DNA from: Caulobacteraceae bacterium
Lineage (GTDB): Bacteria > Pseudomonadota > Alphaproteobacteria > Caulobacterales > Caulobacteraceae
Assembly (NCBI GenBank): GCA_025450315.1
Contig: JANWHQ010000091.1
Coordinates: forward strand, 1-64,000
Length of the DNA stretch: 64,000 nucleotides
Reading direction: 5' to 3'
The translations under genes were made by a program, and so were the position numbers. Each line of letters begins with the position of its first letter. Positions within the stretch are counted from its first letter, which is position 1. Shown one piece after another: positions 1 through 64,000 of this stretch. Below the pieces are notes generated by a model, which searched no databases, was not told the origin of the DNA, and saw only the letters and a program-made list of their open reading frames with translations.

Positions 1-473
1 GGCTGGAAGACCTCCTCGGCCAGGGCGTTGGCGCGCGCCGCGCTCAGGGCGACGTTCAAACCCTGGCGCAGACCGAAGGCCGCAATCCAGAAGAAGCCGA
101 TCGGAACCAGGGTGAAGATCGCCAGAAGCGCCAGCCGGTAGGGCTGCAGCTCCACCGAGCCCAGCGGGAACTGGTAGCCGACGGCGTAGACCGAGGTCAT
201 CGCCCAGAGCACCGAGGCGGCCGCGGCCAGGCCATAGATCAGTCGCGTCGAGGGCCCCTTGGGCGCGGGCAGGCTGGAGGGCGCGGGCAGCGCCTTGGGC
301 GAGAGCGGCGGCTCGGACTCGTTGACGGCCGGCACCGGCGGGGCGGCGTCCGCCTCGACCAGCTCGACCAGGGGAAGTTCGAAATCCTCGTCGATCGCGG
401 CCTCGGGGCCGGCGACGGCCTGGGCGCCCTCGTTCGGCGAGAAATCCAGCGGCTCGCGCTTGTCGCTCTTCAT
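1..473 (-). CDS. Predicted inner-membrane protein, partial at window edge; acidic/proline-rich N-terminus then two TM segments (TipN-like polarity factor possible)
   Basis: Manual minus-strand translation MKSDKREPLDFSPNEGAQ...STRLIYGLAAAASVLWAMTSVYAVGYQFP...LALLAIFTLVPIGFFWIAAFGLRQG...; ATG at 473, open to window edge. Confidence 0.6.
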   Translation of the reverse strand, partial: MKSDKREPLDFSPNEGAQAVAGPEAAIDEDFELPLVELVEADAAPPVPAVNESEPPLSPKALPAPSSLPAPKGPSTRLIYGLAAAASVLWAMTSVYAVGYQFPLGSVELQPYRLALLAIFTLVPIGFFWIAAFGLRQGLNVALSAARANALAEEVFQ

Positions 474-600
474 CCGCGGCCAGGTCCTTGGGAGGAAGGT
501 GTGCGCCCCGCACGCGCGGTCCGCCCGCCGCCTCGCACGTCTGGGTGAAGCCTACCCAATATGGCCCGATGCGCAAAGACGCTTACCGGTCGCGGACGGT

Positions 601-795
601 TTAGGCGCGACGAACGTCCTTAGCCAGCGGCGCGGGGGCGGGGCGGACGGTCCTGGGGCGGACATAGGCGATGCGATGGACGGCGGGGGCGGCCTTGGCG
701 CAGGGCGCGTCCTTCAGGGCCACGCCGAAGTGGGCGAAAGCCGTCACCGCCATCGCCAGCACGAAGCTCTCCAGCGATTGGATGACCGCCTGCAT
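601..795 (-). CDS. Small hypothetical protein (64 aa)
   Basis: ORF with hydrophobic N-terminal stretch; no family recognised. Confidence 0.35.
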   Translation of the reverse strand: MQAVIQSLESFVLAMAVTAFAHFGVALKDAPCAKAAPAVHRIAYVRPRTVRPAPAPLAKDVRRA

Positions 796-887
796 CCCAA
801 TCCCCCAGGATCGGGCGCCTTATCCGCCCGGCATGGCGCCGCGGCAAGACGTCTCAGCATGAACTTTCGGTCATGTTCGGCGGGGCG

Positions 888-1532
888 TCAGGGGGTCAGG
901 GGAACCAGCAGCAAGTAGCCGTTGACCACCAGCGCCAGGCCGCCGCAGCCCAGCAGCCCCGCCGCCCAGAGCAGCGGCCGCGACAGGGCCAGGATCGACA
1001 CCGACCCCAGCACGACGGCCAGCTGCAGCAGCATCTGGGCGAAGTCGAAGGACTCGTTGCGCTCGCCGGCGCGATCGCGGGCTTCCTCGAGCCGTCTGGC
1101 CTGGGCCTGCATCTGCTTCTTGCCATCCTTGCCGGGCTCGTCCTCGTAGCGGGCGATGGTCTTCTCGTAGGACTTCAGGTCCGCCGTCGCGGCGGCGCGC
1201 TGGGCGTCGGTGAGGGCGGCTGAGGTCAGCTCGCGCTTCAATCCGTCGGCGGCCAGGCGGTATTCGGTCTGGCGCACGTTCTTGGCCTGATACAGGGCCC
1301 AGCCGTCGCTGGCGCGGATGTTGGAGTTGACCATCCGGTTCTTGGCGTCGTCGCCGCCCAGCTCGCACACGGCCAGGATCGCCGCAAGGATGGCGATGGT
1401 CAGGGCGGCGCGATTGCGGAACCGCTCCTTGGCCTCGTGGTCCTCGGCCTTGATCTCGTGTTCGCGCAAGGCCTCGCGATGCCGCTCGTCGGCGCTCTCC
1501 CTGATCTGATCGGCGACTTCAGCGGCGTCCAT
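888..1532 (-). CDS. DUF4337-like membrane protein
   Basis: N-terminal charged helix, TM (AALTIAILAAILAV), C-terminal TM pair; typical DUF4337 layout. Confidence 0.75.
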   Translation of the reverse strand: MDAAEVADQIRESADERHREALREHEIKAEDHEAKERFRNRAALTIAILAAILAVCELGGDDAKNRMVNSNIRASDGWALYQAKNVRQTEYRLAADGLKRELTSAALTDAQRAAATADLKSYEKTIARYEDEPGKDGKKQMQAQARRLEEARDRAGERNESFDFAQMLLQLAVVLGSVSILALSRPLLWAAGLLGCGGLALVVNGYLLLVPLTP

Positions 1533-1743
1533 CTCGAGGCTCCGTCGTCATGTTCCGGGGCGGCTAATGTGGCGAGGCTGACAGGCTTGACAATAGACGG
1601 CGGCCTCGCGCCGCATCGATGGCTGACGCCGCCCAGGCGCCGGCGGGCCGCGCCGCGTCGCCGAACTTCCGAGATCGGATCGCAAGCAGGCTTGCCCCAG
1701 CCCGGTTCCATGTGAACACTTGCGCCGGTCAAGGGAAACGCCA

Positions 1744-2328
1744 ATGGCTCACAGCACTCATCGCGCAATGCGCGCCGTCATCGCCATCGCCGCCCTGGCG
1801 GCCGCGGGGTCCGCCGCCGCCCAGGAGGCGCCCCGCTGGGTGGTCGACCCGGCCCATTCCACCCTGGCGTTCGAAAGCTCGGCGGAGGGCGCGGCCTTCG
1901 AGGGGCGTTTCGACCACTGGACAGCGGACATCCACTTCGACCCCAAGGCGTTGGCCAACTCCAAGGTGACGGTCGAGGTCGACACGGGGTCGGTGATGAC
2001 CGGCGATTCCGGACGCGACCAGACGGCCCAGAGCGGCGACTGGTTCTTCTCGTCGATGTTCCCCAAGGCGGTCTTCGTCAGCCGCTCGATCAAGGATCTG
2101 GGCGGCGGAAAGTACGAGGCCGACGGCGATCTGACCTTGCGCGACAAGACCGAACCCCTGGCCTTGCCCTTCACCCTGACCATCAAGGGCGACGAGGCGG
2201 ACATGCACAGCGAGGTGGATGTCGACCGCAGCGTCTGGAGCTTCGGTTCGGGCGAATACGGCGGAGCCGACATCGTGCCCTTGAAGGTGGGCCTGAAGGT
2301 CGACGTGGTGGCGCACCTGGCGAAGTAG
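1744..2328 (+). CDS. YceI family protein (secreted)
   Basis: Signal peptide, WVVDPAHSTLAFESSAEGAAFEGRFDHWTADIHFDP YceI signature. Confidence 0.9.
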   Translation: MAHSTHRAMRAVIAIAALAAAGSAAAQEAPRWVVDPAHSTLAFESSAEGAAFEGRFDHWTADIHFDPKALANSKVTVEVDTGSVMTGDSGRDQTAQSGDWFFSSMFPKAVFVSRSIKDLGGGKYEADGDLTLRDKTEPLALPFTLTIKGDEADMHSEVDVDRSVWSFGSGEYGGADIVPLKVGLKVDVVAHLAK

Positions 2329-2371
2329 ACGTTCCGCCCGTCCTCGCCGGGACGAGCGGGGTATCGGGACC

Positions 2372-2851
2372 TCAGTCCTCGAGCTCGCCGGCGGCGCTCT
2401 GCAGGTAGGTCTGCTCGCCCAGCGACTTCAAAAGGCTGAGCTGGGTCTCGAGGAAGTCGATGTGCTCCTCGGTGTCGGTCAGGATATCGGTCAGCACCTC
2501 GCGGCTGACGAAGTCCTGGGCCGCCTCGCATTCGGCCACGCCCAGGATCAGGGTGGTTCGCCCCGCGGTCTCCAGCGCCAGGTCCGATCCCAGCATCTCG
2601 GCCACGGTTTCGCCGATCGCCAGCTTGCGCAGGTCCTGCAGGTTGGGCAGGCCGTCCAGGAAGAGGATGCGCTTGATCAGCTTGTCGGCGTGACGCATCT
2701 CGCCGATGGACTCGTCGTAGACGATCTTGCCGAGCCGGCGGAAACCCCAGTTCTGCAGCATGCGCGCGTGCAGGAAGTACTGGTTGACCGAGGTGAGCTC
2801 GTTGGTGAGGACCTCGTTCAGACGCCGGATAATGGCTCGGTCGCCCTGCAT
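2372..2851 (-). CDS. bfr: Bacterioferritin
   Basis: [59 protein letters not shown]. Confidence 0.95.
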
Positions 2852-2861
2852 GGTCCGCCTC

Positions 2862-3047
2862 CTACTCGGCGGCGAACCTCAACGCATCTCGCGTTTCCTC
2901 GATCATCCGCCGCATGTCGCAAACGCATTTGGCGCATCGCGGATGGGCTTGGCAACGACGGAAGATCTCGGCCGGCTTGGTCGCGCCCGCGTCGATCGCC
3001 GCCCGCGCTTCACGCTCGCGGATGCCGTTGCAGTTGCAGACGTACAC
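2862..3047 (-). CDS. bfd: Bacterioferritin-associated ferredoxin ((2Fe-2S)-binding)
   Basis: [11 protein letters not shown]...[14 protein letters not shown] Cys pattern; adjacent to bfr. Confidence 0.9.
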
Positions 3048-3093
3048 GAGGCCCTCCGACCTGACCCTCTGTATTTAGCGATCCCGAATGGGA

Positions 3094-3110
3094 TTGCAAC
3101 TCATTCGCAA
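3094..3110. promoter_or_regulatory. Putative Fur box upstream of bfd-bfr
   Basis: TTGCAACTCATTCGCAA, near-palindromic alphaproteobacterial Fur-like site. Confidence 0.65.
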
Positions 3111-3125
3111 CTGATTGGTCAAGCC

Positions 3126-4244
3126 TCAGGCCGCGCGCCTGGCCTTCGCCAGCCGGAAAAGGCCGCTCCAGAAGTCGCGGTAGTCGCGCCAGATGTCGGG
3201 CGCGATCCAGGCGCCGTGCCGGTAGGGCGTGGCCACGCCAATCTTCATCGGCAGGCCGGGCGCCTCACGCCAGGTGCCGAACAGGTGGTCCCAGACCGGT
3301 ATGAAGCCGAGGTTGACCGGCAGCCGGTTCAGGCAGTGGTGCAGGCGGTGGTGCACCGGCGACTGCACGATCCAGCGGCCGGCCCAGCCGAAGTCGGACT
3401 CGATGCGCGAATGGATCACCAGCCGGATCGTCATCACCAGGATGCCGACGTCCGCGAGCGCCTCCGGCGCCGAACCCAGGAGCAGGCCGGGCAGGGTGGT
3501 CCCGATCACGGCCGTGAACGCCGCCGGGTGGGTGCGCGCGGCGGTCAACACCGAGAAGGCGTCGGCCGCGTGGTGAAAGCGGTGCAGCGGCCAGAACGCC
3601 CGCGAATGGTCCAGCCGGTGGCTCCAGTAGTCGAACAGCGAATAGACCAGGAAGAGGATGATGGTCTGCAGCGCCAGCGGCTCGGAGGCGATGCTGATGT
3701 CGAAGCCGGTGACGCGTCCGATGGCCTGCCTCAGCCACTCGCCCGAAACCAGGACGATGCCCAGGCTCATGGCCGCCGAGATCAGGGTCATGGGCGGCAG
3801 GAGGCCCGCGAGAAAGCAGGCGAGGTCCGAGCGGCCCGATGCGGTGCGCTCGACCAGCAGATGACGCACCGAACTGCCGCGCCAGCCCATCCAGAGGTAC
3901 TCCAGGAAGAAGACGCCCGGCGCCAGGATGCCGGCGACCACCAGCCGCTCGCCAATTCTCCGGTGCAGCTGCGAGGCCACGTGGGCCTTGCCGAACAGGT
4001 GCAGGGTCACGGTGTCGGGCGCCAGGCGCTGCAACGCCCACCACGAAGCCGCCAGAAGCGCCAGATAGCCGGCGACGGTGGCCAGGGCGAGGGGATGCAG
4101 CAGCCGCGCGAGGGTCCGGCTGGCCGGTTTTGGGATGTTCGCGTTCCGCGAAGACCCGTGTTGGCACACGTCCACTAGGCCACGCCCCCTTCGCCGCCGG
4201 CTCTGGCTGGGACCGGCAGCAAGGCTCGGACCAGTCCGCCGCAA
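3126..4244 (-). CDS. Sterol desaturase / fatty acid hydroxylase superfamily protein (start uncertain)
   Basis: Histidine motifs SHRLDHS, HRFHHAAD, HHRLHHCLN; several TM segments. Confidence 0.85.
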   Translation of the reverse strand: MRRTGPSLAAGPSQSRRRRGRGLVDVCQHGSSRNANIPKPASRTLARLLHPLALATVAGYLALLAASWWALQRLAPDTVTLHLFGKAHVASQLHRRIGERLVVAGILAPGVFFLEYLWMGWRGSSVRHLLVERTASGRSDLACFLAGLLPPMTLISAAMSLGIVLVSGEWLRQAIGRVTGFDISIASEPLALQTIILFLVYSLFDYWSHRLDHSRAFWPLHRFHHAADAFSVLTAARTHPAAFTAVIGTTLPGLLLGSAPEALADVGILVMTIRLVIHSRIESDFGWAGRWIVQSPVHHRLHHCLNRLPVNLGFIPVWDHLFGTWREAPGLPMKIGVATPYRHGAWIAPDIWRDYRDFWSGLFRLAKARRAA

Positions 4245-4261
4245 GAACCTGGGCGGCGAGT

Positions 4262-4277
4262 TTGCAAATCATTCTCA
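4262..4277. promoter_or_regulatory. Putative Fur box between sterol desaturase and TonB receptor
   Basis: TTGCAAATCATTCTCA. Confidence 0.5.
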
Positions 4278-4316
4278 GTCGCCTTGACTCCGGCCCCGGC
4301 CGCGCTAGACCTGCTC

Positions 4317-4333
4317 TTGAGAATTATTCGCAA
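4317..4333. promoter_or_regulatory. Putative Fur box upstream of TonB receptor
   Basis: TTGAGAATTATTCGCAA. Confidence 0.65.
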
Positions 4334-4350
4334 CAGTGATGGAGGGGGTC

Positions 4351-6486
4351 ATGGGCGGCTCGGCTTCGGCGCATGGGCGCACCTGGAAGCGGCGCAAGCC
4401 GGCGGGACTTGAGATCGCGGCCGCCTGCCTGGCGTCGGCCGGCGGTCACGCCGCCCTGGCCGACACCGCCACGCCCGACGAGGTCCGGGGCGTGGTGGTC
4501 ACCGCCCGCAAGCCGACGCTGGGCCTCCTCTCCCAGACGTTGCAGAACACCGCCCAGACCATCAACGTCATCCCCCAGGTGCTGATGCAGGAGCAGGGCC
4601 TGGCCAACCTGCAGCAGGCCCTGAAGAACATTCCCGGCGTCACCCTGAACGCCGGCGAGGGCGGGGCGCACGGCGACACGGTGAACCTGCGCGGTTTCCC
4701 GGCCAACGACGACATCTTCCTGGATGGCCTGCGCGACACCGGATACTACACCCGCGACACCTTCGATCTGGACGCCATCGAGGTCTACAAGGGCCCCGCA
4801 TCGACCCTGTTCGGCCGCGGATCCACCGGCGGGGTGATCAACCAGGTCTCCAAGCTGCCGTTCATGACCGACCAGGAGTCGGGGGTCGTCCAGGGCGGGA
4901 CCAACGACCAGGTCCGCGCCACCGCCGACGTCAATCACGTGCTGGGCGACGGGGCGGCGGTGCGGCTGAACGGCATGATCGACCACGAGAGCGTCGCCGG
5001 CCGGCCCTTCGACCGCAACCGCCGCTGGGGCGTGGCGCCCAGCGTGGAAGCCGGCATGGGCGGCCCCACCACCTTCACCCTGAACTACCTGCACCAGCAC
5101 GAGGACAATGTGCCTGACCCCGGCACGCCGTTCGCGGGTTCGGCTCCGGCTCGGGTTCCGCACGACGCCTATTACGGCCTGCCGTCCGACGACCGCACCA
5201 AGGCCGATGTCGACGTGCTGACGCTGAAGCTGGCGCACGACTTCTCCGGCCGCCTGAGGGCGAGCCAGACCGTCCGATATGGCGACTACGCCTTCGTCTC
5301 GCGCATCACCGAGCCGCACTTCGGCACGACCGCCCCCCTGGCCGGCGCGCCCCTGGGCTCGATCCTGGTCTATCGCGACCGGCCCGGCGTGGACGGCGGG
5401 GTGCAGACCGCGATGAGCGACACCGAGCTCAGCTACCGGCTCGAGACCGGCCCCCTGTCCCACACCCTGGTCGCGGGCATGGAGCTGGACCAGGAGACCG
5501 CGTCCCTGACCCGTTACGCCAACCAGCTGAACAGCATCGCGCCGACGCCGCTCCTGTCGCCCGATCCGTTCGAGAACTTCCCCGGGACCCAGACCACCGT
5601 CACCCAGCGGCCGGTGGTCACCGCCCGCGCGGCCAGCTTCCTCCTGGGCGACACCATCGGTCTTGGGAGCCGCTGGACGCTGGAAGGCGCGATCCGCCAC
5701 GACACCTTCACCGCCCGCGACGACGAACCCATCACCCATCTGCACCTGGAGCACACCGACCAGGTCTTCACCCCGCGCCTGTCGCTGGTGTTCCGGCCCG
5801 GGAAGGACGTCAGCCTCTATGCCGCCTACGGGACTTCCTACGATCCCTCCGCCGAGAACCTGACCCTGTCGGCCACGACGGCCAATCTGTCGCCCGAGCG
5901 CGACCACACCTACGAAGTGGGCGCCAAGGCCGCGGTGCTGAACGGCAAGCTGGCCCTGACCGGCGCGGTCTTCCGAACCGAGATGGTCAACGCCCGCGTC
6001 ACCGACCCGGTCAGCCGGGCGGTCTCGTTGCAGGGCGACCTGCGCGCCCAGGGGGTCGAGGTGCAGGCGGCCGGGCATCTGACCGACAGGATCGAGATCT
6101 ACACCGGCTACACCTACCTGGACGCCCGCACGACCTCGTCGCTGATCGCCAGCCAGGTCGGCCAGCGCCTGCCCAACACAGCGCGCCACCAGGCCAACCT
6201 CTGGACCGTCTACGAGGCCACCCCGCGGCTGACGTTCGGCGCGGGGATCAACCACCTCGGCCGGCGCGCGGCCGACGCTTCGGGCGTGGCCTTTATCCCG
6301 GGCTATGTGACCTTCGACGCCATGGCGTCCTACGCCGTCAGCCCGCACGTCACGGTCCAGCTGAACGCCTACAACCTGGGCGACCGGTTCTACTACGCCA
6401 ACGCCTACTACAGCTCCGCCGTGGAGAACCACGTGGTCCCCGGCCCCGGCCGCACCGTGACCCTGGCGCTCAAGGTCGGCTATTGA
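4351..6486 (+). CDS. TonB-dependent siderophore receptor (Fiu-like)
   Basis: Plug domain QTLQNTAQTINVIPQVLMQEQG...VNLRGFPANDDIFLDGLRD; beta-barrel to terminal aromatic residue; RBS ggaggggg before ATG 4351 (ORF track start GTG 4336 possible). Confidence 0.93.
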   Translation: MGGSASAHGRTWKRRKPAGLEIAAACLASAGGHAALADTATPDEVRGVVVTARKPTLGLLSQTLQNTAQTINVIPQVLMQEQGLANLQQALKNIPGVTLNAGEGGAHGDTVNLRGFPANDDIFLDGLRDTGYYTRDTFDLDAIEVYKGPASTLFGRGSTGGVINQVSKLPFMTDQESGVVQGGTNDQVRATADVNHVLGDGAAVRLNGMIDHESVAGRPFDRNRRWGVAPSVEAGMGGPTTFTLNYLHQHEDNVPDPGTPFAGSAPARVPHDAYYGLPSDDRTKADVDVLTLKLAHDFSGRLRASQTVRYGDYAFVSRITEPHFGTTAPLAGAPLGSILVYRDRPGVDGGVQTAMSDTELSYRLETGPLSHTLVAGMELDQETASLTRYANQLNSIAPTPLLSPDPFENFPGTQTTVTQRPVVTARAASFLLGDTIGLGSRWTLEGAIRHDTFTARDDEPITHLHLEHTDQVFTPRLSLVFRPGKDVSLYAAYGTSYDPSAENLTLSATTANLSPERDHTYEVGAKAAVLNGKLALTGAVFRTEMVNARVTDPVSRAVSLQGDLRAQGVEVQAAGHLTDRIEIYTGYTYLDARTTSSLIASQVGQRLPNTARHQANLWTVYEATPRLTFGAGINHLGRRAADASGVAFIPGYVTFDAMASYAVSPHVTVQLNAYNLGDRFYYANAYYSSAVENHVVPGPGRTVTLALKVGY

Positions 6487-7253
6487 CCGAGGCGGGGTTC
6501 CCGGAGCGTCCCGGCCCGGCCGATCTGATGCTGGGCGCCCTGGTGGCCATGGCGACCGAGGCCCAGGCCCGGCTGCTCCAGGATCCCGACCGCGCCGCGC
6601 CCTGGGTCGAGGCCGCCGCCCAGGCGGGCGTGCCCGCCGCCCAGCTGCGCCACGGCCGCTGGCTGCTGGAGCGCGGCGCGGCGGGCCCGGCGCTCGGTCT
6701 TTTTCTGCGCGCGGCCCGTACGGGCGACGCCGACGCCTGGAACATGGTCGGCCGCTGCCTGCAGAACGGCTGGGGGGTGGCGCCCGACGCTCGGCGGGCG
6801 GCGCGCTGGTACCTGAGGGCGGCCCGGGCCGGCCACGCCTGGGGCCAGTACAACGTCGGACATCTTCTGCTCGATGGCGTGGGCGTGTCCCAGGATCTCG
6901 GCGCGGCCTACCGCTGGTATCTCAGGGCGGCCGAACAGGGACATCCGCGCGCGATGAACCTGGTGGCGCGGTGCCTGGAGCAGGGCTGGGGCGCGGTTCC
7001 CGATCCGGCCGCCGCGCGGGGCTGGCTGCGCCGCTCGGCCGCGGCGGGCTACTTCCGCGGCCAGTTCAACCACGCGACCGTGCTGGTGGGGGAGGGGAGG
7101 CTCGAGGAGGCCGCCCTGCTGGTCGCCGCCGCCCTGGAGGGCGCGCCCGAACCCACCCGCGGGCGCATGGCCCGGATGCTGGCCTCGCGGCCCGAGCCGG
7201 AACTGGCGCGGCTGGGCCACGCGGCGCCGCGAGAGGCCGGTGCATGCTCCTGA
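6483..7253 (+). CDS. Sel1-like repeat (SLR/TPR) protein
   Basis: Repeated A..WY.RAA..GH..GQYN.G.L...G SLR units; ORF overlaps receptor stop. Confidence 0.88.
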   Translation: MTEAGFPERPGPADLMLGALVAMATEAQARLLQDPDRAAPWVEAAAQAGVPAAQLRHGRWLLERGAAGPALGLFLRAARTGDADAWNMVGRCLQNGWGVAPDARRAARWYLRAARAGHAWGQYNVGHLLLDGVGVSQDLGAAYRWYLRAAEQGHPRAMNLVARCLEQGWGAVPDPAAARGWLRRSAAAGYFRGQFNHATVLVGEGRLEEAALLVAAALEGAPEPTRGRMARMLASRPEPELARLGHAAPREAGACS

Positions 7254-7927
7254 CCCTGCCGGGGGTGCTGAGCCCCGAGGAGGCCGCCGCCTGCCGCAAG
7301 ACCTTGCTGGACGCCCGATGGGATGACGGCCGGATCACCGCCGGCGCCCAGTCCGCCCTGGTCAAGGCCAACCTGCAGCTCCCCGAGGACGCGCCCGCGG
7401 CCCGCCAGCTCGGCGAGCTGATCCTGGAGCGCCTGGGCCGCCATGCCGCCTTCCTGGCCGCCGCCCTGCCACAGCGCGTCTTCCCGCCGCTGTTCAACCG
7501 CTACGAGGCGGGCATGGGCTTCGGCGACCACATCGACAACGCCGTGCGCATCGGCGGCCAGCCGGCGCGGCGCTACCGCACCGATCTGTCCTGCACGCTG
7601 TTCCTGTCGGAGCCCGAGGACTATGACGGCGGCGAGTTGGTGATCGACGGCGCCGGATCCTCCAGCGGCGTGAAACTGGGCGCCGGGGACCTCCTGCTCT
7701 ACGAGGCCTCGACCGTGCACCGGGTGACGCCGGTCGCCCGCGGCGCGCGGCTGGCGGCCTTCTTCTGGGTGCAGTCGATGGTGCGCGACCGCGGCCAGCG
7801 CGAGCTGCTGTTCGATCTCGACGCCTCGATCCGCGGCGCCCGCGCCGCCCTGGGCGACGCGCACCCGGCCGCGGTGCGCCTGACCGGGACCTACCACAAC
7901 CTCATCCGCATGTGGGCCGAGGTCTGA
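7244..7927 (+). CDS. piuC: Fe2+-dependent dioxygenase, PiuC/YbiX (PKHD-type hydroxylase)
   Basis: MLLTLPGVLSPEEAAACRKTLLDARWDDGRITAGAQ, FGDHIDNAV, LFLSEPEDYDGGELVI, STVHRVTPV. Confidence 0.93.
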   Translation: MLLTLPGVLSPEEAAACRKTLLDARWDDGRITAGAQSALVKANLQLPEDAPAARQLGELILERLGRHAAFLAAALPQRVFPPLFNRYEAGMGFGDHIDNAVRIGGQPARRYRTDLSCTLFLSEPEDYDGGELVIDGAGSSSGVKLGAGDLLLYEASTVHRVTPVARGARLAAFFWVQSMVRDRGQRELLFDLDASIRGARAALGDAHPAAVRLTGTYHNLIRMWAEV

Positions 7928-7969
7928 AGGCGGCCGGCTCGCGCCGAGCCCGTCGACTCCGTCCCGCAC

Positions 7970-8962
7970 CTAACGCGCGCTCAGATCGAACCTCAGCAGA
8001 TCGCGCCCGACGATCACCCTGCCCGAATAGAACTTGCGGACCTCCGCCTCTAGACGCTGGGCGGCGTCGGGGGCAGGGCCGATGACGAGGTGGGTCAGGA
8101 TCACCGTCTTCACCCCGGCGGCCGTCGCCATCTTGCCGACCTCCTCCGGGGTCAGATGCTCGCGGCTCATGTGCTCGGCCAGCTCTCCGGCCAGCGGCGT
8201 GGCCCGGGCCGGCCGCGCCGCGCCGCCGCCCGGCAGGAGCACCTCGCTGACCAGCACGTCCGCGCCCTTGGCCAGGCGGGTGACGGCCTCGCTGGGGCCG
8301 GTGTCGCCGGTGAACACCACCGATCCGGCCGGCGTGTCGAACCGGTAGGAAAAGGACATGTCCTTCTTGCCGTCGGGTCCGTAGGAGGGGTGCCCGAAAT
8401 GGGTGTTCTCGACGGCCGTGACCTTCACACGGTCGTCCTGATAGGCGAGGCCGGGGTGATCGATGTCGTGGCCGACGAACATGCCAGCGGCGTCGGGCAG
8501 GCTGGGGATGCCCGCGCGGAAGATCCGTTCCGAAACGCTGAGGTAGTTGATCGCGGCCTTGACCAGGAAGTCGGTGGCCGGCGGGCCGAAGACCTGAACC
8601 GGCGGCTCCGTCCGCCCGCTGAGACCCGTGCCGATCCAGCTGAGGGCGATCAGCGGCTCGAGCCCCGCGGTATGGTCGAGGTGGTGATGGGTGATGAAGA
8701 TGGTGCGGATCGCGGTCACCCGCTCGCCGGCCGCCGCCAGCTGGCGCGCCACCCCGGCGCCGGCGTCGATCAGATAGGGCTTGCCGCCGATGAGGAGCAG
8801 GCTCGCCGGCTCGGAGCGCAACGGATCGGCGGACGGGCCGCCATGCGTGCCCAGCAGTACGATCTCATTGGCCTGGCTCGGCGTCGCCTTGGCCGGCTGC
8901 GCCTGGACCGTTTCGAACATCAGTCCCGCGACCAGCGCGCCGGCAATGAGGAGTTTCAGCAT
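7970..8962 (-). CDS. MBL-fold metallo-hydrolase with signal peptide
   Basis: IFITHHHLDHTAGLEPL, SVVFTGDTGPSEAV; start MLKLLIAGALVAGLMFETVQAQ. Confidence 0.88.
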   Translation of the reverse strand: MLKLLIAGALVAGLMFETVQAQPAKATPSQANEIVLLGTHGGPSADPLRSEPASLLLIGGKPYLIDAGAGVARQLAAAGERVTAIRTIFITHHHLDHTAGLEPLIALSWIGTGLSGRTEPPVQVFGPPATDFLVKAAINYLSVSERIFRAGIPSLPDAAGMFVGHDIDHPGLAYQDDRVKVTAVENTHFGHPSYGPDGKKDMSFSYRFDTPAGSVVFTGDTGPSEAVTRLAKGADVLVSEVLLPGGGAARPARATPLAGELAEHMSREHLTPEEVGKMATAAGVKTVILTHLVIGPAPDAAQRLEAEVRKFYSGRVIVGRDLLRFDLSAR

Positions 8963-9265
8963 CGATTCGTCCCGTCGGTTTCCAGCGCCGTTGCGCGCAC
9001 GGGGCGCGGCCCGTCTGGTGCGGCCATGCCCCGTTTGGCGAACAGCATAGGATGGAACGGGCTGGAATGTGAACCCAATTACACATTCGTCGCTTGGACT
9101 CATCGACGCGCTTTGGGGCGCCCCTGGCGGGGGCCGGCGAAGCAACGGTCGAGCCGCCCCACCTCCGGCCGGAGCCAAAGGAACGACCCGGAGGCGCGCG
9201 GTGCGTAGGATCGGACAATGAGAGGCTTTCGCACAGCGCTGGCCATTGCTGGACAAGCGACCGGC

Positions 9266-9341
9266 TGGCTCCCCGGGTAGGACTCGAACCTACGACAAGT
9301 CGGTTAACAGCCGACTGCTCTACCAGCTGAGCTACCGGGGA
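9266..9341 (-). tRNA. tRNA-Asn (GTT), CCA encoded
   Basis: Minus strand TCCCCGGTAGCTCAGCTGGTAGAGCAGTCGGCTGTTAACCGACTTGTCGTAGGTTCGAGTCCTACCCGGGGAGCCA; cloverleaf folds with GTT anticodon. Confidence 0.96.
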
Positions 9342-9407
9342 TCGGCCTTTGCCGGAGGGGCGCCTATAGACTGAGCGCATGATCCGCGCAAGGCGCGTGT
9401 TTGGCCG

Positions 9408-9436
9408 AAAAAATAGCCCGGCGCGAGGCCGGGCTT
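9408..9436 (-). terminator. Rho-independent terminator
   Basis: Minus strand AAGCCCGGCCTCGCGCCGGGCTATTTTTT. Confidence 0.8.
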
Positions 9437-9476
9437 GAAGGAGTTGGTGATGGTGGGGTGTCTTCGGAGAAGACAT
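9408..9476 (-). ncRNA. Candidate CtrA-controlled small RNA (approx. 65-70 nt)
   Basis: 5' hairpin GTCTTC-TCC-GAAGAC, C-rich linker ACCCCACCATCACCAACTCCTTC, terminator; preceded by TTAA-N7-TTAA. Confidence 0.45.
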
Positions 9477-9497
9477 CGTTAACTTGAGACGAGCCGG

Positions 9498-9512
9498 TTA
9501 ATCCGAGGTTAA
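9498..9512. promoter_or_regulatory. Putative CtrA box
   Basis: TTAATCCGAGGTTAA = exact TTAA-N7-TTAA. Confidence 0.6.
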
Positions 9513-9535
9513 CGCCCCCCCGTCCGGTTGACTCA

Positions 9536-9862
9536 TCAGCAACGGTGCGCGTGCGCGCCGATCTGGTGTCCGATGACCGCCCCGCCGCCGGCGCCCAGCA
9601 CCGTGCCCAGCCCGCGCGAGCCGCGGCCGGCCAGCTGGCTGCCGATGATCCCGCCGCCGATCGCGCCCAGCACCGTGCCGGTGTTGGCGGAGGCGTGGTG
9701 CTCGGCCCAGCAGTCGCGCGCGTAGGCGTGGCGATAGCCGGTCCGCACATAGTGATGACGATAATGATGGTGATGGCGCACATAGGCGGTCGCGGGGCTC
9801 GCGGCCGAGAACAGCATCGCCGCCGCGCCGAGCGCGCCGATGGCGGTCTTGAGATTGGTCAT
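9536..9862 (-). CDS. Glycine-zipper (2TM-like) outer-membrane/periplasmic protein
   Basis: Signal peptide; GTVLGAIGGGIIGSQLAGRGSRGLGTVLGAGGGAVIGHQIG. Confidence 0.85.
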   Translation of the reverse strand: MTNLKTAIGALGAAAMLFSAASPATAYVRHHHHYRHHYVRTGYRHAYARDCWAEHHASANTGTVLGAIGGGIIGSQLAGRGSRGLGTVLGAGGGAVIGHQIGAHAHRC

Positions 9863-9942
9863 TCTCTCCCTCCCTGGAGTTGGGGTCGACCTGCAACAAC
9901 CGCTGGGCCACAGTCGGGTTCCAGACGGACGAGAGTCGGCTC

Positions 9943-10674
9943 ATGGGCGAGGGATCTTCAGGCGCGGCGGCGACCTTCGTGCTGGTGCACGGCGCCTGGC
10001 ACGGCGGCTGGTGCTGGCGGCGGTTGGAAGACCTGCTGCGCGCCCGCGGCCACCGGGTCTTCTCACCCACCCTGACGGGCCTGGCGGACCGCTCGCACCT
10101 GGCGAGCTCGGGCGTGACGCTCTCGACCCATGTCGAGGACGTGGCGCGGCTGATCCGCTGGGAGGGGCTGACGGACGTGGTGCTCTGCGGCCACTCCTAT
10201 GGCGGCATGGTGGTCTCAGGCGTGGCCGAGGCGGCGCCGGCCGGTGCGATCGGCTCGATCGTCTTCCTGGACGCCTTCCTGCCGGCCGACGGACGCAGCC
10301 TGCTCGACTACACCACCTCGGCCGGCCGCGAGGGCGGGCCGATGGTCGAGGAGGGCGAGGCCACGGGCCTGGTCAGCCCGATCCCGGCGGAGGTGTTCGG
10401 CGTCAACGAGGCCGACCGCGCCTGGGTGGACGCCATGTGCACGAAGCAGCCCTACGCCACCTTGACGCAGGGCCTGAAGCTGACCGGCGCGCGCGAGCGG
10501 ATCGCCCGAAAGGCCTATGTGCTGGCCACGGGCTGGGCCAACGCCTCCTTTCCGGTGTTCGCCGAAAAGGTGAAGGGCCTTGCCGACTGGCGCTATTACG
10601 AGGTGGCGTGCGGTCACGACGTGATGCTCGATGCGCCCGAACGGCTGGCCGAGATCCTCGAGGAGTCGATTTGA
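9943..10674 (+). CDS. Alpha/beta-fold hydrolase
   Basis: FVLVHGAWHGGWCWRRLE, VVLCGHSYGGMV, CGHDVMLDAPERLAEIL. Confidence 0.88.
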   Translation: MGEGSSGAAATFVLVHGAWHGGWCWRRLEDLLRARGHRVFSPTLTGLADRSHLASSGVTLSTHVEDVARLIRWEGLTDVVLCGHSYGGMVVSGVAEAAPAGAIGSIVFLDAFLPADGRSLLDYTTSAGREGGPMVEEGEATGLVSPIPAEVFGVNEADRAWVDAMCTKQPYATLTQGLKLTGARERIARKAYVLATGWANASFPVFAEKVKGLADWRYYEVACGHDVMLDAPERLAEILEESI

Positions 10675-10782
10675 GGCGCAATAGCGGCCGAGCCCGCCTG
10701 AAATTTGCGGCTTTTGCCATTACATGATGCAGACGTCGGACTGCGGGGGCGCAGTCCCCAAGATCGGGATCCAACCGTGACC

Positions 10783-12336
10783 ATGAAGCAAACGTTCGTT
10801 TCCGGCTCCGTGGCCGGTGCTCTGGCGCTGGCGCTCTTGGCGGCCGGCGGCCTTTCGGCCTCGGCGCAGGCCCAGACCGCGGTCACTCGTCCGGCCTCCG
10901 CCGGCGCGCCCGCCGGAATTCCGGTCTCGTTCGCCGACATCGTCCAGCGCGTGGCGCCGGCGGTGGTGTCGATCGACGTCGAGGGCAAGGTCGATCCCAG
11001 CCACATCGCGTTCGGCGGCGCCTCGCCCTTCGGCGGCGGGGACGGAGACGACGAGGACGGCGACAGCGGGAGCCAGGACCAGGGCCAGGGCCAGGGCCAG
11101 GGCCTGCCCTTCGGCTTCTCCGTCCCGGGCGGGGTCCAGCCTCACAAGATGGAGGCCACCGGCTCGGGCTTCTTCATCTCGCCGGACGGCTACATCGTCA
11201 CCAACAACCACGTGGTCGAGGGCGCCGACAAGATCACCGTGCGCACCTCCGACGACCGGTCGCTGACCGCCACCCTGGTGGGCCGCGACTCCGCCACCGA
11301 CCTGGCGGTGATCAAGGTCGACGGCAAGGACTTCCCCTATGTGAACTTCGAGGACCGGGCCAAGCCGCGCGTCGGCGACTGGGTGGTCGCGGTCGGCAAT
11401 CCCTTCAACCTCGGCGGCACGGCCACGGCCGGCATCGTCTCGGCGCTGGGCCGCGGCGCGCCCATCTCGGGCACCAGCTATGTCGACTACATGCAGATCG
11501 ACGCCCCGATCAACCGGGGCAACTCCGGCGGACCGACCTTCGACATGGCCGGCCGCGTGGTCGGGGTGAACACCGCGATCTTCTCGCCCACCGGCGGCTC
11601 GGTCGGCATCGGCTTCGACATCCCCGCGGACGTCGCCGACCAGATCACCCGCCAGCTGATCAGCGGCGGCAAGGTGGTGCGCGGCTATATCGGCGCGACC
11701 GTCCAGGACGTGACGCCGGAGATCTCCGAGAGCCTCGGCCTGCACGGGCGCAAGGGGGCCATCGTCAGCGACCTGACCCCGGGCGGGCCCTCCGAGGCCG
11801 CCGGCGTCAAGCCGGGCGACGTGGTGCTGGCCCTCGACGGCCATGACGTCACCTCGGCCTCCGACCTTACCCGTCAGGTGGCGGTCATCCACGCCGGCGA
11901 GGTCATCCATCTGCAGGTGCGCCGCGACGGCAAGATCCAGGACCTCGACGTCAAGTCGGGCACGCGCCCGTCCGACGCCATCCTGGCCAAGAACGAATAC
12001 AAGGTTCCCGGTCAGGGCGCCGAGCAGGACATCCCCCGCGTTCTGGGCATGCGGCTGGTCCCGCGCACGGACGGCGGCGGCCTCACCGTCCAGGGCGTGT
12101 CCCAGAGCTCCGACGCCGGCGAAAAGGGCGTGCGGCAGGGCGATGTGATCCTGCGCGCGGGCGACCGGAAGACCAATACCGTGGCCGACCTCGCCGGCGC
12201 GGTGGCCGAGGCCCGCCAGGCCGGACGCGAGAACGTGCTGCTGATGATCTCCCACGCCGGCCGCCAGGTCTTCGTGCCGATCAAGCTCGCGGCGGCCAAG
12301 GATCTGGGCAAGGACGCCGACAAGGCCGAGGGCTGA
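10783..12336 (+). CDS. Do/DegP (HtrA) family serine endopeptidase, two PDZ domains
   Basis: GSGFFISPDGYIVTNNHVVEGA, DLAVIKVD, PINRGNSGGPTF; PDZ repeats. Confidence 0.95.
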   Translation: MKQTFVSGSVAGALALALLAAGGLSASAQAQTAVTRPASAGAPAGIPVSFADIVQRVAPAVVSIDVEGKVDPSHIAFGGASPFGGGDGDDEDGDSGSQDQGQGQGQGLPFGFSVPGGVQPHKMEATGSGFFISPDGYIVTNNHVVEGADKITVRTSDDRSLTATLVGRDSATDLAVIKVDGKDFPYVNFEDRAKPRVGDWVVAVGNPFNLGGTATAGIVSALGRGAPISGTSYVDYMQIDAPINRGNSGGPTFDMAGRVVGVNTAIFSPTGGSVGIGFDIPADVADQITRQLISGGKVVRGYIGATVQDVTPEISESLGLHGRKGAIVSDLTPGGPSEAAGVKPGDVVLALDGHDVTSASDLTRQVAVIHAGEVIHLQVRRDGKIQDLDVKSGTRPSDAILAKNEYKVPGQGAEQDIPRVLGMRLVPRTDGGGLTVQGVSQSSDAGEKGVRQGDVILRAGDRKTNTVADLAGAVAEARQAGRENVLLMISHAGRQVFVPIKLAAAKDLGKDADKAEG

Positions 12337-12361
12337 TCGCCTAGATCTCTCCTCCCTGCAG

Positions 12362-12396
12362 CTCCGCCGCGCCCGGCCGCGCGGCGGAGTTTTGCT
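12362..12396 (+). terminator. Rho-independent terminator after htrA/degP-like gene
   Basis: CTCCGCCGCG...CGCGGCGGAG followed by TTTTGCT. Confidence 0.75.
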
Positions 12397-12485
12397 GTGC
12401 GCGACCGCGGTTCGTGTCGGCGCCGAAATGCGTCGGCCCCAATCGCGGTCTGGAAGAAGCAGACCACATGCTGGGGTCCGAACTC

Positions 12486-12950
12486 ATGTCCAGGCGCATC
12501 CTTCTCCCGTTGATCCTCGCCCTCCTGGCGGCCGGCGCGGCCCAGGCCCAGTACGGCGGCGGCGGCATGGGCGGAGGCATGGGAGGCGGAATGGGCGGCG
12601 GAATGGGCGGCGGCGGCCATCGTGGCGGTGGGCGCCGTCAGGCGCCCGATCCGCCGGCCCCGGCGCCGGATCCAGACGAGGCGAGGCCCTCGAGTCATAT
12701 GGCCGCGCTCGACAAGGTTCAGATCACCGGCGTGATCACCCGCCTCGACCCGCAGAACGGGCGGGTGACCATTTCCTACGACGAGGTCGACGCCCTGAAC
12801 TGGCCGGCCGGGACCACGCCCTTCCTGGTGGAGAAGCCGGAGCTGCTGAGGGGCCTGAGCGTGGGCGAGAAGGTCCGCTTCCACCTCGAGAGCCAGCAGA
12901 TTTCCTCGATCGGGCCTATTGGTCCGTCTGCGTCGCCAGGAACGCAATGA
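12486..12950 (+). CDS. Secreted Gly/Met-repeat protein, hypothetical
   Basis: Signal peptide MSRRILLPLILALLAAGAAQAQ then (GGGM)n repeats and a conserved-looking C-terminal domain. Confidence 0.7.
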   Translation: MSRRILLPLILALLAAGAAQAQYGGGGMGGGMGGGMGGGMGGGGHRGGGRRQAPDPPAPAPDPDEARPSSHMAALDKVQITGVITRLDPQNGRVTISYDEVDALNWPAGTTPFLVEKPELLRGLSVGEKVRFHLESQQISSIGPIGPSASPGTQ

Positions 12951-13416
12951 CGTCCAGCCGGTCCTGAGGGTTCTTCAGGCCCTGGAAGGTCATCTTGGTC
13001 TGGGGCGCCAGCGAGCGCGGATCGGTCAGCCACTTGTCCAGCGTCGGCGCATCCAGCGTCAGGTCGGCGTTCTTGAAGTCGTCGGAGAACTCGAAGCCCG
13101 GGGTCTGGGCCGCCTTGTGGCCGAACACGCCATAGAGGTTGGGACCGGTCAGGTTCGGCGCGCCCTTGGCGATGGAATGGCATGAGCGGCACTGCGCGAA
13201 CTTGGCCTCGCCCGCCACCGGGTCGCCGGTGTTGAACGGGGCGGGCAGGGCGGCGACGATCGCCTTCTGCGCCGGGGTCTCGCTGGCCGGCGGCGCCGAG
13301 GAGAGATCGAGTGGCGCGGAGGAGGGCATCACCGCCTCCTGGCTGCCGCCCTTGCCGCAGCCTGCCAGCAAGGCGACCGATCCCACGATCGCCAGACCCG
13401 CCAACACCAGACGCAT
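12916..13416 (-). CDS. Class I c-type cytochrome, lipoprotein signal
   Basis: LLAGC lipobox; FAQCRSCHSIAKGAPNLTGPNLYGVFG; TKMTFQGLKNPQDRLDVIAFL. Confidence 0.92.
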   Translation of the reverse strand: MRLVLAGLAIVGSVALLAGCGKGGSQEAVMPSSAPLDLSSAPPASETPAQKAIVAALPAPFNTGDPVAGEAKFAQCRSCHSIAKGAPNLTGPNLYGVFGHKAAQTPGFEFSDDFKNADLTLDAPTLDKWLTDPRSLAPQTKMTFQGLKNPQDRLDVIAFLATQTDQ

Positions 13417-13631
13417 GTCGCTTCCTCGCTCCTGAACCCGGCCCTGCCGGACGCGGCGCAAGCTAGCGTCCGCGAGGCAAGATGCAATGGCTGGGCCGTG
13501 CGGGAGTCGCGTCCGCGGCGAACTTCGGATTCACCCCACTAGCGACAGGGCCCCTGATTTGGACTAGGCTGCAAGCGCCCGAGCTGACACGGCTTTGGGC
13601 GCTGAATTCATCCAAAGTCTCAGGAAACCCC

Positions 13632-15044
13632 ATGACCGACTTCAAATTGCTCATCAATGGGCGGCTGGTGCCAGGCGCGTCGACCATGGATGTGCTGAAC
13701 CCGGCGACCGAAGAGGTGGTTGCGGCTTGCCCGACCGCCAGCGAGGCGCAGTTGAACGAGGCGGTGGCCGCCGCCAAGGCTGCCTTCCCGGCCTGGTCCA
13801 AGCGTCCGCTGAAGGAGCGCGCCGAGCTCCTCAACAAGCTGGCCGCGGCCATGATGGCCCGCCAGGAGGAGTTCGCCCGTCTGCTCACCCAGGAGCAAGG
13901 CAAGCCCCTGCCGATGGCGATGTGGGAAGTGGGCGGCACCGCCGCCGGCCTGCAGTACTTCGCCTCGCTGGACCTGCCCGAGAAGGTGATCAAGGACGAC
14001 GCCGACTCCAAGATCATCATGCAGCACGCCCCGCTGGGCGTGGTGGCCGCGATCACGCCGTGGAACTTCCCGCTGATCCTGCTGTCGATCAAGGTCGGGC
14101 CGGGCCTCCTGGCCGGCAACACCATGATCTGCAAGCCGGCGCCGACCACGCCCCTGACGACCCTCTTGTTCGGCGAGCTCTGCGCCGAGATCTTCCCGCC
14201 GGGCGTGATCAACGTCATCGCCGACAAGAACGACCTGGGCGCCGCCATCACCGCCCACCCCGACATCGCCAAGGTGGCCTTCACCGGATCGACCGCGACC
14301 GGCAAGAAGGTGATGGCCTCGGCGGCCTCGTCGCTGAAGCGGATCACGCTGGAGCTGGGCGGCAACGACGCGGCCATCGTGCTGGACGACGTCGATCCCA
14401 AGGAAGTGGCCCCCAAGATCTTCGGGGGCGCCACCATGAACTCCGGTCAGGTCTGCCTGGCCATCAAGCGGGTCTACGCGCCCCAGAGCATGTACGACGA
14501 GCTGTGCGACGAGCTGGCCAAGCTGGCCAATGAAGCGGTGATGGGCGACGGCCTGGAGCAGGGGACCCAGCTTGGGCCCATCCAGAACAAGATGCAGTAC
14601 GAGAAGGTGAAGGAGTTCATCGAGGACGGGCGCAAGAACGGCAAGATCATCGCCGGCGGCGACCTGCCCGAGGGCAAGGGCTACTTCATCCCGCCGACCA
14701 TCGTGCGCGATATCCCGCACGACGCTCGGCTGGTCCGTGAGGAGCAGTTCGGCCCGGTGCTGCCGATCCTGGCCTACACCGACCTGGACCAGGCGATCGC
14801 CGAGGCCAACGACAGCGAGTACGGCCTGGGCGGCACCGTCTGGACCAACGACCTGGACCGCGGCAAGGAAGTCGCCTCCCAGATCATGTCGGGCACCATC
14901 TGGGTGAACAAGCACCTGGACCTGCCGTTCGACGTGCCGTTCGGCGGCGCCAAGCAATCGGGTCTCGGGGTGGAATACGGCCAGGAAGGCCTGGAAGAGT
15001 TCACCCAGCAGAAGACCATCAACATGGCCAAGGACCCCCTCTGA
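13632..15044 (+). CDS. Aldehyde dehydrogenase family protein
   Basis: ITPWNFPL, FTGSTATGKKVM, LELGGNDAAIV, NSGQVCLAIKRVY. Confidence 0.94.
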   Translation: MTDFKLLINGRLVPGASTMDVLNPATEEVVAACPTASEAQLNEAVAAAKAAFPAWSKRPLKERAELLNKLAAAMMARQEEFARLLTQEQGKPLPMAMWEVGGTAAGLQYFASLDLPEKVIKDDADSKIIMQHAPLGVVAAITPWNFPLILLSIKVGPGLLAGNTMICKPAPTTPLTTLLFGELCAEIFPPGVINVIADKNDLGAAITAHPDIAKVAFTGSTATGKKVMASAASSLKRITLELGGNDAAIVLDDVDPKEVAPKIFGGATMNSGQVCLAIKRVYAPQSMYDELCDELAKLANEAVMGDGLEQGTQLGPIQNKMQYEKVKEFIEDGRKNGKIIAGGDLPEGKGYFIPPTIVRDIPHDARLVREEQFGPVLPILAYTDLDQAIAEANDSEYGLGGTVWTNDLDRGKEVASQIMSGTIWVNKHLDLPFDVPFGGAKQSGLGVEYGQEGLEEFTQQKTINMAKDPL

Positions 15045-15073
15045 GCGACGGCTGCAACCTGACCATTTGACGG

Positions 15074-15109
15074 CCGGCGGCGAGGGCGACCTCGCCGCCG
15101 GTCTGTTTT
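15074..15109 (+). terminator. Rho-independent terminator after aldehyde dehydrogenase
   Basis: Perfect 12-bp stem CCGGCGGCGAGG-GCGA-CCTCGCCGCCGG then TCTGTTTT. Confidence 0.8.
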
Positions 15110-15145
15110 CGGGGGTCCGTCGCCGGCGCAGTGCGCGCGGGGAGA

Positions 15146-15319
15146 TCAGCCTTCGGCCGGCTTCTCGGCAATGATGATGGGCCGAGGGACGGGGAGGTCG
15201 TCCAGGCTCCGGCCCGATGGCGGGAAGAACCGCCAGTAGAGCCCGGCAAGGGCGGCCATGGGCAGTCCCAGCATCGCCAGGAGCAGCGTCGGCCCGATCG
15301 TTCCCGAACCGCGCGCCAT
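15146..15319 (-). CDS. Small membrane protein (57 aa), absent from supplied ORF track
   Basis: Manual translation MARGSGTIGPTLLLAMLGLPMAALAGLYWRFFPPSGRSLDDLPVPRPIIIAEKPAEG*. Confidence 0.5.
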   Translation of the reverse strand: MARGSGTIGPTLLLAMLGLPMAALAGLYWRFFPPSGRSLDDLPVPRPIIIAEKPAEG

Positions 15320-15321
15320 GG

Positions 15322-15471
15322 CTAGAGCCCCAAGATCGCCACGACGCTGATCGCGCCGGCGACTGCCGTGACCGTCAGCGCACCCGCCAGCAACACCAGA
15401 TCGATGTTGGTGAACCGGGCCTCCCTGAGGCGGCCGAATGGGCGCCGAGAGCCTCCCGCACGAACCGCCAC
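15322..15471 (-). CDS. Small membrane protein (49 aa, GTG start), absent from supplied ORF track
   Basis: Manual translation VAVRAGGSRRPFGRLREARFTNIDLVLLAGALTVTAVAGAISVVAILGL*; stop abuts the next small ORF. Confidence 0.35.
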   Translation of the reverse strand: MAVRAGGSRRPFGRLREARFTNIDLVLLAGALTVTAVAGAISVVAILGL

Positions 15472-15726
15472 GACTCCCCCCGCGCGCCGAGTTGTTTCAG
15501 GAATGTTGCAGACTATTTCGATACTGTCATGAGAATTTCAGCCGGCGGCAAGAAGCTTAACGCCGCCCGTCCCGCAGGGCCAGAGGCGGTCTCGTCGCGT
15601 TCCCGGTCAGGCCGCCGTCTGGTCCAGTCGCCGATCGCGCCGGCCGCGGCGGGGATTCGCGACGACCCTGAAACATGGCGAACAGAAAGCAGCGTTATGT
15701 ATTCGCCGTTCCTAGGGAGGACTCAC

Positions 15727-15996
15727 ATGCGTACCATTCTGCTTCTCGCGGTCGCGACCTTCGCGGCCGGCGCGGCATTCGCCCAGGAAGGCGGCCCACC
15801 GCCCGGCGGCGGCCCATCGCCGGAGATGCGCGCCCTGTTCCAGCAGGTCCGCGAGGCCTGCGCCAACGACATGAAGACCCTGTGCGCCGACAAGACCGGC
15901 CGCGAGGCGATGATGTGCATGCGCCAGAACGCCGACAAGGCGAGCCCGGCCTGCAAGGACGCCATGAGCAAGCTGCCGCCTCCGCGCCAGCCATAG
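15727..15996 (+). CDS. Secreted cysteine-containing small protein
   Basis: Signal peptide MRTILLLAVATFAAGAAFAQ; CANDMKTLCADKTGREAMMCMRQNADKASPACKDAM. Confidence 0.75.
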   Translation: MRTILLLAVATFAAGAAFAQEGGPPPGGGPSPEMRALFQQVREACANDMKTLCADKTGREAMMCMRQNADKASPACKDAMSKLPPPRQP

Positions 15997-16069
15997 GGCT
16001 CGGTCCGCGAGGGGCGGCGGCCGAGCGCCTGCCGCCCCTCGCGGGCGCCTTCCCAGATTGGACAGGCCG

Positions 16070-17086
16070 CTAGGCCGCGGCCTGTTTCAGCCCCGGGATG
16101 ACCTGGGCCGCGAACAACTCCAGCGAGCGCAGGGCGTCCTCGTAGGCCAGCGAGCCGAAGATCATGTGGCCGAGCACGCCGTTGGCGCCGGCCGCCGCCG
16201 TGTCCGCCGCCAGGGCGTCACGCACGGTGGCGGGCGAGCCCACGATGCTGAAGCCTGCGGCCATGTGCGCCTCCAGGGTCTCGGGATAGGGGAACGGGAA
16301 GGGCACGCCCTTCTGGTCCCAGAGCCAGGAGAAGGAGTTGCGCCACTTCAGGTAGGCCGGCCCGGCGATCTTCAGGGCCTGGGCGTCGGTGTCGGCGACC
16401 ACGATGTGCCGGTTCAAGCCCAACACGGGCAGATCCGAGGCCTTGCGGCCGAGCTTGTCCCACTCCTCGCGATAGCGGTCGAACGGCCGTTTGGCGACGG
16501 CCGCGCCCATCATCGAGACGGCGTTGACCTCGTTCTGAGCGCACCAGACCGCCGACTCCGGGCTCGACAGACCGTACCAGAAGGGCGGGCGCGGCCTCTG
16601 GTAGGGCTTCAGCACCATCGGGAACTTGTCGACGGCGTAGTACTGGCCCCGGTAGTCGACCATGTCCTGCGACAGGGCCTGGGTCAGGATCTCCAGCGCC
16701 TCGCGATAGCGCTCGGGCACGGTGCCCGGATCGATGTCGTAGATCTTCTGCTCGATCCACACCGCGCCCCGGCCCAGGCCCACCTGCAGGCGCCCGCGGC
16801 TCATCTGGTCGAGCATGCAGATCTCCTCGGCCAGCCGCATCGGGTGATAGAGGGCCGGCAGATAGACCAGCGGGCCGAACTTCAGCCTCTGGGTGCGCTG
16901 GGCGACGGCGGAGAGGAAGACGCTCGGCGAAGGCGCCAAGCCCAGGTTCGTGCCGTGGTGTTCGGCTGTGTGGTAGGAGTCGAAGCCCAGGCGGTCCAGG
17001 GCCTCGATCAGCCTCAGGCGGGTCTCGTAATGCTCGGCCTGGGGCAGGCCGGAATCGTCCACGTGGTCGAATACGCCGAACTTCAT
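16070..17086 (-). CDS. LLM-class flavin-dependent oxidoreductase
   Basis: MKFGVFDHVDDSG..., GFDSYHTAEHHGT, LDQMSRGRLQVGLGRG. Confidence 0.92.
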   Translation of the reverse strand: MKFGVFDHVDDSGLPQAEHYETRLRLIEALDRLGFDSYHTAEHHGTNLGLAPSPSVFLSAVAQRTQRLKFGPLVYLPALYHPMRLAEEICMLDQMSRGRLQVGLGRGAVWIEQKIYDIDPGTVPERYREALEILTQALSQDMVDYRGQYYAVDKFPMVLKPYQRPRPPFWYGLSSPESAVWCAQNEVNAVSMMGAAVAKRPFDRYREEWDKLGRKASDLPVLGLNRHIVVADTDAQALKIAGPAYLKWRNSFSWLWDQKGVPFPFPYPETLEAHMAAGFSIVGSPATVRDALAADTAAAGANGVLGHMIFGSLAYEDALRSLELFAAQVIPGLKQAAA

Positions 17087-17178
17087 CTTCTGGGTTCCTC
17101 CCGGCTGGCGGCATTGACCATGCGCGGCGGGAGGGAGGCAAGCATCAGGGAGCCCGAATTTCGCCCTGTGCGACGGGG

Positions 17179-18732
17179 TCAGGGCAGGTCGAACCTCACG
17201 CCCTGGGCCAGGGGCAGGGCGCCGGAGAAGTTCACGGTGTTGGTGGCCCTGCGCATATAGGCCTTCCACGAGTCCGACCCGGCCTCGCGTCCGCCGCCGG
17301 TCTCCTTCTCGCCGCCGAAGGCCCCGCCGATCTCCGCGCCCGAGGGGCCGATGTTGACGTTGGTGATGCCGCAGTCCGAGCCCGAGGCCGACATGAACCG
17401 CTCCGCTTCGCGAAGGTCGCCCGTGAAGATCGACGACGACAGTCCCTGGCCCACGGCGTTGTTGAGGGCGATGGCCTCGTCCAGTTCGCCATAGCGCATG
17501 ACGTAGAGGATCGGCGCGAAGGTCTCGCGGCGCACCACCTCGGCCTGGCCGGGCATGCGGACCAGGGCCGGGCGCGCATAGGCGCCGCCGCTCACCTGGA
17601 CGACCTCGCCGCCGAACACCTCTCCGCCCGCGGCTTCGGCCTCGGCGAGGGCCCGCTGCATGGCCTGCGACGCCGACGCATCGATCAACGGGCCGACCAG
17701 GGTCGAGGTTTGGCGCGGGTCGCCGACGGTCACCGAGGCGTAGGCGGCCTTCAAGGCCTCGAACAGTCTCTCTTCGACGCTCTCATGCACGATCAGCCGG
17801 CGCAGGCTGGTGCAGCGCTGGCCGGCCGTCCCCATGGCCGCGAAGGCCGCGGCCCGCAGGGTCAGGTCGAGGTCGGCCGACGGACAGACGACGGCGGCGT
17901 TGTTGCCGCCCAGCTCCAGCAGCGCGCGGGCGAAGCGGGCGGCCAGCCTGGGGCCCACCGCCCGGCCCATGGCCGTCGAACCGGTGGCCGAGACCAGCGG
18001 GACCTTGGGATGCTCCACCAGCGCCTCGCCGGCCTCCCGGCCCCCGATCAGCACCGCGCAGAGACCTGCCGGCGCATCGCCGAAGCGGGCGGCGGCGCGC
18101 GCGAACAGGGCCTGGACCGCCAGGGCGGTGAGCGGGGTCTTCTCCGAGGGCTTCCAGACCACCGGATCGCCGCAGACCAGGGCGAGGGCCGCATTCCACG
18201 ACCAGACCGCGACGGGGAAGTTGAAGGCGCTGATCACGCCCGCCACCCCCAGCGGCATCCAGGTCTCCATCATCCGGTGGCCGGGCCGCTCGGTGGCCAG
18301 GGTCAGGCCGAACAGCTGGCGCGACAGGCCCGTGGCGTAGTCGCAGATGTCGATCATTTCCTGGACTTCGCCCAGGCCCTCCGAGGCGATCTTGCCGGCC
18401 TCCAGGGTCACCAGCCGGCCGAGGTCGGCCTTGGCCGCGCGCAGCTCCTCGCCCAGCAGCCGCACCAGCTCGCCCCGCCGGGGCGGCGGGACCTCGCGCC
18501 AGGCCAGGAAGGCGGCGTGGGCCCGTTCGATGGCGGCGTCCGCCTCGGCGCGCGAGGCGGCCGTGAGCTCAAGGATGGTCTCGCCGGTGATCGGCGAGCG
18601 GGCGGCGAGATCCGGGCCGGCCGCAGCCTGCAGGTCGACGCCCAGGCGCTGCAGGATGGCCAGGGCCTCCTCGCGGACGGGGGTCAGTGCGGCGGCCTGG
18701 GTGGATCGGTCCATGGTCTCGGCGAGGCTCAT
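17179..18732 (-). CDS. Aldehyde dehydrogenase, alpha-aminoadipate-semialdehyde dehydrogenase (ALDH7)-like
   Basis: VISAFNFPVAVWSWNAALALVCGDPVVWKPSEKTPLTA, LLELGGNNAAVV, AGQRCTSLRRLIVHESV. Confidence 0.9.
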   Translation of the reverse strand: MSLAETMDRSTQAAALTPVREEALAILQRLGVDLQAAAGPDLAARSPITGETILELTAASRAEADAAIERAHAAFLAWREVPPPRRGELVRLLGEELRAAKADLGRLVTLEAGKIASEGLGEVQEMIDICDYATGLSRQLFGLTLATERPGHRMMETWMPLGVAGVISAFNFPVAVWSWNAALALVCGDPVVWKPSEKTPLTALAVQALFARAAARFGDAPAGLCAVLIGGREAGEALVEHPKVPLVSATGSTAMGRAVGPRLAARFARALLELGGNNAAVVCPSADLDLTLRAAAFAAMGTAGQRCTSLRRLIVHESVEERLFEALKAAYASVTVGDPRQTSTLVGPLIDASASQAMQRALAEAEAAGGEVFGGEVVQVSGGAYARPALVRMPGQAEVVRRETFAPILYVMRYGELDEAIALNNAVGQGLSSSIFTGDLREAERFMSASGSDCGITNVNIGPSGAEIGGAFGGEKETGGGREAGSDSWKAYMRRATNTVNFSGALPLAQGVRFDLP

Positions 18733-19874
18733 ATGTGGGCTCCGGCCAGGGCGGGGAACTCGGCCGGCGGGGCCGGCGCCGCGCCGGCGGCGTCCTCCGG
18801 CGCGCCATAGTGGCGCCCGAAGCGGTTGGCCAGGAAGGCGTCCAGGCCGATCTCCTCCTGGCGCACGAAGCCGCGCCGGGGCAGGGTGGCGGACATCAAG
18901 AGGTCCAGCGCCGCGCAGATGCCGGCGGCGGTGGTGATCTGGATGGCGCTGCGCATCACCCCGCCCACGGGCCGGCCGTAGATCTTGTTGGCGTAGGTCT
19001 CCTGCACCAGCCGCCCGCCCTGCACGCCCGAGACGGTGACGAACACGATCACCACGTCCTGCAGCGTCGCCGGCACGGCGTTCTCCAGGATGTCCTTCAG
19101 AACCTCGCGCCGGTCCCTGAGACGCAGGTCGTTGAGCAGCGCCTTCATGATGTGGGCGTGGCCGGGATAGCGGATGGTCTTGTAGTTGAGGTTGCGCGCC
19201 TTGCCGCGGAGGCTCTCGCACAGGGTCCCCAGGCCGCCCGAGGTGTTGAAGGCCTCGTAGGTGACGCCGTCCAGGGAGAATTCCTCGAGTTCTTCCAAGG
19301 GCGCGGTTTCGTGCGGCTGGCCGTCCACCAGCGCCTCGCAAGGCTCGCAGTATTCGTTGATCAGCCCGTCGGTCGACCAGGTCAGGTTGTAGTTCAGGGC
19401 GTTGGACGGGTATTTCGGCAGGGCGCCCACCCGCATGCGGACGTCGTGCAGCGCCTCGAAGCGCCGGCACAGGTCGGCGGCCGCGATGGTGATGAAACCG
19501 GGCGCCAGGCCGCACTGGGGGATGAAGGCGCAGGGCGCGCCCTCGGCCAGGGCCTTCACCTTGCGGGTGGAGGCGACGTCCTCGGTCAGATCCAGGTAGT
19601 GGGCGTCGGCGCGCCGGGCGGCCTCGGCGATGCGGACCGTCAGGTGATAGGGCGCCGCGCTCAGCACTGCGGCCTTGCCGGCCAACAGGCGGTCCAGGGC
19701 GCCGGGGTCGCCGACATCCAGCTCGGTGGTCTCCACCGGCAGCGTCGCGCGGATCTGGCGCAGCGTCTCGGCCGAGCGGTCGGCCACCGCCACGCGGTAG
19801 TCGCCCGTGCGCACCAGGAGGTCGGCGATCATCGAGCCGATCTTGCCCGAGCCGATCACGGCGATGTCGTGCAT
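18729..19874 (-). CDS. Saccharopine dehydrogenase family protein
   Basis: AVIGSGKIGSMIADLLVRTGDYRVAVADRS; CGLAPGFITIAAADL; YPGHAHIMKALLNDLRL; 4-nt overlap with downstream ALDH. Confidence 0.9.
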   Translation of the reverse strand: MHDIAVIGSGKIGSMIADLLVRTGDYRVAVADRSAETLRQIRATLPVETTELDVGDPGALDRLLAGKAAVLSAAPYHLTVRIAEAARRADAHYLDLTEDVASTRKVKALAEGAPCAFIPQCGLAPGFITIAAADLCRRFEALHDVRMRVGALPKYPSNALNYNLTWSTDGLINEYCEPCEALVDGQPHETAPLEELEEFSLDGVTYEAFNTSGGLGTLCESLRGKARNLNYKTIRYPGHAHIMKALLNDLRLRDRREVLKDILENAVPATLQDVVIVFVTVSGVQGGRLVQETYANKIYGRPVGGVMRSAIQITTAAGICAALDLLMSATLPRRGFVRQEEIGLDAFLANRFGRHYGAPEDAAGAAPAPPAEFPALAGAHI

Positions 19875-19986
19875 GGCGGATCTCCTGGCGATTCTGCTAA
19901 GGCTCGCGCCGAGTGAGGTCGGATTCCAGCTTCAGGCCGCCGAATCGGACCACAGGTTTCGGCGGATTAAATGATAGGATCGGCAA

Positions 19987-20408
19987 ATGGACGAGACCGA
20001 CCGGCAACTGCTGTCGCGCCTGCGGGAGAACGCCCGTGAATCCACCGCCGCGCTCGGCCGCGCCCTCGGCCTCTCGCGCACCACGGTGCAGAGCCGCATC
20101 GGCCGGCTGGAACGGTCGGGCGTGATCTCGGGCTATACGGTGAGGGTCGCGGAGGCGCACGAGCAGGGGTTGATCCGGGCGCTGGTGATGATCACCGTGC
20201 GGCCGCGCGCAGCGGCGGGCGTGGAAGCGGCGTTGCGCCGGATGCCCGACGTGCGGGCCCTGCACTCGGTGGCCGGCCCCTTCGACATGATCGCCGAAGC
20301 CGCCACGGCCTCGATCGGCGACATGGACGCCCTGATCGACCACATCGGCGACCTGGAAGGAGTGGAGCGGACCACCTCCTCGGTGATCCTGTCCTCGAAA
20401 TTCGAGCG

Positions 20409-20412
<4 letters not shown>
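19987..20412 (+). CDS. Lrp/AsnC family transcriptional regulator
   Basis: MDETDRQLLSRLRENARESTAALGRALGLSRTTVQSRIGRLERSGVI; RAM domain. Confidence 0.92.
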
Positions 20413-21058
<646 letters not shown>

Positions 21059-21059
<1 letters not shown>

Positions 21060-22042
21060 CAGAAGTCGTAGTTCTCAAGCTGCACCGGACCGTTCTCGAC
21101 CAGGCCCCGGATCGCCGAACGGAACATCTCGACTCTCACCTGTTCGATGGCGGCGCCCATGTGCGGGGTGGCCAGCATGTTGGGGTGGCGCAGCAAGCGG
21201 TCGTTCTGGGCCGGCTCGATGGCGAAGACGTCGAAGCAGGCGGCGGTCAGATGGCCCCCTTCCAAGCGCTCCAGGAGCACCTCCTCGTCGACGATGCCGC
21301 CGCGGCAGGTGTTGATGAAGACGGCGCCCTCGCGGATCTTCTCCAGGGCCTTCCTGTCATACATGCCGGTGGTCAGCCGCGACTTGGCCAGGTGCAGGGT
21401 CAGCACCTCCGAGCGCTCGAGCAGCTCGTCCATCTCGACCGCCTCGACCCCGTACTGGGCGTAGAAGTCCGAATAGTCGCGGATATCGCAGGCCAGGATC
21501 CGGCAGCCGAACGGCTGCAGCAGCCGCACCAGCGCCTTGCCGATATGGCCGCAGCCGTGGATGCCGACCGTGCGGCCCGACAGCAGCCGGCCCATGATCC
21601 AGCGCGGCCGCTTGCCCTCGCGCATGGCCAGGTTCAGCGCCGGCACGTGGCGCAGCCCCATGATGGCGAAGGCCACCGTCAGCTCGGCCACCGCCAGGGC
21701 GTTCACCCCGAAGGTGTAGCCGAACAGGATCCCGCGCCGCTTCACCGCCTTCAGGTCGACGGTGTCGTAGCCGGCCCCGAACTTGCCGACGATCTTCAAC
21801 TTGGGCAGGGCGTCGATCACCCGCTCCGACAACAGGTCCAGTCCGACGATGGCGGCGTCGCAGTCGGCCAGGAAGGCGATCATCTCGTCCTCGGTCAGGC
21901 CGCGCGGCAGGTCGTTGAACTTGGCGTTGGGATAGAGCTCGAGCAACTCGCGCTTGCCGGCCTCCGGCACCCCGCCGGCGATCACCGGCACGCCCAGGCG
22001 CTGGATCTGAGGGTTCACGGGCATGGGGTTTTGATCGGTCAC
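21059..22042 (-). CDS. D-isomer-specific 2-hydroxyacid dehydrogenase
   Basis: KFGAGYDTVDL, TVGIHGCGHIGKALVRLLQPFG, VFINTCRGGIVDEEVL. Confidence 0.9.
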
Positions 22043-22068
22043 CGCGGGGCCTCTCCCGTTCTCTCGAA

Positions 22069-22173
22069 TTGTCATCCCGGGCGGCCGAAAGGGCGATCCG
22101 GGATCGCAGCAAGCGCTGGCGCCCAATCCGGTCCCGGCTCTACGCCGCTACGCGGCTGCGGCCGGGATGACAA
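22069..22173. repeat. REP-like intergenic inverted-repeat element, copy 1
   Basis: TTGTCATCCCGG ... CCGGGATGACAA termini, 105 bp. Confidence 0.7.
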
Positions 22174-22194
22174 GGGCGGGGAGGTGCGAACACC

Positions 22195-23472
22195 TCAGTG
22201 CCCGTACCGGTCGATCGGCAGGCCCCAGTGCGACTTGGCCCGCGCGGCGTCCAGCCAGGGCTGGGAGGAGGGGTGGATCCGGTACATCTGCACGTCGCGC
22301 AGGTAGCGCTGCATCCTCTGACCGCGGTTGGCCGCGCGCACCGGCGAGGTGCGGAACAGCAGCTCGATCGCCTCGCAACACATGTTCACGGCGTAGCGGG
22401 CCATGTCCCAGACCTTGATGGTGTCGGCCACGCTGATCGGCGTCCCGTCGCGAACCGCCCGCTCGCATTGGTCCGTGCACATCTGGGCGACCTGCAGGGT
22501 CAGGGCCTCGGCGCTGTCGGTCAGGGTCAGGGCGCGGCCGAAGGGGACCTGGGCGTCGATGTCGTTGGTGCGCTGAACGTTGACCTTGCGGTAGGCCAGG
22601 GTGTTCCTCGCCACCTCTTCGTACTCGTCGAGCGCCGCCCGCGCCGCGCCGACATAGATGCCCCCGAAGGTGACGTGGAAGAAGCCGCCTACCACGCCCA
22701 GGTACATCGGGTTGCCGTGCAGCCGGGCCCCGATCCCGTCGCCCGGCCCGAAGCCCTCGGAGGTCACCAGGATGTCCTCGCGGAACAGCATGCGGTCGGG
22801 GACGAAGACGTCCTTCAGCTCCACGGTGTTGGAGCCCGAGGCCTCCATGCCGAGCGTGGTCCCTGCGCCCCAGTCGGGCAGCACATTCACCGTGTCTTTC
22901 GGGGTGATGAAGTTGACCAGCCGGGCGGGCTCGCCGTCCTGCGCGGCGACGCGGCCGCCGCCGATGAAATGGGTCGCATAGGGGATGCCGGAGGAATAGG
23001 ACCAGCGGCCCGAGACCCGGTAGCCGCCCTCCACCCGCTTCCAGTCGCCGCCCGGCGGGGCCCGGTGAGGCGAGCGGAAGTCGCCCTCGGGGCCGAAGAT
23101 CTCCGCCTGCACCTCTTCGGGGAAGTGCGATCCGATCACCAGCGGGTGCGACGAGGCCAGGGTGAAGCACCAGGCGGCGCCCGGGTGGCCGCGGCCGATC
23201 TCCATCACCACGCGCAGGAAGTCGGCGAAGCTGGTCTCGTAGCCGCCGAACATCCTGGGCTGCAGCATCCGGTAGAAGCCGGCCTTTCCGAACGCCTCGT
23301 GCACCGCCGGCACATAGTGGCCGAGCGCATCGGCCTCGTCCTGCTGGGCGCGCAGCATCGGGATCAGCGCGTGCGCCCGCTCGATCATCGTCTCGGCCGT
23401 CAGCCCGGGTTCGGGCTGGGCCAGGCGAATCCTGCGCTTGGCCGGAGCTTCTGCGAGCTCGACATTGGCCAT
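22195..23472 (-). CDS. Acyl-CoA dehydrogenase-fold flavoprotein (possible flavin-dependent monooxygenase)
   Basis: N-terminal ACAD-like helices, GGYETSFADFLRVVMEIGRGHPGAAWCFTLASSH, GRWSYSSGIPYATHFIGGG. Confidence 0.85.
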   Translation of the reverse strand: MANVELAEAPAKRRIRLAQPEPGLTAETMIERAHALIPMLRAQQDEADALGHYVPAVHEAFGKAGFYRMLQPRMFGGYETSFADFLRVVMEIGRGHPGAAWCFTLASSHPLVIGSHFPEEVQAEIFGPEGDFRSPHRAPPGGDWKRVEGGYRVSGRWSYSSGIPYATHFIGGGRVAAQDGEPARLVNFITPKDTVNVLPDWGAGTTLGMEASGSNTVELKDVFVPDRMLFREDILVTSEGFGPGDGIGARLHGNPMYLGVVGGFFHVTFGGIYVGAARAALDEYEEVARNTLAYRKVNVQRTNDIDAQVPFGRALTLTDSAEALTLQVAQMCTDQCERAVRDGTPISVADTIKVWDMARYAVNMCCEAIELLFRTSPVRAANRGQRMQRYLRDVQMYRIHPSSQPWLDAARAKSHWGLPIDRYGH

Positions 23473-23571
23473 GGGCCGCTCCTCCACTTGAACGCCACGG
23501 ACCTTAAGGATGCCAGGGCGCGCGCGCCAGCATAGGATATGATCGGACCGCGTCGCGGAGGATCGGGAACG

Positions 23572-23925
23572 ATGAGATTTCGCACGGCGGCATATGTCGC
23601 GCTCCTGACCCTGGCCGCGACCGGCGCCGCCCAGGCCCAGACCGCGCCCCTCAAGCTCGACCCGGCCCAGACGCCGGTGGCGGCCGCGCCGCTCGACATG
23701 TCCCGGCTGCGCAGCTCTTTCGACCTCACCCCGGACCAGGCCGAGGCCCTGAGGGCCGGGATCGCGCGCACCTCGGTTGACCATCGCTTCGTCGACAAGC
23801 TGACGGGCTCGGTGGGATTCCTCTGCGGCCTGCATGGCGGCGACTACGATGAGGCGTCCGCCATGCGAGGCGCCGATCCGGCAGGCAAGTTCCTGGGCGC
23901 CAAGCTCAGCCTGGCGTTCAGATAG
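23572..23925 (+). CDS. Hypothetical secreted protein (117 aa)
   Basis: Signal peptide MRFRTAAYVALLTLAATGAAQAQ. Confidence 0.6.
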   Translation: MRFRTAAYVALLTLAATGAAQAQTAPLKLDPAQTPVAAAPLDMSRLRSSFDLTPDQAEALRAGIARTSVDHRFVDKLTGSVGFLCGLHGGDYDEASAMRGADPAGKFLGAKLSLAFR

Positions 23926-24007
23926 GATGCCGAGCGTCCCCATCGATTGACCACCCGTCCCAACCGCTCTCCTATGGCGGCGAGCGAACGCCCCCGGGGG
24001 AAGGGTC

Positions 24008-25429
24008 ATGGACAACTCGGCCGTCGTGGATGCGCCGCCGACCGCAAGCGTGGCACCCTCGCGCGACCGGGCCTTCCTGGGGCACCCCTCGGGGTTCGGC
24101 TACCTCGCCTTCACCGAAGCCTGGGAGCGCTTCTCCTACTACGGAATGCAGGCGCTGCTGGTCCTCTACATGGTGGACCAGCTGCTGCGGCCCGGCCATT
24201 TCGAGCATGTGCTGGGCCTGGGCGGGCTCAGGGCGGCGCTGCAGGCGGTGTTCGGGCCGCTGTCGATCCAGGCGCTGTCGTCCCAGATCTTCGGGCTCTA
24301 CACCTCGCTGGTCTATGTGACGCCGATCCTGGGCGGGATCGCCGGCGACCGGTGGCTGGGCCGGCGCACGGCGGTGACCATCGGCGCCCTGACCATGGCG
24401 GCCGGCCACTTCATGATGGCCTTCGACGCCTCGTTCCTGCTGGCCCTGGCCGCCCTGATCCTCGGCGGCGGCCTGATCAAGGGTAACATCGCCGTCCAGC
24501 TCGGGGCCCTCTATGCGCCCGGCGACGTGCGCCGCGACCAGGCGTTCCAGATGTTCGTGCTGGCCATCAACTTCGGGGCCATCGCCTCGCCCCTGGTCTG
24601 CGGCACGCTGGGCGAGAAGCTGGGCTTCCACTACGGCTTCGCCGCCGCCGGCGTCGGCATGGTGATCGGGCTGGGCGTCTACCTGGCCGGCCGCAGCCAC
24701 CTGCCCGCCGAGCCGCCGCGGGGCAACGCCGCCATCGCCGCGGCGGGGCCTAAGACGCCGATCACCGCCCAGGAATGGCGCGCCGTCGTGGCCATCCTCT
24801 GCCTGATCCCGATCTTCGCGCTGGTGATGGTGCCCAACAACCAGGGCTTCAATGTCGGCGTGCTCTGGTGGCGCGACTTCATGGACCTGAACGTCTTCGG
24901 CTTCCGCATCCCGGTAACCTGGCTCCTGTCGGTGGAGAGCATCATCGCCGTGGTGGGCCTGGGGCTGGGCGTGGCGGTCTGGCGGTGGCTGGCGCAGAAG
25001 GGCGTGACGCCGCACGAGCTGACCAAGATCGCCATCGGCGCGGGAATCGCCATCGGCGAGCCCCTGATCAAGGCCGGCTTCACCTATGTGGCGGCCGGCG
25101 CCGGCTGGAAGATCCCGCTGCCGTTCCTGCTCGTCTGGGACACGGTCGGGACCGCCGCCTTCGTCTGCTACTATCCGACGGGCCTGGCGCTGGTGGCCCG
25201 CGCGGCGCCGCCCCGGCTGGCGGGCGCGCTCTATGGCGCCTTCCTGCTGTTCACCGTGGCCACCAACTACCTGGTCGGCTGGATCGGGTCCTATTACCAG
25301 CCGCTGGGACCGGTGGCGTTCTGGCTCCTGCACGCCTGCCTGCCCGCCGCGAGCCTCCTGGCCCTGCTCCTGGCCTACAAGCCCCTGAAGTCGGCGCTGG
25401 GCGACCCCGCGCGGGTGCTGCCGGCATAG
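24008..25429 (+). CDS. POT/PTR2 family oligopeptide:H+ symporter (MFS)
   Basis: FTEAWERFSYYGMQALLVLYM motif; approx. 12 TM segments. Confidence 0.93.
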   Translation: MDNSAVVDAPPTASVAPSRDRAFLGHPSGFGYLAFTEAWERFSYYGMQALLVLYMVDQLLRPGHFEHVLGLGGLRAALQAVFGPLSIQALSSQIFGLYTSLVYVTPILGGIAGDRWLGRRTAVTIGALTMAAGHFMMAFDASFLLALAALILGGGLIKGNIAVQLGALYAPGDVRRDQAFQMFVLAINFGAIASPLVCGTLGEKLGFHYGFAAAGVGMVIGLGVYLAGRSHLPAEPPRGNAAIAAAGPKTPITAQEWRAVVAILCLIPIFALVMVPNNQGFNVGVLWWRDFMDLNVFGFRIPVTWLLSVESIIAVVGLGLGVAVWRWLAQKGVTPHELTKIAIGAGIAIGEPLIKAGFTYVAAGAGWKIPLPFLLVWDTVGTAAFVCYYPTGLALVARAAPPRLAGALYGAFLLFTVATNYLVGWIGSYYQPLGPVAFWLLHACLPAASLLALLLAYKPLKSALGDPARVLPA

Positions 25430-25572
25430 GCCGGGGGCTCGTCAAGGACAAGAGTCCGGCCCGTATGCCGACGGTCCGAACTGCCGAGAAGGTCGGAGGC
25501 TGACCATCGCGGCCATGCAAGGGCCCTGCAGACGGCTGCGTGAACGCCGCCCGTTGGGTACAAGCTGCCCGA

Positions 25573-26121
25573 ATGCCTTTGCCTGCCCCGACGCTCAACA
25601 CCCCTCGGCTGCGACTGCGCCCCTTCGCGGAAACCGACACGGACGCCATCTTCGCGTTGCAAAGCTGCCCACGCGTGTTGCGCTACTGGGACTCGCCGCC
25701 CTGGAAGGAGCGCGCGCAAGCGGAGCGCTTCATCACGGTCTGCGGCCAGATGGACCGGGATGGCGTCGGCGCCCGGCTGGCGATCGAGCTCGCCGCCGAC
25801 GAGGTGTTCATCGGCTGGTGCAGTCTGTCCAAGTGGGTCCCCGACTATCGCAGCGCGAGGTTGGGCTACTGTCTCGATGATCTGTTCTGGGGCCGAGGAT
25901 TCGCCACCGAAGGTGCGGGCGCGTTGCTGCAGTGGGCCTTCGACACTCTGGATCTGAACCGTGTTCAAGCCGAGACCGACACGCGTAACACGGCGTCAAG
26001 CCGGGTCTTGGAGAAGCTCCGGTTTGTCCGCGAAGGCCGGCTGCGAGAGGACTGCGTCGTGGATGGCGAGGTGTCCGATTCCTGGGTCTATGGGCTTCTC
26101 AGGCGCGATTGGGAGCGGTGA
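25573..26121 (+). CDS. GNAT family N-acetyltransferase (RimJ/RimL type)
   Basis: TPRLRLRPFAETDTDAIF..., GRGFATEGAGALLQWAFDTLDLNRVQAETDTRNTASSRVLEKLRFVREG. Confidence 0.92.
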   Translation: MPLPAPTLNTPRLRLRPFAETDTDAIFALQSCPRVLRYWDSPPWKERAQAERFITVCGQMDRDGVGARLAIELAADEVFIGWCSLSKWVPDYRSARLGYCLDDLFWGRGFATEGAGALLQWAFDTLDLNRVQAETDTRNTASSRVLEKLRFVREGRLREDCVVDGEVSDSWVYGLLRRDWER

Positions 26122-26250
26122 ACTGAACCGCGGTTCCGGCATCTGCCCCTTGCGCCATCCAGCCCGCTCGCCACCCTGATCGCCAAGGGCCTGAGTCGGT
26201 CGTTGCGGTCATATCCGGCGGTCGCTCCTGGCGGCCCATGAACGCCGGGC

Positions 26251-27774
26251 CTAGGGCGCTGGCTCTTCCAGGTACCGCCGCCGCACGTGCCGCATGAAGG
26301 CGTCGGCCGAGAGCGGCTGGCCGGTCGCCTCGGTCACCAGCTGGTCGAATCCCACCAGGCTCGCGCGGGCGTGCACCCGGGATCGCGCCCAGGTGAAATA
26401 GGGGCCGAAGTCCCCGCGGGCGAGGGCGGGGCGGATGGCGGGATCCTCGGCGTTGGCGCGCTCGAACAGCTGGGCGGCCAGCAGCGCCCCCATGGCGTAG
26501 TTGGGGAAGTAGCCGATGTAGCCGGCGGCCCAGTGGATGTCCTGCAGGCAGCCCTTGGCCAGGCTGGGCGGGCGGCGTCCGAACATCTTTTCGAACATGT
26601 CGTCCCAGACGCCGGGCAGATCGGCCACCTTGAGGTCGCCCGACAGCAGCGCCTTCTCGATCCGGTAGCGCAGGATCACGTGCAGCGGATAGGAGAGCTC
26701 GTCGGCGTTCACCCGGATGAAGTCGTCGTCCAGCCGCCGGGTGGCGTTCAGCACGTTGCGCGCGGAATAGGGCTCGGGATCGCCGCCCAGCACCTCGGCC
26801 ATCAGGGGCGCCAGATGTTCCAGGAACTCGCGACTGCGGCCGGCCATCATCTCCAGCGACAGCGACTGGCTTTCGTGAACGCTCATGCCGCGGGCCATGC
26901 CGCCGGGCCGGAAGGCGAAGGCGCGCGGCAGGTTGGCCTCGTACATGGCGTGCCCGGCCTCGTGCAGGGTGGCCATGATCGAGAAGCGGACGTCGTCCTC
27001 GTCGTAGCGGGTGGTGAAGCGGACATCGCCCGGGCTGTGCGGCACCGAGAAGGGGTGGGGCGCGGCGTCGATACGGAACTGCTCCGGGTCGTGGCCGACG
27101 GCGATGGCCAGCCGGTGCGAGAGCTCGGTCTGGCGGGCGATGGGGGAGGGCGGGTAGGGGATGGGGTCCGGCCATCCGGCCTGGCGCTCCAGCACCTCGG
27201 CGATCAGCGGCGGCAGCGCCTGGGCCAGCTCGGCGAAGATCGGGTCGACCAGCCGTTCGCCGACCCCCGGGTCGTATTCGTCCATCAGGGCGCCGTAGGG
27301 GGACGTTCCCAGCGCCTCGGCCTTGGCGGCGGCGATCTCGCGCTGGACTTTCAGCAGCTCGTCGAAAGGAGCGGCGAAGCTCTTGAAATCGTTCTCGGGC
27401 TTCGCCCGCGTCCAGATCGCCTGCAGCTCCTGGCTCATCCGGGCCTTGGCCGCCTGCAGCGCCTTTGGGACGGCGGCGGCGTGCACCCAGGTGCGCCGCA
27501 TTTCCTTGAGGTCGGCCCGCTCGTCCGGCTCCAGCCGTGCGGCCAGCTCCTCGGCCTCGGAGAGCTCATCGTCCACGCCGTCGCCGCCGATCAGCTCGGC
27601 GGAAACCTCGGTCAGGGCCGCCATCTGCTCGCCCCGGGCCCAGGCGCCGCCGCGCGGCATGTTGGTCTGGGCGTCCCAGTTCAGCATCATCCTGGCCGCC
27701 GCGAGCTTGCCGGCGGTGGCGAAGCGATGGACGACGCGGGCGTAGGGATCGGGCTGGTCGGGGGGCTGGCTCAT
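26251..27774 (-). CDS. Carboxypeptidase M32
   Basis: LHEAGHAMYEANLP (HEXXH-like), SVHESQSLSLEMM. Confidence 0.93.
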   Translation of the reverse strand: MSQPPDQPDPYARVVHRFATAGKLAAARMMLNWDAQTNMPRGGAWARGEQMAALTEVSAELIGGDGVDDELSEAEELAARLEPDERADLKEMRRTWVHAAAVPKALQAAKARMSQELQAIWTRAKPENDFKSFAAPFDELLKVQREIAAAKAEALGTSPYGALMDEYDPGVGERLVDPIFAELAQALPPLIAEVLERQAGWPDPIPYPPSPIARQTELSHRLAIAVGHDPEQFRIDAAPHPFSVPHSPGDVRFTTRYDEDDVRFSIMATLHEAGHAMYEANLPRAFAFRPGGMARGMSVHESQSLSLEMMAGRSREFLEHLAPLMAEVLGGDPEPYSARNVLNATRRLDDDFIRVNADELSYPLHVILRYRIEKALLSGDLKVADLPGVWDDMFEKMFGRRPPSLAKGCLQDIHWAAGYIGYFPNYAMGALLAAQLFERANAEDPAIRPALARGDFGPYFTWARSRVHARASLVGFDQLVTEATGQPLSADAFMRHVRRRYLEEPAP

Positions 27775-27783
27775 GCGGTCAAG

Positions 27784-28377
27784 CTATCGCGCGGCCGGCC
27801 CTTCGAACACCACGCCCTTCTCGGTGACGATGTAGTCCATCGGGATGTCGTGCTGGTGGGGGTGGATGTCGTCCATCCGGCAGAAGTCGAAGCCGACGCC
27901 GATCTTCAGGGGCGAGGTGGCGAAGGTCGCGATGGTGCGGTCGTAGAAGCCGGCGCCGTAGCCCAGCCGGTAGCCGTTGCGGTCGAAGCCCACCAGCGGG
28001 ATCAGGAGGGCCGCGGGCTGCACCGGTTCGCCCGAGGCGGGGTGCAGGATGTTCCAGACCCCCGCTTCCATCTTGGTCTCAGGCGTCCAGGGCCGGAACT
28101 CCAGCGGGTGGTGTTTCTGGATCACGACGGGCAGGGCGACTTGGCCGCCGGCGGCGATCACCGCCTTCATCAGCGGGATGCAGTCGTACTCGCGACGGAA
28201 CGGCCAGTAGCAGCCGAGCGACGAGAAGCTCTCCGGCGGGAAACGGGCGGCCAGGCACTCGGTGATCGCCCGGCTGGCCGCCTTGTGGTCGTCCAGCGGC
28301 ATCGACATGCGCGCCTCGATCAGCCGTGCGCGCTCGGCCTTGCGCCAGGTGGTCAGATCGAACTCGGGTGCGCCCAT
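27784..28377 (-). CDS. 5-formyltetrahydrofolate cyclo-ligase
   Basis: LIPLVGFDRNGYRLGYGAGFYDRTIA signature. Confidence 0.92.
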   Translation of the reverse strand: MGAPEFDLTTWRKAERARLIEARMSMPLDDHKAASRAITECLAARFPPESFSSLGCYWPFRREYDCIPLMKAVIAAGGQVALPVVIQKHHPLEFRPWTPETKMEAGVWNILHPASGEPVQPAALLIPLVGFDRNGYRLGYGAGFYDRTIATFATSPLKIGVGFDFCRMDDIHPHQHDIPMDYIVTEKGVVFEGPAAR

Positions 28378-28395
28378 TCCACTGAACTCCTTGGG

Positions 28396-28518
28396 CTTCA
28401 GCCCCCTTCCCGGCCTTCGGCCGGACTTCCCCCAGAGAGGGACGATCCCGCGTCAGCGCCGGCCCATGATCCTCCCCCCGTTGGGGGAGGGGGACCGCCG
28501 ACGGCGGTGGAGGGGGCC
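28396..28518. repeat. Nested palindromic repeat element, intergenic copy
   Basis: Reverse complement aligns over approx. 110 nt with the element inside ribD (36297-36413). Confidence 0.75.
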
Positions 28519-28534
28519 TTCCGCCTGACCAAGC

Positions 28535-30223
28535 CTACGACAGGCCGATGATGCGGCCGTCGGGCTCGACGTACATGCCTTCCGCCGAGGGAACGCGCGG
28601 CAGGCCCGGCATGGTCATGATGTCCCCGCAGATGGCCACCACGAACTCCGCGCCGGCCGAGAGCCTGACTTCGCGCACCTGCAGCACGTGGCCCGTGGGC
28701 GCGCCCAGCAGCTCCGGATTGGTGGAGTTCGAATACTGGGTCTTGGCGATGCAGACCGGCAGGTTGCCGAAGCCCATCTTCTCCAGCTCGGCCAGGCGGT
28801 CGGTGACGGCCTTGGCCGGAGCCACCTCGCCGGCGTGATAGATCTCGGTGGCGATGGTCTCGATCTTCTTCAGCAGCGGCATGTCGTCGGGGTAGAGCGG
28901 CTTGAAGTCGGCCGTGCCCTTGTCGATGAGATCGACCACCGTGCGGGCCAGCTCCTCGGCGCCGGCGCTGCCCTGGCCCCAGTGCTTGCAGAGGACCGCC
29001 TGGGCGCCGAGCTTGGCGCAGCCGTCCATGATGGCCTGGACCTCCGCCTCGGTGTCGGCGGTGAAGTGGTTGATGGCGACCACCGGCGGCACGCCGAACT
29101 TCTTCACGTTCTCGATATGGCGGGCCAGGTTGGCCATGCCCTTGGTCACCGCCGCGACGTTCTCGGGGCCCAGCTCCTTCTTGGGGACGCCGCCGTGCAT
29201 CTTCAGCGCCCGCACGGTGGCCACGATCACCGCCGCGTCCGGCTTGAGGCCGGCCTTGCGGCACTTGATGTCGAAGAACTTCTCGGCGCCCAGGTCGGCG
29301 CCGAAGCCGGCCTCGGTCACCACATAGTCCGCGACGCCCAGGCCGAGCTTGGTGGCGATCACCGAGTTGCAGCCGTGGGCGATGTTGGCGAACGGGCCGC
29401 CGTGCACGAACACGGGGTTGTTCTCCAGCGTCTGGACCAGGTTGGGCTTCAACGCGTCCTTGAGCACCGCGACCATGGCGCCCGCCGCCTTCAGAGCCTT
29501 GGCGCGCACCGGCTGCCGGTCGCCGCGGGTGGAGGCCACGATGATGTTCTCGATGCGCCGCGTCAGGTCCTCCATCGAGGTCGACAGGCACAGGATGGCC
29601 ATGATCTCGGAGGCCACGGTGATGTCGAAGCCGTCCTCGCGCGGATAGCCGTTGGCCGCGCCGCCCAGGGAGTCGACGATCGAGCGCAGCGCCCGGTCGT
29701 TCATGTCCATGCAGCGCCGCCAGGTGATCCGGCGGGTGTCGATGTTGAGCTCGTTGCCCCAGTAGACGTGGTTGTCGAGCATCGCGGCCAGCAGGTTGTT
29801 GGCGATGCCGATGGCGTGGAAGTCGCCGGTGAAGTGCAGGTTCAGCTCGTCCATCGGGACGACCTGGGCGTAGCCGCCGCCGGCCGCGCCGCCCTTGACG
29901 CCGAAACAGGGGCCCAGGCTGGGTTCGCGCAGGCAGATGGCGGTCCGCTTGCCGATGCGGTTCAGCGCGTCGCCGAGGCCCACCGTCGTGGTGGTCTTGC
30001 CTTCGCCCGCCGGGGTCGGGTTGATCGCCGTGACCAGGATCAGCTTGCCCTGCTTGGGGTTGGCCAGCTTCTCCTTGACGAAGTCCATGGTGATCTTCGC
30101 CTTGTGGTGGCCGTAGGGCTCGACGTTCTGCGCCGGGATGTCCAGGCGGTCGGCGATCTGCTGGATCGGCTTCAGGGTCGCGGCCTGGGCGATCTCCCAA
30201 TCCGTCTTCGGCTTGTCGGTCAT
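28535..30223 (-). CDS. fhs: Formate--tetrahydrofolate ligase
   Basis: [53 protein letters not shown]. Confidence 0.97.
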
Positions 30224-30420
30224 ATTCAGTCAGCTTTCCGTTCGGTTCGGCGCACGAAGACCGGCCCTCGGCCTTCATTCAGCGGGAAAGGGAGGCGGGA
30301 GCGGAGTCCCGGACAGGCCGCGCGGCCCGCCGCAGGTGCTATGCCGAACTGCCGCCGCCCTGGTCAACCGTCTGCGCACACTGGTAAGCTGGCCGTGGGC
30401 CGTTCTGGGAGGATCACGAC

Positions 30421-31191
30421 GTGAGAAAACTCGTATTGGCCGCAGCGTCCGGCGCGGCGATCCTGTTGGCCGGAGCGGGCCTGGCGCTCGCCGCCGGCCC
30501 GAGCATCCCCGCCTATGTGGATTCCGCGGTGGCCGACCCCGCGCGCCCCGACGCCGATCGCCAGCGCGATCCCGAGCGCAAGCCGGCCGAGGTGCTGACC
30601 TTCGCCGGCGTGCATCCGGGCGAGAAGGTCGGCGAGCTGATCCCGGGCGGCGGCTACTACACCCGCCTGCTCAGCGACATCGTTGGCTCGTCGGGCCATG
30701 TCTATGGCATGTGGCCCGAGGGCATGGCGAAGGGCGCGCCTCAGATGCTCGACGCCCTGGCCAAGATCGCGCCCAACGTGAGCAACCTGACGTTCGGGCC
30801 GGGGGGGCCGAAACCGCCGGAGAAGCTCGACCTGGTGTGGACCACCGAGAACTACCACGACCTGCACAACCCCCCGCGCGGCGCGCCGGCCGGGACGCCG
30901 CAGCCGGATGTGAAGCCGTTCAACAAGGCGGTGTTCGACGCGCTGAAGCCCGGCGGCATCTACCTGATCGAGGATCATGCGGCCGCAGCCGGCGCAGGGC
31001 CCGAGGTCACCTTCAAGATGCACCGCATCGATCCGGCGCAGGTCAAGGCCGAGGTCGAGGCGGTGGGCTTCAAGCTGGTGGGCGAATCGGACGTGCTGAA
31101 GAATCCCGACGATCCCCACACCAAGATGGTGTTCGATCCATCGATCCGCGGCCACACCGACAAGCTGCTGTTGAAGTTCAGGAAGCCGTAG
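30421..31191 (+). CDS. Class I SAM-dependent methyltransferase, secreted (paralog 1)
   Basis: Signal peptide; GEKVGELIPGGGYYTRLLSDIVGSSGHVYGM. Confidence 0.8.
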   Translation: MRKLVLAAASGAAILLAGAGLALAAGPSIPAYVDSAVADPARPDADRQRDPERKPAEVLTFAGVHPGEKVGELIPGGGYYTRLLSDIVGSSGHVYGMWPEGMAKGAPQMLDALAKIAPNVSNLTFGPGGPKPPEKLDLVWTTENYHDLHNPPRGAPAGTPQPDVKPFNKAVFDALKPGGIYLIEDHAAAAGAGPEVTFKMHRIDPAQVKAEVEAVGFKLVGESDVLKNPDDPHTKMVFDPSIRGHTDKLLLKFRKP

Positions 31192-31198
31192 CCGCCCC

Positions 31199-31287
31199 TT
31201 GTCATCCCGGCCGGCGCCGGGATCGCGGAGGACGTGGGCGCTTGTTGCGATCCCGGAAGGGCCGACTTCGCGGCTCTCCGGGATGAC
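31199..31287. repeat. REP-like intergenic inverted-repeat element, copy 2
   Basis: TTGTCATCCCGG ... CCGGGATGAC termini. Confidence 0.7.
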
Positions 31288-31309
31288 CTAGGAGCAGGGG
31301 AGCAGACGC

Positions 31310-32065
31310 ATGGGTAAGCTGACCATCAAGGTGTTGGGCCTCGCCGCGGCCCTCGGACTCGCGGCGGGCGCCGCGGCGGCGGCGGTGTCGCCTCGGATCC
31401 AGGCGGCGCTGGCCGATCCGAGCCGCCCGGCCGCCGACAAGGCGCGGGACGCCGACCGCAAGGCCGCCGAGATCGTGGCCCTGACCGGGGTCAAGCGGGG
31501 CGACAACGTCGCGGACGTGTTCCCGGGCGCCGGCTACTACACCCGCATCTTCGCCAAGCTGGTCGGCCCCACGGGCCACGTCTACGGCGTGGTGCCGGGC
31601 GACCTCGCCGAGCGGGGCTTCCATCCCTCCGACTTGGTCAAGAAGCTCGCCGCCGAGCCCGGCTATCAGAACGTCAGTCTCGCGGTGGATCCGCTCACCA
31701 CCTGGGCCCCGTCGCCCAAGCTCGACCTGATCTTCATCTCGCAGTTCTATCACGACATGCACAATCCGGGCTTCGGCGGCCCCGACATCGCCGCCGAGGA
31801 CAAGGGGCTGTTCAACGCCCTGAAGCCCGGCGGAACCCTCTTCATCATCGACCACTCCGCGCCCGGGACGGGGATCAGCGCCACCGCGACCCTGCACCGG
31901 ATCGACGAGGCGGCGGTGAAGAGCGAGCTGAATGCCGCGGGTTTCAAGCTGGTGGCCGAGAGCGACGTCCTGAGGAATCCCAACGATCCGCACACCAAGA
32001 TGGTGTTCGACCCCTCGATCCGGGGCCACACCGACCAGTTCGTCCTGAAGTACCGCCGGCCCTGA
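31310..32065 (+). CDS. Class I SAM-dependent methyltransferase, secreted (paralog 2)
   Basis: GDNVADVFPGAGYYTRIFAKLVGPTGHVYGV; same domain layout and C-terminus (DPHTKMVFDPSIRGHTD) as paralog 1. Confidence 0.8.
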   Translation: MGKLTIKVLGLAAALGLAAGAAAAAVSPRIQAALADPSRPAADKARDADRKAAEIVALTGVKRGDNVADVFPGAGYYTRIFAKLVGPTGHVYGVVPGDLAERGFHPSDLVKKLAAEPGYQNVSLAVDPLTTWAPSPKLDLIFISQFYHDMHNPGFGGPDIAAEDKGLFNALKPGGTLFIIDHSAPGTGISATATLHRIDEAAVKSELNAAGFKLVAESDVLRNPNDPHTKMVFDPSIRGHTDQFVLKYRRP

Positions 32066-32242
32066 CGGCCGTTGGCGCGACGCGAGCGGGCGCCGCGGGC
32101 CCGCTCGCGATTGACCGGCGTCAATTCGCGAACTGGCGGGGGCGGCTAGCTTTCCCTATGTGGACGAGTCGTAAGTCGTGTGCGAAAAGCTGCCCGCCTT
32201 AGCTTGAGAGGGGCCAGTGCGGACCCCAAGGGATCTTAGGAA

Positions 32243-33466
32243 ATGGATTACAAGGCCGCCATCCGGACTGCCGTCGAGCAGGTCAGGTCGGAAGGTCGTT
32301 ATCGCGTGTTCGCCGACCTGAAGCGTCAGCGAGGCTCCTTCCCGCGGGCGACCTGGACCGGTCCGTACGGCGAGCGCGACGTGGTGGTCTGGTGCTCCAA
32401 CGACTATCTCGGCCAGGGCCAGAACCCGGTGGTGATCGAGGCCATGCACGCCGCCATCGACGAGGCCGGCTCGGGCTCTGGCGGCACGCGCAACATCTCC
32501 GGCACCACCCGCTACCACGTCGAACTGGAGCAGGAGCTCGCCGACTGGCACGGCAAGGAAGCCGCCCTGTTGTTCACCTCCGGCTTCGTGTCGAACGAGG
32601 CCACCCTGTCCTCGCTGGTCAAGATCCTGCCGGGGCTGATCATCTTCTCCGACGCTCTGAACCACGCCTCGATGATCGCCGGCATCCGCAACGGCGGCGG
32701 CCAGAAGCACGTGTTCCGGCACAACGACCTGGAGCACCTCGAACAGCTGCTCAAGGCCGCCCCGGCCGATGCGCCCAAGCTCGTCGCCTTCGAGAGCGTC
32801 TATTCGATGGACGGCGACATCTCCGACATCCGCGGCACCGTGGAGCTGGCCAAGCGCTACGGCGCTTTGACCTACATCGACGAGGTGCACGCGGTCGGCA
32901 TGTACGGCCAGCGCGGCGCGGGCGTGGCCGAGCGCGACGGCGTAATGGCCGAGATCGACATCATCGAAGGCACCTTGGGCAAGGCTGTCGGCATGATGGG
33001 CGGCTATATCGCGGGCGACGCCGACCTGGTGGACGCGGTGCGCCTCTACGCCTCGGGCTTCATCTTCACCACCTCCCTGCCGCCGGCCATCACCGCCGGC
33101 GCGGCCGCCTCGATCCGCTGGCTGAAGGCGCACAACGAGGTCCGCGTTCGCCACCAGGAGCGGGCGGCCACCCTGAAGCGGCGCTTCGCCCGGGCCGGCC
33201 TGCCGGTGATGCCGTCGGTCAGCCACATCGCCCCGGTGCTGGTGGGCGATCCGGTGCATACCAAGCTGGTGTCCGACATGCTGCTGCACGACTTCGGGGT
33301 CTATGTGCAGCCGATCAACTATCCGACCGTGCCCAAGGGGACCGAGCGGCTGCGCTTCACGCCCACGCCGCTGCACACCGACGCCATGATGGACGACCTG
33401 ATCGCCGCCATGGACTCGCTGTGGACCCGCTGCAACGTCAAGCGCATGGGCGGCGTCGCGGCCTGA
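32243..33466 (+). CDS. hemA: 5-aminolevulinate synthase
   Basis: [53 protein letters not shown]. Confidence 0.97.
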
Positions 33467-33487
33467 GGCCGCTCGCTCCGAAGAGAA

Positions 33488-33931
33488 CTAGGCCTTGCCC
33501 GGCCGCTTGCGCCGCACCCCGCGGCCCAGGCCGATCTGCTTGGCGAAGTCCGAGCGGCGGGCGGCGTAGTTGGGAGCGACCATCGGGTAGTCGGCCGGCA
33601 GGCCCCATTTGCGGCGGTAGTCCTCGGGGCTCATGTTGTAGCGTGAGCGCAGGTAGCGCTTCAGCATCTTCAGCCGCGCCCCGTCCTCCAGGCAGATGAT
33701 GTAGTCCGGCTGGACCGAGCGGGAGATCGGCGCGGCGGGCTTCTGGCGCGCGGCCGGCGCGGCGGCCTGCGGCCGGTTCAGGTCGCTGAGGGCGGTGTGC
33801 ACCTGGCGGACGATGTCGCTGATCCCGGAGGGCTGGACCGGGTTGCGCGAAACATAGGCCGCGACGATATCGGCGCTCAGACGCAGCAGGTCCTGGCCGG
33901 AAAGTTCTTCGACGTCGGGATCTGCTGACAT
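33488..33931 (-). CDS. MucR/Ros family transcriptional regulator
   Basis: YIICLEDGARLKMLKRYLRSRYNMSPEDYRRKWGLPADYPMVAPNYAARRS. Confidence 0.93.
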   Translation of the reverse strand: MSADPDVEELSGQDLLRLSADIVAAYVSRNPVQPSGISDIVRQVHTALSDLNRPQAAAPAARQKPAAPISRSVQPDYIICLEDGARLKMLKRYLRSRYNMSPEDYRRKWGLPADYPMVAPNYAARRSDFAKQIGLGRGVRRKRPGKA

Positions 33932-34178
33932 GTCTCTATCTTTCCTGGCCGCGCCCAAGGCCTGGATCCCCCATTCCCGCACAACAGCAGGCTTCGGCGA
34001 ACTGAGCCGAGCGCAGACGCTTAAACAGCCGTAACGAACTTCACCGGTTCGGGTTCCCGCCGCGTCCGCGCTTGCGGCGCGGGCGGCATTGATTGCGCGC
34101 CGGGGGAGGCTAAACAGGGGCGCCGCCGGCTTCCGCCCCGGAATCGCGGCGCTTTTTCCATCCGCGCTCGGAGGCTCC

Positions 34179-35480
34179 ATGACCGCGACGGCACAGATCA
34201 AGACTTCGGCCGGGCTGGACCTTTTCGGGCGCGGGCTGGCCGAGGCCGACCCGGAGATCGCGGCCGTCATCCAGGGAGAGCTGCGCCGCCAGCAGCAGCA
34301 CATCGAGCTGATCGCGTCGGAGAACATCGTGTCGCGCGCGGTGCTCGAGGCCCAGGGCTCGGTGCTGACCAACAAGTACGCCGAGGGCTATCCGAACCGC
34401 CGCTATTACGAGGGCTGCGAGTGGGTGGACCTGGCCGAGCAGATCGCCATCGACCGCGCCAGGAAGCTGTTCGACTGCGCCTTCGCCAACGTGCAGCCGC
34501 ACTCGGGCTCCCAGGCCAACCAGGCGGTGTTCATGGCGCTGCTGCAGCCGGGCGACGCCTTCATGGGCCTGGACCTGGCGGCCGGCGGCCACCTGACCCA
34601 TGGCAGCCCGGTCAACCAGTCCGGCAAGTGGTTCCGGCCCGTGTCCTACAAGGTGCGCCAGCAGGATCAGGTGATGGACTATGACGCCATCGCCGAGTCG
34701 GCCGAGGCCGAGAAGCCCAAGCTGATCATCGTGGGCGGCACCGCCTATGGCAGGATCATCGACTTCAAGCGCTGCCGAGAGATCGCCGACAGCGTGGGCG
34801 CCTATCTGATGGTCGACATGGCCCACTTCGCGGGGCTGGTGGCCGGCGGGGTCTATCCCAGCCCTCTGCCCTGGGCCCACGTGGTGACCACCACCACCCA
34901 CAAGACCCTGCGCGGCCCGCGCGGCGGCATGATCCTCACCAACGACCTGGAGGTGGGCAAGAAGCTGAACCGGGGGGTGTTCCCGGGCCTGCAGGGCGGC
35001 CCCTTGATGCACGTGATCGCCGCCAAGGCCGTGGCCTTCGGCGAGGCGCTGCAGCCCGAGTTCAAGCTCTACGCCCGCCAGGTGGTCGAGAACGCCGAGG
35101 TGCTGGCCAACGGCCTGATCTCCCACGGCCTGAACATCGTCTCGGGCGGCACCGACAGCCACCTGATGCTGGTGGACCTGAGGCCCAAGGGCGTCACCGG
35201 CAAGGCGGCGGCCTCGAGCCTCCACCGCGCCTATCTGACCTGCAACTACAACGGCATCCCCTTCGACCCCCAGCCGCCGATGGTGACCTCGGGCATCCGG
35301 CTGGGCACCCCGGCCTCGACGACGCGCGGGTTCGGGACCCAAGAGTTCCGCCAGGTGGCCGCCCTGATCGCCGAGGTGGTGGAGGGCGTCGCCCAGAACG
35401 GGGACGCCAACGGCGAGGTGGAGACGGCTGTGCGCGAGAAAGTCCTCGACCTGACGGCGCGGTTCCCTATCTACAGCTAA
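34179..35480 (+). CDS. glyA: Serine hydroxymethyltransferase
   Basis: [51 protein letters not shown]. Confidence 0.97.
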
Positions 35481-35510
35481 GATCGACGCCCCAGGAGGAG
35501 CTGAGACCCC

Positions 35511-35978
35511 GTGCGCTGCCCCTTCTGTCAGAGCCCCGACAGCCAGGTGAAGGACTCCCGCCCCTCCGAGGACGGCGGGGCGATCCGCCGTCGCCGGCAG
35601 TGCCCCGACTGCGGCGGCCGCTTCACCACCTTCGAGCGGGTGCAGCTGCGCGAGCTGACCATCCTCAAGCGCTCGGGCCGGCGCACGCCCTTCGACCGCG
35701 ACAAGCTGGCCAGGTCGATCTCCATGGCCCTGCGCAAGCGGCCCGTGGAGCCCGAGCGGGTCGAGCGGATGATCTCCGCCATCGTGCGCCAGCTCGAGAG
35801 CATGGGCGAGACAGAGGTGCCGTCGAGCGTGGTCGGCGAGCTGGCGATGAAGTCGCTGAAGGCGCTGGACGAGGTGGCCTATGTCCGCTTCGCCTCGGTC
35901 TACCGCGACTTCCGCGAGACCAGCGACTTCGCCCGGTTCCTGGGCGAAGAAGGCCTCTCGGAAGAGGGGGAGGACTAG
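35511..35978 (+). CDS. nrdR: Transcriptional repressor NrdR
   Basis: [46 protein letters not shown] zinc ribbon plus ATP-cone. Confidence 0.97.
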
Positions 35979-35981
35979 GGC

Positions 35982-36722
35982 TTGGGCGTCACGCTCAAGC
36001 TGGCGACCTCCCTGGACGGCCGCATCGCCACCCAATCGGGGGAAAGCCGCTGGATCACCGGCGAGGAGGCCCGCACCGCCGTTCACCGCCTGCGCGCGGC
36101 GCATGACGCGGTGCTGGTGGGCATCGAGACGGCCCTGGCCGACGATCCCGAACTGACCGTGCGCCTCGATGGATACCATGGCCGCCAGCCCGCGCGGGTG
36201 GTGCTGGATAGTCGCGGCCGGCTGCCGGCGACGAGCAGGCTGGTGCGGACGGCGGGAGACGTGGCGACCTATGTCATTCGTCTTCCCGGCGCCGGCGCGG
36301 CCCCCTTCACCGCCTTCGGCGGTTCCCCTCCCCCAGAGGGGGAGGATCCGGGCCCAGGATCTTCCCCCTCTGGGGGAAGTACGGCCGAAGGCCGGGATGG
36401 GGGCGGCGCCGGCATCCGCCTTATCGAAGTCGTTGCAGGGGCGGATGGCCGGCCGGCTCTGCGTCCCGCGCTAGCGGCGCTGAAGACGGCGGGACTCATC
36501 GAGATCCTCGTCGAAGGCGGCGGGCAGGTGGCGGCCAGTTTCCTCCGCGCCGGGCTGGTGGACCGCATCGAGTGGTTCCGCGCGCCCATCGTCCTGGGTT
36601 CGGAAGGCCGGCCGTGCCTGGGGGCGCTCCAGGTCGCCCGCCTGGCTGACGCCCCGCGGTTCCGCAGGGTCTCGGTGGAAGCGCTGGGCTCGGACCTCTG
36701 GGAGCGTTACGAGAGGGCCTGA
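35982..36722 (+). CDS. ribD: RibD reductase domain only (5-amino-6-(5-phosphoribosylamino)uracil reductase), with a 39-aa low-complexity insertion
   Basis: LKLATSLDGRIATQSGESRWITGEEAR...DDPELTVRL...ILVEGGGQVAASFLRAGLVDRIEWFRAPIVLG; no deaminase HAE/PCxxxGxxPPC region; TTG start directly after nrdR. Confidence 0.88.
   Translation: MGVTLKLATSLDGRIATQSGESRWITGEEARTAVHRLRAAHDAVLVGIETALADDPELTVRLDGYHGRQPARVVLDSRGRLPATSRLVRTAGDVATYVIRLPGAGAAPFTAFGGSPPPEGEDPGPGSSPSGGSTAEGRDGGGAGIRLIEVVAGADGRPALRPALAALKTAGLIEILVEGGGQVAASFLRAGLVDRIEWFRAPIVLGSEGRPCLGALQVARLADAPRFRRVSVEALGSDLWERYERA
36297..36413. repeat. Nested palindromic repeat element inside ribD (in frame, 117 bp)
   Basis: Flanked by GGCGCCGGC direct repeats (36288-36296, 36405-36413); several internal hairpins; homologous to 28396-28518. 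Confidence 0.75.
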
Positions 36723-37312
36723 TGTTCACCGGGATCGTCACAGACGTCGGCCGCGTCCGCGCCGTGCGCGACACCAACCGCGATCGCCGGATCGAGGTGG
36801 AGACCGCCTACGACCTCGACACCATCCCGATGGGCGCCTCGATCGCCCACGCCGGCTGCTGCCTCACCGTGGTCGACAAGGGCGAAGGCTGGTTCGCCGT
36901 GGAGGTCTCCGGCGAGAGCCTGGCCAAGACCACCCTGGGCGCCTGGCGCGAGGGGACGCGGGTCAACCTGGAGCGGCCGACCCAGGTCGGGGACGAGCTC
37001 GGCGGCCACATCGTCTCGGGCCACGTCGATGGGGTGGGCGAGGTGGTCTCGGTCGAGCCCGAGGGCGGCTCGCGCCGCATCCGGATCCGCGCGCCGCGGC
37101 CGCTGCACCGCTTCATCGCGCCCAAAGGGTCCATCGCCGTGGAGGGCGTCTCGCTGACCGTCAACGAGGTCGAGGACGACGTCTTCGGCGTCAACATCAT
37201 CCCCCACACCTGGGAGGTGACCACGCTGGGCGAGCTGAAGCCGGGCTGCCGGGTGAACCTCGAGATCGACATGCTGGCGCGCTACCTCGCCCGATGGCAG
37301 GAGACCGCCTGA
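36722..37312 (+). CDS. ribE: Riboflavin synthase alpha chain
   Basis: MFTGIVTDVGRV, GCCLTVVD, GGHIVSGHVDGVGEV, GVSLTVNEV. Confidence 0.96.
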   Translation: MFTGIVTDVGRVRAVRDTNRDRRIEVETAYDLDTIPMGASIAHAGCCLTVVDKGEGWFAVEVSGESLAKTTLGAWREGTRVNLERPTQVGDELGGHIVSGHVDGVGEVVSVEPEGGSRRIRIRAPRPLHRFIAPKGSIAVEGVSLTVNEVEDDVFGVNIIPHTWEVTTLGELKPGCRVNLEIDMLARYLARWQETA

Positions 37313-37314
37313 CC

Positions 37315-38424
37315 ATGGAAGACACGCCGATCGCCGCCGTCGAGGACATCATCGAGGACGCCAAACAGGGGCGGCCCTTCATCCTGGTCGACGCCGAGGA
37401 CCGCGAGAACGAGGGCGATGTCATCATCCCCGCCCAGTTCGCCACGCCAGACCAGATCAATTTCATGGCCCGCTTCGCGCGCGGGCTGATCTGCCTGGCC
37501 ATCACCCCCGAGCGGGCGCGCCAGCTGCGCCTGCCGCCCATGGCCATCGACAACCAGGCGCCCCTGTCGACCGCCTTCACCATCTCGATCGAGGCCAAGG
37601 AGGGGGTCACCACCGGCATCTCGGCCCACGACCGCGCCCACACCGTCTCGGTGGCCATCGACCTGACCAAGGGGCCCGACGACATCGTCTCGCCCGGCCA
37701 CGTCTTCCCGTTGGTTGCGCGCGAGGGCGGGGTGCTGGTCCGCACCGGCCACACCGAGGCTGCGGTCGACATCGCCCGGCTGGCCGGCCTGCAGCCGGCC
37801 GGCGTCATCTGCGAAATCATGAACGACGATGGCACCATGGCTCGGCTGCCGGACCTGATCGCCTTCGCCCAGCTGCACGGCCTGAAGATCGGCGCCATCT
37901 CCGACCTGATCGCCTATCGTCGGCGCACCGAGCGGCAGGTGGAGCGGGTGTTGGAGACGCCGTTCGACAGCGTCTACGGCGGGCCCTTCCGCATCTACAT
38001 CTACCGCAACATCATCGACCGGGCCGAGCACCTGGCCCTGGTCAAGGGCCGCATCGATCCGGACAAGCCGACCATGGTGCGGGTGCACCAGATCGACCCC
38101 GTCGCCGACGTGCTGGGCCACGTGGAATACCGCCGCGATTACGTGCCCCAGGCGCTGCGCACCATTTCCGGCTATGAGGGGGCGGGCGTGGCCCTGTTCC
38201 TGCGCGATCCCAGCCCCACCTTCATGTCCGACCGCTTCTCCGGCCTGCACGACCACGACGAGGCGGTGCTGCGCCAGGTGGGCATCGGCTCGCAGATCCT
38301 GCTCGACCTCGGGGTGCGGGAGATGATCCTGTTGAGCTCGAGCCAGGCGCGCCTGCCGGGCCTGGAGGGCTATGGCCTGAAGATCATCGAGCGGCGGCCG
38401 ATCCCGCGCGAGGACGGCGGATGA
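37315..38424 (+). CDS. ribB: 3,4-dihydroxy-2-butanone-4-phosphate synthase with degenerate GTP cyclohydrolase II-like C-terminal domain (RibBX type)
   Basis: [63 protein letters not shown]-terminal domain lacks the GCHII Cys zinc motif. Confidence 0.93.
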
Positions 38425-38885
38425 GCGAGGACGCGATGCGGATCCTGATCGTCGAAGCGCGTTTCTATCCGGACCTGGCCGACGAGCTGCTGAAAGGCGC
38501 GGTCGATGCCCTGCAGGCCTTCGGCGCCGACCACGACGTGGCGACCGTGCCGGGCGCGCTGGAGATCCCGGCGGCGATCGCCGTGGCCGAGGAGGCGGGC
38601 CATCGTCCGGCGGGGATCGCCTACGACGGCTACGTGGCGCTGGGCACGGTGATCCGGGGCGAGACCTATCACTTCGAGATCGTGGCCAATGAATCGGCCC
38701 GCGGGCTGATGGAACTGGCGGCGGGCCGGCGGCTGGCCATCGGCAACGGCATCCTCACCGTCGAGGACGAGGCGCAGGCCTGGGCCCGGGCGCGGGTGTC
38801 GGAAGGCGACAAGGGCGGCGCCGCCGCGCGGGCCTGCCTGGAGGTGCTCTCGATCAAGCGGCGCCTGCTCGGTCAGGCGCGATGA
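38421..38885 (+). CDS. ribH: 6,7-dimethyl-8-ribityllumazine synthase
   Basis: [55 protein letters not shown]. Confidence 0.95.
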
Positions 38886-39427
38886 GCGAGCCGCGCAGCC
38901 TCAAGGACGCCTACGAGCAGCTCAAGGCCGCCGAGGAAGAAAAGGCCCAAGGGGAGGCCCGCGCCAAGGCGGCCAATCTCTCCAGCCGCGCGCGCCGGGC
39001 CCGCACCGTGGCGCGGCTGGCCGCCGTGCAGGCCCTCTACCAGATGGAGATCGCCTCGGCGGGCGTGGAGGCGGTGGTGCGCGAGTTCTCCGACCACCGG
39101 TTCGACGCCGATCTGGAAGGCGAGCGTCTGGCCGAGGCGGACGAGGCCTTCTTCGCCGAGGTGGTCCGCGGCGTGGTCGAGCACCAGGCCGCCATCGATC
39201 GGGCGGTGGCGCGTCGGCTCGCCAGCGGCTGGCGGCTCGAGCGCCTGGACGCCACCCTGCGCGCGATCCTGAGGGCGGGAGTGTTCGAGCTGATCCACCG
39301 GCCCGACGTGCCGCTCGAGGTGGCCATCGACGAATACGTCGAGATCGGGAAGTCCTTCTTCGAAGGGCCCGAGCCGGGCGTCATCAACGGCGTGCTCGAC
39401 GGCATCGCCAAGGAAGCGCGCCCCTAG
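38882..39427 (+). CDS. nusB: Transcription antitermination factor NusB
   Basis: [19 protein letters not shown]...[29 protein letters not shown]-type C-terminus. Confidence 0.95.
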
Positions 39428-39575
39428 ATCTGGCGACGCGGGAGGCGACTTTACTCGCCATGAGTTTGCGGCTGCCTCACAACTCCATGGGTTGAAGGGG
39501 GCCTGAAAACGCGGCATGCTCGCTGGATATCGCGGTTGTTGGCCTGCTTCCTTGGACCTGTAAGGGGGAATCCCA

Positions 39576-39842
39576 ATGGTGCCGTTCATCCTGTCGCAGA
39601 GATCGGCGAATGCGCTGGGTCCGTTGACCGATGAGGAACTGGTCGCGCTGAAGGTTCACTACGACCGTACGGTCGATTTCTTCCGCGCGCGTGACATTCC
39701 CGTTCCCGAGGTGGTCGCATCGGCGACCTGGTCCCAGACCCCGGTCACCAAGTCGACGGGAACGCCGCCGGAAGGCCCGTTCCACGACTCCGACGAGAAC
39801 ACCTACAACCAACCCGACGAGCAGTGGGACCCGGACACCTGA
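39576..39842 (+). CDS. Candidate graspetide (omega-ester RiPP) precursor peptide, 88 aa
   Basis: Small ORF with RBS aaggggga immediately upstream of an ATP-grasp maturase; leader LTDEELVALKVHYDRTVDFFRARDIPVPEV, core-like TPVTKSTGTPPEGPFHDSDENTYNQPDEQWDPDT. Confidence 0.75.
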   Translation: MVPFILSQRSANALGPLTDEELVALKVHYDRTVDFFRARDIPVPEVVASATWSQTPVTKSTGTPPEGPFHDSDENTYNQPDEQWDPDT

Positions 39843-39893
39843 TCGTCCCGGCGCTGCGGACGCCGGCTTCGCGACCGGCGGGAGGGGGCTGAA

Positions 39894-40886
39894 TTGGTCG
39901 CCATCGTCGTCGCGCCATCCGACGATCAGCACGCCTTGACCGTCGCGTGGGAAATCAGGCGATGCGGCGGCGACGCCGTCCTTCTCGACATGCGCGACTT
40001 TCCCCTGTCCTGGGCGCTGACCTTCAGCGCCGGCGGATGCGGGCCTCCGAGCTACAGCCTCGGCTTGGCGGACGGCCGCCTGATCACCGACAGCGAAATC
40101 ACCGGACTTTGGTGGCGCCGCAGCGGCAAGTTCACCCTGCCCGAAGAGGTCGCGTTCGAAGAACATCGGCGGATCTGCCGCAACGACTGCGCGTCGCTCT
40201 TCGAAGGCTGGATCTATTCGCTGGGCCAGCGTGTCATCAATCCGTTCACGGACGAACTCGCGGCGAGGCGCAAGACCTTCCAGCTGGCCAAGGCCTCGGG
40301 CTGCGGTTTCAACATCCTGGACACCATCGTCTCGAACTCGCCGGCGGCCGTGGAGGCCTTCGTCGGCGATCGCCCGGACGCCTTCGTCTACAAGTCGCTG
40401 ACCTCCACCACCAAGCTCGGCGTCGAAACGAGGGTGCTGGACGAGGCCGCGGCGGCCAATCTCGAGCGGCTGCGCTTTTCGCCCTGCATTTTCCAGAACC
40501 GGGTGGTCGGCGGCGTGGATGTGCGCGCCACGGTCGTCGACGGCCAAGTGTTCGCCGCCGAGGTTCGCGCCGGCCACCCGGAGGCTGAGGTCGACTGGCG
40601 CCTGGATCCGGCCGTGGAAGTGCGGCCCCACGACCTGCCGCAGGAGATCGAGCGATCGATCCGCATGCTGCAGGCCGAGCTCGGCCTTCGTTACGGGGCC
40701 TACGACCTGAGGATCGACGACGCTGGAACGTACTGGTTCTTCGAGGTCAATTCCGGCGGCCAGTATCTCTTCGTCGAGATCGGCGCGGGGCTGCAGATCA
40801 GCCGGGAAATCGCCAGGTCTCTGTTGGCGCCGTCGCCGGACCTGCCAGGCGCCCTCGCGACGCTGCGGTCGATGGCGCCGGCCTGA
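39894..40886 (+). CDS. ATP-grasp RiPP maturase, MvdC/MvdD-like graspetide synthetase (TTG start)
   Basis: GLWWRRSGKFTLPEE, VINPFTDELAARRKTFQLAKASGCGFNILDTIVSN, CIFQNRVVGGVDVRATVVDGQVFAAEVRAG, LRYGAYDLRIDDAGTYWFFEVNSGGQYLFVE; RBS ggaggggg. Confidence 0.9.
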   Translation: MVAIVVAPSDDQHALTVAWEIRRCGGDAVLLDMRDFPLSWALTFSAGGCGPPSYSLGLADGRLITDSEITGLWWRRSGKFTLPEEVAFEEHRRICRNDCASLFEGWIYSLGQRVINPFTDELAARRKTFQLAKASGCGFNILDTIVSNSPAAVEAFVGDRPDAFVYKSLTSTTKLGVETRVLDEAAAANLERLRFSPCIFQNRVVGGVDVRATVVDGQVFAAEVRAGHPEAEVDWRLDPAVEVRPHDLPQEIERSIRMLQAELGLRYGAYDLRIDDAGTYWFFEVNSGGQYLFVEIGAGLQISREIARSLLAPSPDLPGALATLRSMAPA

Positions 40887-40898
40887 GGCCGGACCGCG

Positions 40899-41690
40899 TC
40901 AGTGGTTGTCGTCGACGTGGTCGTGGCCGCCGATGCGATCGGGACGCCAGTAGCCCTCGGCGAAGATGTTGGCCTTGGGAAAGCCGCGGGCGACGAGGCT
41001 CTGGCGCTGGGCGCGCACGGTCGAGGTTTCGCCCAGCAGGTAGATGTGCCCGGCGCCCGGCGGCGGCTGGAAGCTGGCGATCGCCTCGATCAGGCGCGGG
41101 CTGGACGGCTGGGCGCGGGCGCCGTTCCGGGACAGCCACTCGATCTGAAGGTCCGCCTCGGTCGCTGCCGTCTGGCGGTCGGCGTCGGACTGGATCTCGA
41201 TGATCGCGCGGGCCTTGGCGTCCCTGGGCAGGGTCTCGATCATGCCGAAGAAGCCGGGGATCGCGGTCTCGTCGCCGACGAACAGCCGCCAGTCGGCGCC
41301 GGGGTTCAGCACGTTGCGGCCGCGCGGTCCGAAGGCCAGCACCTCGTCGCCGGGCAGCGAGCCCAGCGCCCAGCGGGTCGCCGGGGTGGAGTCGCCGTGC
41401 ATGACCACGTCGATGGCGATCAGGCGCCGGGCGGGATCGTAGCTGCGGACGGTGTAATGGCGTCGGCCGAGCGCGCCTTCGGTGTCGGGCAGCATCAGCA
41501 CCACGTCCTGGCCGCCCTTGGGCTCGAAGCCCTCCAGATCGTCGGCCGTGAGGGTGACGCGCCGCATGCGTGGGGTGAGCTCGGAGGTCCGGGTCACCTC
41601 GAGCCGCCATTCCTTCAAGCCGCGGCGGCGCATCAGTTCGCGGATGTCCATCGCGGGCGCCGGGGCGGGGGTCTGGGTCTGGATCGACAT
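40899..41690 (-). CDS. Siderophore-interacting protein / NADPH-dependent ferric-chelate reductase (YqjH/ViuB family)
   Basis: LTPRMRRVTLTADDLEGFEPKGGQDVVLMLPD, RRHYTVRSYDPARRLIAIDVVMHGD, GDETAIPGFFGMIETLP. Confidence 0.93.
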   Translation of the reverse strand: MSIQTQTPAPAPAMDIRELMRRRGLKEWRLEVTRTSELTPRMRRVTLTADDLEGFEPKGGQDVVLMLPDTEGALGRRHYTVRSYDPARRLIAIDVVMHGDSTPATRWALGSLPGDEVLAFGPRGRNVLNPGADWRLFVGDETAIPGFFGMIETLPRDAKARAIIEIQSDADRQTAATEADLQIEWLSRNGARAQPSSPRLIEAIASFQPPPGAGHIYLLGETSTVRAQRQSLVARGFPKANIFAEGYWRPDRIGGHDHVDDNH

Positions 41691-41716
41691 TGGGGGTCCT
41701 TGCTGCACGCGTTCTA

Positions 41717-42271
41717 TCACGCCTGCTCGATCGAGAGAGCCGCCGCATCGAGCGCCTCGGCCAGGCGCTGGGCTCGCGTCTCTTCGAGCGGGCCCTGCTC
41801 GAGCTTCAGCCGGATGGCGGTGCGCAGGTTCTCCAGAGCCCGCACCACGCTGGGCGAGACCCCGCCGGCGCTGCGCTCGCGCACCCTCGCCATGCGCTCG
41901 AACAGGCCGTCGACCGAGGCCCGATGCGCCTTCAGCTGTTCCTCGCCCTCGGCCAGCATCTTGTAGAGCTTGCGACCGCCCTCGCTTTCCTGGGCGGCGA
42001 TCAGGCCGGTCTCTTCCAGCAGGGTCAGGGTGGGGTAGATGACGCCGGGGCTGGGGCTGTAGGCGCCGCCGACCCGGTCTTCGATCTCCTTTATGATCTC
42101 GTAGCCGTGGCGCGGCCGCTCGGCGATCAGGGCCAGCACCACCCAGCGCAGGTCGCCGTGGTCGAACACCCGTCCGCCGCCGCGGCCGCCGGGGCTATGC
42201 CGACCGCGCATGTGCTCGCCGTGTCCGAAATGTCCGAAATGGCCGCCTCGGCCAAATCCGTGTCCTCTCAT
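41717..42271 (-). CDS. PadR family regulator with His/Gly-rich N-terminus (YqjI-like)
   Basis: MRGHGFGRGGHFGHFGHGEHMRGRH extension; LRWVVLALIAERPRHGYEIIKEIEDRVGGAYSPSPGVIYPTLTLLEETGLI. Confidence 0.92.
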   Translation of the reverse strand: MRGHGFGRGGHFGHFGHGEHMRGRHSPGGRGGGRVFDHGDLRWVVLALIAERPRHGYEIIKEIEDRVGGAYSPSPGVIYPTLTLLEETGLIAAQESEGGRKLYKMLAEGEEQLKAHRASVDGLFERMARVRERSAGGVSPSVVRALENLRTAIRLKLEQGPLEETRAQRLAEALDAAALSIEQA

Positions 42272-42295
42272 ATGAAATGCTCCTCAAGCCATATT

Positions 42296-42326
42296 TTCGA
42301 TATGTCGAATGGTCAGATATATCTGA
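42296..42326. promoter_or_regulatory. Palindromic operator candidates for the PadR regulator
   Basis: TTCGA-tatg-TCGAA (42296-42309) and perfect palindrome TCAGATATATCTGA (42313-42326). Confidence 0.55.
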
Positions 42327-42368
42327 AACAGGTCGAATGCAAGTCCCGGCCGCTGATAGAGTGCAGCC

Positions 42369-43367
42369 ATGACCTCCGAGCCCTCAGGCGCCGACGAGTT
42401 CGAGACCATCGCCCGCCTGCTGCGGCCGCTGGCCCGCGCGCCCGAGGCGCTGGGCCTGGCCGACGACGCCGCCGCGATCCCGTCGCGGCCCGGCCAGGAT
42501 CTGATCGTCTCCAAGGACGCCATGGTGGCGGGGGTGCATTTCCTGGCCGGCGACCCGTTGGACCTGGTCGCCCGCAAGCTGCTGAGGACCAATCTCTCCG
42601 ATCTGGCGGCGAAGGCGGCCGAGCCTTATGGCTATTTCCTCGCCGTCGCCTGGCCGCAGGGGACGGGCTGGGCCGAGCGCGAGCGCTTCGCGGCGGGGCT
42701 GGCCGAGGACCAGGGGCGCTTCGGCCTGACCCTGCTGGGCGGCGACACCGTCTCGACCCCCGGGCCCCTGACCCTGTCGGCGACCATCCTGGGCTGGACC
42801 GATTCCGGCGCCATGATCCGGCGCTCGGCGGCCCGGCCGGGGGACCGGGTGCTGGTTTCGGGGACCATCGGCGACGGCTGGCTGGGTCTCAAGGCGGCCC
42901 GGGGCGAGCTTGGCGGGATCATCCCGCGTGAGGCCGCTGAGTGGCTGGCGGGGCGCTATCGCCTGCCCGAGCCCCGGCTCGAGCTGCGGGAGGTCCTGCG
43001 CGCCCGCGCCAGCGCGGCGGCGGACGTGTCGGACGGCCTGATCGCCGATGCCGGTCACATCGCCCGGGCCTCAGGCGTGCGGCTGCGGCTGGACCTGGGG
43101 CGCCTGCCGGTCTCCGAGCCGGCGTCGCGCTGGCTGGACCGTCAGCCGGACCGCGGCCCGGCGCTGGGCGCGCTGGCGGCCGGCGGGGACGACTACGAGA
43201 TCGTGCTGACCGCGGCGCCCGCCCACGCGCGGCCGCTGATCGCGGAGGCGGAAGCCGCGGGCGTCGCCCTCACCGAGATCGGCGAGGCGGTGGACGGGGA
43301 GGGGACGGCCATCCTCTTCGAAGGCCGCGAGCTGGCGCTCGGTCGGACCGGTTGGCGGCATTCCTGA
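42369..43367 (+). CDS. thiL: Thiamine-phosphate kinase
   Basis: LADDAAAIPSRPGQDLIVSKDAMVAGVHF, LLRTNLSDLAAKAAEP, DVSDGLIADAGHIA. Confidence 0.95.
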   Translation: MTSEPSGADEFETIARLLRPLARAPEALGLADDAAAIPSRPGQDLIVSKDAMVAGVHFLAGDPLDLVARKLLRTNLSDLAAKAAEPYGYFLAVAWPQGTGWAERERFAAGLAEDQGRFGLTLLGGDTVSTPGPLTLSATILGWTDSGAMIRRSAARPGDRVLVSGTIGDGWLGLKAARGELGGIIPREAAEWLAGRYRLPEPRLELREVLRARASAAADVSDGLIADAGHIARASGVRLRLDLGRLPVSEPASRWLDRQPDRGPALGALAAGGDDYEIVLTAAPAHARPLIAEAEAAGVALTEIGEAVDGEGTAILFEGRELALGRTGWRHS

Positions 43368-43417
43368 GGGGACGTTTGGTCAACCCGCCGTTCACCAAAG
43401 CGGCGGAAGGTCAGGCC

Positions 43418-43858
43418 ATGCGCCGCTTCGCCCTCGGTCTCCTCGCGGCCCTCAGCCTCGCCGCTCCGGCGTTGGCGGGGGAGGGCGCGCCGTCGGCGGC
43501 CTCCCGCAACCCGACGGTCCTGATGTCGCCCCTGGCTTTGCCGGTGGTGGTCGACGGCCAGGTGGTGAACTATGTGTTCGTGACCTTGCGCCTGGGGCTC
43601 TCGGCCCAGGCCGACGCCTCCAAGATGCGCGCCATGGAGCCCTATTTCCGCGACGCCCTCGTGCGCGCCGGGCACCGGAGCCCATTCGTCCGGCCTGACA
43701 ACTACGCGGCGCTGGACGACAACAAGCTCAAGGCGACGCTGTTGCGTGACGCGGCGGCCCTGGTCGGGCCTGGGATCGTGCTCTCGGTTCAGATCGTCCG
43801 CGAACAGGCCCAGCACTATTCCGGCCTGCCCAAGCCGGCCGTTCCGCCCCGCCGCTAA
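43418..43858 (+). CDS. Hypothetical secreted protein (146 aa)
   Basis: Signal peptide MRRFALGLLAALSLAAPALAGEGAPS; VVDGQVVNYVFVTLRL. Confidence 0.75.
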   Translation: MRRFALGLLAALSLAAPALAGEGAPSAASRNPTVLMSPLALPVVVDGQVVNYVFVTLRLGLSAQADASKMRAMEPYFRDALVRAGHRSPFVRPDNYAALDDNKLKATLLRDAAALVGPGIVLSVQIVREQAQHYSGLPKPAVPPRR

Positions 43859-44014
43859 AATCGGCGGCCGGCCCCGGTTGCATCGGCGGGGCGCATTTGC
43901 CATTTTCCCGCGTCATTTTTTGGGCGCCGTCCGAACCGGGGGATTCGGTGGCGGCGGACGCCCACACTGGCCAGTCCAGTGGCCGTCGCGCTAGATCGAA
44001 GGGGCGCCTACACA

Positions 44015-46147
<2,133 letters not shown>

Positions 46148-46173
46148 CCGCTCCGGTCGTCTGAGAGACTGCG

Positions 46174-46200
46174 GAAGCCGCCCTTCGGGGCGGCTTCTTC
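46174..46200 (+). terminator. Rho-independent-like terminator after hppA
   Basis: GAAGCCGCCC-TTCG-GGGCGGCTTC then TTC. Confidence 0.65.
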
Positions 46201-46384
46201 GTCTGTGGCGGCCCCGGTGCATCCGAGGGAGCCGGCTATGTCGCCGTCCACAAGGGCTGTAGCGGGCGACGGCGACGGCGGCGAAGGGCAGGGTGGCGTT
46301 CAAGACCTGCGTCGAGGTCATCGGCAAGCTGGCCGGGCTCACCTGAGCGGCCAGCCGCTGGCCAACTCGCCGGGTCGCCGTGCT

Positions 46385-46801
46385 ATGAACCTCGGCTGGC
46401 GAGCGGGACAGGAGACGGGCGTGCCAAGGGTGCTTCTGGTGGGGCTGGTTCCCGAGACGGTGGACTTCACGGATCCGGCCCTGCCTCCGGGCATGACCGC
46501 CGAGAAGATCCACGCGGGCGTGGCCTTGGCCATGCAGCAGATGACGGACCGCGGCTGGCAGGGTGAGACCCTCATGTTCAGGCCGGAGACCGCCGCGGAG
46601 GAGCTCCGGTCACAGCTGGCCGGCCAGGATTACGACTGCATCGTCATCGGCGCCGGCGTGCGCTTGCCGCCCCGGAACCTGTCGTTGCTGGAAACGGTGA
46701 TCAACGCCATCGCATCGGCCGCGCCAGGAACGCCGATCGCCTTCAACACCGTGCCCCACGACAGCGCCGACGCGGCCGGACGGTGGCTGGCGCCAGAGTG
46801 A
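46385..46801 (+). CDS. Hypothetical protein (138 aa)
   Basis: Start MNLGWRAGQETGVPRVLLVGLVPETVDF...; GQDYDCIVIGAGVRLPPRNLSLLETVINAI. Confidence 0.65.
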   Translation: MNLGWRAGQETGVPRVLLVGLVPETVDFTDPALPPGMTAEKIHAGVALAMQQMTDRGWQGETLMFRPETAAEELRSQLAGQDYDCIVIGAGVRLPPRNLSLLETVINAIASAAPGTPIAFNTVPHDSADAAGRWLAPE

Positions 46802-46844
46802 CGCAAAGGCGGTGCGGCTGTGGGCGCTTGACTCCCCTCCACAG

Positions 46845-46859
46845 GAACATTTAGAGAAC
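46845..46859. promoter_or_regulatory. Putative LexA (SOS) box upstream of ssb
   Basis: GAAC-ATTTAGA-GAAC = GTTC-N7-GTTC on minus strand. Confidence 0.65.
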
Positions 46860-46941
46860 ACGTTGAAGCGGCAACGAGGGCCGTCTACGCTTGCATCGGC
46901 GGCCGAAGGCCGGATCTACGGAAGCGAAAGCGAGAATTGCG

Positions 46942-47409
46942 ATGGCGGGCAGCGTCAACAAGGTCATCCTGGTGGGCAACCTCGGGGCGGATCCGGAGAT
47001 CCGCACGCTGAACTCCGGCGACCGGGTGGCCAACCTGCGCGTCGCCACCTCCGAGACCTGGCGCGACAAGAGCTCCGGCGAGCGCAAGGAAAAGACCGAG
47101 TGGCACCGGGTGGTCATCTTCAACGACAACCTGGTCAAGGTGGCCGAGAGCTATCTGAAGAAGGGCTCCAAGGTCTACATCGAGGGCTCGATCCAGACCC
47201 GCAAGTGGACCGACCAGTCGGGCCAGGAGAAGTTCTCCACCGAGGTGGTGCTGCAGAAGTTCCGCGGCGAGTTGACCATGCTGGACGGCCGCGGTGAAGG
47301 CGGCGGGGCGGGGGACGATTATGCCGCCGGCGGCGGCTTCCAGCGCGCCCAGCCGTCAGGTCCGCGCGAGAGCTTCAGCGCCGACCTGGACGACGAAATC
47401 CCGTTCTAG
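46942..47409 (+). CDS. ssb: Single-stranded DNA-binding protein
   Basis: [37 protein letters not shown]...; C-terminal DDEIPF. Confidence 0.97.
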
Positions 47410-47663
47410 CCCAGCGCGATCGGCCCTCTGTGCTGGGCCTAGCAAGTGATCCGACCGCTGAGTGCGGACAGGATTCGATATCCCAATAGAAAAGCCGTCA
47501 CCGGTTCAAGCTTATCCAGGATCGTTCGGCCTCCCGCGCCTTGGTAAGCGCTGCTGTTGATTTCGCGGCGCCCGTTCAAGTCTGTCCATTCGGAACCCCG
47601 CTCCCTTCGGCGTTGTTTTGTTAGGACTGCCGCGTGGGGCAGTCCTTGCAGAAAGGACGCGAG

Positions 47664-48110
47664 ATGAGACGCACGAACATCGCCCTGGCCGCTGCGAGCG
47701 CATTGCTCATCGGCGGCGGATCCGTCGCTTTCGCCCAGGCCGCCGGCGCCGGCGCCGCGGGCTCGGCCGGCGCCGCGGGAGCGGGGGCCACAGCCTCGGG
47801 CGGCGCTTCGACCAGCGTGACGCCGCCGGCGGCGGGCGCGGCGGGCTCGGTGGGGGCGGGCGTCGATCCGGGCGGGGTTGGCTCGGCCCAGCCGTCGACC
47901 GCCCCGCCGTCGCTGACCACGCCGGCGCCGAGCGCGAACCCCGACACCTCGAGCACCTCGAGCACGGGCTACAACGTCACGCCGTCGAAGAAGAAAAAGA
48001 AGAAGAGCTCTTCGTCGACCTCCGGCCTCACCCCGACCCCGCCCTCGACCACCGCTCTGACCACCGGCGCGTCAAACGCGGCCGGGCCGGCCGTGGGTGC
48101 GCCTCGGTAG
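47664..48110 (+). CDS. Secreted Ala/Gly/Ser/Thr-rich low-complexity protein with poly-Lys/Ser tract
   Basis: Signal peptide MRRTNIALAAASALLIGGGSVAFAQ; KKKKKKSSSSTS. Confidence 0.6.
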   Translation: MRRTNIALAAASALLIGGGSVAFAQAAGAGAAGSAGAAGAGATASGGASTSVTPPAAGAAGSVGAGVDPGGVGSAQPSTAPPSLTTPAPSANPDTSSTSSTGYNVTPSKKKKKKSSSSTSGLTPTPPSTTALTTGASNAAGPAVGAPR

Positions 48111-48214
48111 TCGCCGATCCCCGACCCTCGAGCGCGGCGCGGCTGTCACCGGCGGCGCCGCGCCCGGGGCGTTCCTGATTGCCGGCGGACCAGAGGCCGG
48201 GTTAGCTCGGCCGC

Positions 48215-49111
48215 ATGGCCCGCAGCTCCGATTCGCCGCTCACCCTCCTGGAGTGGGCGGCGATCTGGATGGTGGTGGTCGTCTGGGGCGTGAACAACGC
48301 CGCGGGCAAGCTGGCGACGGCGGCCCTGCCGCCTCTGTTCGTGGGCGGCGTGCGCTTCCTGGTGGCGCTGGTGCTGCTGATCCCCTGGATCAAGCCGCCA
48401 TTCCCGCCCTGGAAGGGCTTCCTGCCGGTGGTCCTGATCATGGGACCGATCCACTTCGGGCTGGTCTACACGGGCTTCCACCTGGCCCATAACCTCAGCC
48501 TGTTCAGCGTCTCGCTGCAGCTGTGGATTCCGCTGGCGGCGCTGTTCTCCTGGCTGCTCCTGGGCGAGGTCGCTCCGCCCTCGGCCCTGCTGGGCATGGG
48601 CCTGGCCTTCGCCGGCGTCGCCTTCATGACCCTGGATCCGCGCGCGGCCGCCGATGTCCAGGCCGTGGCGGTCGGGCTGATCGCCAGCTGCTTCTGGGCC
48701 CTGGGTACGGTCCTGGTGCGCCGCCTGCAGCCGACGCCCGCGCTGAAGGTGCAGGGTTGCTGCTCGCTGGTCGCCGCGCCGGTGCTGCTGGCAGCGGCCT
48801 TCGCCACCGAACCGCATCTGATGCATCAGGCCCGCGCCGCCAGCGCCCTGGTCTGGGCGAGCCTGGTCTACGCCGGGGCGATTTCCTCGGTGATGGCGAC
48901 GGTGGCGCTGTTCTGGCTGGTCCAGCGGCGCGAGGCTGGACGCTTCGCGCCCTATCTGCTCACCACGCCCCTGGTCAGCTCGGCGCTGGGCGTCAGCTTC
49001 TTCGGCGACGTGATCACCTGGCGGCTGGTGGCCGGTGCGGCCGCGACCCTGGGCGGCGTGGCGGTGGTGGCGCTGGCGGAGCGGCGAGCGGTCGCACCGG
49101 CGCAGGTCTAG
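48215..49111 (+). CDS. EamA/DMT family transporter
   Basis: 10-TM DMT layout; WGVNNAAGKLATAALPPLFVGGVRFLVALVLL. Confidence 0.9.
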   Translation: MARSSDSPLTLLEWAAIWMVVVVWGVNNAAGKLATAALPPLFVGGVRFLVALVLLIPWIKPPFPPWKGFLPVVLIMGPIHFGLVYTGFHLAHNLSLFSVSLQLWIPLAALFSWLLLGEVAPPSALLGMGLAFAGVAFMTLDPRAAADVQAVAVGLIASCFWALGTVLVRRLQPTPALKVQGCCSLVAAPVLLAAAFATEPHLMHQARAASALVWASLVYAGAISSVMATVALFWLVQRREAGRFAPYLLTTPLVSSALGVSFFGDVITWRLVAGAAATLGGVAVVALAERRAVAPAQV

Positions 49112-49192
49112 GCGCGCGCCGTCCGATCCGGCAATGTCCGCGCTGCCGGCTTAGCGTTCATCCATCTTCCGCGGCAGAGGGGGCGATACGGG

Positions 49193-50332
49193 GTGGCCGC
49201 TCTTCTGGACACGACGTCCGAGCCGGCGCTGGCGCCCGACGGCGGCCAGCTCGCGACTCTGGTCGAAACCATCGAGAAGCTGTCGGCCGCGCGCACGGCC
49301 GGGGACGTCGCCGCGGTGGTGCTGTCGGTGGCGCGCGGCATCTGCGGGGCCGACGGGGTGACCGTCGTCCTGCGCGACGGCGATCAATGCGTCTATCTCG
49401 ACGAAGACGCCATCGGGCCCCTGTGGAAGGGCCGCCGCTTCCCGGTGGACCACTGCATCTCGGGCTGGGCGATGTTGAACCGCCAGATGGCGGTGGTGCC
49501 CGACGTCTACGCCGACGACCGTATTCCCCACGACGCCTATCGCCCAACGTTCGTGCGCAGCCTGGTGATGACGCCGGTGCGGCCCGAGGAGCCCATCGCC
49601 GCCATAGGCGCCTACTGGGCCGAGATCCGCGAGTTCGCGCCGGCCGAGCTCGCCCAGCTGCAGATCATCGCCCGCGCCACGGCCACGGCGCTGGAGAACG
49701 TTCGCCTGATCGATTCCCTTCAGGACGCCCTGGCCCAGCGCGACGGCCTGATCCGCGAGCTGGATCATCGGGTGAAGAACAACCTCGCCTCGGTGCGGGC
49801 CATCGCCCAGCAGACCCTGCGCACGGCTCCCTCGCCGGAGGGTTTCAACCAGGCCTTCTTAGGCCGGCTCATGGCCCTGTCGCGAGGCCACGAGATGATC
49901 GCCAGGTCGGCGGGGGCCGGAGTCCGGCTCGACGAGGCGATCCGGCAGGGTGCGGGCGACATCGAGGCCGGACGCCTGCACCTGCACGGGCCGGAGGTGC
50001 TGTTGGCCGCTGAGACGGCCGTCAACGTCCTGCTGGCGGTCCACGAACTGGCGGCCAACGCGATCGGCCACGGCGCGCTGTCGCGGCCCGAGGGGCGTGT
50101 CGAGGTCAACTGGCTGGTGGCCGGCGGGCGGCTGGAGTTGGAGTGGCGTGAACTCGGCGGACCGGGCGGACAGGTTCCGGAGCGGCCCGGCTTCGGCCTG
50201 CGCCTGCTGCAGACCGGCTTCCCCCGGTCGCTGGCCGGCGCAGCCAGCCTGCATCTGGGCGCTGACGGCATGAGCTACAGCGTCTTCGCACCCCTGTCCG
50301 CCGCGATCCGCGTCGGCGTTCCGATTGCCTAG
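49193..50332 (+). CDS. GAF-domain sensor histidine kinase, HWE/HisKA_2 type, soluble
   Basis: GAF N-terminus (DHCISGWAMLNRQMAVVPDVYADDRIP), RELDHRVKNNLASVRAIAQQTLR, VHELAANAIGHGAL. Confidence 0.88.
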   Translation: MAALLDTTSEPALAPDGGQLATLVETIEKLSAARTAGDVAAVVLSVARGICGADGVTVVLRDGDQCVYLDEDAIGPLWKGRRFPVDHCISGWAMLNRQMAVVPDVYADDRIPHDAYRPTFVRSLVMTPVRPEEPIAAIGAYWAEIREFAPAELAQLQIIARATATALENVRLIDSLQDALAQRDGLIRELDHRVKNNLASVRAIAQQTLRTAPSPEGFNQAFLGRLMALSRGHEMIARSAGAGVRLDEAIRQGAGDIEAGRLHLHGPEVLLAAETAVNVLLAVHELAANAIGHGALSRPEGRVEVNWLVAGGRLELEWRELGGPGGQVPERPGFGLRLLQTGFPRSLAGAASLHLGADGMSYSVFAPLSAAIRVGVPIA

Positions 50333-50460
50333 CGTCTAGGCGTAGCCAAGAGTTGGAAAAGTAAGTCGGTGTCATCGCCGCCGGGGCGCCCAGTCAAGGC
50401 GAGGTCGATTGCAACCTTCACCCTGGCAACCTTCGGCCGTATCAGCTGTTTGATCGGCAT

Positions 50461-50661
50461 ATGTCACAGGCCGACCATATCAGGCTTTATCGCAAACGGG
50501 CCGCCGAGATGGAGATGCTGGCCGCCGAAACCCAGTTTCCGCGGATCAGCCAATCGTACCTTCGCCTGGCCGAGGAATGGAACCTGCTGGCCGACAGCCT
50601 GGAGCGCCAGGCGCGGGCGTCGGGCCTCGAACCGCCCGCGCCCCGCGCGCAGGTCCGCTAG
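50461..50661 (+). CDS. Small hypothetical protein (66 aa)
   Basis: MSQADHIRLYRKRAAEMEMLAAETQFPRISQSYLRLAEEWNLLADSLERQ. Confidence 0.6.
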   Translation: MSQADHIRLYRKRAAEMEMLAAETQFPRISQSYLRLAEEWNLLADSLERQARASGLEPPAPRAQVR

Positions 50662-51344
50662 CGTCTGGGCGCGGCGCGTTCGGGATCGCTTCGCCAGACC
50701 CGCCAGCTTTCGACGACCGCGGCGACCGCGGCGGCGATGACCGCGATGACCACCGCGGCGACCACCTGGGCCGGCGGCGCCACGGCGCTGGCCGCCAGGC
50801 CCAGGATGCCGATCAGGAAGAACAGCCGGCCCGCCAGCCGATTGGACTTGTCCCAGGCCAGACGGCTTCGCAGCGTCCAGTAGGTTCGGACGCCCACCAC
50901 GGGATTGGGCGAGGCCTTGCCGATCAGCGCGCCCACGACGAGGAACAGCAGCGACAGGATGGCGGGCTGCAGGCGGCTCGGGCCCAGATTTGGCGAAGTC
51001 AGGGTCCCGAACGCCGCCCCGGTCATGATCAGCGCGATCATGATCGCCAGCAGCACGATGACCAGCCGGACGACTTTCACATCGCGGCCTCCGGATCCGG
51101 TCAATAGGCCGACGACTGAATAGATGAGCGCGCAGCCGGCGACCAACTCCGCCGTTGCGATCGCCGCATGCGTCCGGTCCATCCAGTAGTTCGGCCGGCC
51201 GTGCAGGTCGAAATGCACCGCAAGCTGCCCGGGCGGGCCAAATCGCCAGATGATGGCTGCGAGCGCGAAGGCGGACAGAAAGCCCACGGCGGCGAACAGA
51301 TGCAGGATGACGTGGCTCTTGGCCCGGTCGTCGGACTGGCTCAT
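50658..51344 (-). CDS. SdpI family (DUF1648) membrane protein
   Basis: PPGQLAVHFDLHGRPNYWMDRTHA; IGKASPNPVVGVRTYWTLRSRLAWDKSNRLAGRLFFLIG. Confidence 0.88.
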   Translation of the reverse strand: MSQSDDRAKSHVILHLFAAVGFLSAFALAAIIWRFGPPGQLAVHFDLHGRPNYWMDRTHAAIATAELVAGCALIYSVVGLLTGSGGRDVKVVRLVIVLLAIMIALIMTGAAFGTLTSPNLGPSRLQPAILSLLFLVVGALIGKASPNPVVGVRTYWTLRSRLAWDKSNRLAGRLFFLIGILGLAASAVAPPAQVVAAVVIAVIAAAVAAVVESWRVWRSDPERAAPRR

Positions 51345-51634
51345 GGCTTGTTCTCCCGAGGGGGCGGCGTTGCGGCGCCGGACCCCATGAGGTGCATCAG
51401 GAAGGCGACAGCCTCCTCGGCGGCCGAGATGTTCAGGCGGTATCGGACCGAGGTCCCATCCTTCTCGGCCTCGACTAGGCCCGCGTCCTTCAAGGCGTTG
51501 AGGTGCCCGGTGATCGTCGGCCAGGCCATGTCGAAGGCGGCCGCGATGTCGCCCGAGCTCATCGGCCCCTTGCGCAGCATGGCGACGATGCTGCGCCGCA
51601 CCGGATGGGACAGGGCCTTGAACACCAGGTTCAT
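51341..51634 (-). CDS. ArsR-type autorepressor, SdpR family
   Basis: VFKALSHPVRRSIVAMLRKGPMSSGDIAAAFDMAWPTITGHLNALKDAGLVEAEKDGTSVRYRLN. Confidence 0.9.
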   Translation of the reverse strand: MNLVFKALSHPVRRSIVAMLRKGPMSSGDIAAAFDMAWPTITGHLNALKDAGLVEAEKDGTSVRYRLNISAAEEAVAFLMHLMGSGAATPPPRENKP

Positions 51635-51642
51635 AGGCGGCA

Positions 51643-51662
51643 AGCTAATTAGGAATTACGCT
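51643..51662. promoter_or_regulatory. Palindromic operator upstream of sdpR-like gene
   Basis: AGC-TAATT-AGG-AATTA-C-GCT. Confidence 0.55.
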
Positions 51663-51709
51663 AAGTTCAAGCCCCACGTTGTTCCGGCCGATCTGCCGGG
51701 TCGCGAACG

Positions 51710-52192
51710 CTACTTCAGGTGCGCTTGGGTCTTGGTCTCGAGCTCGGTGGCGATGGCGCGGCCCATCGGATGGTCGTCGGACTTGATGTCGTCGCGGACG
51801 ACCGCCTTGATCGCGTCGATGTGGGCGTCGACCAGGCTCATGGGGGCGGCGGTGCGGGTCTTGGGGTCGTCGATCAGGCGGCAGAGCGAGGCGGCGATGC
51901 GGGTGACCAGCGGGAATTCGTAGGTGGCGCCCAGACCCTTGAGGTCGTGGGCGCGCATGTAGAGGGCTTCGGAAGTCTCGGGGGTCATGCCCTTGGCGCG
52001 GATCTCGGCGCGGGCGCCGTCGAGCTTGGTCAGCTCGTCCTGCATCCACTGGGTGAACTGCCCGGACAGGCTCTTCAGCGCCGCTTCCGCCCGCGCGATG
52101 GAATCCGCGTCCAGGCTGAAGCGTCCACCGCCCACCTTCAGCTTCAGGTTGTTGGACGGCGGGATCACTTGAGCCTGATTGGAATCACCCAC
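51710..52192 (-). CDS. Hpt (histidine phosphotransfer) domain protein
   Basis: ALYMRAHDLKGLGATYEFPLVTRIAASLCRLID. Confidence 0.82.
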   Translation of the reverse strand: MGDSNQAQVIPPSNNLKLKVGGGRFSLDADSIARAEAALKSLSGQFTQWMQDELTKLDGARAEIRAKGMTPETSEALYMRAHDLKGLGATYEFPLVTRIAASLCRLIDDPKTRTAAPMSLVDAHIDAIKAVVRDDIKSDDHPMGRAIATELETKTQAHLK

Positions 52193-52284
52193 GGCCTGGT
52201 CCTCACTATATCGCGACCGCCATGTCGCGTTTCAGGACAAAGTCGGACATCCGCCTTAACAACTGGTGGAAAATTGCCCTTGCT

Positions 52285-53058
52285 TCACACGGAGAACTGT
52301 TCGGCCAGGACGCGCTCTTCCAGGCTGCGGCCCGCGTCGAACAGCATGCAGAGACTGACCGAGCGGTCCTCGGCCATCTCGACGCTGGCCACGTCACGCA
52401 CCTCGTAATTGTCGGCCACGGCGCTGACCGGCCGCTTGTCGGGCTCCAGAACCTCGATGCGGACCCTGGCGGTATGTCGCAGCAGGGCGCCGCGCCAGCG
52501 GCGCGGACGGAAGGCGCTGATCGGGGTCAGGGCCAGCACCTGGGCGTCCAGGGGGATGATCGGCCCATGGGCCGAAAGGTTGTAGGCGGTCGATCCGGCC
52601 GGGGTCGACACCAGCACGCCGTCGCAAACCAGCTCGCCGATCCGCTCGCGGCCGTCGATGACGATGCGCAGCTTGGCGGTCTGATGGGTCTGGCGCAGCA
52701 GCGACACCTCGTTGATCGCCAGCGCGGTCTGGATTTCGCCCGAGCGGCAGGTGGCGGACATGGCGAGCGGATGGATGATGGCCTTCTCGGCGGCTCGCAC
52801 CCGCTCGACCAGCCCTTCCTCGACGAAGTCGTTCATCAGGAAGCCGACCGAGCCGCAGTTCATGCCGTAGATCGGATGGTCCAACAGCAGCGTCCTGTGC
52901 AGGGTCTCCAGCATGAAGCCGTCGCCGCCCAGGGCGACGATCACGTCGGCGTCTTCCAGTCGCGTGCGGCCATAGCGGGCCTCGAGGCGCTCCAGCGCCT
53001 CCTGGGCTTCGGGCCGATCGCTCGCGGTGAAGGCGAGGCGGGGGGCGTCCTGGCTCAT
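52285..53058 (-). CDS. nadK: NAD kinase
   Basis: [55 protein letters not shown]. Confidence 0.95.
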
Positions 53059-53071
53059 CGGGCCAGCAAGG

Positions 53072-54214
53072 TCACTGCACGAGCGCGTGGCGGAAGGCGG
53101 TGGCCGCGGCGGTCTTGGGATGCGCGCCGAAGGCCCCGAAGGCCCGGTTGGCCCCTTCGGTCTCGCCCGCCGGCAAGCCGCCGTTGAGCTGGCGCACGAG
53201 GCCCAGAAGGGTGGGGAAGACGCTGCGGTCGACGCCCACGGCCACGCAGGCCAGGGCAAGGAGCTCGGGCCGGCTGGAGATCACCGCGATGTGGACCTGC
53301 TCGGCCGTGAAGCCGCCGAGCTTAGCCAGGGCGGCCTCGAACAGCGACAGCTTGCCCTCCCTGAGGGCGCGCAGCAGGTAGCTGGGGCGAAGCTGCCCTG
53401 CGTCGTGCAGCTTGGCGATCAGCCGCTGTTCGGTCTCCTGGCGCTCCTTGGACGGTGTCGGCGCCGGAGTCAGCTTGCGCCGGACCGACGCGCCCTCGGC
53501 ATCGTCGGCCGGGAACTCCGCATGAACCGAGCGGACCGTCTCCTTCAGCGCCTGATCGAGAGCCTCGGTGTCGACGTCGAAGCGGGCGACGATGGCGGTC
53601 TTCAGGCTGGAGCCCACCCAGGAATAAAGCTGCTGGGCCAGGCTCTCGGTCAGCCGCTTGTGACGCACCAAGGGCGGCCGCAGGGCCGGGATCTTCTTGG
53701 AGGCGGCGACCAGCCGCTGCATGCCGTCCGGCGAGATGGCGGCGGTGTCGTTGCGGGCCAGGGCGGTCAGCACCGCCGGCTCTTCCTGGGTCAGGATGGC
53801 GTCGACGATCAGGGGCCCGATGTTGGGGCGCCGGGCCACCTCGATCTGGTGCTCGATGGTGGCCTCGACCAGCAGGCGGATCAGGTCGCGGTCCTGCAGC
53901 ACCGGGCTGGCGGCGATGATCGGGCGGGCGATCTCGATGTCGTCCAGCGCCAGCACGTTGATCAGGGCGCGCGGCGCCCAGACGGCGTGGGCCAGCTGCT
54001 CGGCGAGCCGGCGGCGGATCTCGCGCTCGGCCTCGACCACCAGGCACATGAAGATGTCGTTCAGCAGCGACTGCACCGCTTGGGTGTCCAGGGCGCCCGC
54101 GCTATCGGCGCTGTCGCACAGGTCGGCGATGGCCAGGAGCAGCCGCTCGCGATCTCCCGGCGCGCGCGCCTGCGCGAGCTTCAGCAGGCGGTCGGCCTGG
54201 GCGGCGATGTTCAA
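53072..54214 (-). CDS. DUF2336 domain-containing protein
   Basis: Helical-repeat protein beginning [36 protein letters not shown]. Confidence 0.75.
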
Positions 54215-54321
54215 GGCGTCCTCCCAACAGGGCGCATCAGGGCTGCAAACTGCGCGCGGTGAGGTGAAATTATGCTTAACCTTGACGTCATCAACCTGCA
54301 GCGCCGGTAGGGATCAACGCC

Positions 54322-55809
54322 ATGGCCGAACCTCTCCTGCTGGCCCTGGACCAGGGCACCACCTCCACCCGCGCCATCCTGTTCAACCGCTCGGGCCAGC
54401 CGCTGGCCACGGCGAGTCGGCCGCTCAGGCAATCCTACCCCGCCAGCGGCTGGGTGGAGCACGACGCCGAGGAGATCTTCGCGGCCTGCGTGGAGGTGCT
54501 GCGCGAGGCGGTGCAGACCTCGGGCCACGGCCCTGGCGAGGTCGCCGCCGTCGGCATCACCAACCAGCGCGAGACGGTGGTGGTCTGGGACCGGTCCAGC
54601 GGCCACCCGATCCATCCGGCCATCGTCTGGCAGGACCGCCGCACGGCGGAGATCTGCGAGGGCCATAAGGACGCCGAGGCCGAGGTCTCGAGGATCACCG
54701 GCCTGCTGATCGACCCCTATTTCTCGGCCACCAAGATCGCCTGGATCCTCGATCATGTGGACGGCGCGCGCGGCCGGGCCGGGCGTGGCGAGCTCCTGGC
54801 CGGCACCATCGACAGCTGGGTGATCTGGAAGCTGACTGGAGGAGCAGTCCACGCCACCGACGCCACCAACGCCTCGCGCACCTTGCTGTTCGACCTCGTC
54901 CGCCAGGCCTGGTCGCCCCGGATGCTGGAGCTGTTCGGCGTGCCGGGCAGGGTGCTGCCCGAGGTGCGCGACACCGCCGGCGACTACGGTGAGACCACCC
55001 CGGACGTGCTCGGCCGGCCGGTCCGCATCTCTGGGGTGGTCGGCGACCAGCAGGGCGCGCTGATGGGGCAGGGCTGCATCGCGGCTGGGCAGATGAAGGC
55101 GACCTACGGCACCGGCTGTTTCCTGTTGCTGCACACCGGTCAGACCCGGCCGGTCTCCCACGCCCGGCTCCTGACCACCGTGGCGGCTCGGGTCGGGGGC
55201 AAGGCGACCTACGCCCTGGAAGGTTCGATCTTCGTGGCCGGGGCCGCGATCCAATGGATCGAGCAGGCGATGGGAGTCCAGGGCGGTCCCCAGGCGGTCG
55301 AGGCCCTGGCCCGCGCGGCGCGCGAGGGGCATGGCGTGGTGCTGGTTCCGGCCTTCACCGGCCTGGGCGCGCCCTGGTGGGACGCCGACGCCCGCGGCGG
55401 CCTCTTCGGCCTGACCCGCGACGCCGGCCTGGCCGAGATCGCCCACGCCGCCTTCGACGCCAGCGCGCTGCAGACGCGCGACCTGCTGGAAGCCATGCGC
55501 GCGGACGCGCCCGAGGCGATGGGGCCCCAGGCCGAGCTGCGCATCGACGGCGGCATGGCCAGAAGCGCCTGGTTCGCCCAGCGCCTCGCCGACCTGACCG
55601 GTCAGGGCGTCTATCGGGTGACCTACCAGGAAACCACCGCCCTCGGAGCGGCCCTGTTCGCCGGGCTGCAGGCCGGGGTCTACGGCTCGCTCGAAGAGGC
55701 GGCCGCCGCCCGGCCCAAGGGTGAGAGCCTGGCGCCGCGGCTGGACGCCCATGTCCGCGAGGGCGCCTACGCGCGATGGCTGGACGCGGTGGCCCGGGTC
55801 AGGAGCTGA
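54322..55809 (+). CDS. glpK: Glycerol kinase
   Basis: LLALDQGTTSTRAILFNRSGQPLATA, SGWVEHDAEEIF, GITNQRETVVVWDR, GMARSAWFAQRLADL. Confidence 0.96.
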   Translation: MAEPLLLALDQGTTSTRAILFNRSGQPLATASRPLRQSYPASGWVEHDAEEIFAACVEVLREAVQTSGHGPGEVAAVGITNQRETVVVWDRSSGHPIHPAIVWQDRRTAEICEGHKDAEAEVSRITGLLIDPYFSATKIAWILDHVDGARGRAGRGELLAGTIDSWVIWKLTGGAVHATDATNASRTLLFDLVRQAWSPRMLELFGVPGRVLPEVRDTAGDYGETTPDVLGRPVRISGVVGDQQGALMGQGCIAAGQMKATYGTGCFLLLHTGQTRPVSHARLLTTVAARVGGKATYALEGSIFVAGAAIQWIEQAMGVQGGPQAVEALARAAREGHGVVLVPAFTGLGAPWWDADARGGLFGLTRDAGLAEIAHAAFDASALQTRDLLEAMRADAPEAMGPQAELRIDGGMARSAWFAQRLADLTGQGVYRVTYQETTALGAALFAGLQAGVYGSLEEAAAARPKGESLAPRLDAHVREGAYARWLDAVARVRS

Positions 55810-56349
55810 TCAGGCCCGCGGCCCCTCGATGGCTTCGGCCGCGGTGTGGACGATGTGCCGGATCGCCTCCAACTCGTCGGCGGTGGGGCTGCGGGGGGTC
55901 CGGTAGTAGATGGCGAAGGTGCCCAGGATCGGCCGCGTGCGCCCTTCGATCGGCGTCGACCAGCAGGCGCGCAGGCCGTGGGCCGCGGCCAACTCCCGGA
56001 AATCGGCCCACAGGGGGTCGATGGCGATATCGGTCACATAGACCGGATGTCCGAGGTAGGCGGCGGTCCCGCAGGATCCGACCTTGGGCCCGATCTTCAC
56101 GCCGTCGATGGCGGCGCAGTAGTCGGCCGGCAGGGAAGGCGCGGCGCCGTGCAGCAGGCGCCGCCCCTCTTCGTCCAGCAGCAGGATCGAGGCCAGCATC
56201 TGCCCCTCGAACTGGACCTCGACGGTGGCCAGCAGCAGCTCGAGGATATGGGGCAGCGCCTCGCGGCCGGCGGCGACGTGGCGCGCTCGCGCCGCCTCCT
56301 CGGCGAGGGAAGCCCTGACACGCTCGGCCAAGATGTTCCTCGCGCCCAT
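55810..56349 (-). CDS. GAF domain-containing protein
   Basis: GPKVGSCGTAAYLGHPVYVTDIAIDPLWADFRELAAAHGLRACWSTPI. Confidence 0.9.
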   Translation of the reverse strand: MGARNILAERVRASLAEEAARARHVAAGREALPHILELLLATVEVQFEGQMLASILLLDEEGRRLLHGAAPSLPADYCAAIDGVKIGPKVGSCGTAAYLGHPVYVTDIAIDPLWADFRELAAAHGLRACWSTPIEGRTRPILGTFAIYYRTPRSPTADELEAIRHIVHTAAEAIEGPRA

Positions 56350-56518
56350 ACGCCTCCCACCCGTTGCGCCCCGATGCCGGCTCGCCGGACAGACGCGGGC
56401 CAGACTCAGGGTTGAGAGCCGATCATGGCAGAGCTTGGCGCCTGGGGCCATTCGCAATCCCGCCGCACGCTTGACCCCCCGGTCGCGCCGCTTCAGGCTC
56501 CGGCGCGGAGGAACCACC

Positions 56519-57295
56519 ATGGCCGACGGCAATCTCGCAGGCATCGCCCCGCTCAAGGGCCGCGTCTCCGAAGCGGAGTGGCGCACGCGCGTGGACCTGG
56601 CGGCGCTCTATCGGCTGGTGGCGCTGGAGGGCTGGGACGACCTGGTCTTCACCCACATCTCGGCCCGAGTGCCGGGACCGGAGCACCACTTCCTGATCAA
56701 TCCCTTCGGCGTCTACTTCGACGAGGTGACGGCCTCCTCGCTGGTGAAGGTGGATCTGGAGGGGAACATCGTCATGCCGGGTCCCTACGGCATCAACCAC
56801 GCGGGCTATGTGATCCACTCGGCCGTGCACGGCGCGCGCGAGGACGCGAAGTTCGTCGTGCATGTGCATACCGACCAGGGCGTGGCCGTCTCGGCCCAGG
56901 CCGAAGGGCTGTTGCCGCTGTCGCAGCATGCGCTGGTGGTGCTGCCGCACCTCGCCTACCACGACTATGAAGGCATCGCCTTCAACCTCGACGAGCGTGG
57001 CCGGCTGGTGCGCGACCTTGGCGACAAGGCGATGATGATGCTGCGCAACCACGGCACTCTGGCGACCGGCGCCACCGCCGGCGCGGCCTGGATCGCGCTG
57101 TTCCACCTGGAGCGGGCCTGCAAGATGCAGGTCCTGGCGCTGAGCGCCGGCCGGCAGGGCGTGCTGATGGCCTCGGGCAGCGCCCAGGAGGAGGTCCGCA
57201 AGGTGGTGGATGGCGGGTTCGAGAAGATGTCCAGCCTGCCCTGGCCGGGCCTGCTGCGTCGCCTCGACCGCCGCTCACCGGGCTACGACGCCTGA
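56519..57295 (+). CDS. Class II aldolase/adducin family protein
   Basis: RVDLAALYRLVALEGWDDLVFTHISARVPG, VVHVHTDQGVAVSA, MLRNHGTLATG. Confidence 0.92.
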   Translation: MADGNLAGIAPLKGRVSEAEWRTRVDLAALYRLVALEGWDDLVFTHISARVPGPEHHFLINPFGVYFDEVTASSLVKVDLEGNIVMPGPYGINHAGYVIHSAVHGAREDAKFVVHVHTDQGVAVSAQAEGLLPLSQHALVVLPHLAYHDYEGIAFNLDERGRLVRDLGDKAMMMLRNHGTLATGATAGAAWIALFHLERACKMQVLALSAGRQGVLMASGSAQEEVRKVVDGGFEKMSSLPWPGLLRRLDRRSPGYDA

Positions 57296-57354
57296 ACCGT
57301 CGTCACTCCGGGCCGTTTCGCGAACCGGCCCGCGCGCCGGCGCTTTGCCAAGGG

Positions 57355-58089
57355 TTGCCGCCCGGACGAACGGCGAAGAACCTGCCGCTCATCGTCATGC
57401 CCCATGGCGGTCCGATCGGCGTCTTCGATCGTCCGGGCTTCGATGCCTGGGCGCAGGCCTTCGCCTCACGCGGTTATGCTGTATTCCAGCCGAACCACCG
57501 CGGCTCCGGCGGCAGGACCGTAGCGTTCCGCCAGGCCGGCTTCGGCGAGTGGGGTCGAAAGATGCTGTCCGACATGCAGGACGGTGTCGCCGCCCTGGCC
57601 GCCAAGGGGATCATGGATCCCAAGCGCGCCTGCATCGTGGGGGCGAGCTACGGCGGATACGCGGCGCTGGCCAGCGTGACGCTCCAGAAGTCGGGCTATC
57701 GGTTCGCGGTCTCCGTCTCCGGCCCGGCGGACATGGCGTCGTTCTTCGATTGGGACGTCGACAAGCACGGCCTCTACACCGACACGACCCGATATTGGCG
57801 CGCAGCGACGGGAATGGACAAAGGCGGAGCCGGAGTCCTCAAGGCGATCTCGCCAACGGCCCACGTCCAGGACGCCGAGGCGCCGATCCTTCTCATCCAT
57901 GGTCGCGACGATACGGTCGTCCCCGTCGAGCAAAGCCGCGAGATGGCCGCGGCGCTCAGACATGCCGGCAAACCGGTCGACCTGCTGGAAATCAATGGCG
58001 GCGATCACTGGGAGCTGCATGAGGACGCCCGCCTCGCGACCATCACCAGTTCGGTGAACTTCGTACTGAAGAACGATCCGCCCGACTGA
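57355..58089 (+). pseudogene. 5'-truncated S9 (prolyl oligopeptidase family) peptidase: catalytic domain only
   Basis: LIVMPHGGP, GASYGGYAAL, LLIHGRDDTVVPVEQS, GGDHWELHE, but no propeller, signal peptide or convincing RBS/ATG upstream. Confidence 0.65.
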
Positions 58090-58104
58090 GACGCCCTGGG
58101 CCGA

Positions 58105-59046
58105 CTACTCCAGGCCCGGCTCCAGCTTGGCGACGTCGTTGCCGTTGCGCTTGTAGAAGCCCGGCCCGTCGGGGCCGTTCTCGGACCAGTCGCCGGCCAC
58201 GTCGACGTTGTAGTTGTTGCCGGCGGCGTCATGCACCCAGCCGGTGCCGAGCTGGGCGTTGTAGTCGCCGACGATATCGCCGCCCGAACCCTTGCCGGTG
58301 GACCCCGCGCCGTGGCTGTCGCGGGGCGCGCGCCACACCGGTCCGGTGGACGGATGCAGGATGGCGGCGCAGCGCGTGGCCGCGGCCACCGCGCCCGCGA
58401 CCCCGATGGCGTGCGGTTGACCCAGGGGGGCGGCGGCGATGCGCATCACCACGCCATAGCCTTGTGGATCGGGCGCGCGGAACCTGTAGAGCAGCACATA
58501 GCCCTGCCGGGAGCCGGTGCGGAAGCGGATCGCCCGGTAGGGGCCCACGGGCTCCTCGGGACCGGCGGCCTGGGCCTGCTCGCCCGTCAGCACGCCCACG
58601 GCGTAGAAGGCGAAGGTCTCCGGCGTGCGGAACTGCGGGCCGTAGTAGCCGGCCGCCTGGCCGCCGCCGATGGCCACGCCGGCATAGCTGGCCAGCATCC
58701 GCCCGTCTCCCGAGGACAGGGTGAACACCGTGCCGTCGCGGTTCTGGTCGACGATGCGCCAGCCGGCCGGCGCGAAGGTGAGGCACGGGCCGCCCCGTAT
58801 CGGCTGCCGCGGGACCGGCCCGCGTCCCGTCGCCAGGCGCGCGGGGCCCCGCGCCGCCCGCGCGCTCCAGCGCTGGGCCACCGGCTGGACTCCGGAAGCG
58901 GGGAGGGACGCCAGCCTTGGCCGGGCGCCATGGCTGGCGAGCCCAAGGGCGCCGGCCCCCACGGCGATCACCGCCAGGCCGACGACGATCCTTTCCTTCG
59001 ACGGCTTGGCCGATAGCCAGTCGACGTTGCGGAAATCGAGCTTCAT
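58105..59046 (-). CDS. Hypothetical protein with single N-terminal TM (313 aa)
   Basis: MKLDFRNVDWLSAKPSKERIVVGLAVIAVGAGALGLASHGARP. Confidence 0.75.
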   Translation of the reverse strand: MKLDFRNVDWLSAKPSKERIVVGLAVIAVGAGALGLASHGARPRLASLPASGVQPVAQRWSARAARGPARLATGRGPVPRQPIRGGPCLTFAPAGWRIVDQNRDGTVFTLSSGDGRMLASYAGVAIGGGQAAGYYGPQFRTPETFAFYAVGVLTGEQAQAAGPEEPVGPYRAIRFRTGSRQGYVLLYRFRAPDPQGYGVVMRIAAAPLGQPHAIGVAGAVAAATRCAAILHPSTGPVWRAPRDSHGAGSTGKGSGGDIVGDYNAQLGTGWVHDAAGNNYNVDVAGDWSENGPDGPGFYKRNGNDVAKLEPGLE

Positions 59047-59111
59047 GCCCGTCCCCCCAGAGAAGACCAGCGGAGGCTACCTCAGAATCGGCGGCCGCGC
59101 AGCGCGGCGGA

Positions 59112-60002
59112 TCACACCTCGGGCGCGGCGGCCGCCGCTCGGTCCAGCCTTTCCGCCAGATCGCGGAAGCCCGCCGCTGCGGCCAGTTCGGCGGGGGTCA
59201 TGCCACGCTTGTCGATGCTCGCCGGGTCGGCGCCTCGGGCCAGCAGCGCCTCGGCGATGGAGCCGCGCCCGCTGGCGGCCGCCCAATGCAAGGGTGTGCG
59301 CTTGTGCAGCACGTCGCGGCTCTTCGGCAGGTCTGGATCCTGGTCCAGCAGCAGCTCCAGACGCCCGTCGTAACCCCGGCTCGCGGCGGTGTGGGCGTCG
59401 ATCGGGCCGGCCGCCTTGTCCGCCCCGCCGTGACGCAGCAGCAGCTCGGCCATGGCCTCGTCGCCGGCGGCGGCCGCTTCGTGCCAGGGGGTCCAGGGCT
59501 TGGAATGGGCGGTGGAGCGGGCGTTGGCCAGCGCCCCGCCGCGCAGCAGCAGCTCGGCCACGTCCCGGCGGCCCGCGCCCGCCGCCGCGTGCAGCGGCGT
59601 GCCGCCGCACTGGCCCCTGGCGTTGGGATCGGCGCCGTGGTCCAGCAGCAGGCGCGCGGCCTCCTGGCGACCGCCCCGGGCGGCCTCGTGCAGCGGCGTG
59701 TCGCCGGCCTCGTTCATCGGCGAGGCCTTGGCGTCGTGGGCCAGAAGGGCCTGGACGCAGTCCAGATGGCCGCCGCGCGCGGCCAGGTGCAGGGGCGTGG
59801 AGCCGCCGTAGTCGCGAGCGTTCGCATTGGCGCCGGCGGCGAGCAGCAGCTCGACCACCTGCCCGTGCCCCGCCCTGGCGGCGCGGTGCAGCGCGCTCGT
59901 CTTGGCGTCCTTGAGCTCGCGGATGCGCAGCGGGTCGCCGGCCAGGATGGCTCGGACGGCGTCCGCGTCGCCCGCCTCTGCGGCTTCGTGCAGGTCGGTC
60001 AT
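59112..60002 (-). CDS. Ankyrin-repeat protein
   Basis: Repeated GxTPLHxAARxGHxxxVxxLLxxGAxxN units; start MTDLHEAAEAGDADAVRAIL. Confidence 0.93.
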   Translation of the reverse strand: MTDLHEAAEAGDADAVRAILAGDPLRIRELKDAKTSALHRAARAGHGQVVELLLAAGANANARDYGGSTPLHLAARGGHLDCVQALLAHDAKASPMNEAGDTPLHEAARGGRQEAARLLLDHGADPNARGQCGGTPLHAAAGAGRRDVAELLLRGGALANARSTAHSKPWTPWHEAAAAGDEAMAELLLRHGGADKAAGPIDAHTAASRGYDGRLELLLDQDPDLPKSRDVLHKRTPLHWAAASGRGSIAEALLARGADPASIDKRGMTPAELAAAAGFRDLAERLDRAAAAAPEV

Positions 60003-60121
60003 CGCCTCCCTTTCGCCTGGGGCGGCCCCCGACCGCTCCATGGTCGGCCGGGCCCGGCTGGCGCGGCCCCTGAAGTCGTGCATAGCTGCCGGCCAATCAA
60101 GCCCTAGTCGGGAGCGACCCC

Positions 60122-62305
60122 GTGAACCAACCGATCGATCGCCGGACCCTCTTGAGGTCGTCGGCGGCCCTTGCCGCGTCGCTGAGCGCGCCGGCCCTGT
60201 CCCTGGCCCAGACCACGCCCGCCGGCCCGCCCGTCGCGCCGGTGAAGCCCGTCACCGAAGACCTGTTCGGGACCAAGGTGACCGACCCCTATCGCTGGAT
60301 GGAGGCCGAGGGGCCGGAATGGAAGGCCTACGTCCAGGGCCAGGCGGCCTATGCCAAGGCGATGCTGGATGCGATCCCCGGCCGCGACGCCCTGATCGCC
60401 CAGGTCTCGCACTATACCGGCGCGGTGGTCGTGGTCAGCGCCGTGCAGGTGGGCGGCGACTACATCTTCACCCAGGTCCGGCCGGCCGACGCGGAGACCT
60501 TCAAGCTCTATGTCCGCAAGGGGCTGCAAGGCCAGGACCGGTTGCTGCTGGATCCGGACACCTACGCCACAAAGGGCTCGCACGCCTCGCTCGACTGGTG
60601 GGCCGCTTCGCCGGACGGCTCGCACGTGGTGTTCGGGACCTCGCCCGGCGGCTCGGAGAAGTCCACCGCCCGCATCCTGGTCACCGAGACGGGCCAGCTC
60701 CTGCCGGAGACCATCGACCGCACCGAGGACGCCAGCCCGAGCTGGGCCGAGGACGGGTCGGGCTTCTTCTACAACCGCCTGCAGGCCGGCGTGGCCGACG
60801 ACAGCACCGACAAGTACAAGGACAGCGCGGCCTGGTTCCACCGGCTGAACACCGACCCCGTCGCCGACGCCAAGGTGCTTTGGAAGGGCTCCAGCCCCGT
60901 GGTCGGCATGACCGACGTCGACTTCCCGATCGTCCAGGCGACGGCCGGATCGCCGCTCGCCGTGGCGGCCGTGGTGTCCGGCGTGCAGAACGAGCTGGGG
61001 CTCTACGTGTCCGACGTGGCCGCCGCCGCGCACGGCCAGCCGGCCTGGCGCCAGGTGGCCCTGCCGGCCGACAAGGTCACCGGCATCGCCGTCCGCGGCG
61101 ACGAGATGTTCCTGCTGAGCCATGCCGGCGCCTCGCACTACCAGGTGCTGAAGGCCTCCGCCGCCCAGCCCAGCGTCGCCCAGGCCAGGGTGGTCGTGCC
61201 CCAGTCGGCGGCGGTGATCCGCAGCCTCGCGGCGGCCCGCGACGGGGTCTACATCCAGGAGCTCAACGCCGGCCTCGGCGGACTGCGCCGGCTGGGCTAC
61301 GACGGCCGCGTCACCACCATCGCCCTGCCGTTCGCCGGCTCCATCGACGCCCTCTACACCGACACCCTGCACGACGGGGCCTGGTTTCTTCTGCAGGGCT
61401 GGGTGCGGCCGACGGTGCTCTGCCACGTGGGCGCCGACGGCGTGGTGACCCAGACCGACATCGCGCCACAGCCCCCGATCGACGTCGCGCTCTATGCGTC
61501 CGAAGAGCTGCTGGCCCCGGCCCGCGACGGCGCCAAGATTCCGCTGTCGGTGATCTACAAGAAGGGTTTCAAGCGCGACGGCTCTGCGCCGCTGCTGCTC
61601 TGGGCCTATGGCGCCTACGGCATCACCGAGGACCCGTCCTTCATCGCCCGCTGGCTGCCGCTCCTGGACCTCGGCGGCGTGTTCGCCCTGGCCCACGTGC
61701 GCGGCGGCGGGGAGCTCGGCGAGGACTGGCACCTGGCCGGCCAGAAGCTGACCAAGGCCAACACCTGGCGCGACGACATCGACTGCGCCGAGTTCCTGAT
61801 CCGCGAGCGCTTCACCAGCCCCAACAAGCTGGCGATCATGGGCGGCTCGGCCGGCGGGATCACCGTCGGCCGGTTCATGACCGAGCGGCCCGACCTGGCG
61901 GCGGTGGTGTTCGACCTGGTCGGCGTGTCCAATCCGATGCGCAGCGAATTCTCGCCCAACGGTCCGCCCAACATCCCCGAGTTCGGCTCGGTGACTACCC
62001 CGGACGGCTTCAAGGCCCTGCGGGAGATGGACGCCTACCAGCACGTCAGGGACGGGATGAAATATCCTTCGGTGCTGCTCACCACCGGCCTGAACGATCC
62101 GCGCGTCTCTTCCTGGGAGCCCACCAAGATGACCGCGCGGCTGCAGGCGGCGAACGCGTCGAGGAATCCGATCATCCTGCGCGTGGAGACCGACGCCGGC
62201 CATGGCATCGGCTCGACCCGCGGCCAGCGCGACCGCGAGACCGGCGACGAGCTGGCCTTCATGCTCTGGCGCACCGGCGATCCGCGCTACCAGCCCAAAC
62301 ATTAG
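60122..62305 (+). CDS. Prolyl oligopeptidase family S9A serine peptidase, exported
   Basis: RRTLLRSSAALAASLSAPALSLAQ signal; DPYRWMEAEGPEWKAYVQGQ; GGSAGGITVGRFMTERPDL. Confidence 0.94.
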   Translation: MNQPIDRRTLLRSSAALAASLSAPALSLAQTTPAGPPVAPVKPVTEDLFGTKVTDPYRWMEAEGPEWKAYVQGQAAYAKAMLDAIPGRDALIAQVSHYTGAVVVVSAVQVGGDYIFTQVRPADAETFKLYVRKGLQGQDRLLLDPDTYATKGSHASLDWWAASPDGSHVVFGTSPGGSEKSTARILVTETGQLLPETIDRTEDASPSWAEDGSGFFYNRLQAGVADDSTDKYKDSAAWFHRLNTDPVADAKVLWKGSSPVVGMTDVDFPIVQATAGSPLAVAAVVSGVQNELGLYVSDVAAAAHGQPAWRQVALPADKVTGIAVRGDEMFLLSHAGASHYQVLKASAAQPSVAQARVVVPQSAAVIRSLAAARDGVYIQELNAGLGGLRRLGYDGRVTTIALPFAGSIDALYTDTLHDGAWFLLQGWVRPTVLCHVGADGVVTQTDIAPQPPIDVALYASEELLAPARDGAKIPLSVIYKKGFKRDGSAPLLLWAYGAYGITEDPSFIARWLPLLDLGGVFALAHVRGGGELGEDWHLAGQKLTKANTWRDDIDCAEFLIRERFTSPNKLAIMGGSAGGITVGRFMTERPDLAAVVFDLVGVSNPMRSEFSPNGPPNIPEFGSVTTPDGFKALREMDAYQHVRDGMKYPSVLLTTGLNDPRVSSWEPTKMTARLQAANASRNPIILRVETDAGHGIGSTRGQRDRETGDELAFMLWRTGDPRYQPKH

Positions 62306-62408
62306 GCCGTTCGCGCGCAGGGGAAATGGGAGGGACGTCAGGCGTTGATCCTGAGGCGCGGGCGCCCGATAAGGGCCTGCCGTTTATATCAGTCCAGGAT
62401 ATTTCCCC

Positions 62409-62645
62409 ATGTCGTCTTCCCAGGATCCCTCCGCCCCGGCCGCCGAACACGGCTACGGCGGCGGCCGCACGGCCCGTCCTCTGTTCGCGCTGATTCCGAT
62501 CGGCATCCTGCTGGTGATCGTGCTGGCCATGCTGGCGGAAGGTCTGCACGTCATGACCTCGCCCTACGACTCCTCGGCGGGCGAGGCCGGCATCGCCCAG
62601 GCCACCACCCCGAGCGCCGGGCCCGGCGCGCTCACCCACGGATGA
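62409..62645 (+). CDS. Small single-TM hypothetical protein (78 aa)
   Basis: PLFALIPIGILLVIVLAMLAEGLHVM. Confidence 0.6.
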   Translation: MSSSQDPSAPAAEHGYGGGRTARPLFALIPIGILLVIVLAMLAEGLHVMTSPYDSSAGEAGIAQATTPSAGPGALTHG

Positions 62646-62748
62646 ACCTTCGCCTCAGCGTCGAGGACGGGGCAGGGACGCCTCTTCAAATGCGGCGGAC
62701 TTCGTGCTTCATGCCTCGCTGATCGCATCCAGTGAGGGAATTCTACCC

Positions 62749-64000
62749 TTGAAGCACGCCGCGCCCATGGCCTTCGCCATGTCCCTGATCGCTCTCAGCG
62801 CCGCCCAGGCGGCCGAAAGCCCGCCCAAGACGCCCGCGCCGTCGCCGGACAAGGCCAGCGCCACCGCGACCGCCTCACCCAACCGAGGCGTGATCTTCTC
62901 GCCCGAGAGCTCGACCAGCGAAGGCTCGGTGACCGTGGGCGGCCAGAAGATCGACTACCGCGCGGTGGCCGGCACCATCGTCGTGCACCCCAAGGGCTGG
63001 GACGACGCGGCCGCCCGCGAGGCCCAGGAGAAGGCCGACACCAAGAGCGCCGACAAGGACCTGGACGACGCCTCCAATCCCAAGGCCGAGGCGTCGATGT
63101 TCTACGTGGCCTATTTCAAGAACGGCGTCCCTTCGCCGGACCGGCCGGTCACCTTCGTCTACAATGGCGGTCCCGGCTCCTCGAGCGTGTGGCTGCACAT
63201 GGGCGCCTGGGGCCCGCGCCGCGTGATCACCGAGGACGACACCCACACCCCGGCCGCGCCCTACCGGGTGGTCGACAACGCCTACAGCCTGCTCGACGTC
63301 ACCGACCTGGTGTTCGTGGATGCGCCGGGGACCGGCTTCAGCCGCATCGCCGGCAAGGACAAGGAAAAGGCCTTCTACGGCGTCGACGCCGACGCCTACG
63401 CCTTCGGCCAGTTCATCCTGGGCTTCCTGTCGCAGTACGGCCGCTGGAACTCGCCCAAGTACCTCTTCGGCGAGAGCTACGGCACGCCCCGCTCGGCGGT
63501 GCTGGTCAACGAACTGGAGACCGACCACGACGTCGACTTCAACGGCGTCATCCTGCTGTCGCAGATCCTGAACTTCGACCTCAGCCCGGACGAGCCGGAA
63601 TTCAATCCGGGTACGGACCAACCCTATATCGTCGCCCTTCCCACCTACGCGGCCACGGCCTGGTATCACAACCGCCTGCCGGGTCCGAAGCCGGACCTGG
63701 ACGCCCTGCTACGCGACGTCGAGCAGTTCGCCACCACCGACTACGCTGCGGCGCTGCAACAGGGCTCGGAGCTTTCGCCCGAGCGCCGCCAGGCCATCGC
63801 CCAGCGTCTCGGCCAGTTCACCGGCCTGCCGGTCGACTACATCCTGAAGGCCGATCTTCGGATCAACGGCGGCGAGTTCGAGAAGATGCTGCAGGATCCG
63901 CAGGGTCTGACCACCGGCCGGCTCGACACCCGCTTCTCGGGCCCGCCGCTGGATCCGCTGAGCAAGGAGGCCGAATACGATCCCCAGTCCGCGGCGATCA
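62749..64000 (+). CDS. S10 family serine carboxypeptidase-like protein, partial at window edge
   Basis: Manual translation: VTFVYNGGPGSSSVWLHMGAWGPRRV, LVFVDAPGTGFSRIAGKDKEKAFYGVDADAYAF, YLFGESYGTPRSAVLVNEL; start TTG 62749 or ATG 62767. Confidence 0.9.
   Translation, partial: MKHAAPMAFAMSLIALSAAQAAESPPKTPAPSPDKASATATASPNRGVIFSPESSTSEGSVTVGGQKIDYRAVAGTIVVHPKGWDDAAAREAQEKADTKSADKDLDDASNPKAEASMFYVAYFKNGVPSPDRPVTFVYNGGPGSSSVWLHMGAWGPRRVITEDDTHTPAAPYRVVDNAYSLLDVTDLVFVDAPGTGFSRIAGKDKEKAFYGVDADAYAFGQFILGFLSQYGRWNSPKYLFGESYGTPRSAVLVNELETDHDVDFNGVILLSQILNFDLSPDEPEFNPGTDQPYIVALPTYAATAWYHNRLPGPKPDLDALLRDVEQFATTDYAAALQQGSELSPERRQAIAQRLGQFTGLPVDYILKADLRINGGEFEKMLQDPQGLTTGRLDTRFSGPPLDPLSKEAEYDPQSAAI

Follow-up and report, generated by a model that had tools for sequence, protein, structure and literature searches.

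The window analysed here, a 64-kb (64,000-nt) stretch of a Caulobacteraceae genome, contains a predicted small RNA (sRNA) gene of 67 nt on the minus strand (9408..9474), lying between a glycine-zipper gene upstream (9536..9862, minus strand) and a conserved tRNA-Asn(GTT) gene downstream (9266..9341, minus strand). From a predicted start at 9474, the unit comprises, all on the minus strand, a 5′ hairpin GUCUUC-UCC-GAAGAC (9460..9474), a linker ACCCCACCAUCACCAACUCCUUC (9437..9459) that holds the conserved contact segment, and an intrinsic terminator (9408..9435) with a GC-rich stem at 9415-9435 and a T6 run at 9408-9413. Folding recovered both the hairpin and the terminator and left the linker unpaired (unpaired probability of 1.0). 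The original prediction had described a minus-strand unit of just this composition, which the sequence confirms. An exact TTAA-N7-TTAA CtrA box had also been claimed at 9498-9512, which we confirmed: the full box TTAACCTCGGATTAA (9498..9512, minus strand; −38 to −24 from the predicted start) is the sole exact copy in the window, where 0.01 would be expected. A putative −10 element (A−11, T−7) occupies 9481..9486 (minus strand). The additional TTAA at 9479..9482 (minus strand; −8 to −5 of the predicted start) is present as described but is not conserved: only 8 of the 132 homologues have a TTAA that close to the RNA (15 nt or less). As had been stated, no ORF explains the unit; an ORF beginning at 9476 and crossing both the sRNA and the tRNA was rejected as mechanical, since relatives keep neither its ATG nor its frame.

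A first search with a 181-nt query matched 22 of 60 relatives, and the relatives extracted shared a core of GTCTTC-yTT-GAAGACACCCCACCATCACCGACTT plus the terminator. Scanning named genomes for this pattern returned 71 stretches, mostly from Caulobacter and Phenylobacterium, and also from Hyphomonas, Ponticaulis, and Hirschia. The window RNA scored 83.1 bits with R1, a covariance model of the transcript alone, and 79.7 bits with R2. Of 390 Caulobacteraceae genomes, 316 gave an R1 match (267 of 311 among good genomes), and the RNA with its full motif was also present in seven other families sampled from the class (f2, f8, f9, f95, f120, f127, and f141). Conservation of the segment in Caulobacterales, which the original prediction had proposed as a check, is evident from these family genomes and extends to other families; the sRNA is also kept in an AT-rich relative from a further family of the order (L018), and in the order of f9 it was found in 58 of 60 good genomes. 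The alignment contained 94 cells changed on both sides of a pair, versus 14.9 after shuffling. Over 88 distinct sequences, 97% of hairpin cells were paired, both-sided changes occurred in seven of the eight terminator pairs, and the linker columns were near-invariant across homologues. One element of the original description did not survive this comparison: the “anti-SD-like CUCC” is not conserved, relatives having CCGACUU, and the contact segment that they keep is instead GACACCCCACCAUCACC, with ACACCCCACCAUCACC as the conserved part.

Some matches were discarded. A Listeria rustica match of the pattern scan (L026:3561-3619) has neither hairpin nor terminator, and the other conserved-DNA matches of the first search (the glnA-like coding matches L002, L020, and L025, and also L022 and L024) align to the linker and terminator only; all were attributed to chance. 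Class-level matches below about 41 bits have neither the GACACCC core nor the box and are terminator look-alikes. L061 and L083 concern an Opitutaceae-binned MAG contig (ACE_VER3) that is probably misbinned, its sRNA region being identical to that of a Phenylobacterium MAG from the same project. Most listed genomes of genus g21 gave no match although neighbouring genera match, possibly through loss or strong divergence. Two matches per genome were seen in G671, G748, G778, G858, G859, and G864, which may be second copies, assembly duplicates, or chance. The plasmid search found no sRNA on plasmids. Two IMG/VR viral contigs (L193:10758-10783 and L194:503-529) carry the sRNA and box beside tRNA-Asn, one of them also with tRNA-Cys; they look like host DNA, or else an element integrated near these tRNA genes.

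Gene neighborhoods were likewise conserved. A tRNA-Asn gene lies on the same strand within 400 nt of the sRNA in 113 of 132 distinct homologues, and a tRNA-Cys gene is also found upstream in 38 of the 132, including the distant families inspected. The order tRNA-Cys, sRNA, tRNA-Asn is probably ancestral, and the glycine-zipper gene adjoins the sRNA only locally. At L146, in the C. vibrioides-like genome G661, two consecutive tRNA-Asn(GTT) genes follow the sRNA.

Because neither R1 nor R2 contains a promoter, the upstream region provides an independent test of the box. We analysed 73 distinct upstream regions that had not been chosen for the box, a few loci having first been found with DNA covering it; those of the distant families f8, f9, f95, f120, f127, and f141 had been found by the transcript model alone. 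Exact TTAA-N7-TTAA occurred in 57 of these 73 unselected homologues and a version with at most one mismatch in 71, 38–40 nt before the hairpin, while spacers of 5, 6, 8, or 9 nt gave 0–2 matches and 200 shuffles gave no box. If the hairpin base is taken as +1, 88% of the 132 homologues have A at −11, and 83% have T at −7, which fits a −10 element. We placed the predicted start at 9474 on the strength of the fixed box distance, the A−11/T−7 pattern, and the published position of CtrA motifs, since activating full motifs start near −35, and at −39 at ctrA P2 (PMC4287350). The 5′ nucleotide of the window box lies 38 nt before the predicted start, within this −35/−39 placement. CtrA half sites over the −10 element are repressor sites in Caulobacter (PMC4287350). 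Collectively, the conserved RNA, the fixed box, the −10-like pattern, synteny, and Rfam homology support the proposed sRNA gene under a CtrA-type box, and we infer that the window sRNA would be expressed and its box bound by CtrA.

RF01519 (CC0196) was the sole Rfam family with a convincing match here, aligning to 9470-9412 over model positions 1-58 of 58 (32.4 bits, E = 7.4e-6). This score, obtained both locally and genome-wide, does not reach the gathering score of 35 bits. The same model scores 95 bits in the Caulobacter genomes G661 and G688, at loci that have the box and tRNA-Asn, and matches the named control Caulobacter vibrioides; it gave no match in the other families tested. R1 and RF01519 match the same coordinates in G661, G688, G674, G631, G662, G678, and G621, and tRNA-Asn follows the sRNA both in the window and in G661. 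Because the two models coincide in Caulobacter, we regard the window gene as homologous to CC0196 despite the missed threshold. The RNAs have the hairpin, seed, and terminator in common and align over the full model length; they differ in that the window RNA scores under gathering. Judged by the R1, R2, and RF01519 scores together with covariation, the predicted sRNA gene is a homologue of CC0196 and is not new as a gene, being already listed for Caulobacter; the databases previously had just a narrow Caulobacter version of this RNA. Caulobacter sRNAs were reportedly described in 2008 by Landt et al. in Mol Microbiol. In the literature searched, no work on a promoter, target, or function came up under the name CC0196, and neither that name nor the core sequence was found there. 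CCNA_R0004 of C. crescentus NA1000 is probably the CC0196 gene, judged by position only, with an estimated fit to the gene number. It is listed as “Cell cycle regulated”, with a start at 210993 on the minus strand, one CtrA half site, low and noisy start-site counts, and published target predictions (CpaE and maf) that do not include tacA (PMC5988900), and the sRNAs listed as Hfq-bound during early stationary phase do not include it (PMC11005374).

Turning to targets, a search for the complement of the 16-base core with at most two mismatches gave no repeatedly matched gene by itself. It yielded one start-proximal site, upstream of a response-regulator gene in G014, which led to tacA; since this site had been singled out among about 40 places examined, the discovery genome was left out of the counts. 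We fetched orthologues of the G014 regulator from 28 genomes, with one strong match per genome, and nearly all Caulobacteraceae orthologues carried an sRNA-core complement upstream of the start codon. In this genome, CCCACCAUCACC (9446..9457, minus strand) is a perfect complement of the tacA 5′ UTR at G000:C87:2496-2507, where GGTGATGGTGGG, at −21 to −10 of tacA, pairs perfectly with all 12 positions of 9446-9457. This site outranks all 502 other gene starts, and the other non-self copies of the 12-mer in this genome all lie inside genes. With the discovery genome excluded, 19 of the 24 genomes tested placed tacA in the top 5% when scored against 502 gene starts; for one genome per genus across 11 genera, the Fisher p, uncorrected for phylogeny, was about 2e-13. 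The species’ own sRNAs paired with tacA better than swapped sRNAs did (p = 0.001). Pairing sites span −29 to −2 across genomes, and the pairing segment shifts by species, moving to the hairpin 3′ arm in G674 and G025. Complementarity was weak or missing in G018, G002, and G023, and in the other families tested it was not found, G062 being borderline and G198 lacking it; because of these cases, we treat the tacA link as a trait at the level of the family. An accessible, conserved part of the sRNA thus has its complement close to the start codon of a conserved target, which supports the trans-acting architecture originally predicted and suggests that the sRNA may pair with tacA in the cell and repress it.

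The regulator has receiver, sigma-54 activator, and Fis-type domains, and in the C. vibrioides-like genome G661 it is 488 residues long with aspartate 54 in the receiver. It scores below the cut-offs for NtrC and FlbD. Our assignment of a TacA-type regulator draws on D54, the length, and the single strong match per genome rather than on sequence comparison with a record named TacA. A D54E mutant of TacA is named in PMC7010744, in which tacA is a direct CtrA target and TacA is controlled through CtrA-dependent transcription, the ShkA phosphorelay, and proteolysis. A TTAA half site lies near −113 of tacA in most orthologues; the upstream region of tacA in this genome yielded none.

Comparison across genomes establishes a conserved RNA, a fixed box and −10 geometry, synteny, and tacA complementarity in Caulobacteraceae. 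We consider it probable that the window encodes a CtrA-activated trans-acting sRNA that pairs with the tacA 5′ UTR and represses translation. The gene would be transcribed leftwards from about 9474 to 9408, activated by phosphorylated CtrA at the full box, and the sRNA would be produced when CtrA is active. As a trans-acting base-pairing regulator, it would use its unpaired ACACCCCACCAUCACC, in some species together with the hairpin 3′ arm, to pair just upstream of the tacA start codon, most likely blocking ribosome entry. Because tacA is itself a CtrA target, CtrA would switch on the gene and, through the sRNA, hold back its translation; such an incoherent feed-forward loop would limit or delay TacA.

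Four other explanations were weighed against this one. Chance assembly of box, hairpin, and terminator is barely credible: each part is common alone, but conservation over several families, covariation, and fixed spacing refute it. We give very little credence to the idea that the segment merely serves the glycine-zipper gene as 3′ UTR and terminator, or tRNA-Asn as a leader. It does sit between these two genes, all three sharing one strand, but a conserved box and −10 as well as a terminator belong to the element itself, its linker is nearly invariant, and distant families have tRNA-Cys as the upstream neighbour; since the upstream gene varies while the box and RNA stay together, we rule out a 3′ UTR of the 9536-9862 gene.

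The remaining alternatives accept a CtrA-controlled sRNA and concern what it does. Its main target might not be tacA, the RNA acting on other mRNAs or binding a protein, which we judge unlikely while giving it more weight than any other rival. The RNA is indeed kept in families without visible tacA complementarity (G198), and its core is conserved far beyond the need of one target, yet in 19 of 24 genomes complementarity recurs at the start of a single orthologous gene, and own sRNAs outperform swapped ones. It is rather improbable that the sRNA activates tacA translation by opening 5′ UTR structure in a coherent loop, as proposed for the sRNA CcnA on ctrA; in the free UTR, part of the site is base-paired (mean unpaired 0.25–0.49), but its position at −29 to −2, where ribosomes bind, favours occlusion. 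Repression of tacA through pairing remains our preferred reading for Caulobacteraceae. Seen more broadly, we lean slightly towards an ancient alphaproteobacterial RNA that would always be CtrA-switched, that Caulobacteraceae would use to restrain TacA, and that would have another target outside the family.

EcpR1 of Sinorhizobium meliloti has dnaA and gcrA as targets. Like the window RNA in its proposed role, EcpR1 is described as a trans-sRNA of an alphaproteobacterium that affects the cell cycle (PMC4414408); it differs in being stress-induced. CcnA (CCNA_R0094) likewise has a CtrA box, and its accessible CCCC pairs close to the start codons of cell-cycle regulators, but it is a long structured RNA of 182 nt from the replication origin that targets ctrA and gcrA (PMC8959179). 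The window RNA was accordingly rejected as CcnA, being a 67-nt unit between the glycine-zipper gene and tRNA-Asn. Among CtrA-linked sRNAs in the literature searched, targets had been described for CcnA only, and the sRNA reported here joins a full CtrA box to an sRNA across a much greater evolutionary distance. These results show Rfam's CC0196 model to be too narrow; the present alignments could be used to widen it. The analysis also offers one definite candidate target in the best-studied bacterial cell-cycle circuit. If the proposed pairing is true, TacA would be subject to post-transcriptional control, adding an RNA arm to the swarmer-to-stalked transition.

Follow-up and report, generated by a model that had tools for sequence, protein, structure and literature searches.

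Genes and features of the locus

The window, which is the whole 64,000-nt stretch of Caulobacteraceae DNA analysed, contains a two-gene locus in which an 88-aa ORF is followed, after a 51-bp gap, by a gene for an ATP-grasp enzyme. The first ORF starts with an ATG at 39576, is preceded by AAGGGGGA and ends with a stop codon at 39840-39842. The second starts with a TTG at 39894, is preceded by gggaggggg, encodes 330 aa and ends at 40886. Coordinates, sequences and ribosome sites given for both ORFs in an earlier, sequence-only reading all match on re-checking. The features, with the related loci (L numbers) that support them, are as follows.

39576-39842, + strand: precursor peptide gene, 88 aa (50% identity to the upstream ORF of L121; unique among the window ORFs)
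39576-39599, + strand: PF motif MVPFILSQ, predicted leader recognition motif (M[VL]PF[IV]L in L121 and L036, PF in L037)
39657-39719, + strand: second leader element HYDRTVDFFRARDIPVPEVVA, semi-conserved FFxxRxI, probably helical (alignments with L121, L122 and L036)
39717-39722, + strand: small-residue doublet A48-S49, candidate cleavage region (kept in L121 and L122; role suggested by the small-residue rule, PMC8939145)
39726-39839, + strand: core region T51-T88 (codon analysis against L121; four residues invariant in four precursors)
39894-40886, + strand: graspetide synthetase, MdnC/MvdD-type ATP-grasp ligase, TTG start (Pfam, NCBIfam and PDB matches, AlphaFold/Foldseek)

The ATP-grasp enzyme is related to MdnB and MdnC

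By sequence, profile and predicted fold, the 39894-40886 enzyme is a graspetide synthetase, as had been proposed from the letters alone. The HMM search suggested at that time came out on both sides of the cut-offs: the enzyme scores above the cut-off of the Pfam MvdD pre-ATP-grasp model, whereas the NCBIfam models TIGR04187, MvdC and MvdD match along its length at 174, 142 and 121 bits, far below their curated cut-offs of 350, 425 and 475. TIGR04187 is the best-scoring named model (4e-51). Matches in the PDB are MdnB, MdnC, AMdnB, CdnC, PruB and PsnB. An AlphaFold model of the enzyme (mean pLDDT 94.3) is closest in Foldseek to precursor-bound MdnC, with a TM of 0.82, compared with 0.75 for PsnB and about 0.67 for RimK. 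Residues invariant across 64 homologues include K127, K167, Q201, R211, D234, R236, D271, E284 and N286.

The enzyme could instead be a RimK-like ligase, attaching amino acids to some protein or other molecule of small size, with the small ORF unrelated to it. RimK has the ATP-grasp fold in common, and RimK family models do match, weakly (TIGR00768, 7e-7). However, when a 64-member profile is searched against the PDB, MdnB/MdnC score far above RimK (5e-92 vs. 1e-13), so that the enzyme does not cluster with non-peptide ligases. Given these scores, the MvdD pre-ATP-grasp domain and a co-conserved upstream ORF with a core under selection (see below), we reject the RimK-like ligase as extremely improbable.

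The small ORF is co-conserved and its core is under selection

In a scan of GTDB species genomes, the matches listed include synthetases of a Pseudolabrys MAG (L036, 50% identical to that of the window) and a Hyphomonadaceae MAG (L037, 38%). Searching the family of the Pseudolabrys genome yielded L121, from a Xanthobacteraceae-family genome, in which the synthetase is 55% identical and an 84-aa upstream ORF is 50% identical to the window precursor. The synthetases of L122 and L036 share 36% identity. In the tree, those of the window, L121, L036 and L037 group in a single clade (support 100/100), and each of these three relatives has a cognate small ORF directly upstream. Searches by class, order, genus and a second order added no relatives beyond L121-L123; none was found on viral contigs, and plasmids gave no precursor and synthetases at most about 35% identical. 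Among 300 Caulobacteraceae, the best synthetase match is 33% identical and the precursor search returned chance-level matches only (best E 7e-4). The locus thus appears from the genome searches to be rare in the host family and order, and the host genome itself has one detected copy of each gene.

When the L121 upstream ORF is compared with 500 window ORFs of at least 30 aa, it retrieves the 39576 ORF and no other (E 1.3e-22), and a chance ORF is thereby rejected. Window and L121 precursors have in common the start M-[VL]-P-F-I-L and the core VTKSTGTPPEGPFxDSDExTYxxPDE. Judged by this conservation, the 39576 ORF is the cognate precursor of the adjoining synthetase; the earlier proposal to this effect is borne out by the way in which L121 pairs a related synthetase with a related upstream ORF. 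Searches of NCBIfam and Pfam assign no family to the precursor, and NCBIfam assigns none to its relatives.

Clustering of homologues had been suggested as a check on core conservation. Residues 57-69, VTKSTGTPPEGPF, are identical in L121 at 13 of 13 positions, and yet 8 of the 13 codons differ, all synonymously at the third base and none at positions 1 or 2. Identity to L121 is 81% in residues 57-83 but 28% in residues 9-47 of the leader; a Fisher test of residues 53-83 against 9-52 gives p 0.004. An identical peptide despite eight synonymous codons argues for a core kept by selection after long divergence rather than for recent transfer, and at the level of codons shows the precursor core to be under selection. 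The L036 and L122 upstream ORFs are more divergent and still align at P65, G67, D71 and D73, which are invariant in the four precursors; this profile consists of two near-identical and two divergent sequences, with L121 as the only close homologue found whose full precursor can be aligned. The L121 core is the same as that of the window, whereas those of L036 and L037 have diverged.

An N-terminal PF motif as the predicted recognition element

The helix LTDEELVALKVHYDRTVDFFRARDIPVPEV had earlier been singled out as the recognition element. The best conserved part of the leader is instead M[VL]PF[IV]L at its very start: the closest precursors begin M-[VL]-P-F-[IV]-L, L037 carries LPFAIA, and PF is invariant in 42 large ORFs upstream of related synthetases. 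A helix is not without merit, as the weaker FFxxRxI stretch follows, semi-conserved in the window and L121 and more weakly so in L122 and L036, and this stretch may help in recognition. The leader pattern published by Makarova is reportedly Phhx(1,2)h, i.e. a proline followed by hydrophobic residues. Compared with it, PFIL is common to the relatives, while PFILSQ of the window lacks a hydrophobic residue at both position five and position six. In microviridins the PFFARFL motif binds the synthetase (review PMC8939145), and fuscimiditide depends chiefly on the RPFG tetrapeptide, most of its leader being dispensable (PMC13003496). Given the conservation and these precedents, we infer that the PF motif, as their counterpart, is a more likely recognition element than the helix and is the first candidate for that role.

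A predicted hairpin core with nested rings

The core runs in the order T58, K59, S60, T61 and T63, then PPEGPF, then D71, D73 and E74. L121 also retains a second acidic block, D81 E82; the last 36 aa hold eight Asp/Glu, including E66 inside the proposed turn. Ser/Thr/Lys and Asp/Glu occupy conserved positions in the precursor alignments, as expected of a graspetide core. As had been noted before, the 88-aa sequence contains neither the microviridin motif TxKxPSD(x)(D/E)(D/E) nor the TTxxxxEE repeats of plesiocin. T58, K59, S60, T61 and T63 (and T76) are the putative donors, PPEGPF the turn, and D71, D73 and E74 (with D81 and E82) the putative acceptors.

From the sequence and by analogy, the arrangement that fits best would be a nested hairpin with at least two esters around the PPxG turn. 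Two registers would fit: an inner T63-D71 and an outer T61-D73 ring, perhaps with S60-E74, or an inner T61-D71 and an outer T58-E74 ring. Nesting has been established experimentally for fuscimiditide, in which Thr7-Asp18 lies within Thr3-Asp22 (PMC12291112), and the L036 core reads TxxxTx(11)DxxxD, a layout of the same kind. The same gene pair might alternatively form a macrolactam via K59, with rings interlocked as in microviridins. L121 retains K59, and microviridins do use Lys; on the other hand, the L036 and L122 precursors have no Lys at that place, there is no PSD turn, and donors and acceptors flank the PPxG turn. We regard the macrolactam as unlikely, though a serious competitor to the nested hairpin.

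The two genes probably arrived as an insertion

The pair lies downstream of nusB and is followed, on the other strand, by genes for a siderophore-interacting flavoprotein and a PadR regulator, and then by thiL. The sequence-only reading was thus right in seeing no transporter, protease or tailoring gene adjoining the locus; in this neighbourhood there is no exporter or peptidase gene and, next to the pair, no PIMT methyltransferase gene. In four other Caulobacteraceae nusB is directly adjacent to thiL, whereas in the window (39428-42368) about 2.9 kb separate them, occupied by the pair and the flavoprotein and PadR genes. The window pair therefore sits in an insertion, and the two genes were probably gained in this way. 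Their GC contents (0.63 and 0.67) are lower than those of most neighbours (0.68-0.76). Precursor and synthetase are the sole genes in common to the neighbourhoods of the window, L121, L036 and L037, in a BLAST comparison at whose threshold the L036 and L037 precursors were too diverged to link. With nothing else in common, the functional unit is two genes, as the compact layout had suggested.

A rare, inserted locus with low GC and no transport or protease gene nearby could also be a passing acquisition that has decayed or has no active product. Against this, neither frame is broken and both have good ribosome sites, the catalytic positions of the synthetase are kept, and purifying selection has preserved the core between distant hosts. 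Decay is therefore improbable, although less so than the RimK-like ligase.

A probable minimal graspetide locus

We favour, with a probability of about 0.88, a minimal graspetide biosynthetic locus in which a precursor and a PF-docked ATP-grasp synthetase make side-chain rings; the product is very probably a ring-closed small peptide, a graspetide. The ribosome would make the 88-aa precursor, and its MVPFIL motif, perhaps with the following helix, would dock on the synthetase. The enzyme would phosphorylate side chains of Asp/Glu in the C-terminal core and link each to a Thr/Ser hydroxyl or to the amine of Lys, at -18 Da per ring, most likely giving rings nested around the PPEGPF turn. Release of the core, about 38 aa long, would then depend on a protease and an exporter whose genes lie elsewhere. 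Its activity may be protease inhibition, if the analogy to microviridin and plesiocin holds.

Many related synthetases adjoin peptidase genes with repeat tails

Of 82 related loci, 57 have an ORF that carries a PF motif and terminates close to where the synthetase gene begins. Among the 42 large PF ORFs, Pfam detects astacin (16), trypsin-like (11), M43 (7), subtilase (3) and tyrosinase (1) domains. Their order is an enzyme domain, Lys/Thr/Asp-rich repeats (KFRDD, TxKExxKDP), PF[IV]LATPHH or a variant, and a C-terminal helix. The part that follows the PF motif has a median length of about 65 residues, and in 17 of the 42 ORFs there is a 4-bp overlap between the stop and the synthetase start. 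Examples among L038-L116 are:

L056, 3550-4986: large ORF, trypsin-like, with a KFRDD tail
L059, 3668-4984: large ORF
L116, 2430-3998: large ORF
L042, 3425-4897: large ORF

As the repeats precede PF[IV]LATPHH, the core would lie before the leader motif, and the large ORFs look like enzymes to which a natural substrate of core-before-leader order is fused. That order has been presented as an engineering step (PMC13003496), and neighbouring proteases are mentioned for graspetide group 32 (PMC13097080). Among the graspetide papers searched, we found no mention of astacin and no description of a natural enzyme-fused core-before-leader substrate.

Other precursors vary at the N-terminus. The Hyphomonadaceae precursor (L037:4522-4932), unlike that of the window, is extended at the N-terminus, where a twin-arginine-like stretch, SRRDILKRGAILGALPFAIA, overlaps the PF motif and suggests Tat-type export of a graspetide precursor; the L084 upstream ORF has a similar RR stretch. 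In the candidate precursors of L040 (342-1088), L054 and L117, the PF motif is preceded by a small N-terminal domain of unknown family, without a Pfam match for that of L040. In another Caulobacteraceae graspetide-type locus (L003:1171-1383) the candidate precursor, GGAGEGSSSAYSGG...DDYCATDQYNTDP, is unrelated and 70 aa long, and a gene for a putative HlyD-type membrane fusion protein lies beside it.

Relation to known graspetides and significance

The closest characterised parallels are MdnB/MdnC and MdnA (PDB 5ig8, 5ig9). The synthetase resembles MdnB/MdnC over its whole length and in fold, at about 27% identity and with one enzyme in place of a pair. The precursor resembles MdnA in its N-terminal PF element and its C-terminal Thr-then-Asp/Glu core, but has PFIL instead of PFFARFL and lacks the TxKxPSDxDE core. 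Fuscimiditide and the graspimiditides (group 13; ThfA/ThfB) likewise have a short PF motif for recognition, well separated from the core (PMC13003496), and a stem-loop of donors, loop and acceptors (PMC12291112) like that predicted here; they differ in the adjacent PIMT, in a loop of 10-12 aa compared with a predicted 7-9, and in core sequence. Plesiocin (PsnA2/PsnB, PDB 7drm-7drp) has the same hairpin order and an enzyme of the same superfamily, but repeated cores where the window has one. Rosaritide MirB is assigned to the TIGR04187 GRASP_SAV_5884 subfamily (PMC13097080), whose model fits the window synthetase best and yet below cut-off; the precursors differ.

The suggestion of a new class was too strong. 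Surveys already hold 43 groups (PMC13097080) or 174 precursor families (PMC8939145) with very diverse cores, and both stress that unmatched cores are common, which makes the window locus a small extra family of a known class. This family is new and rare, with four or five members found, and its core lies outside all motifs compared. More tentatively, it may be a distinct, rare alphaproteobacterial family whose hairpin core, TxSTxTPPxGxxxDxDE, would with its PPxG turn and a loop of 7-9 residues make an uncharacterised ring topology; we consider this possible but somewhat short of an even chance. The locus adds to the graspetides a clean system of two genes, small enough for a single co-expression, whose core has stayed constant across two distant hosts. 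The comparison has also brought up a wider pattern in which graspetide-type synthetases are coupled to peptidases with a tail of repeats that are the likely sites of modification.
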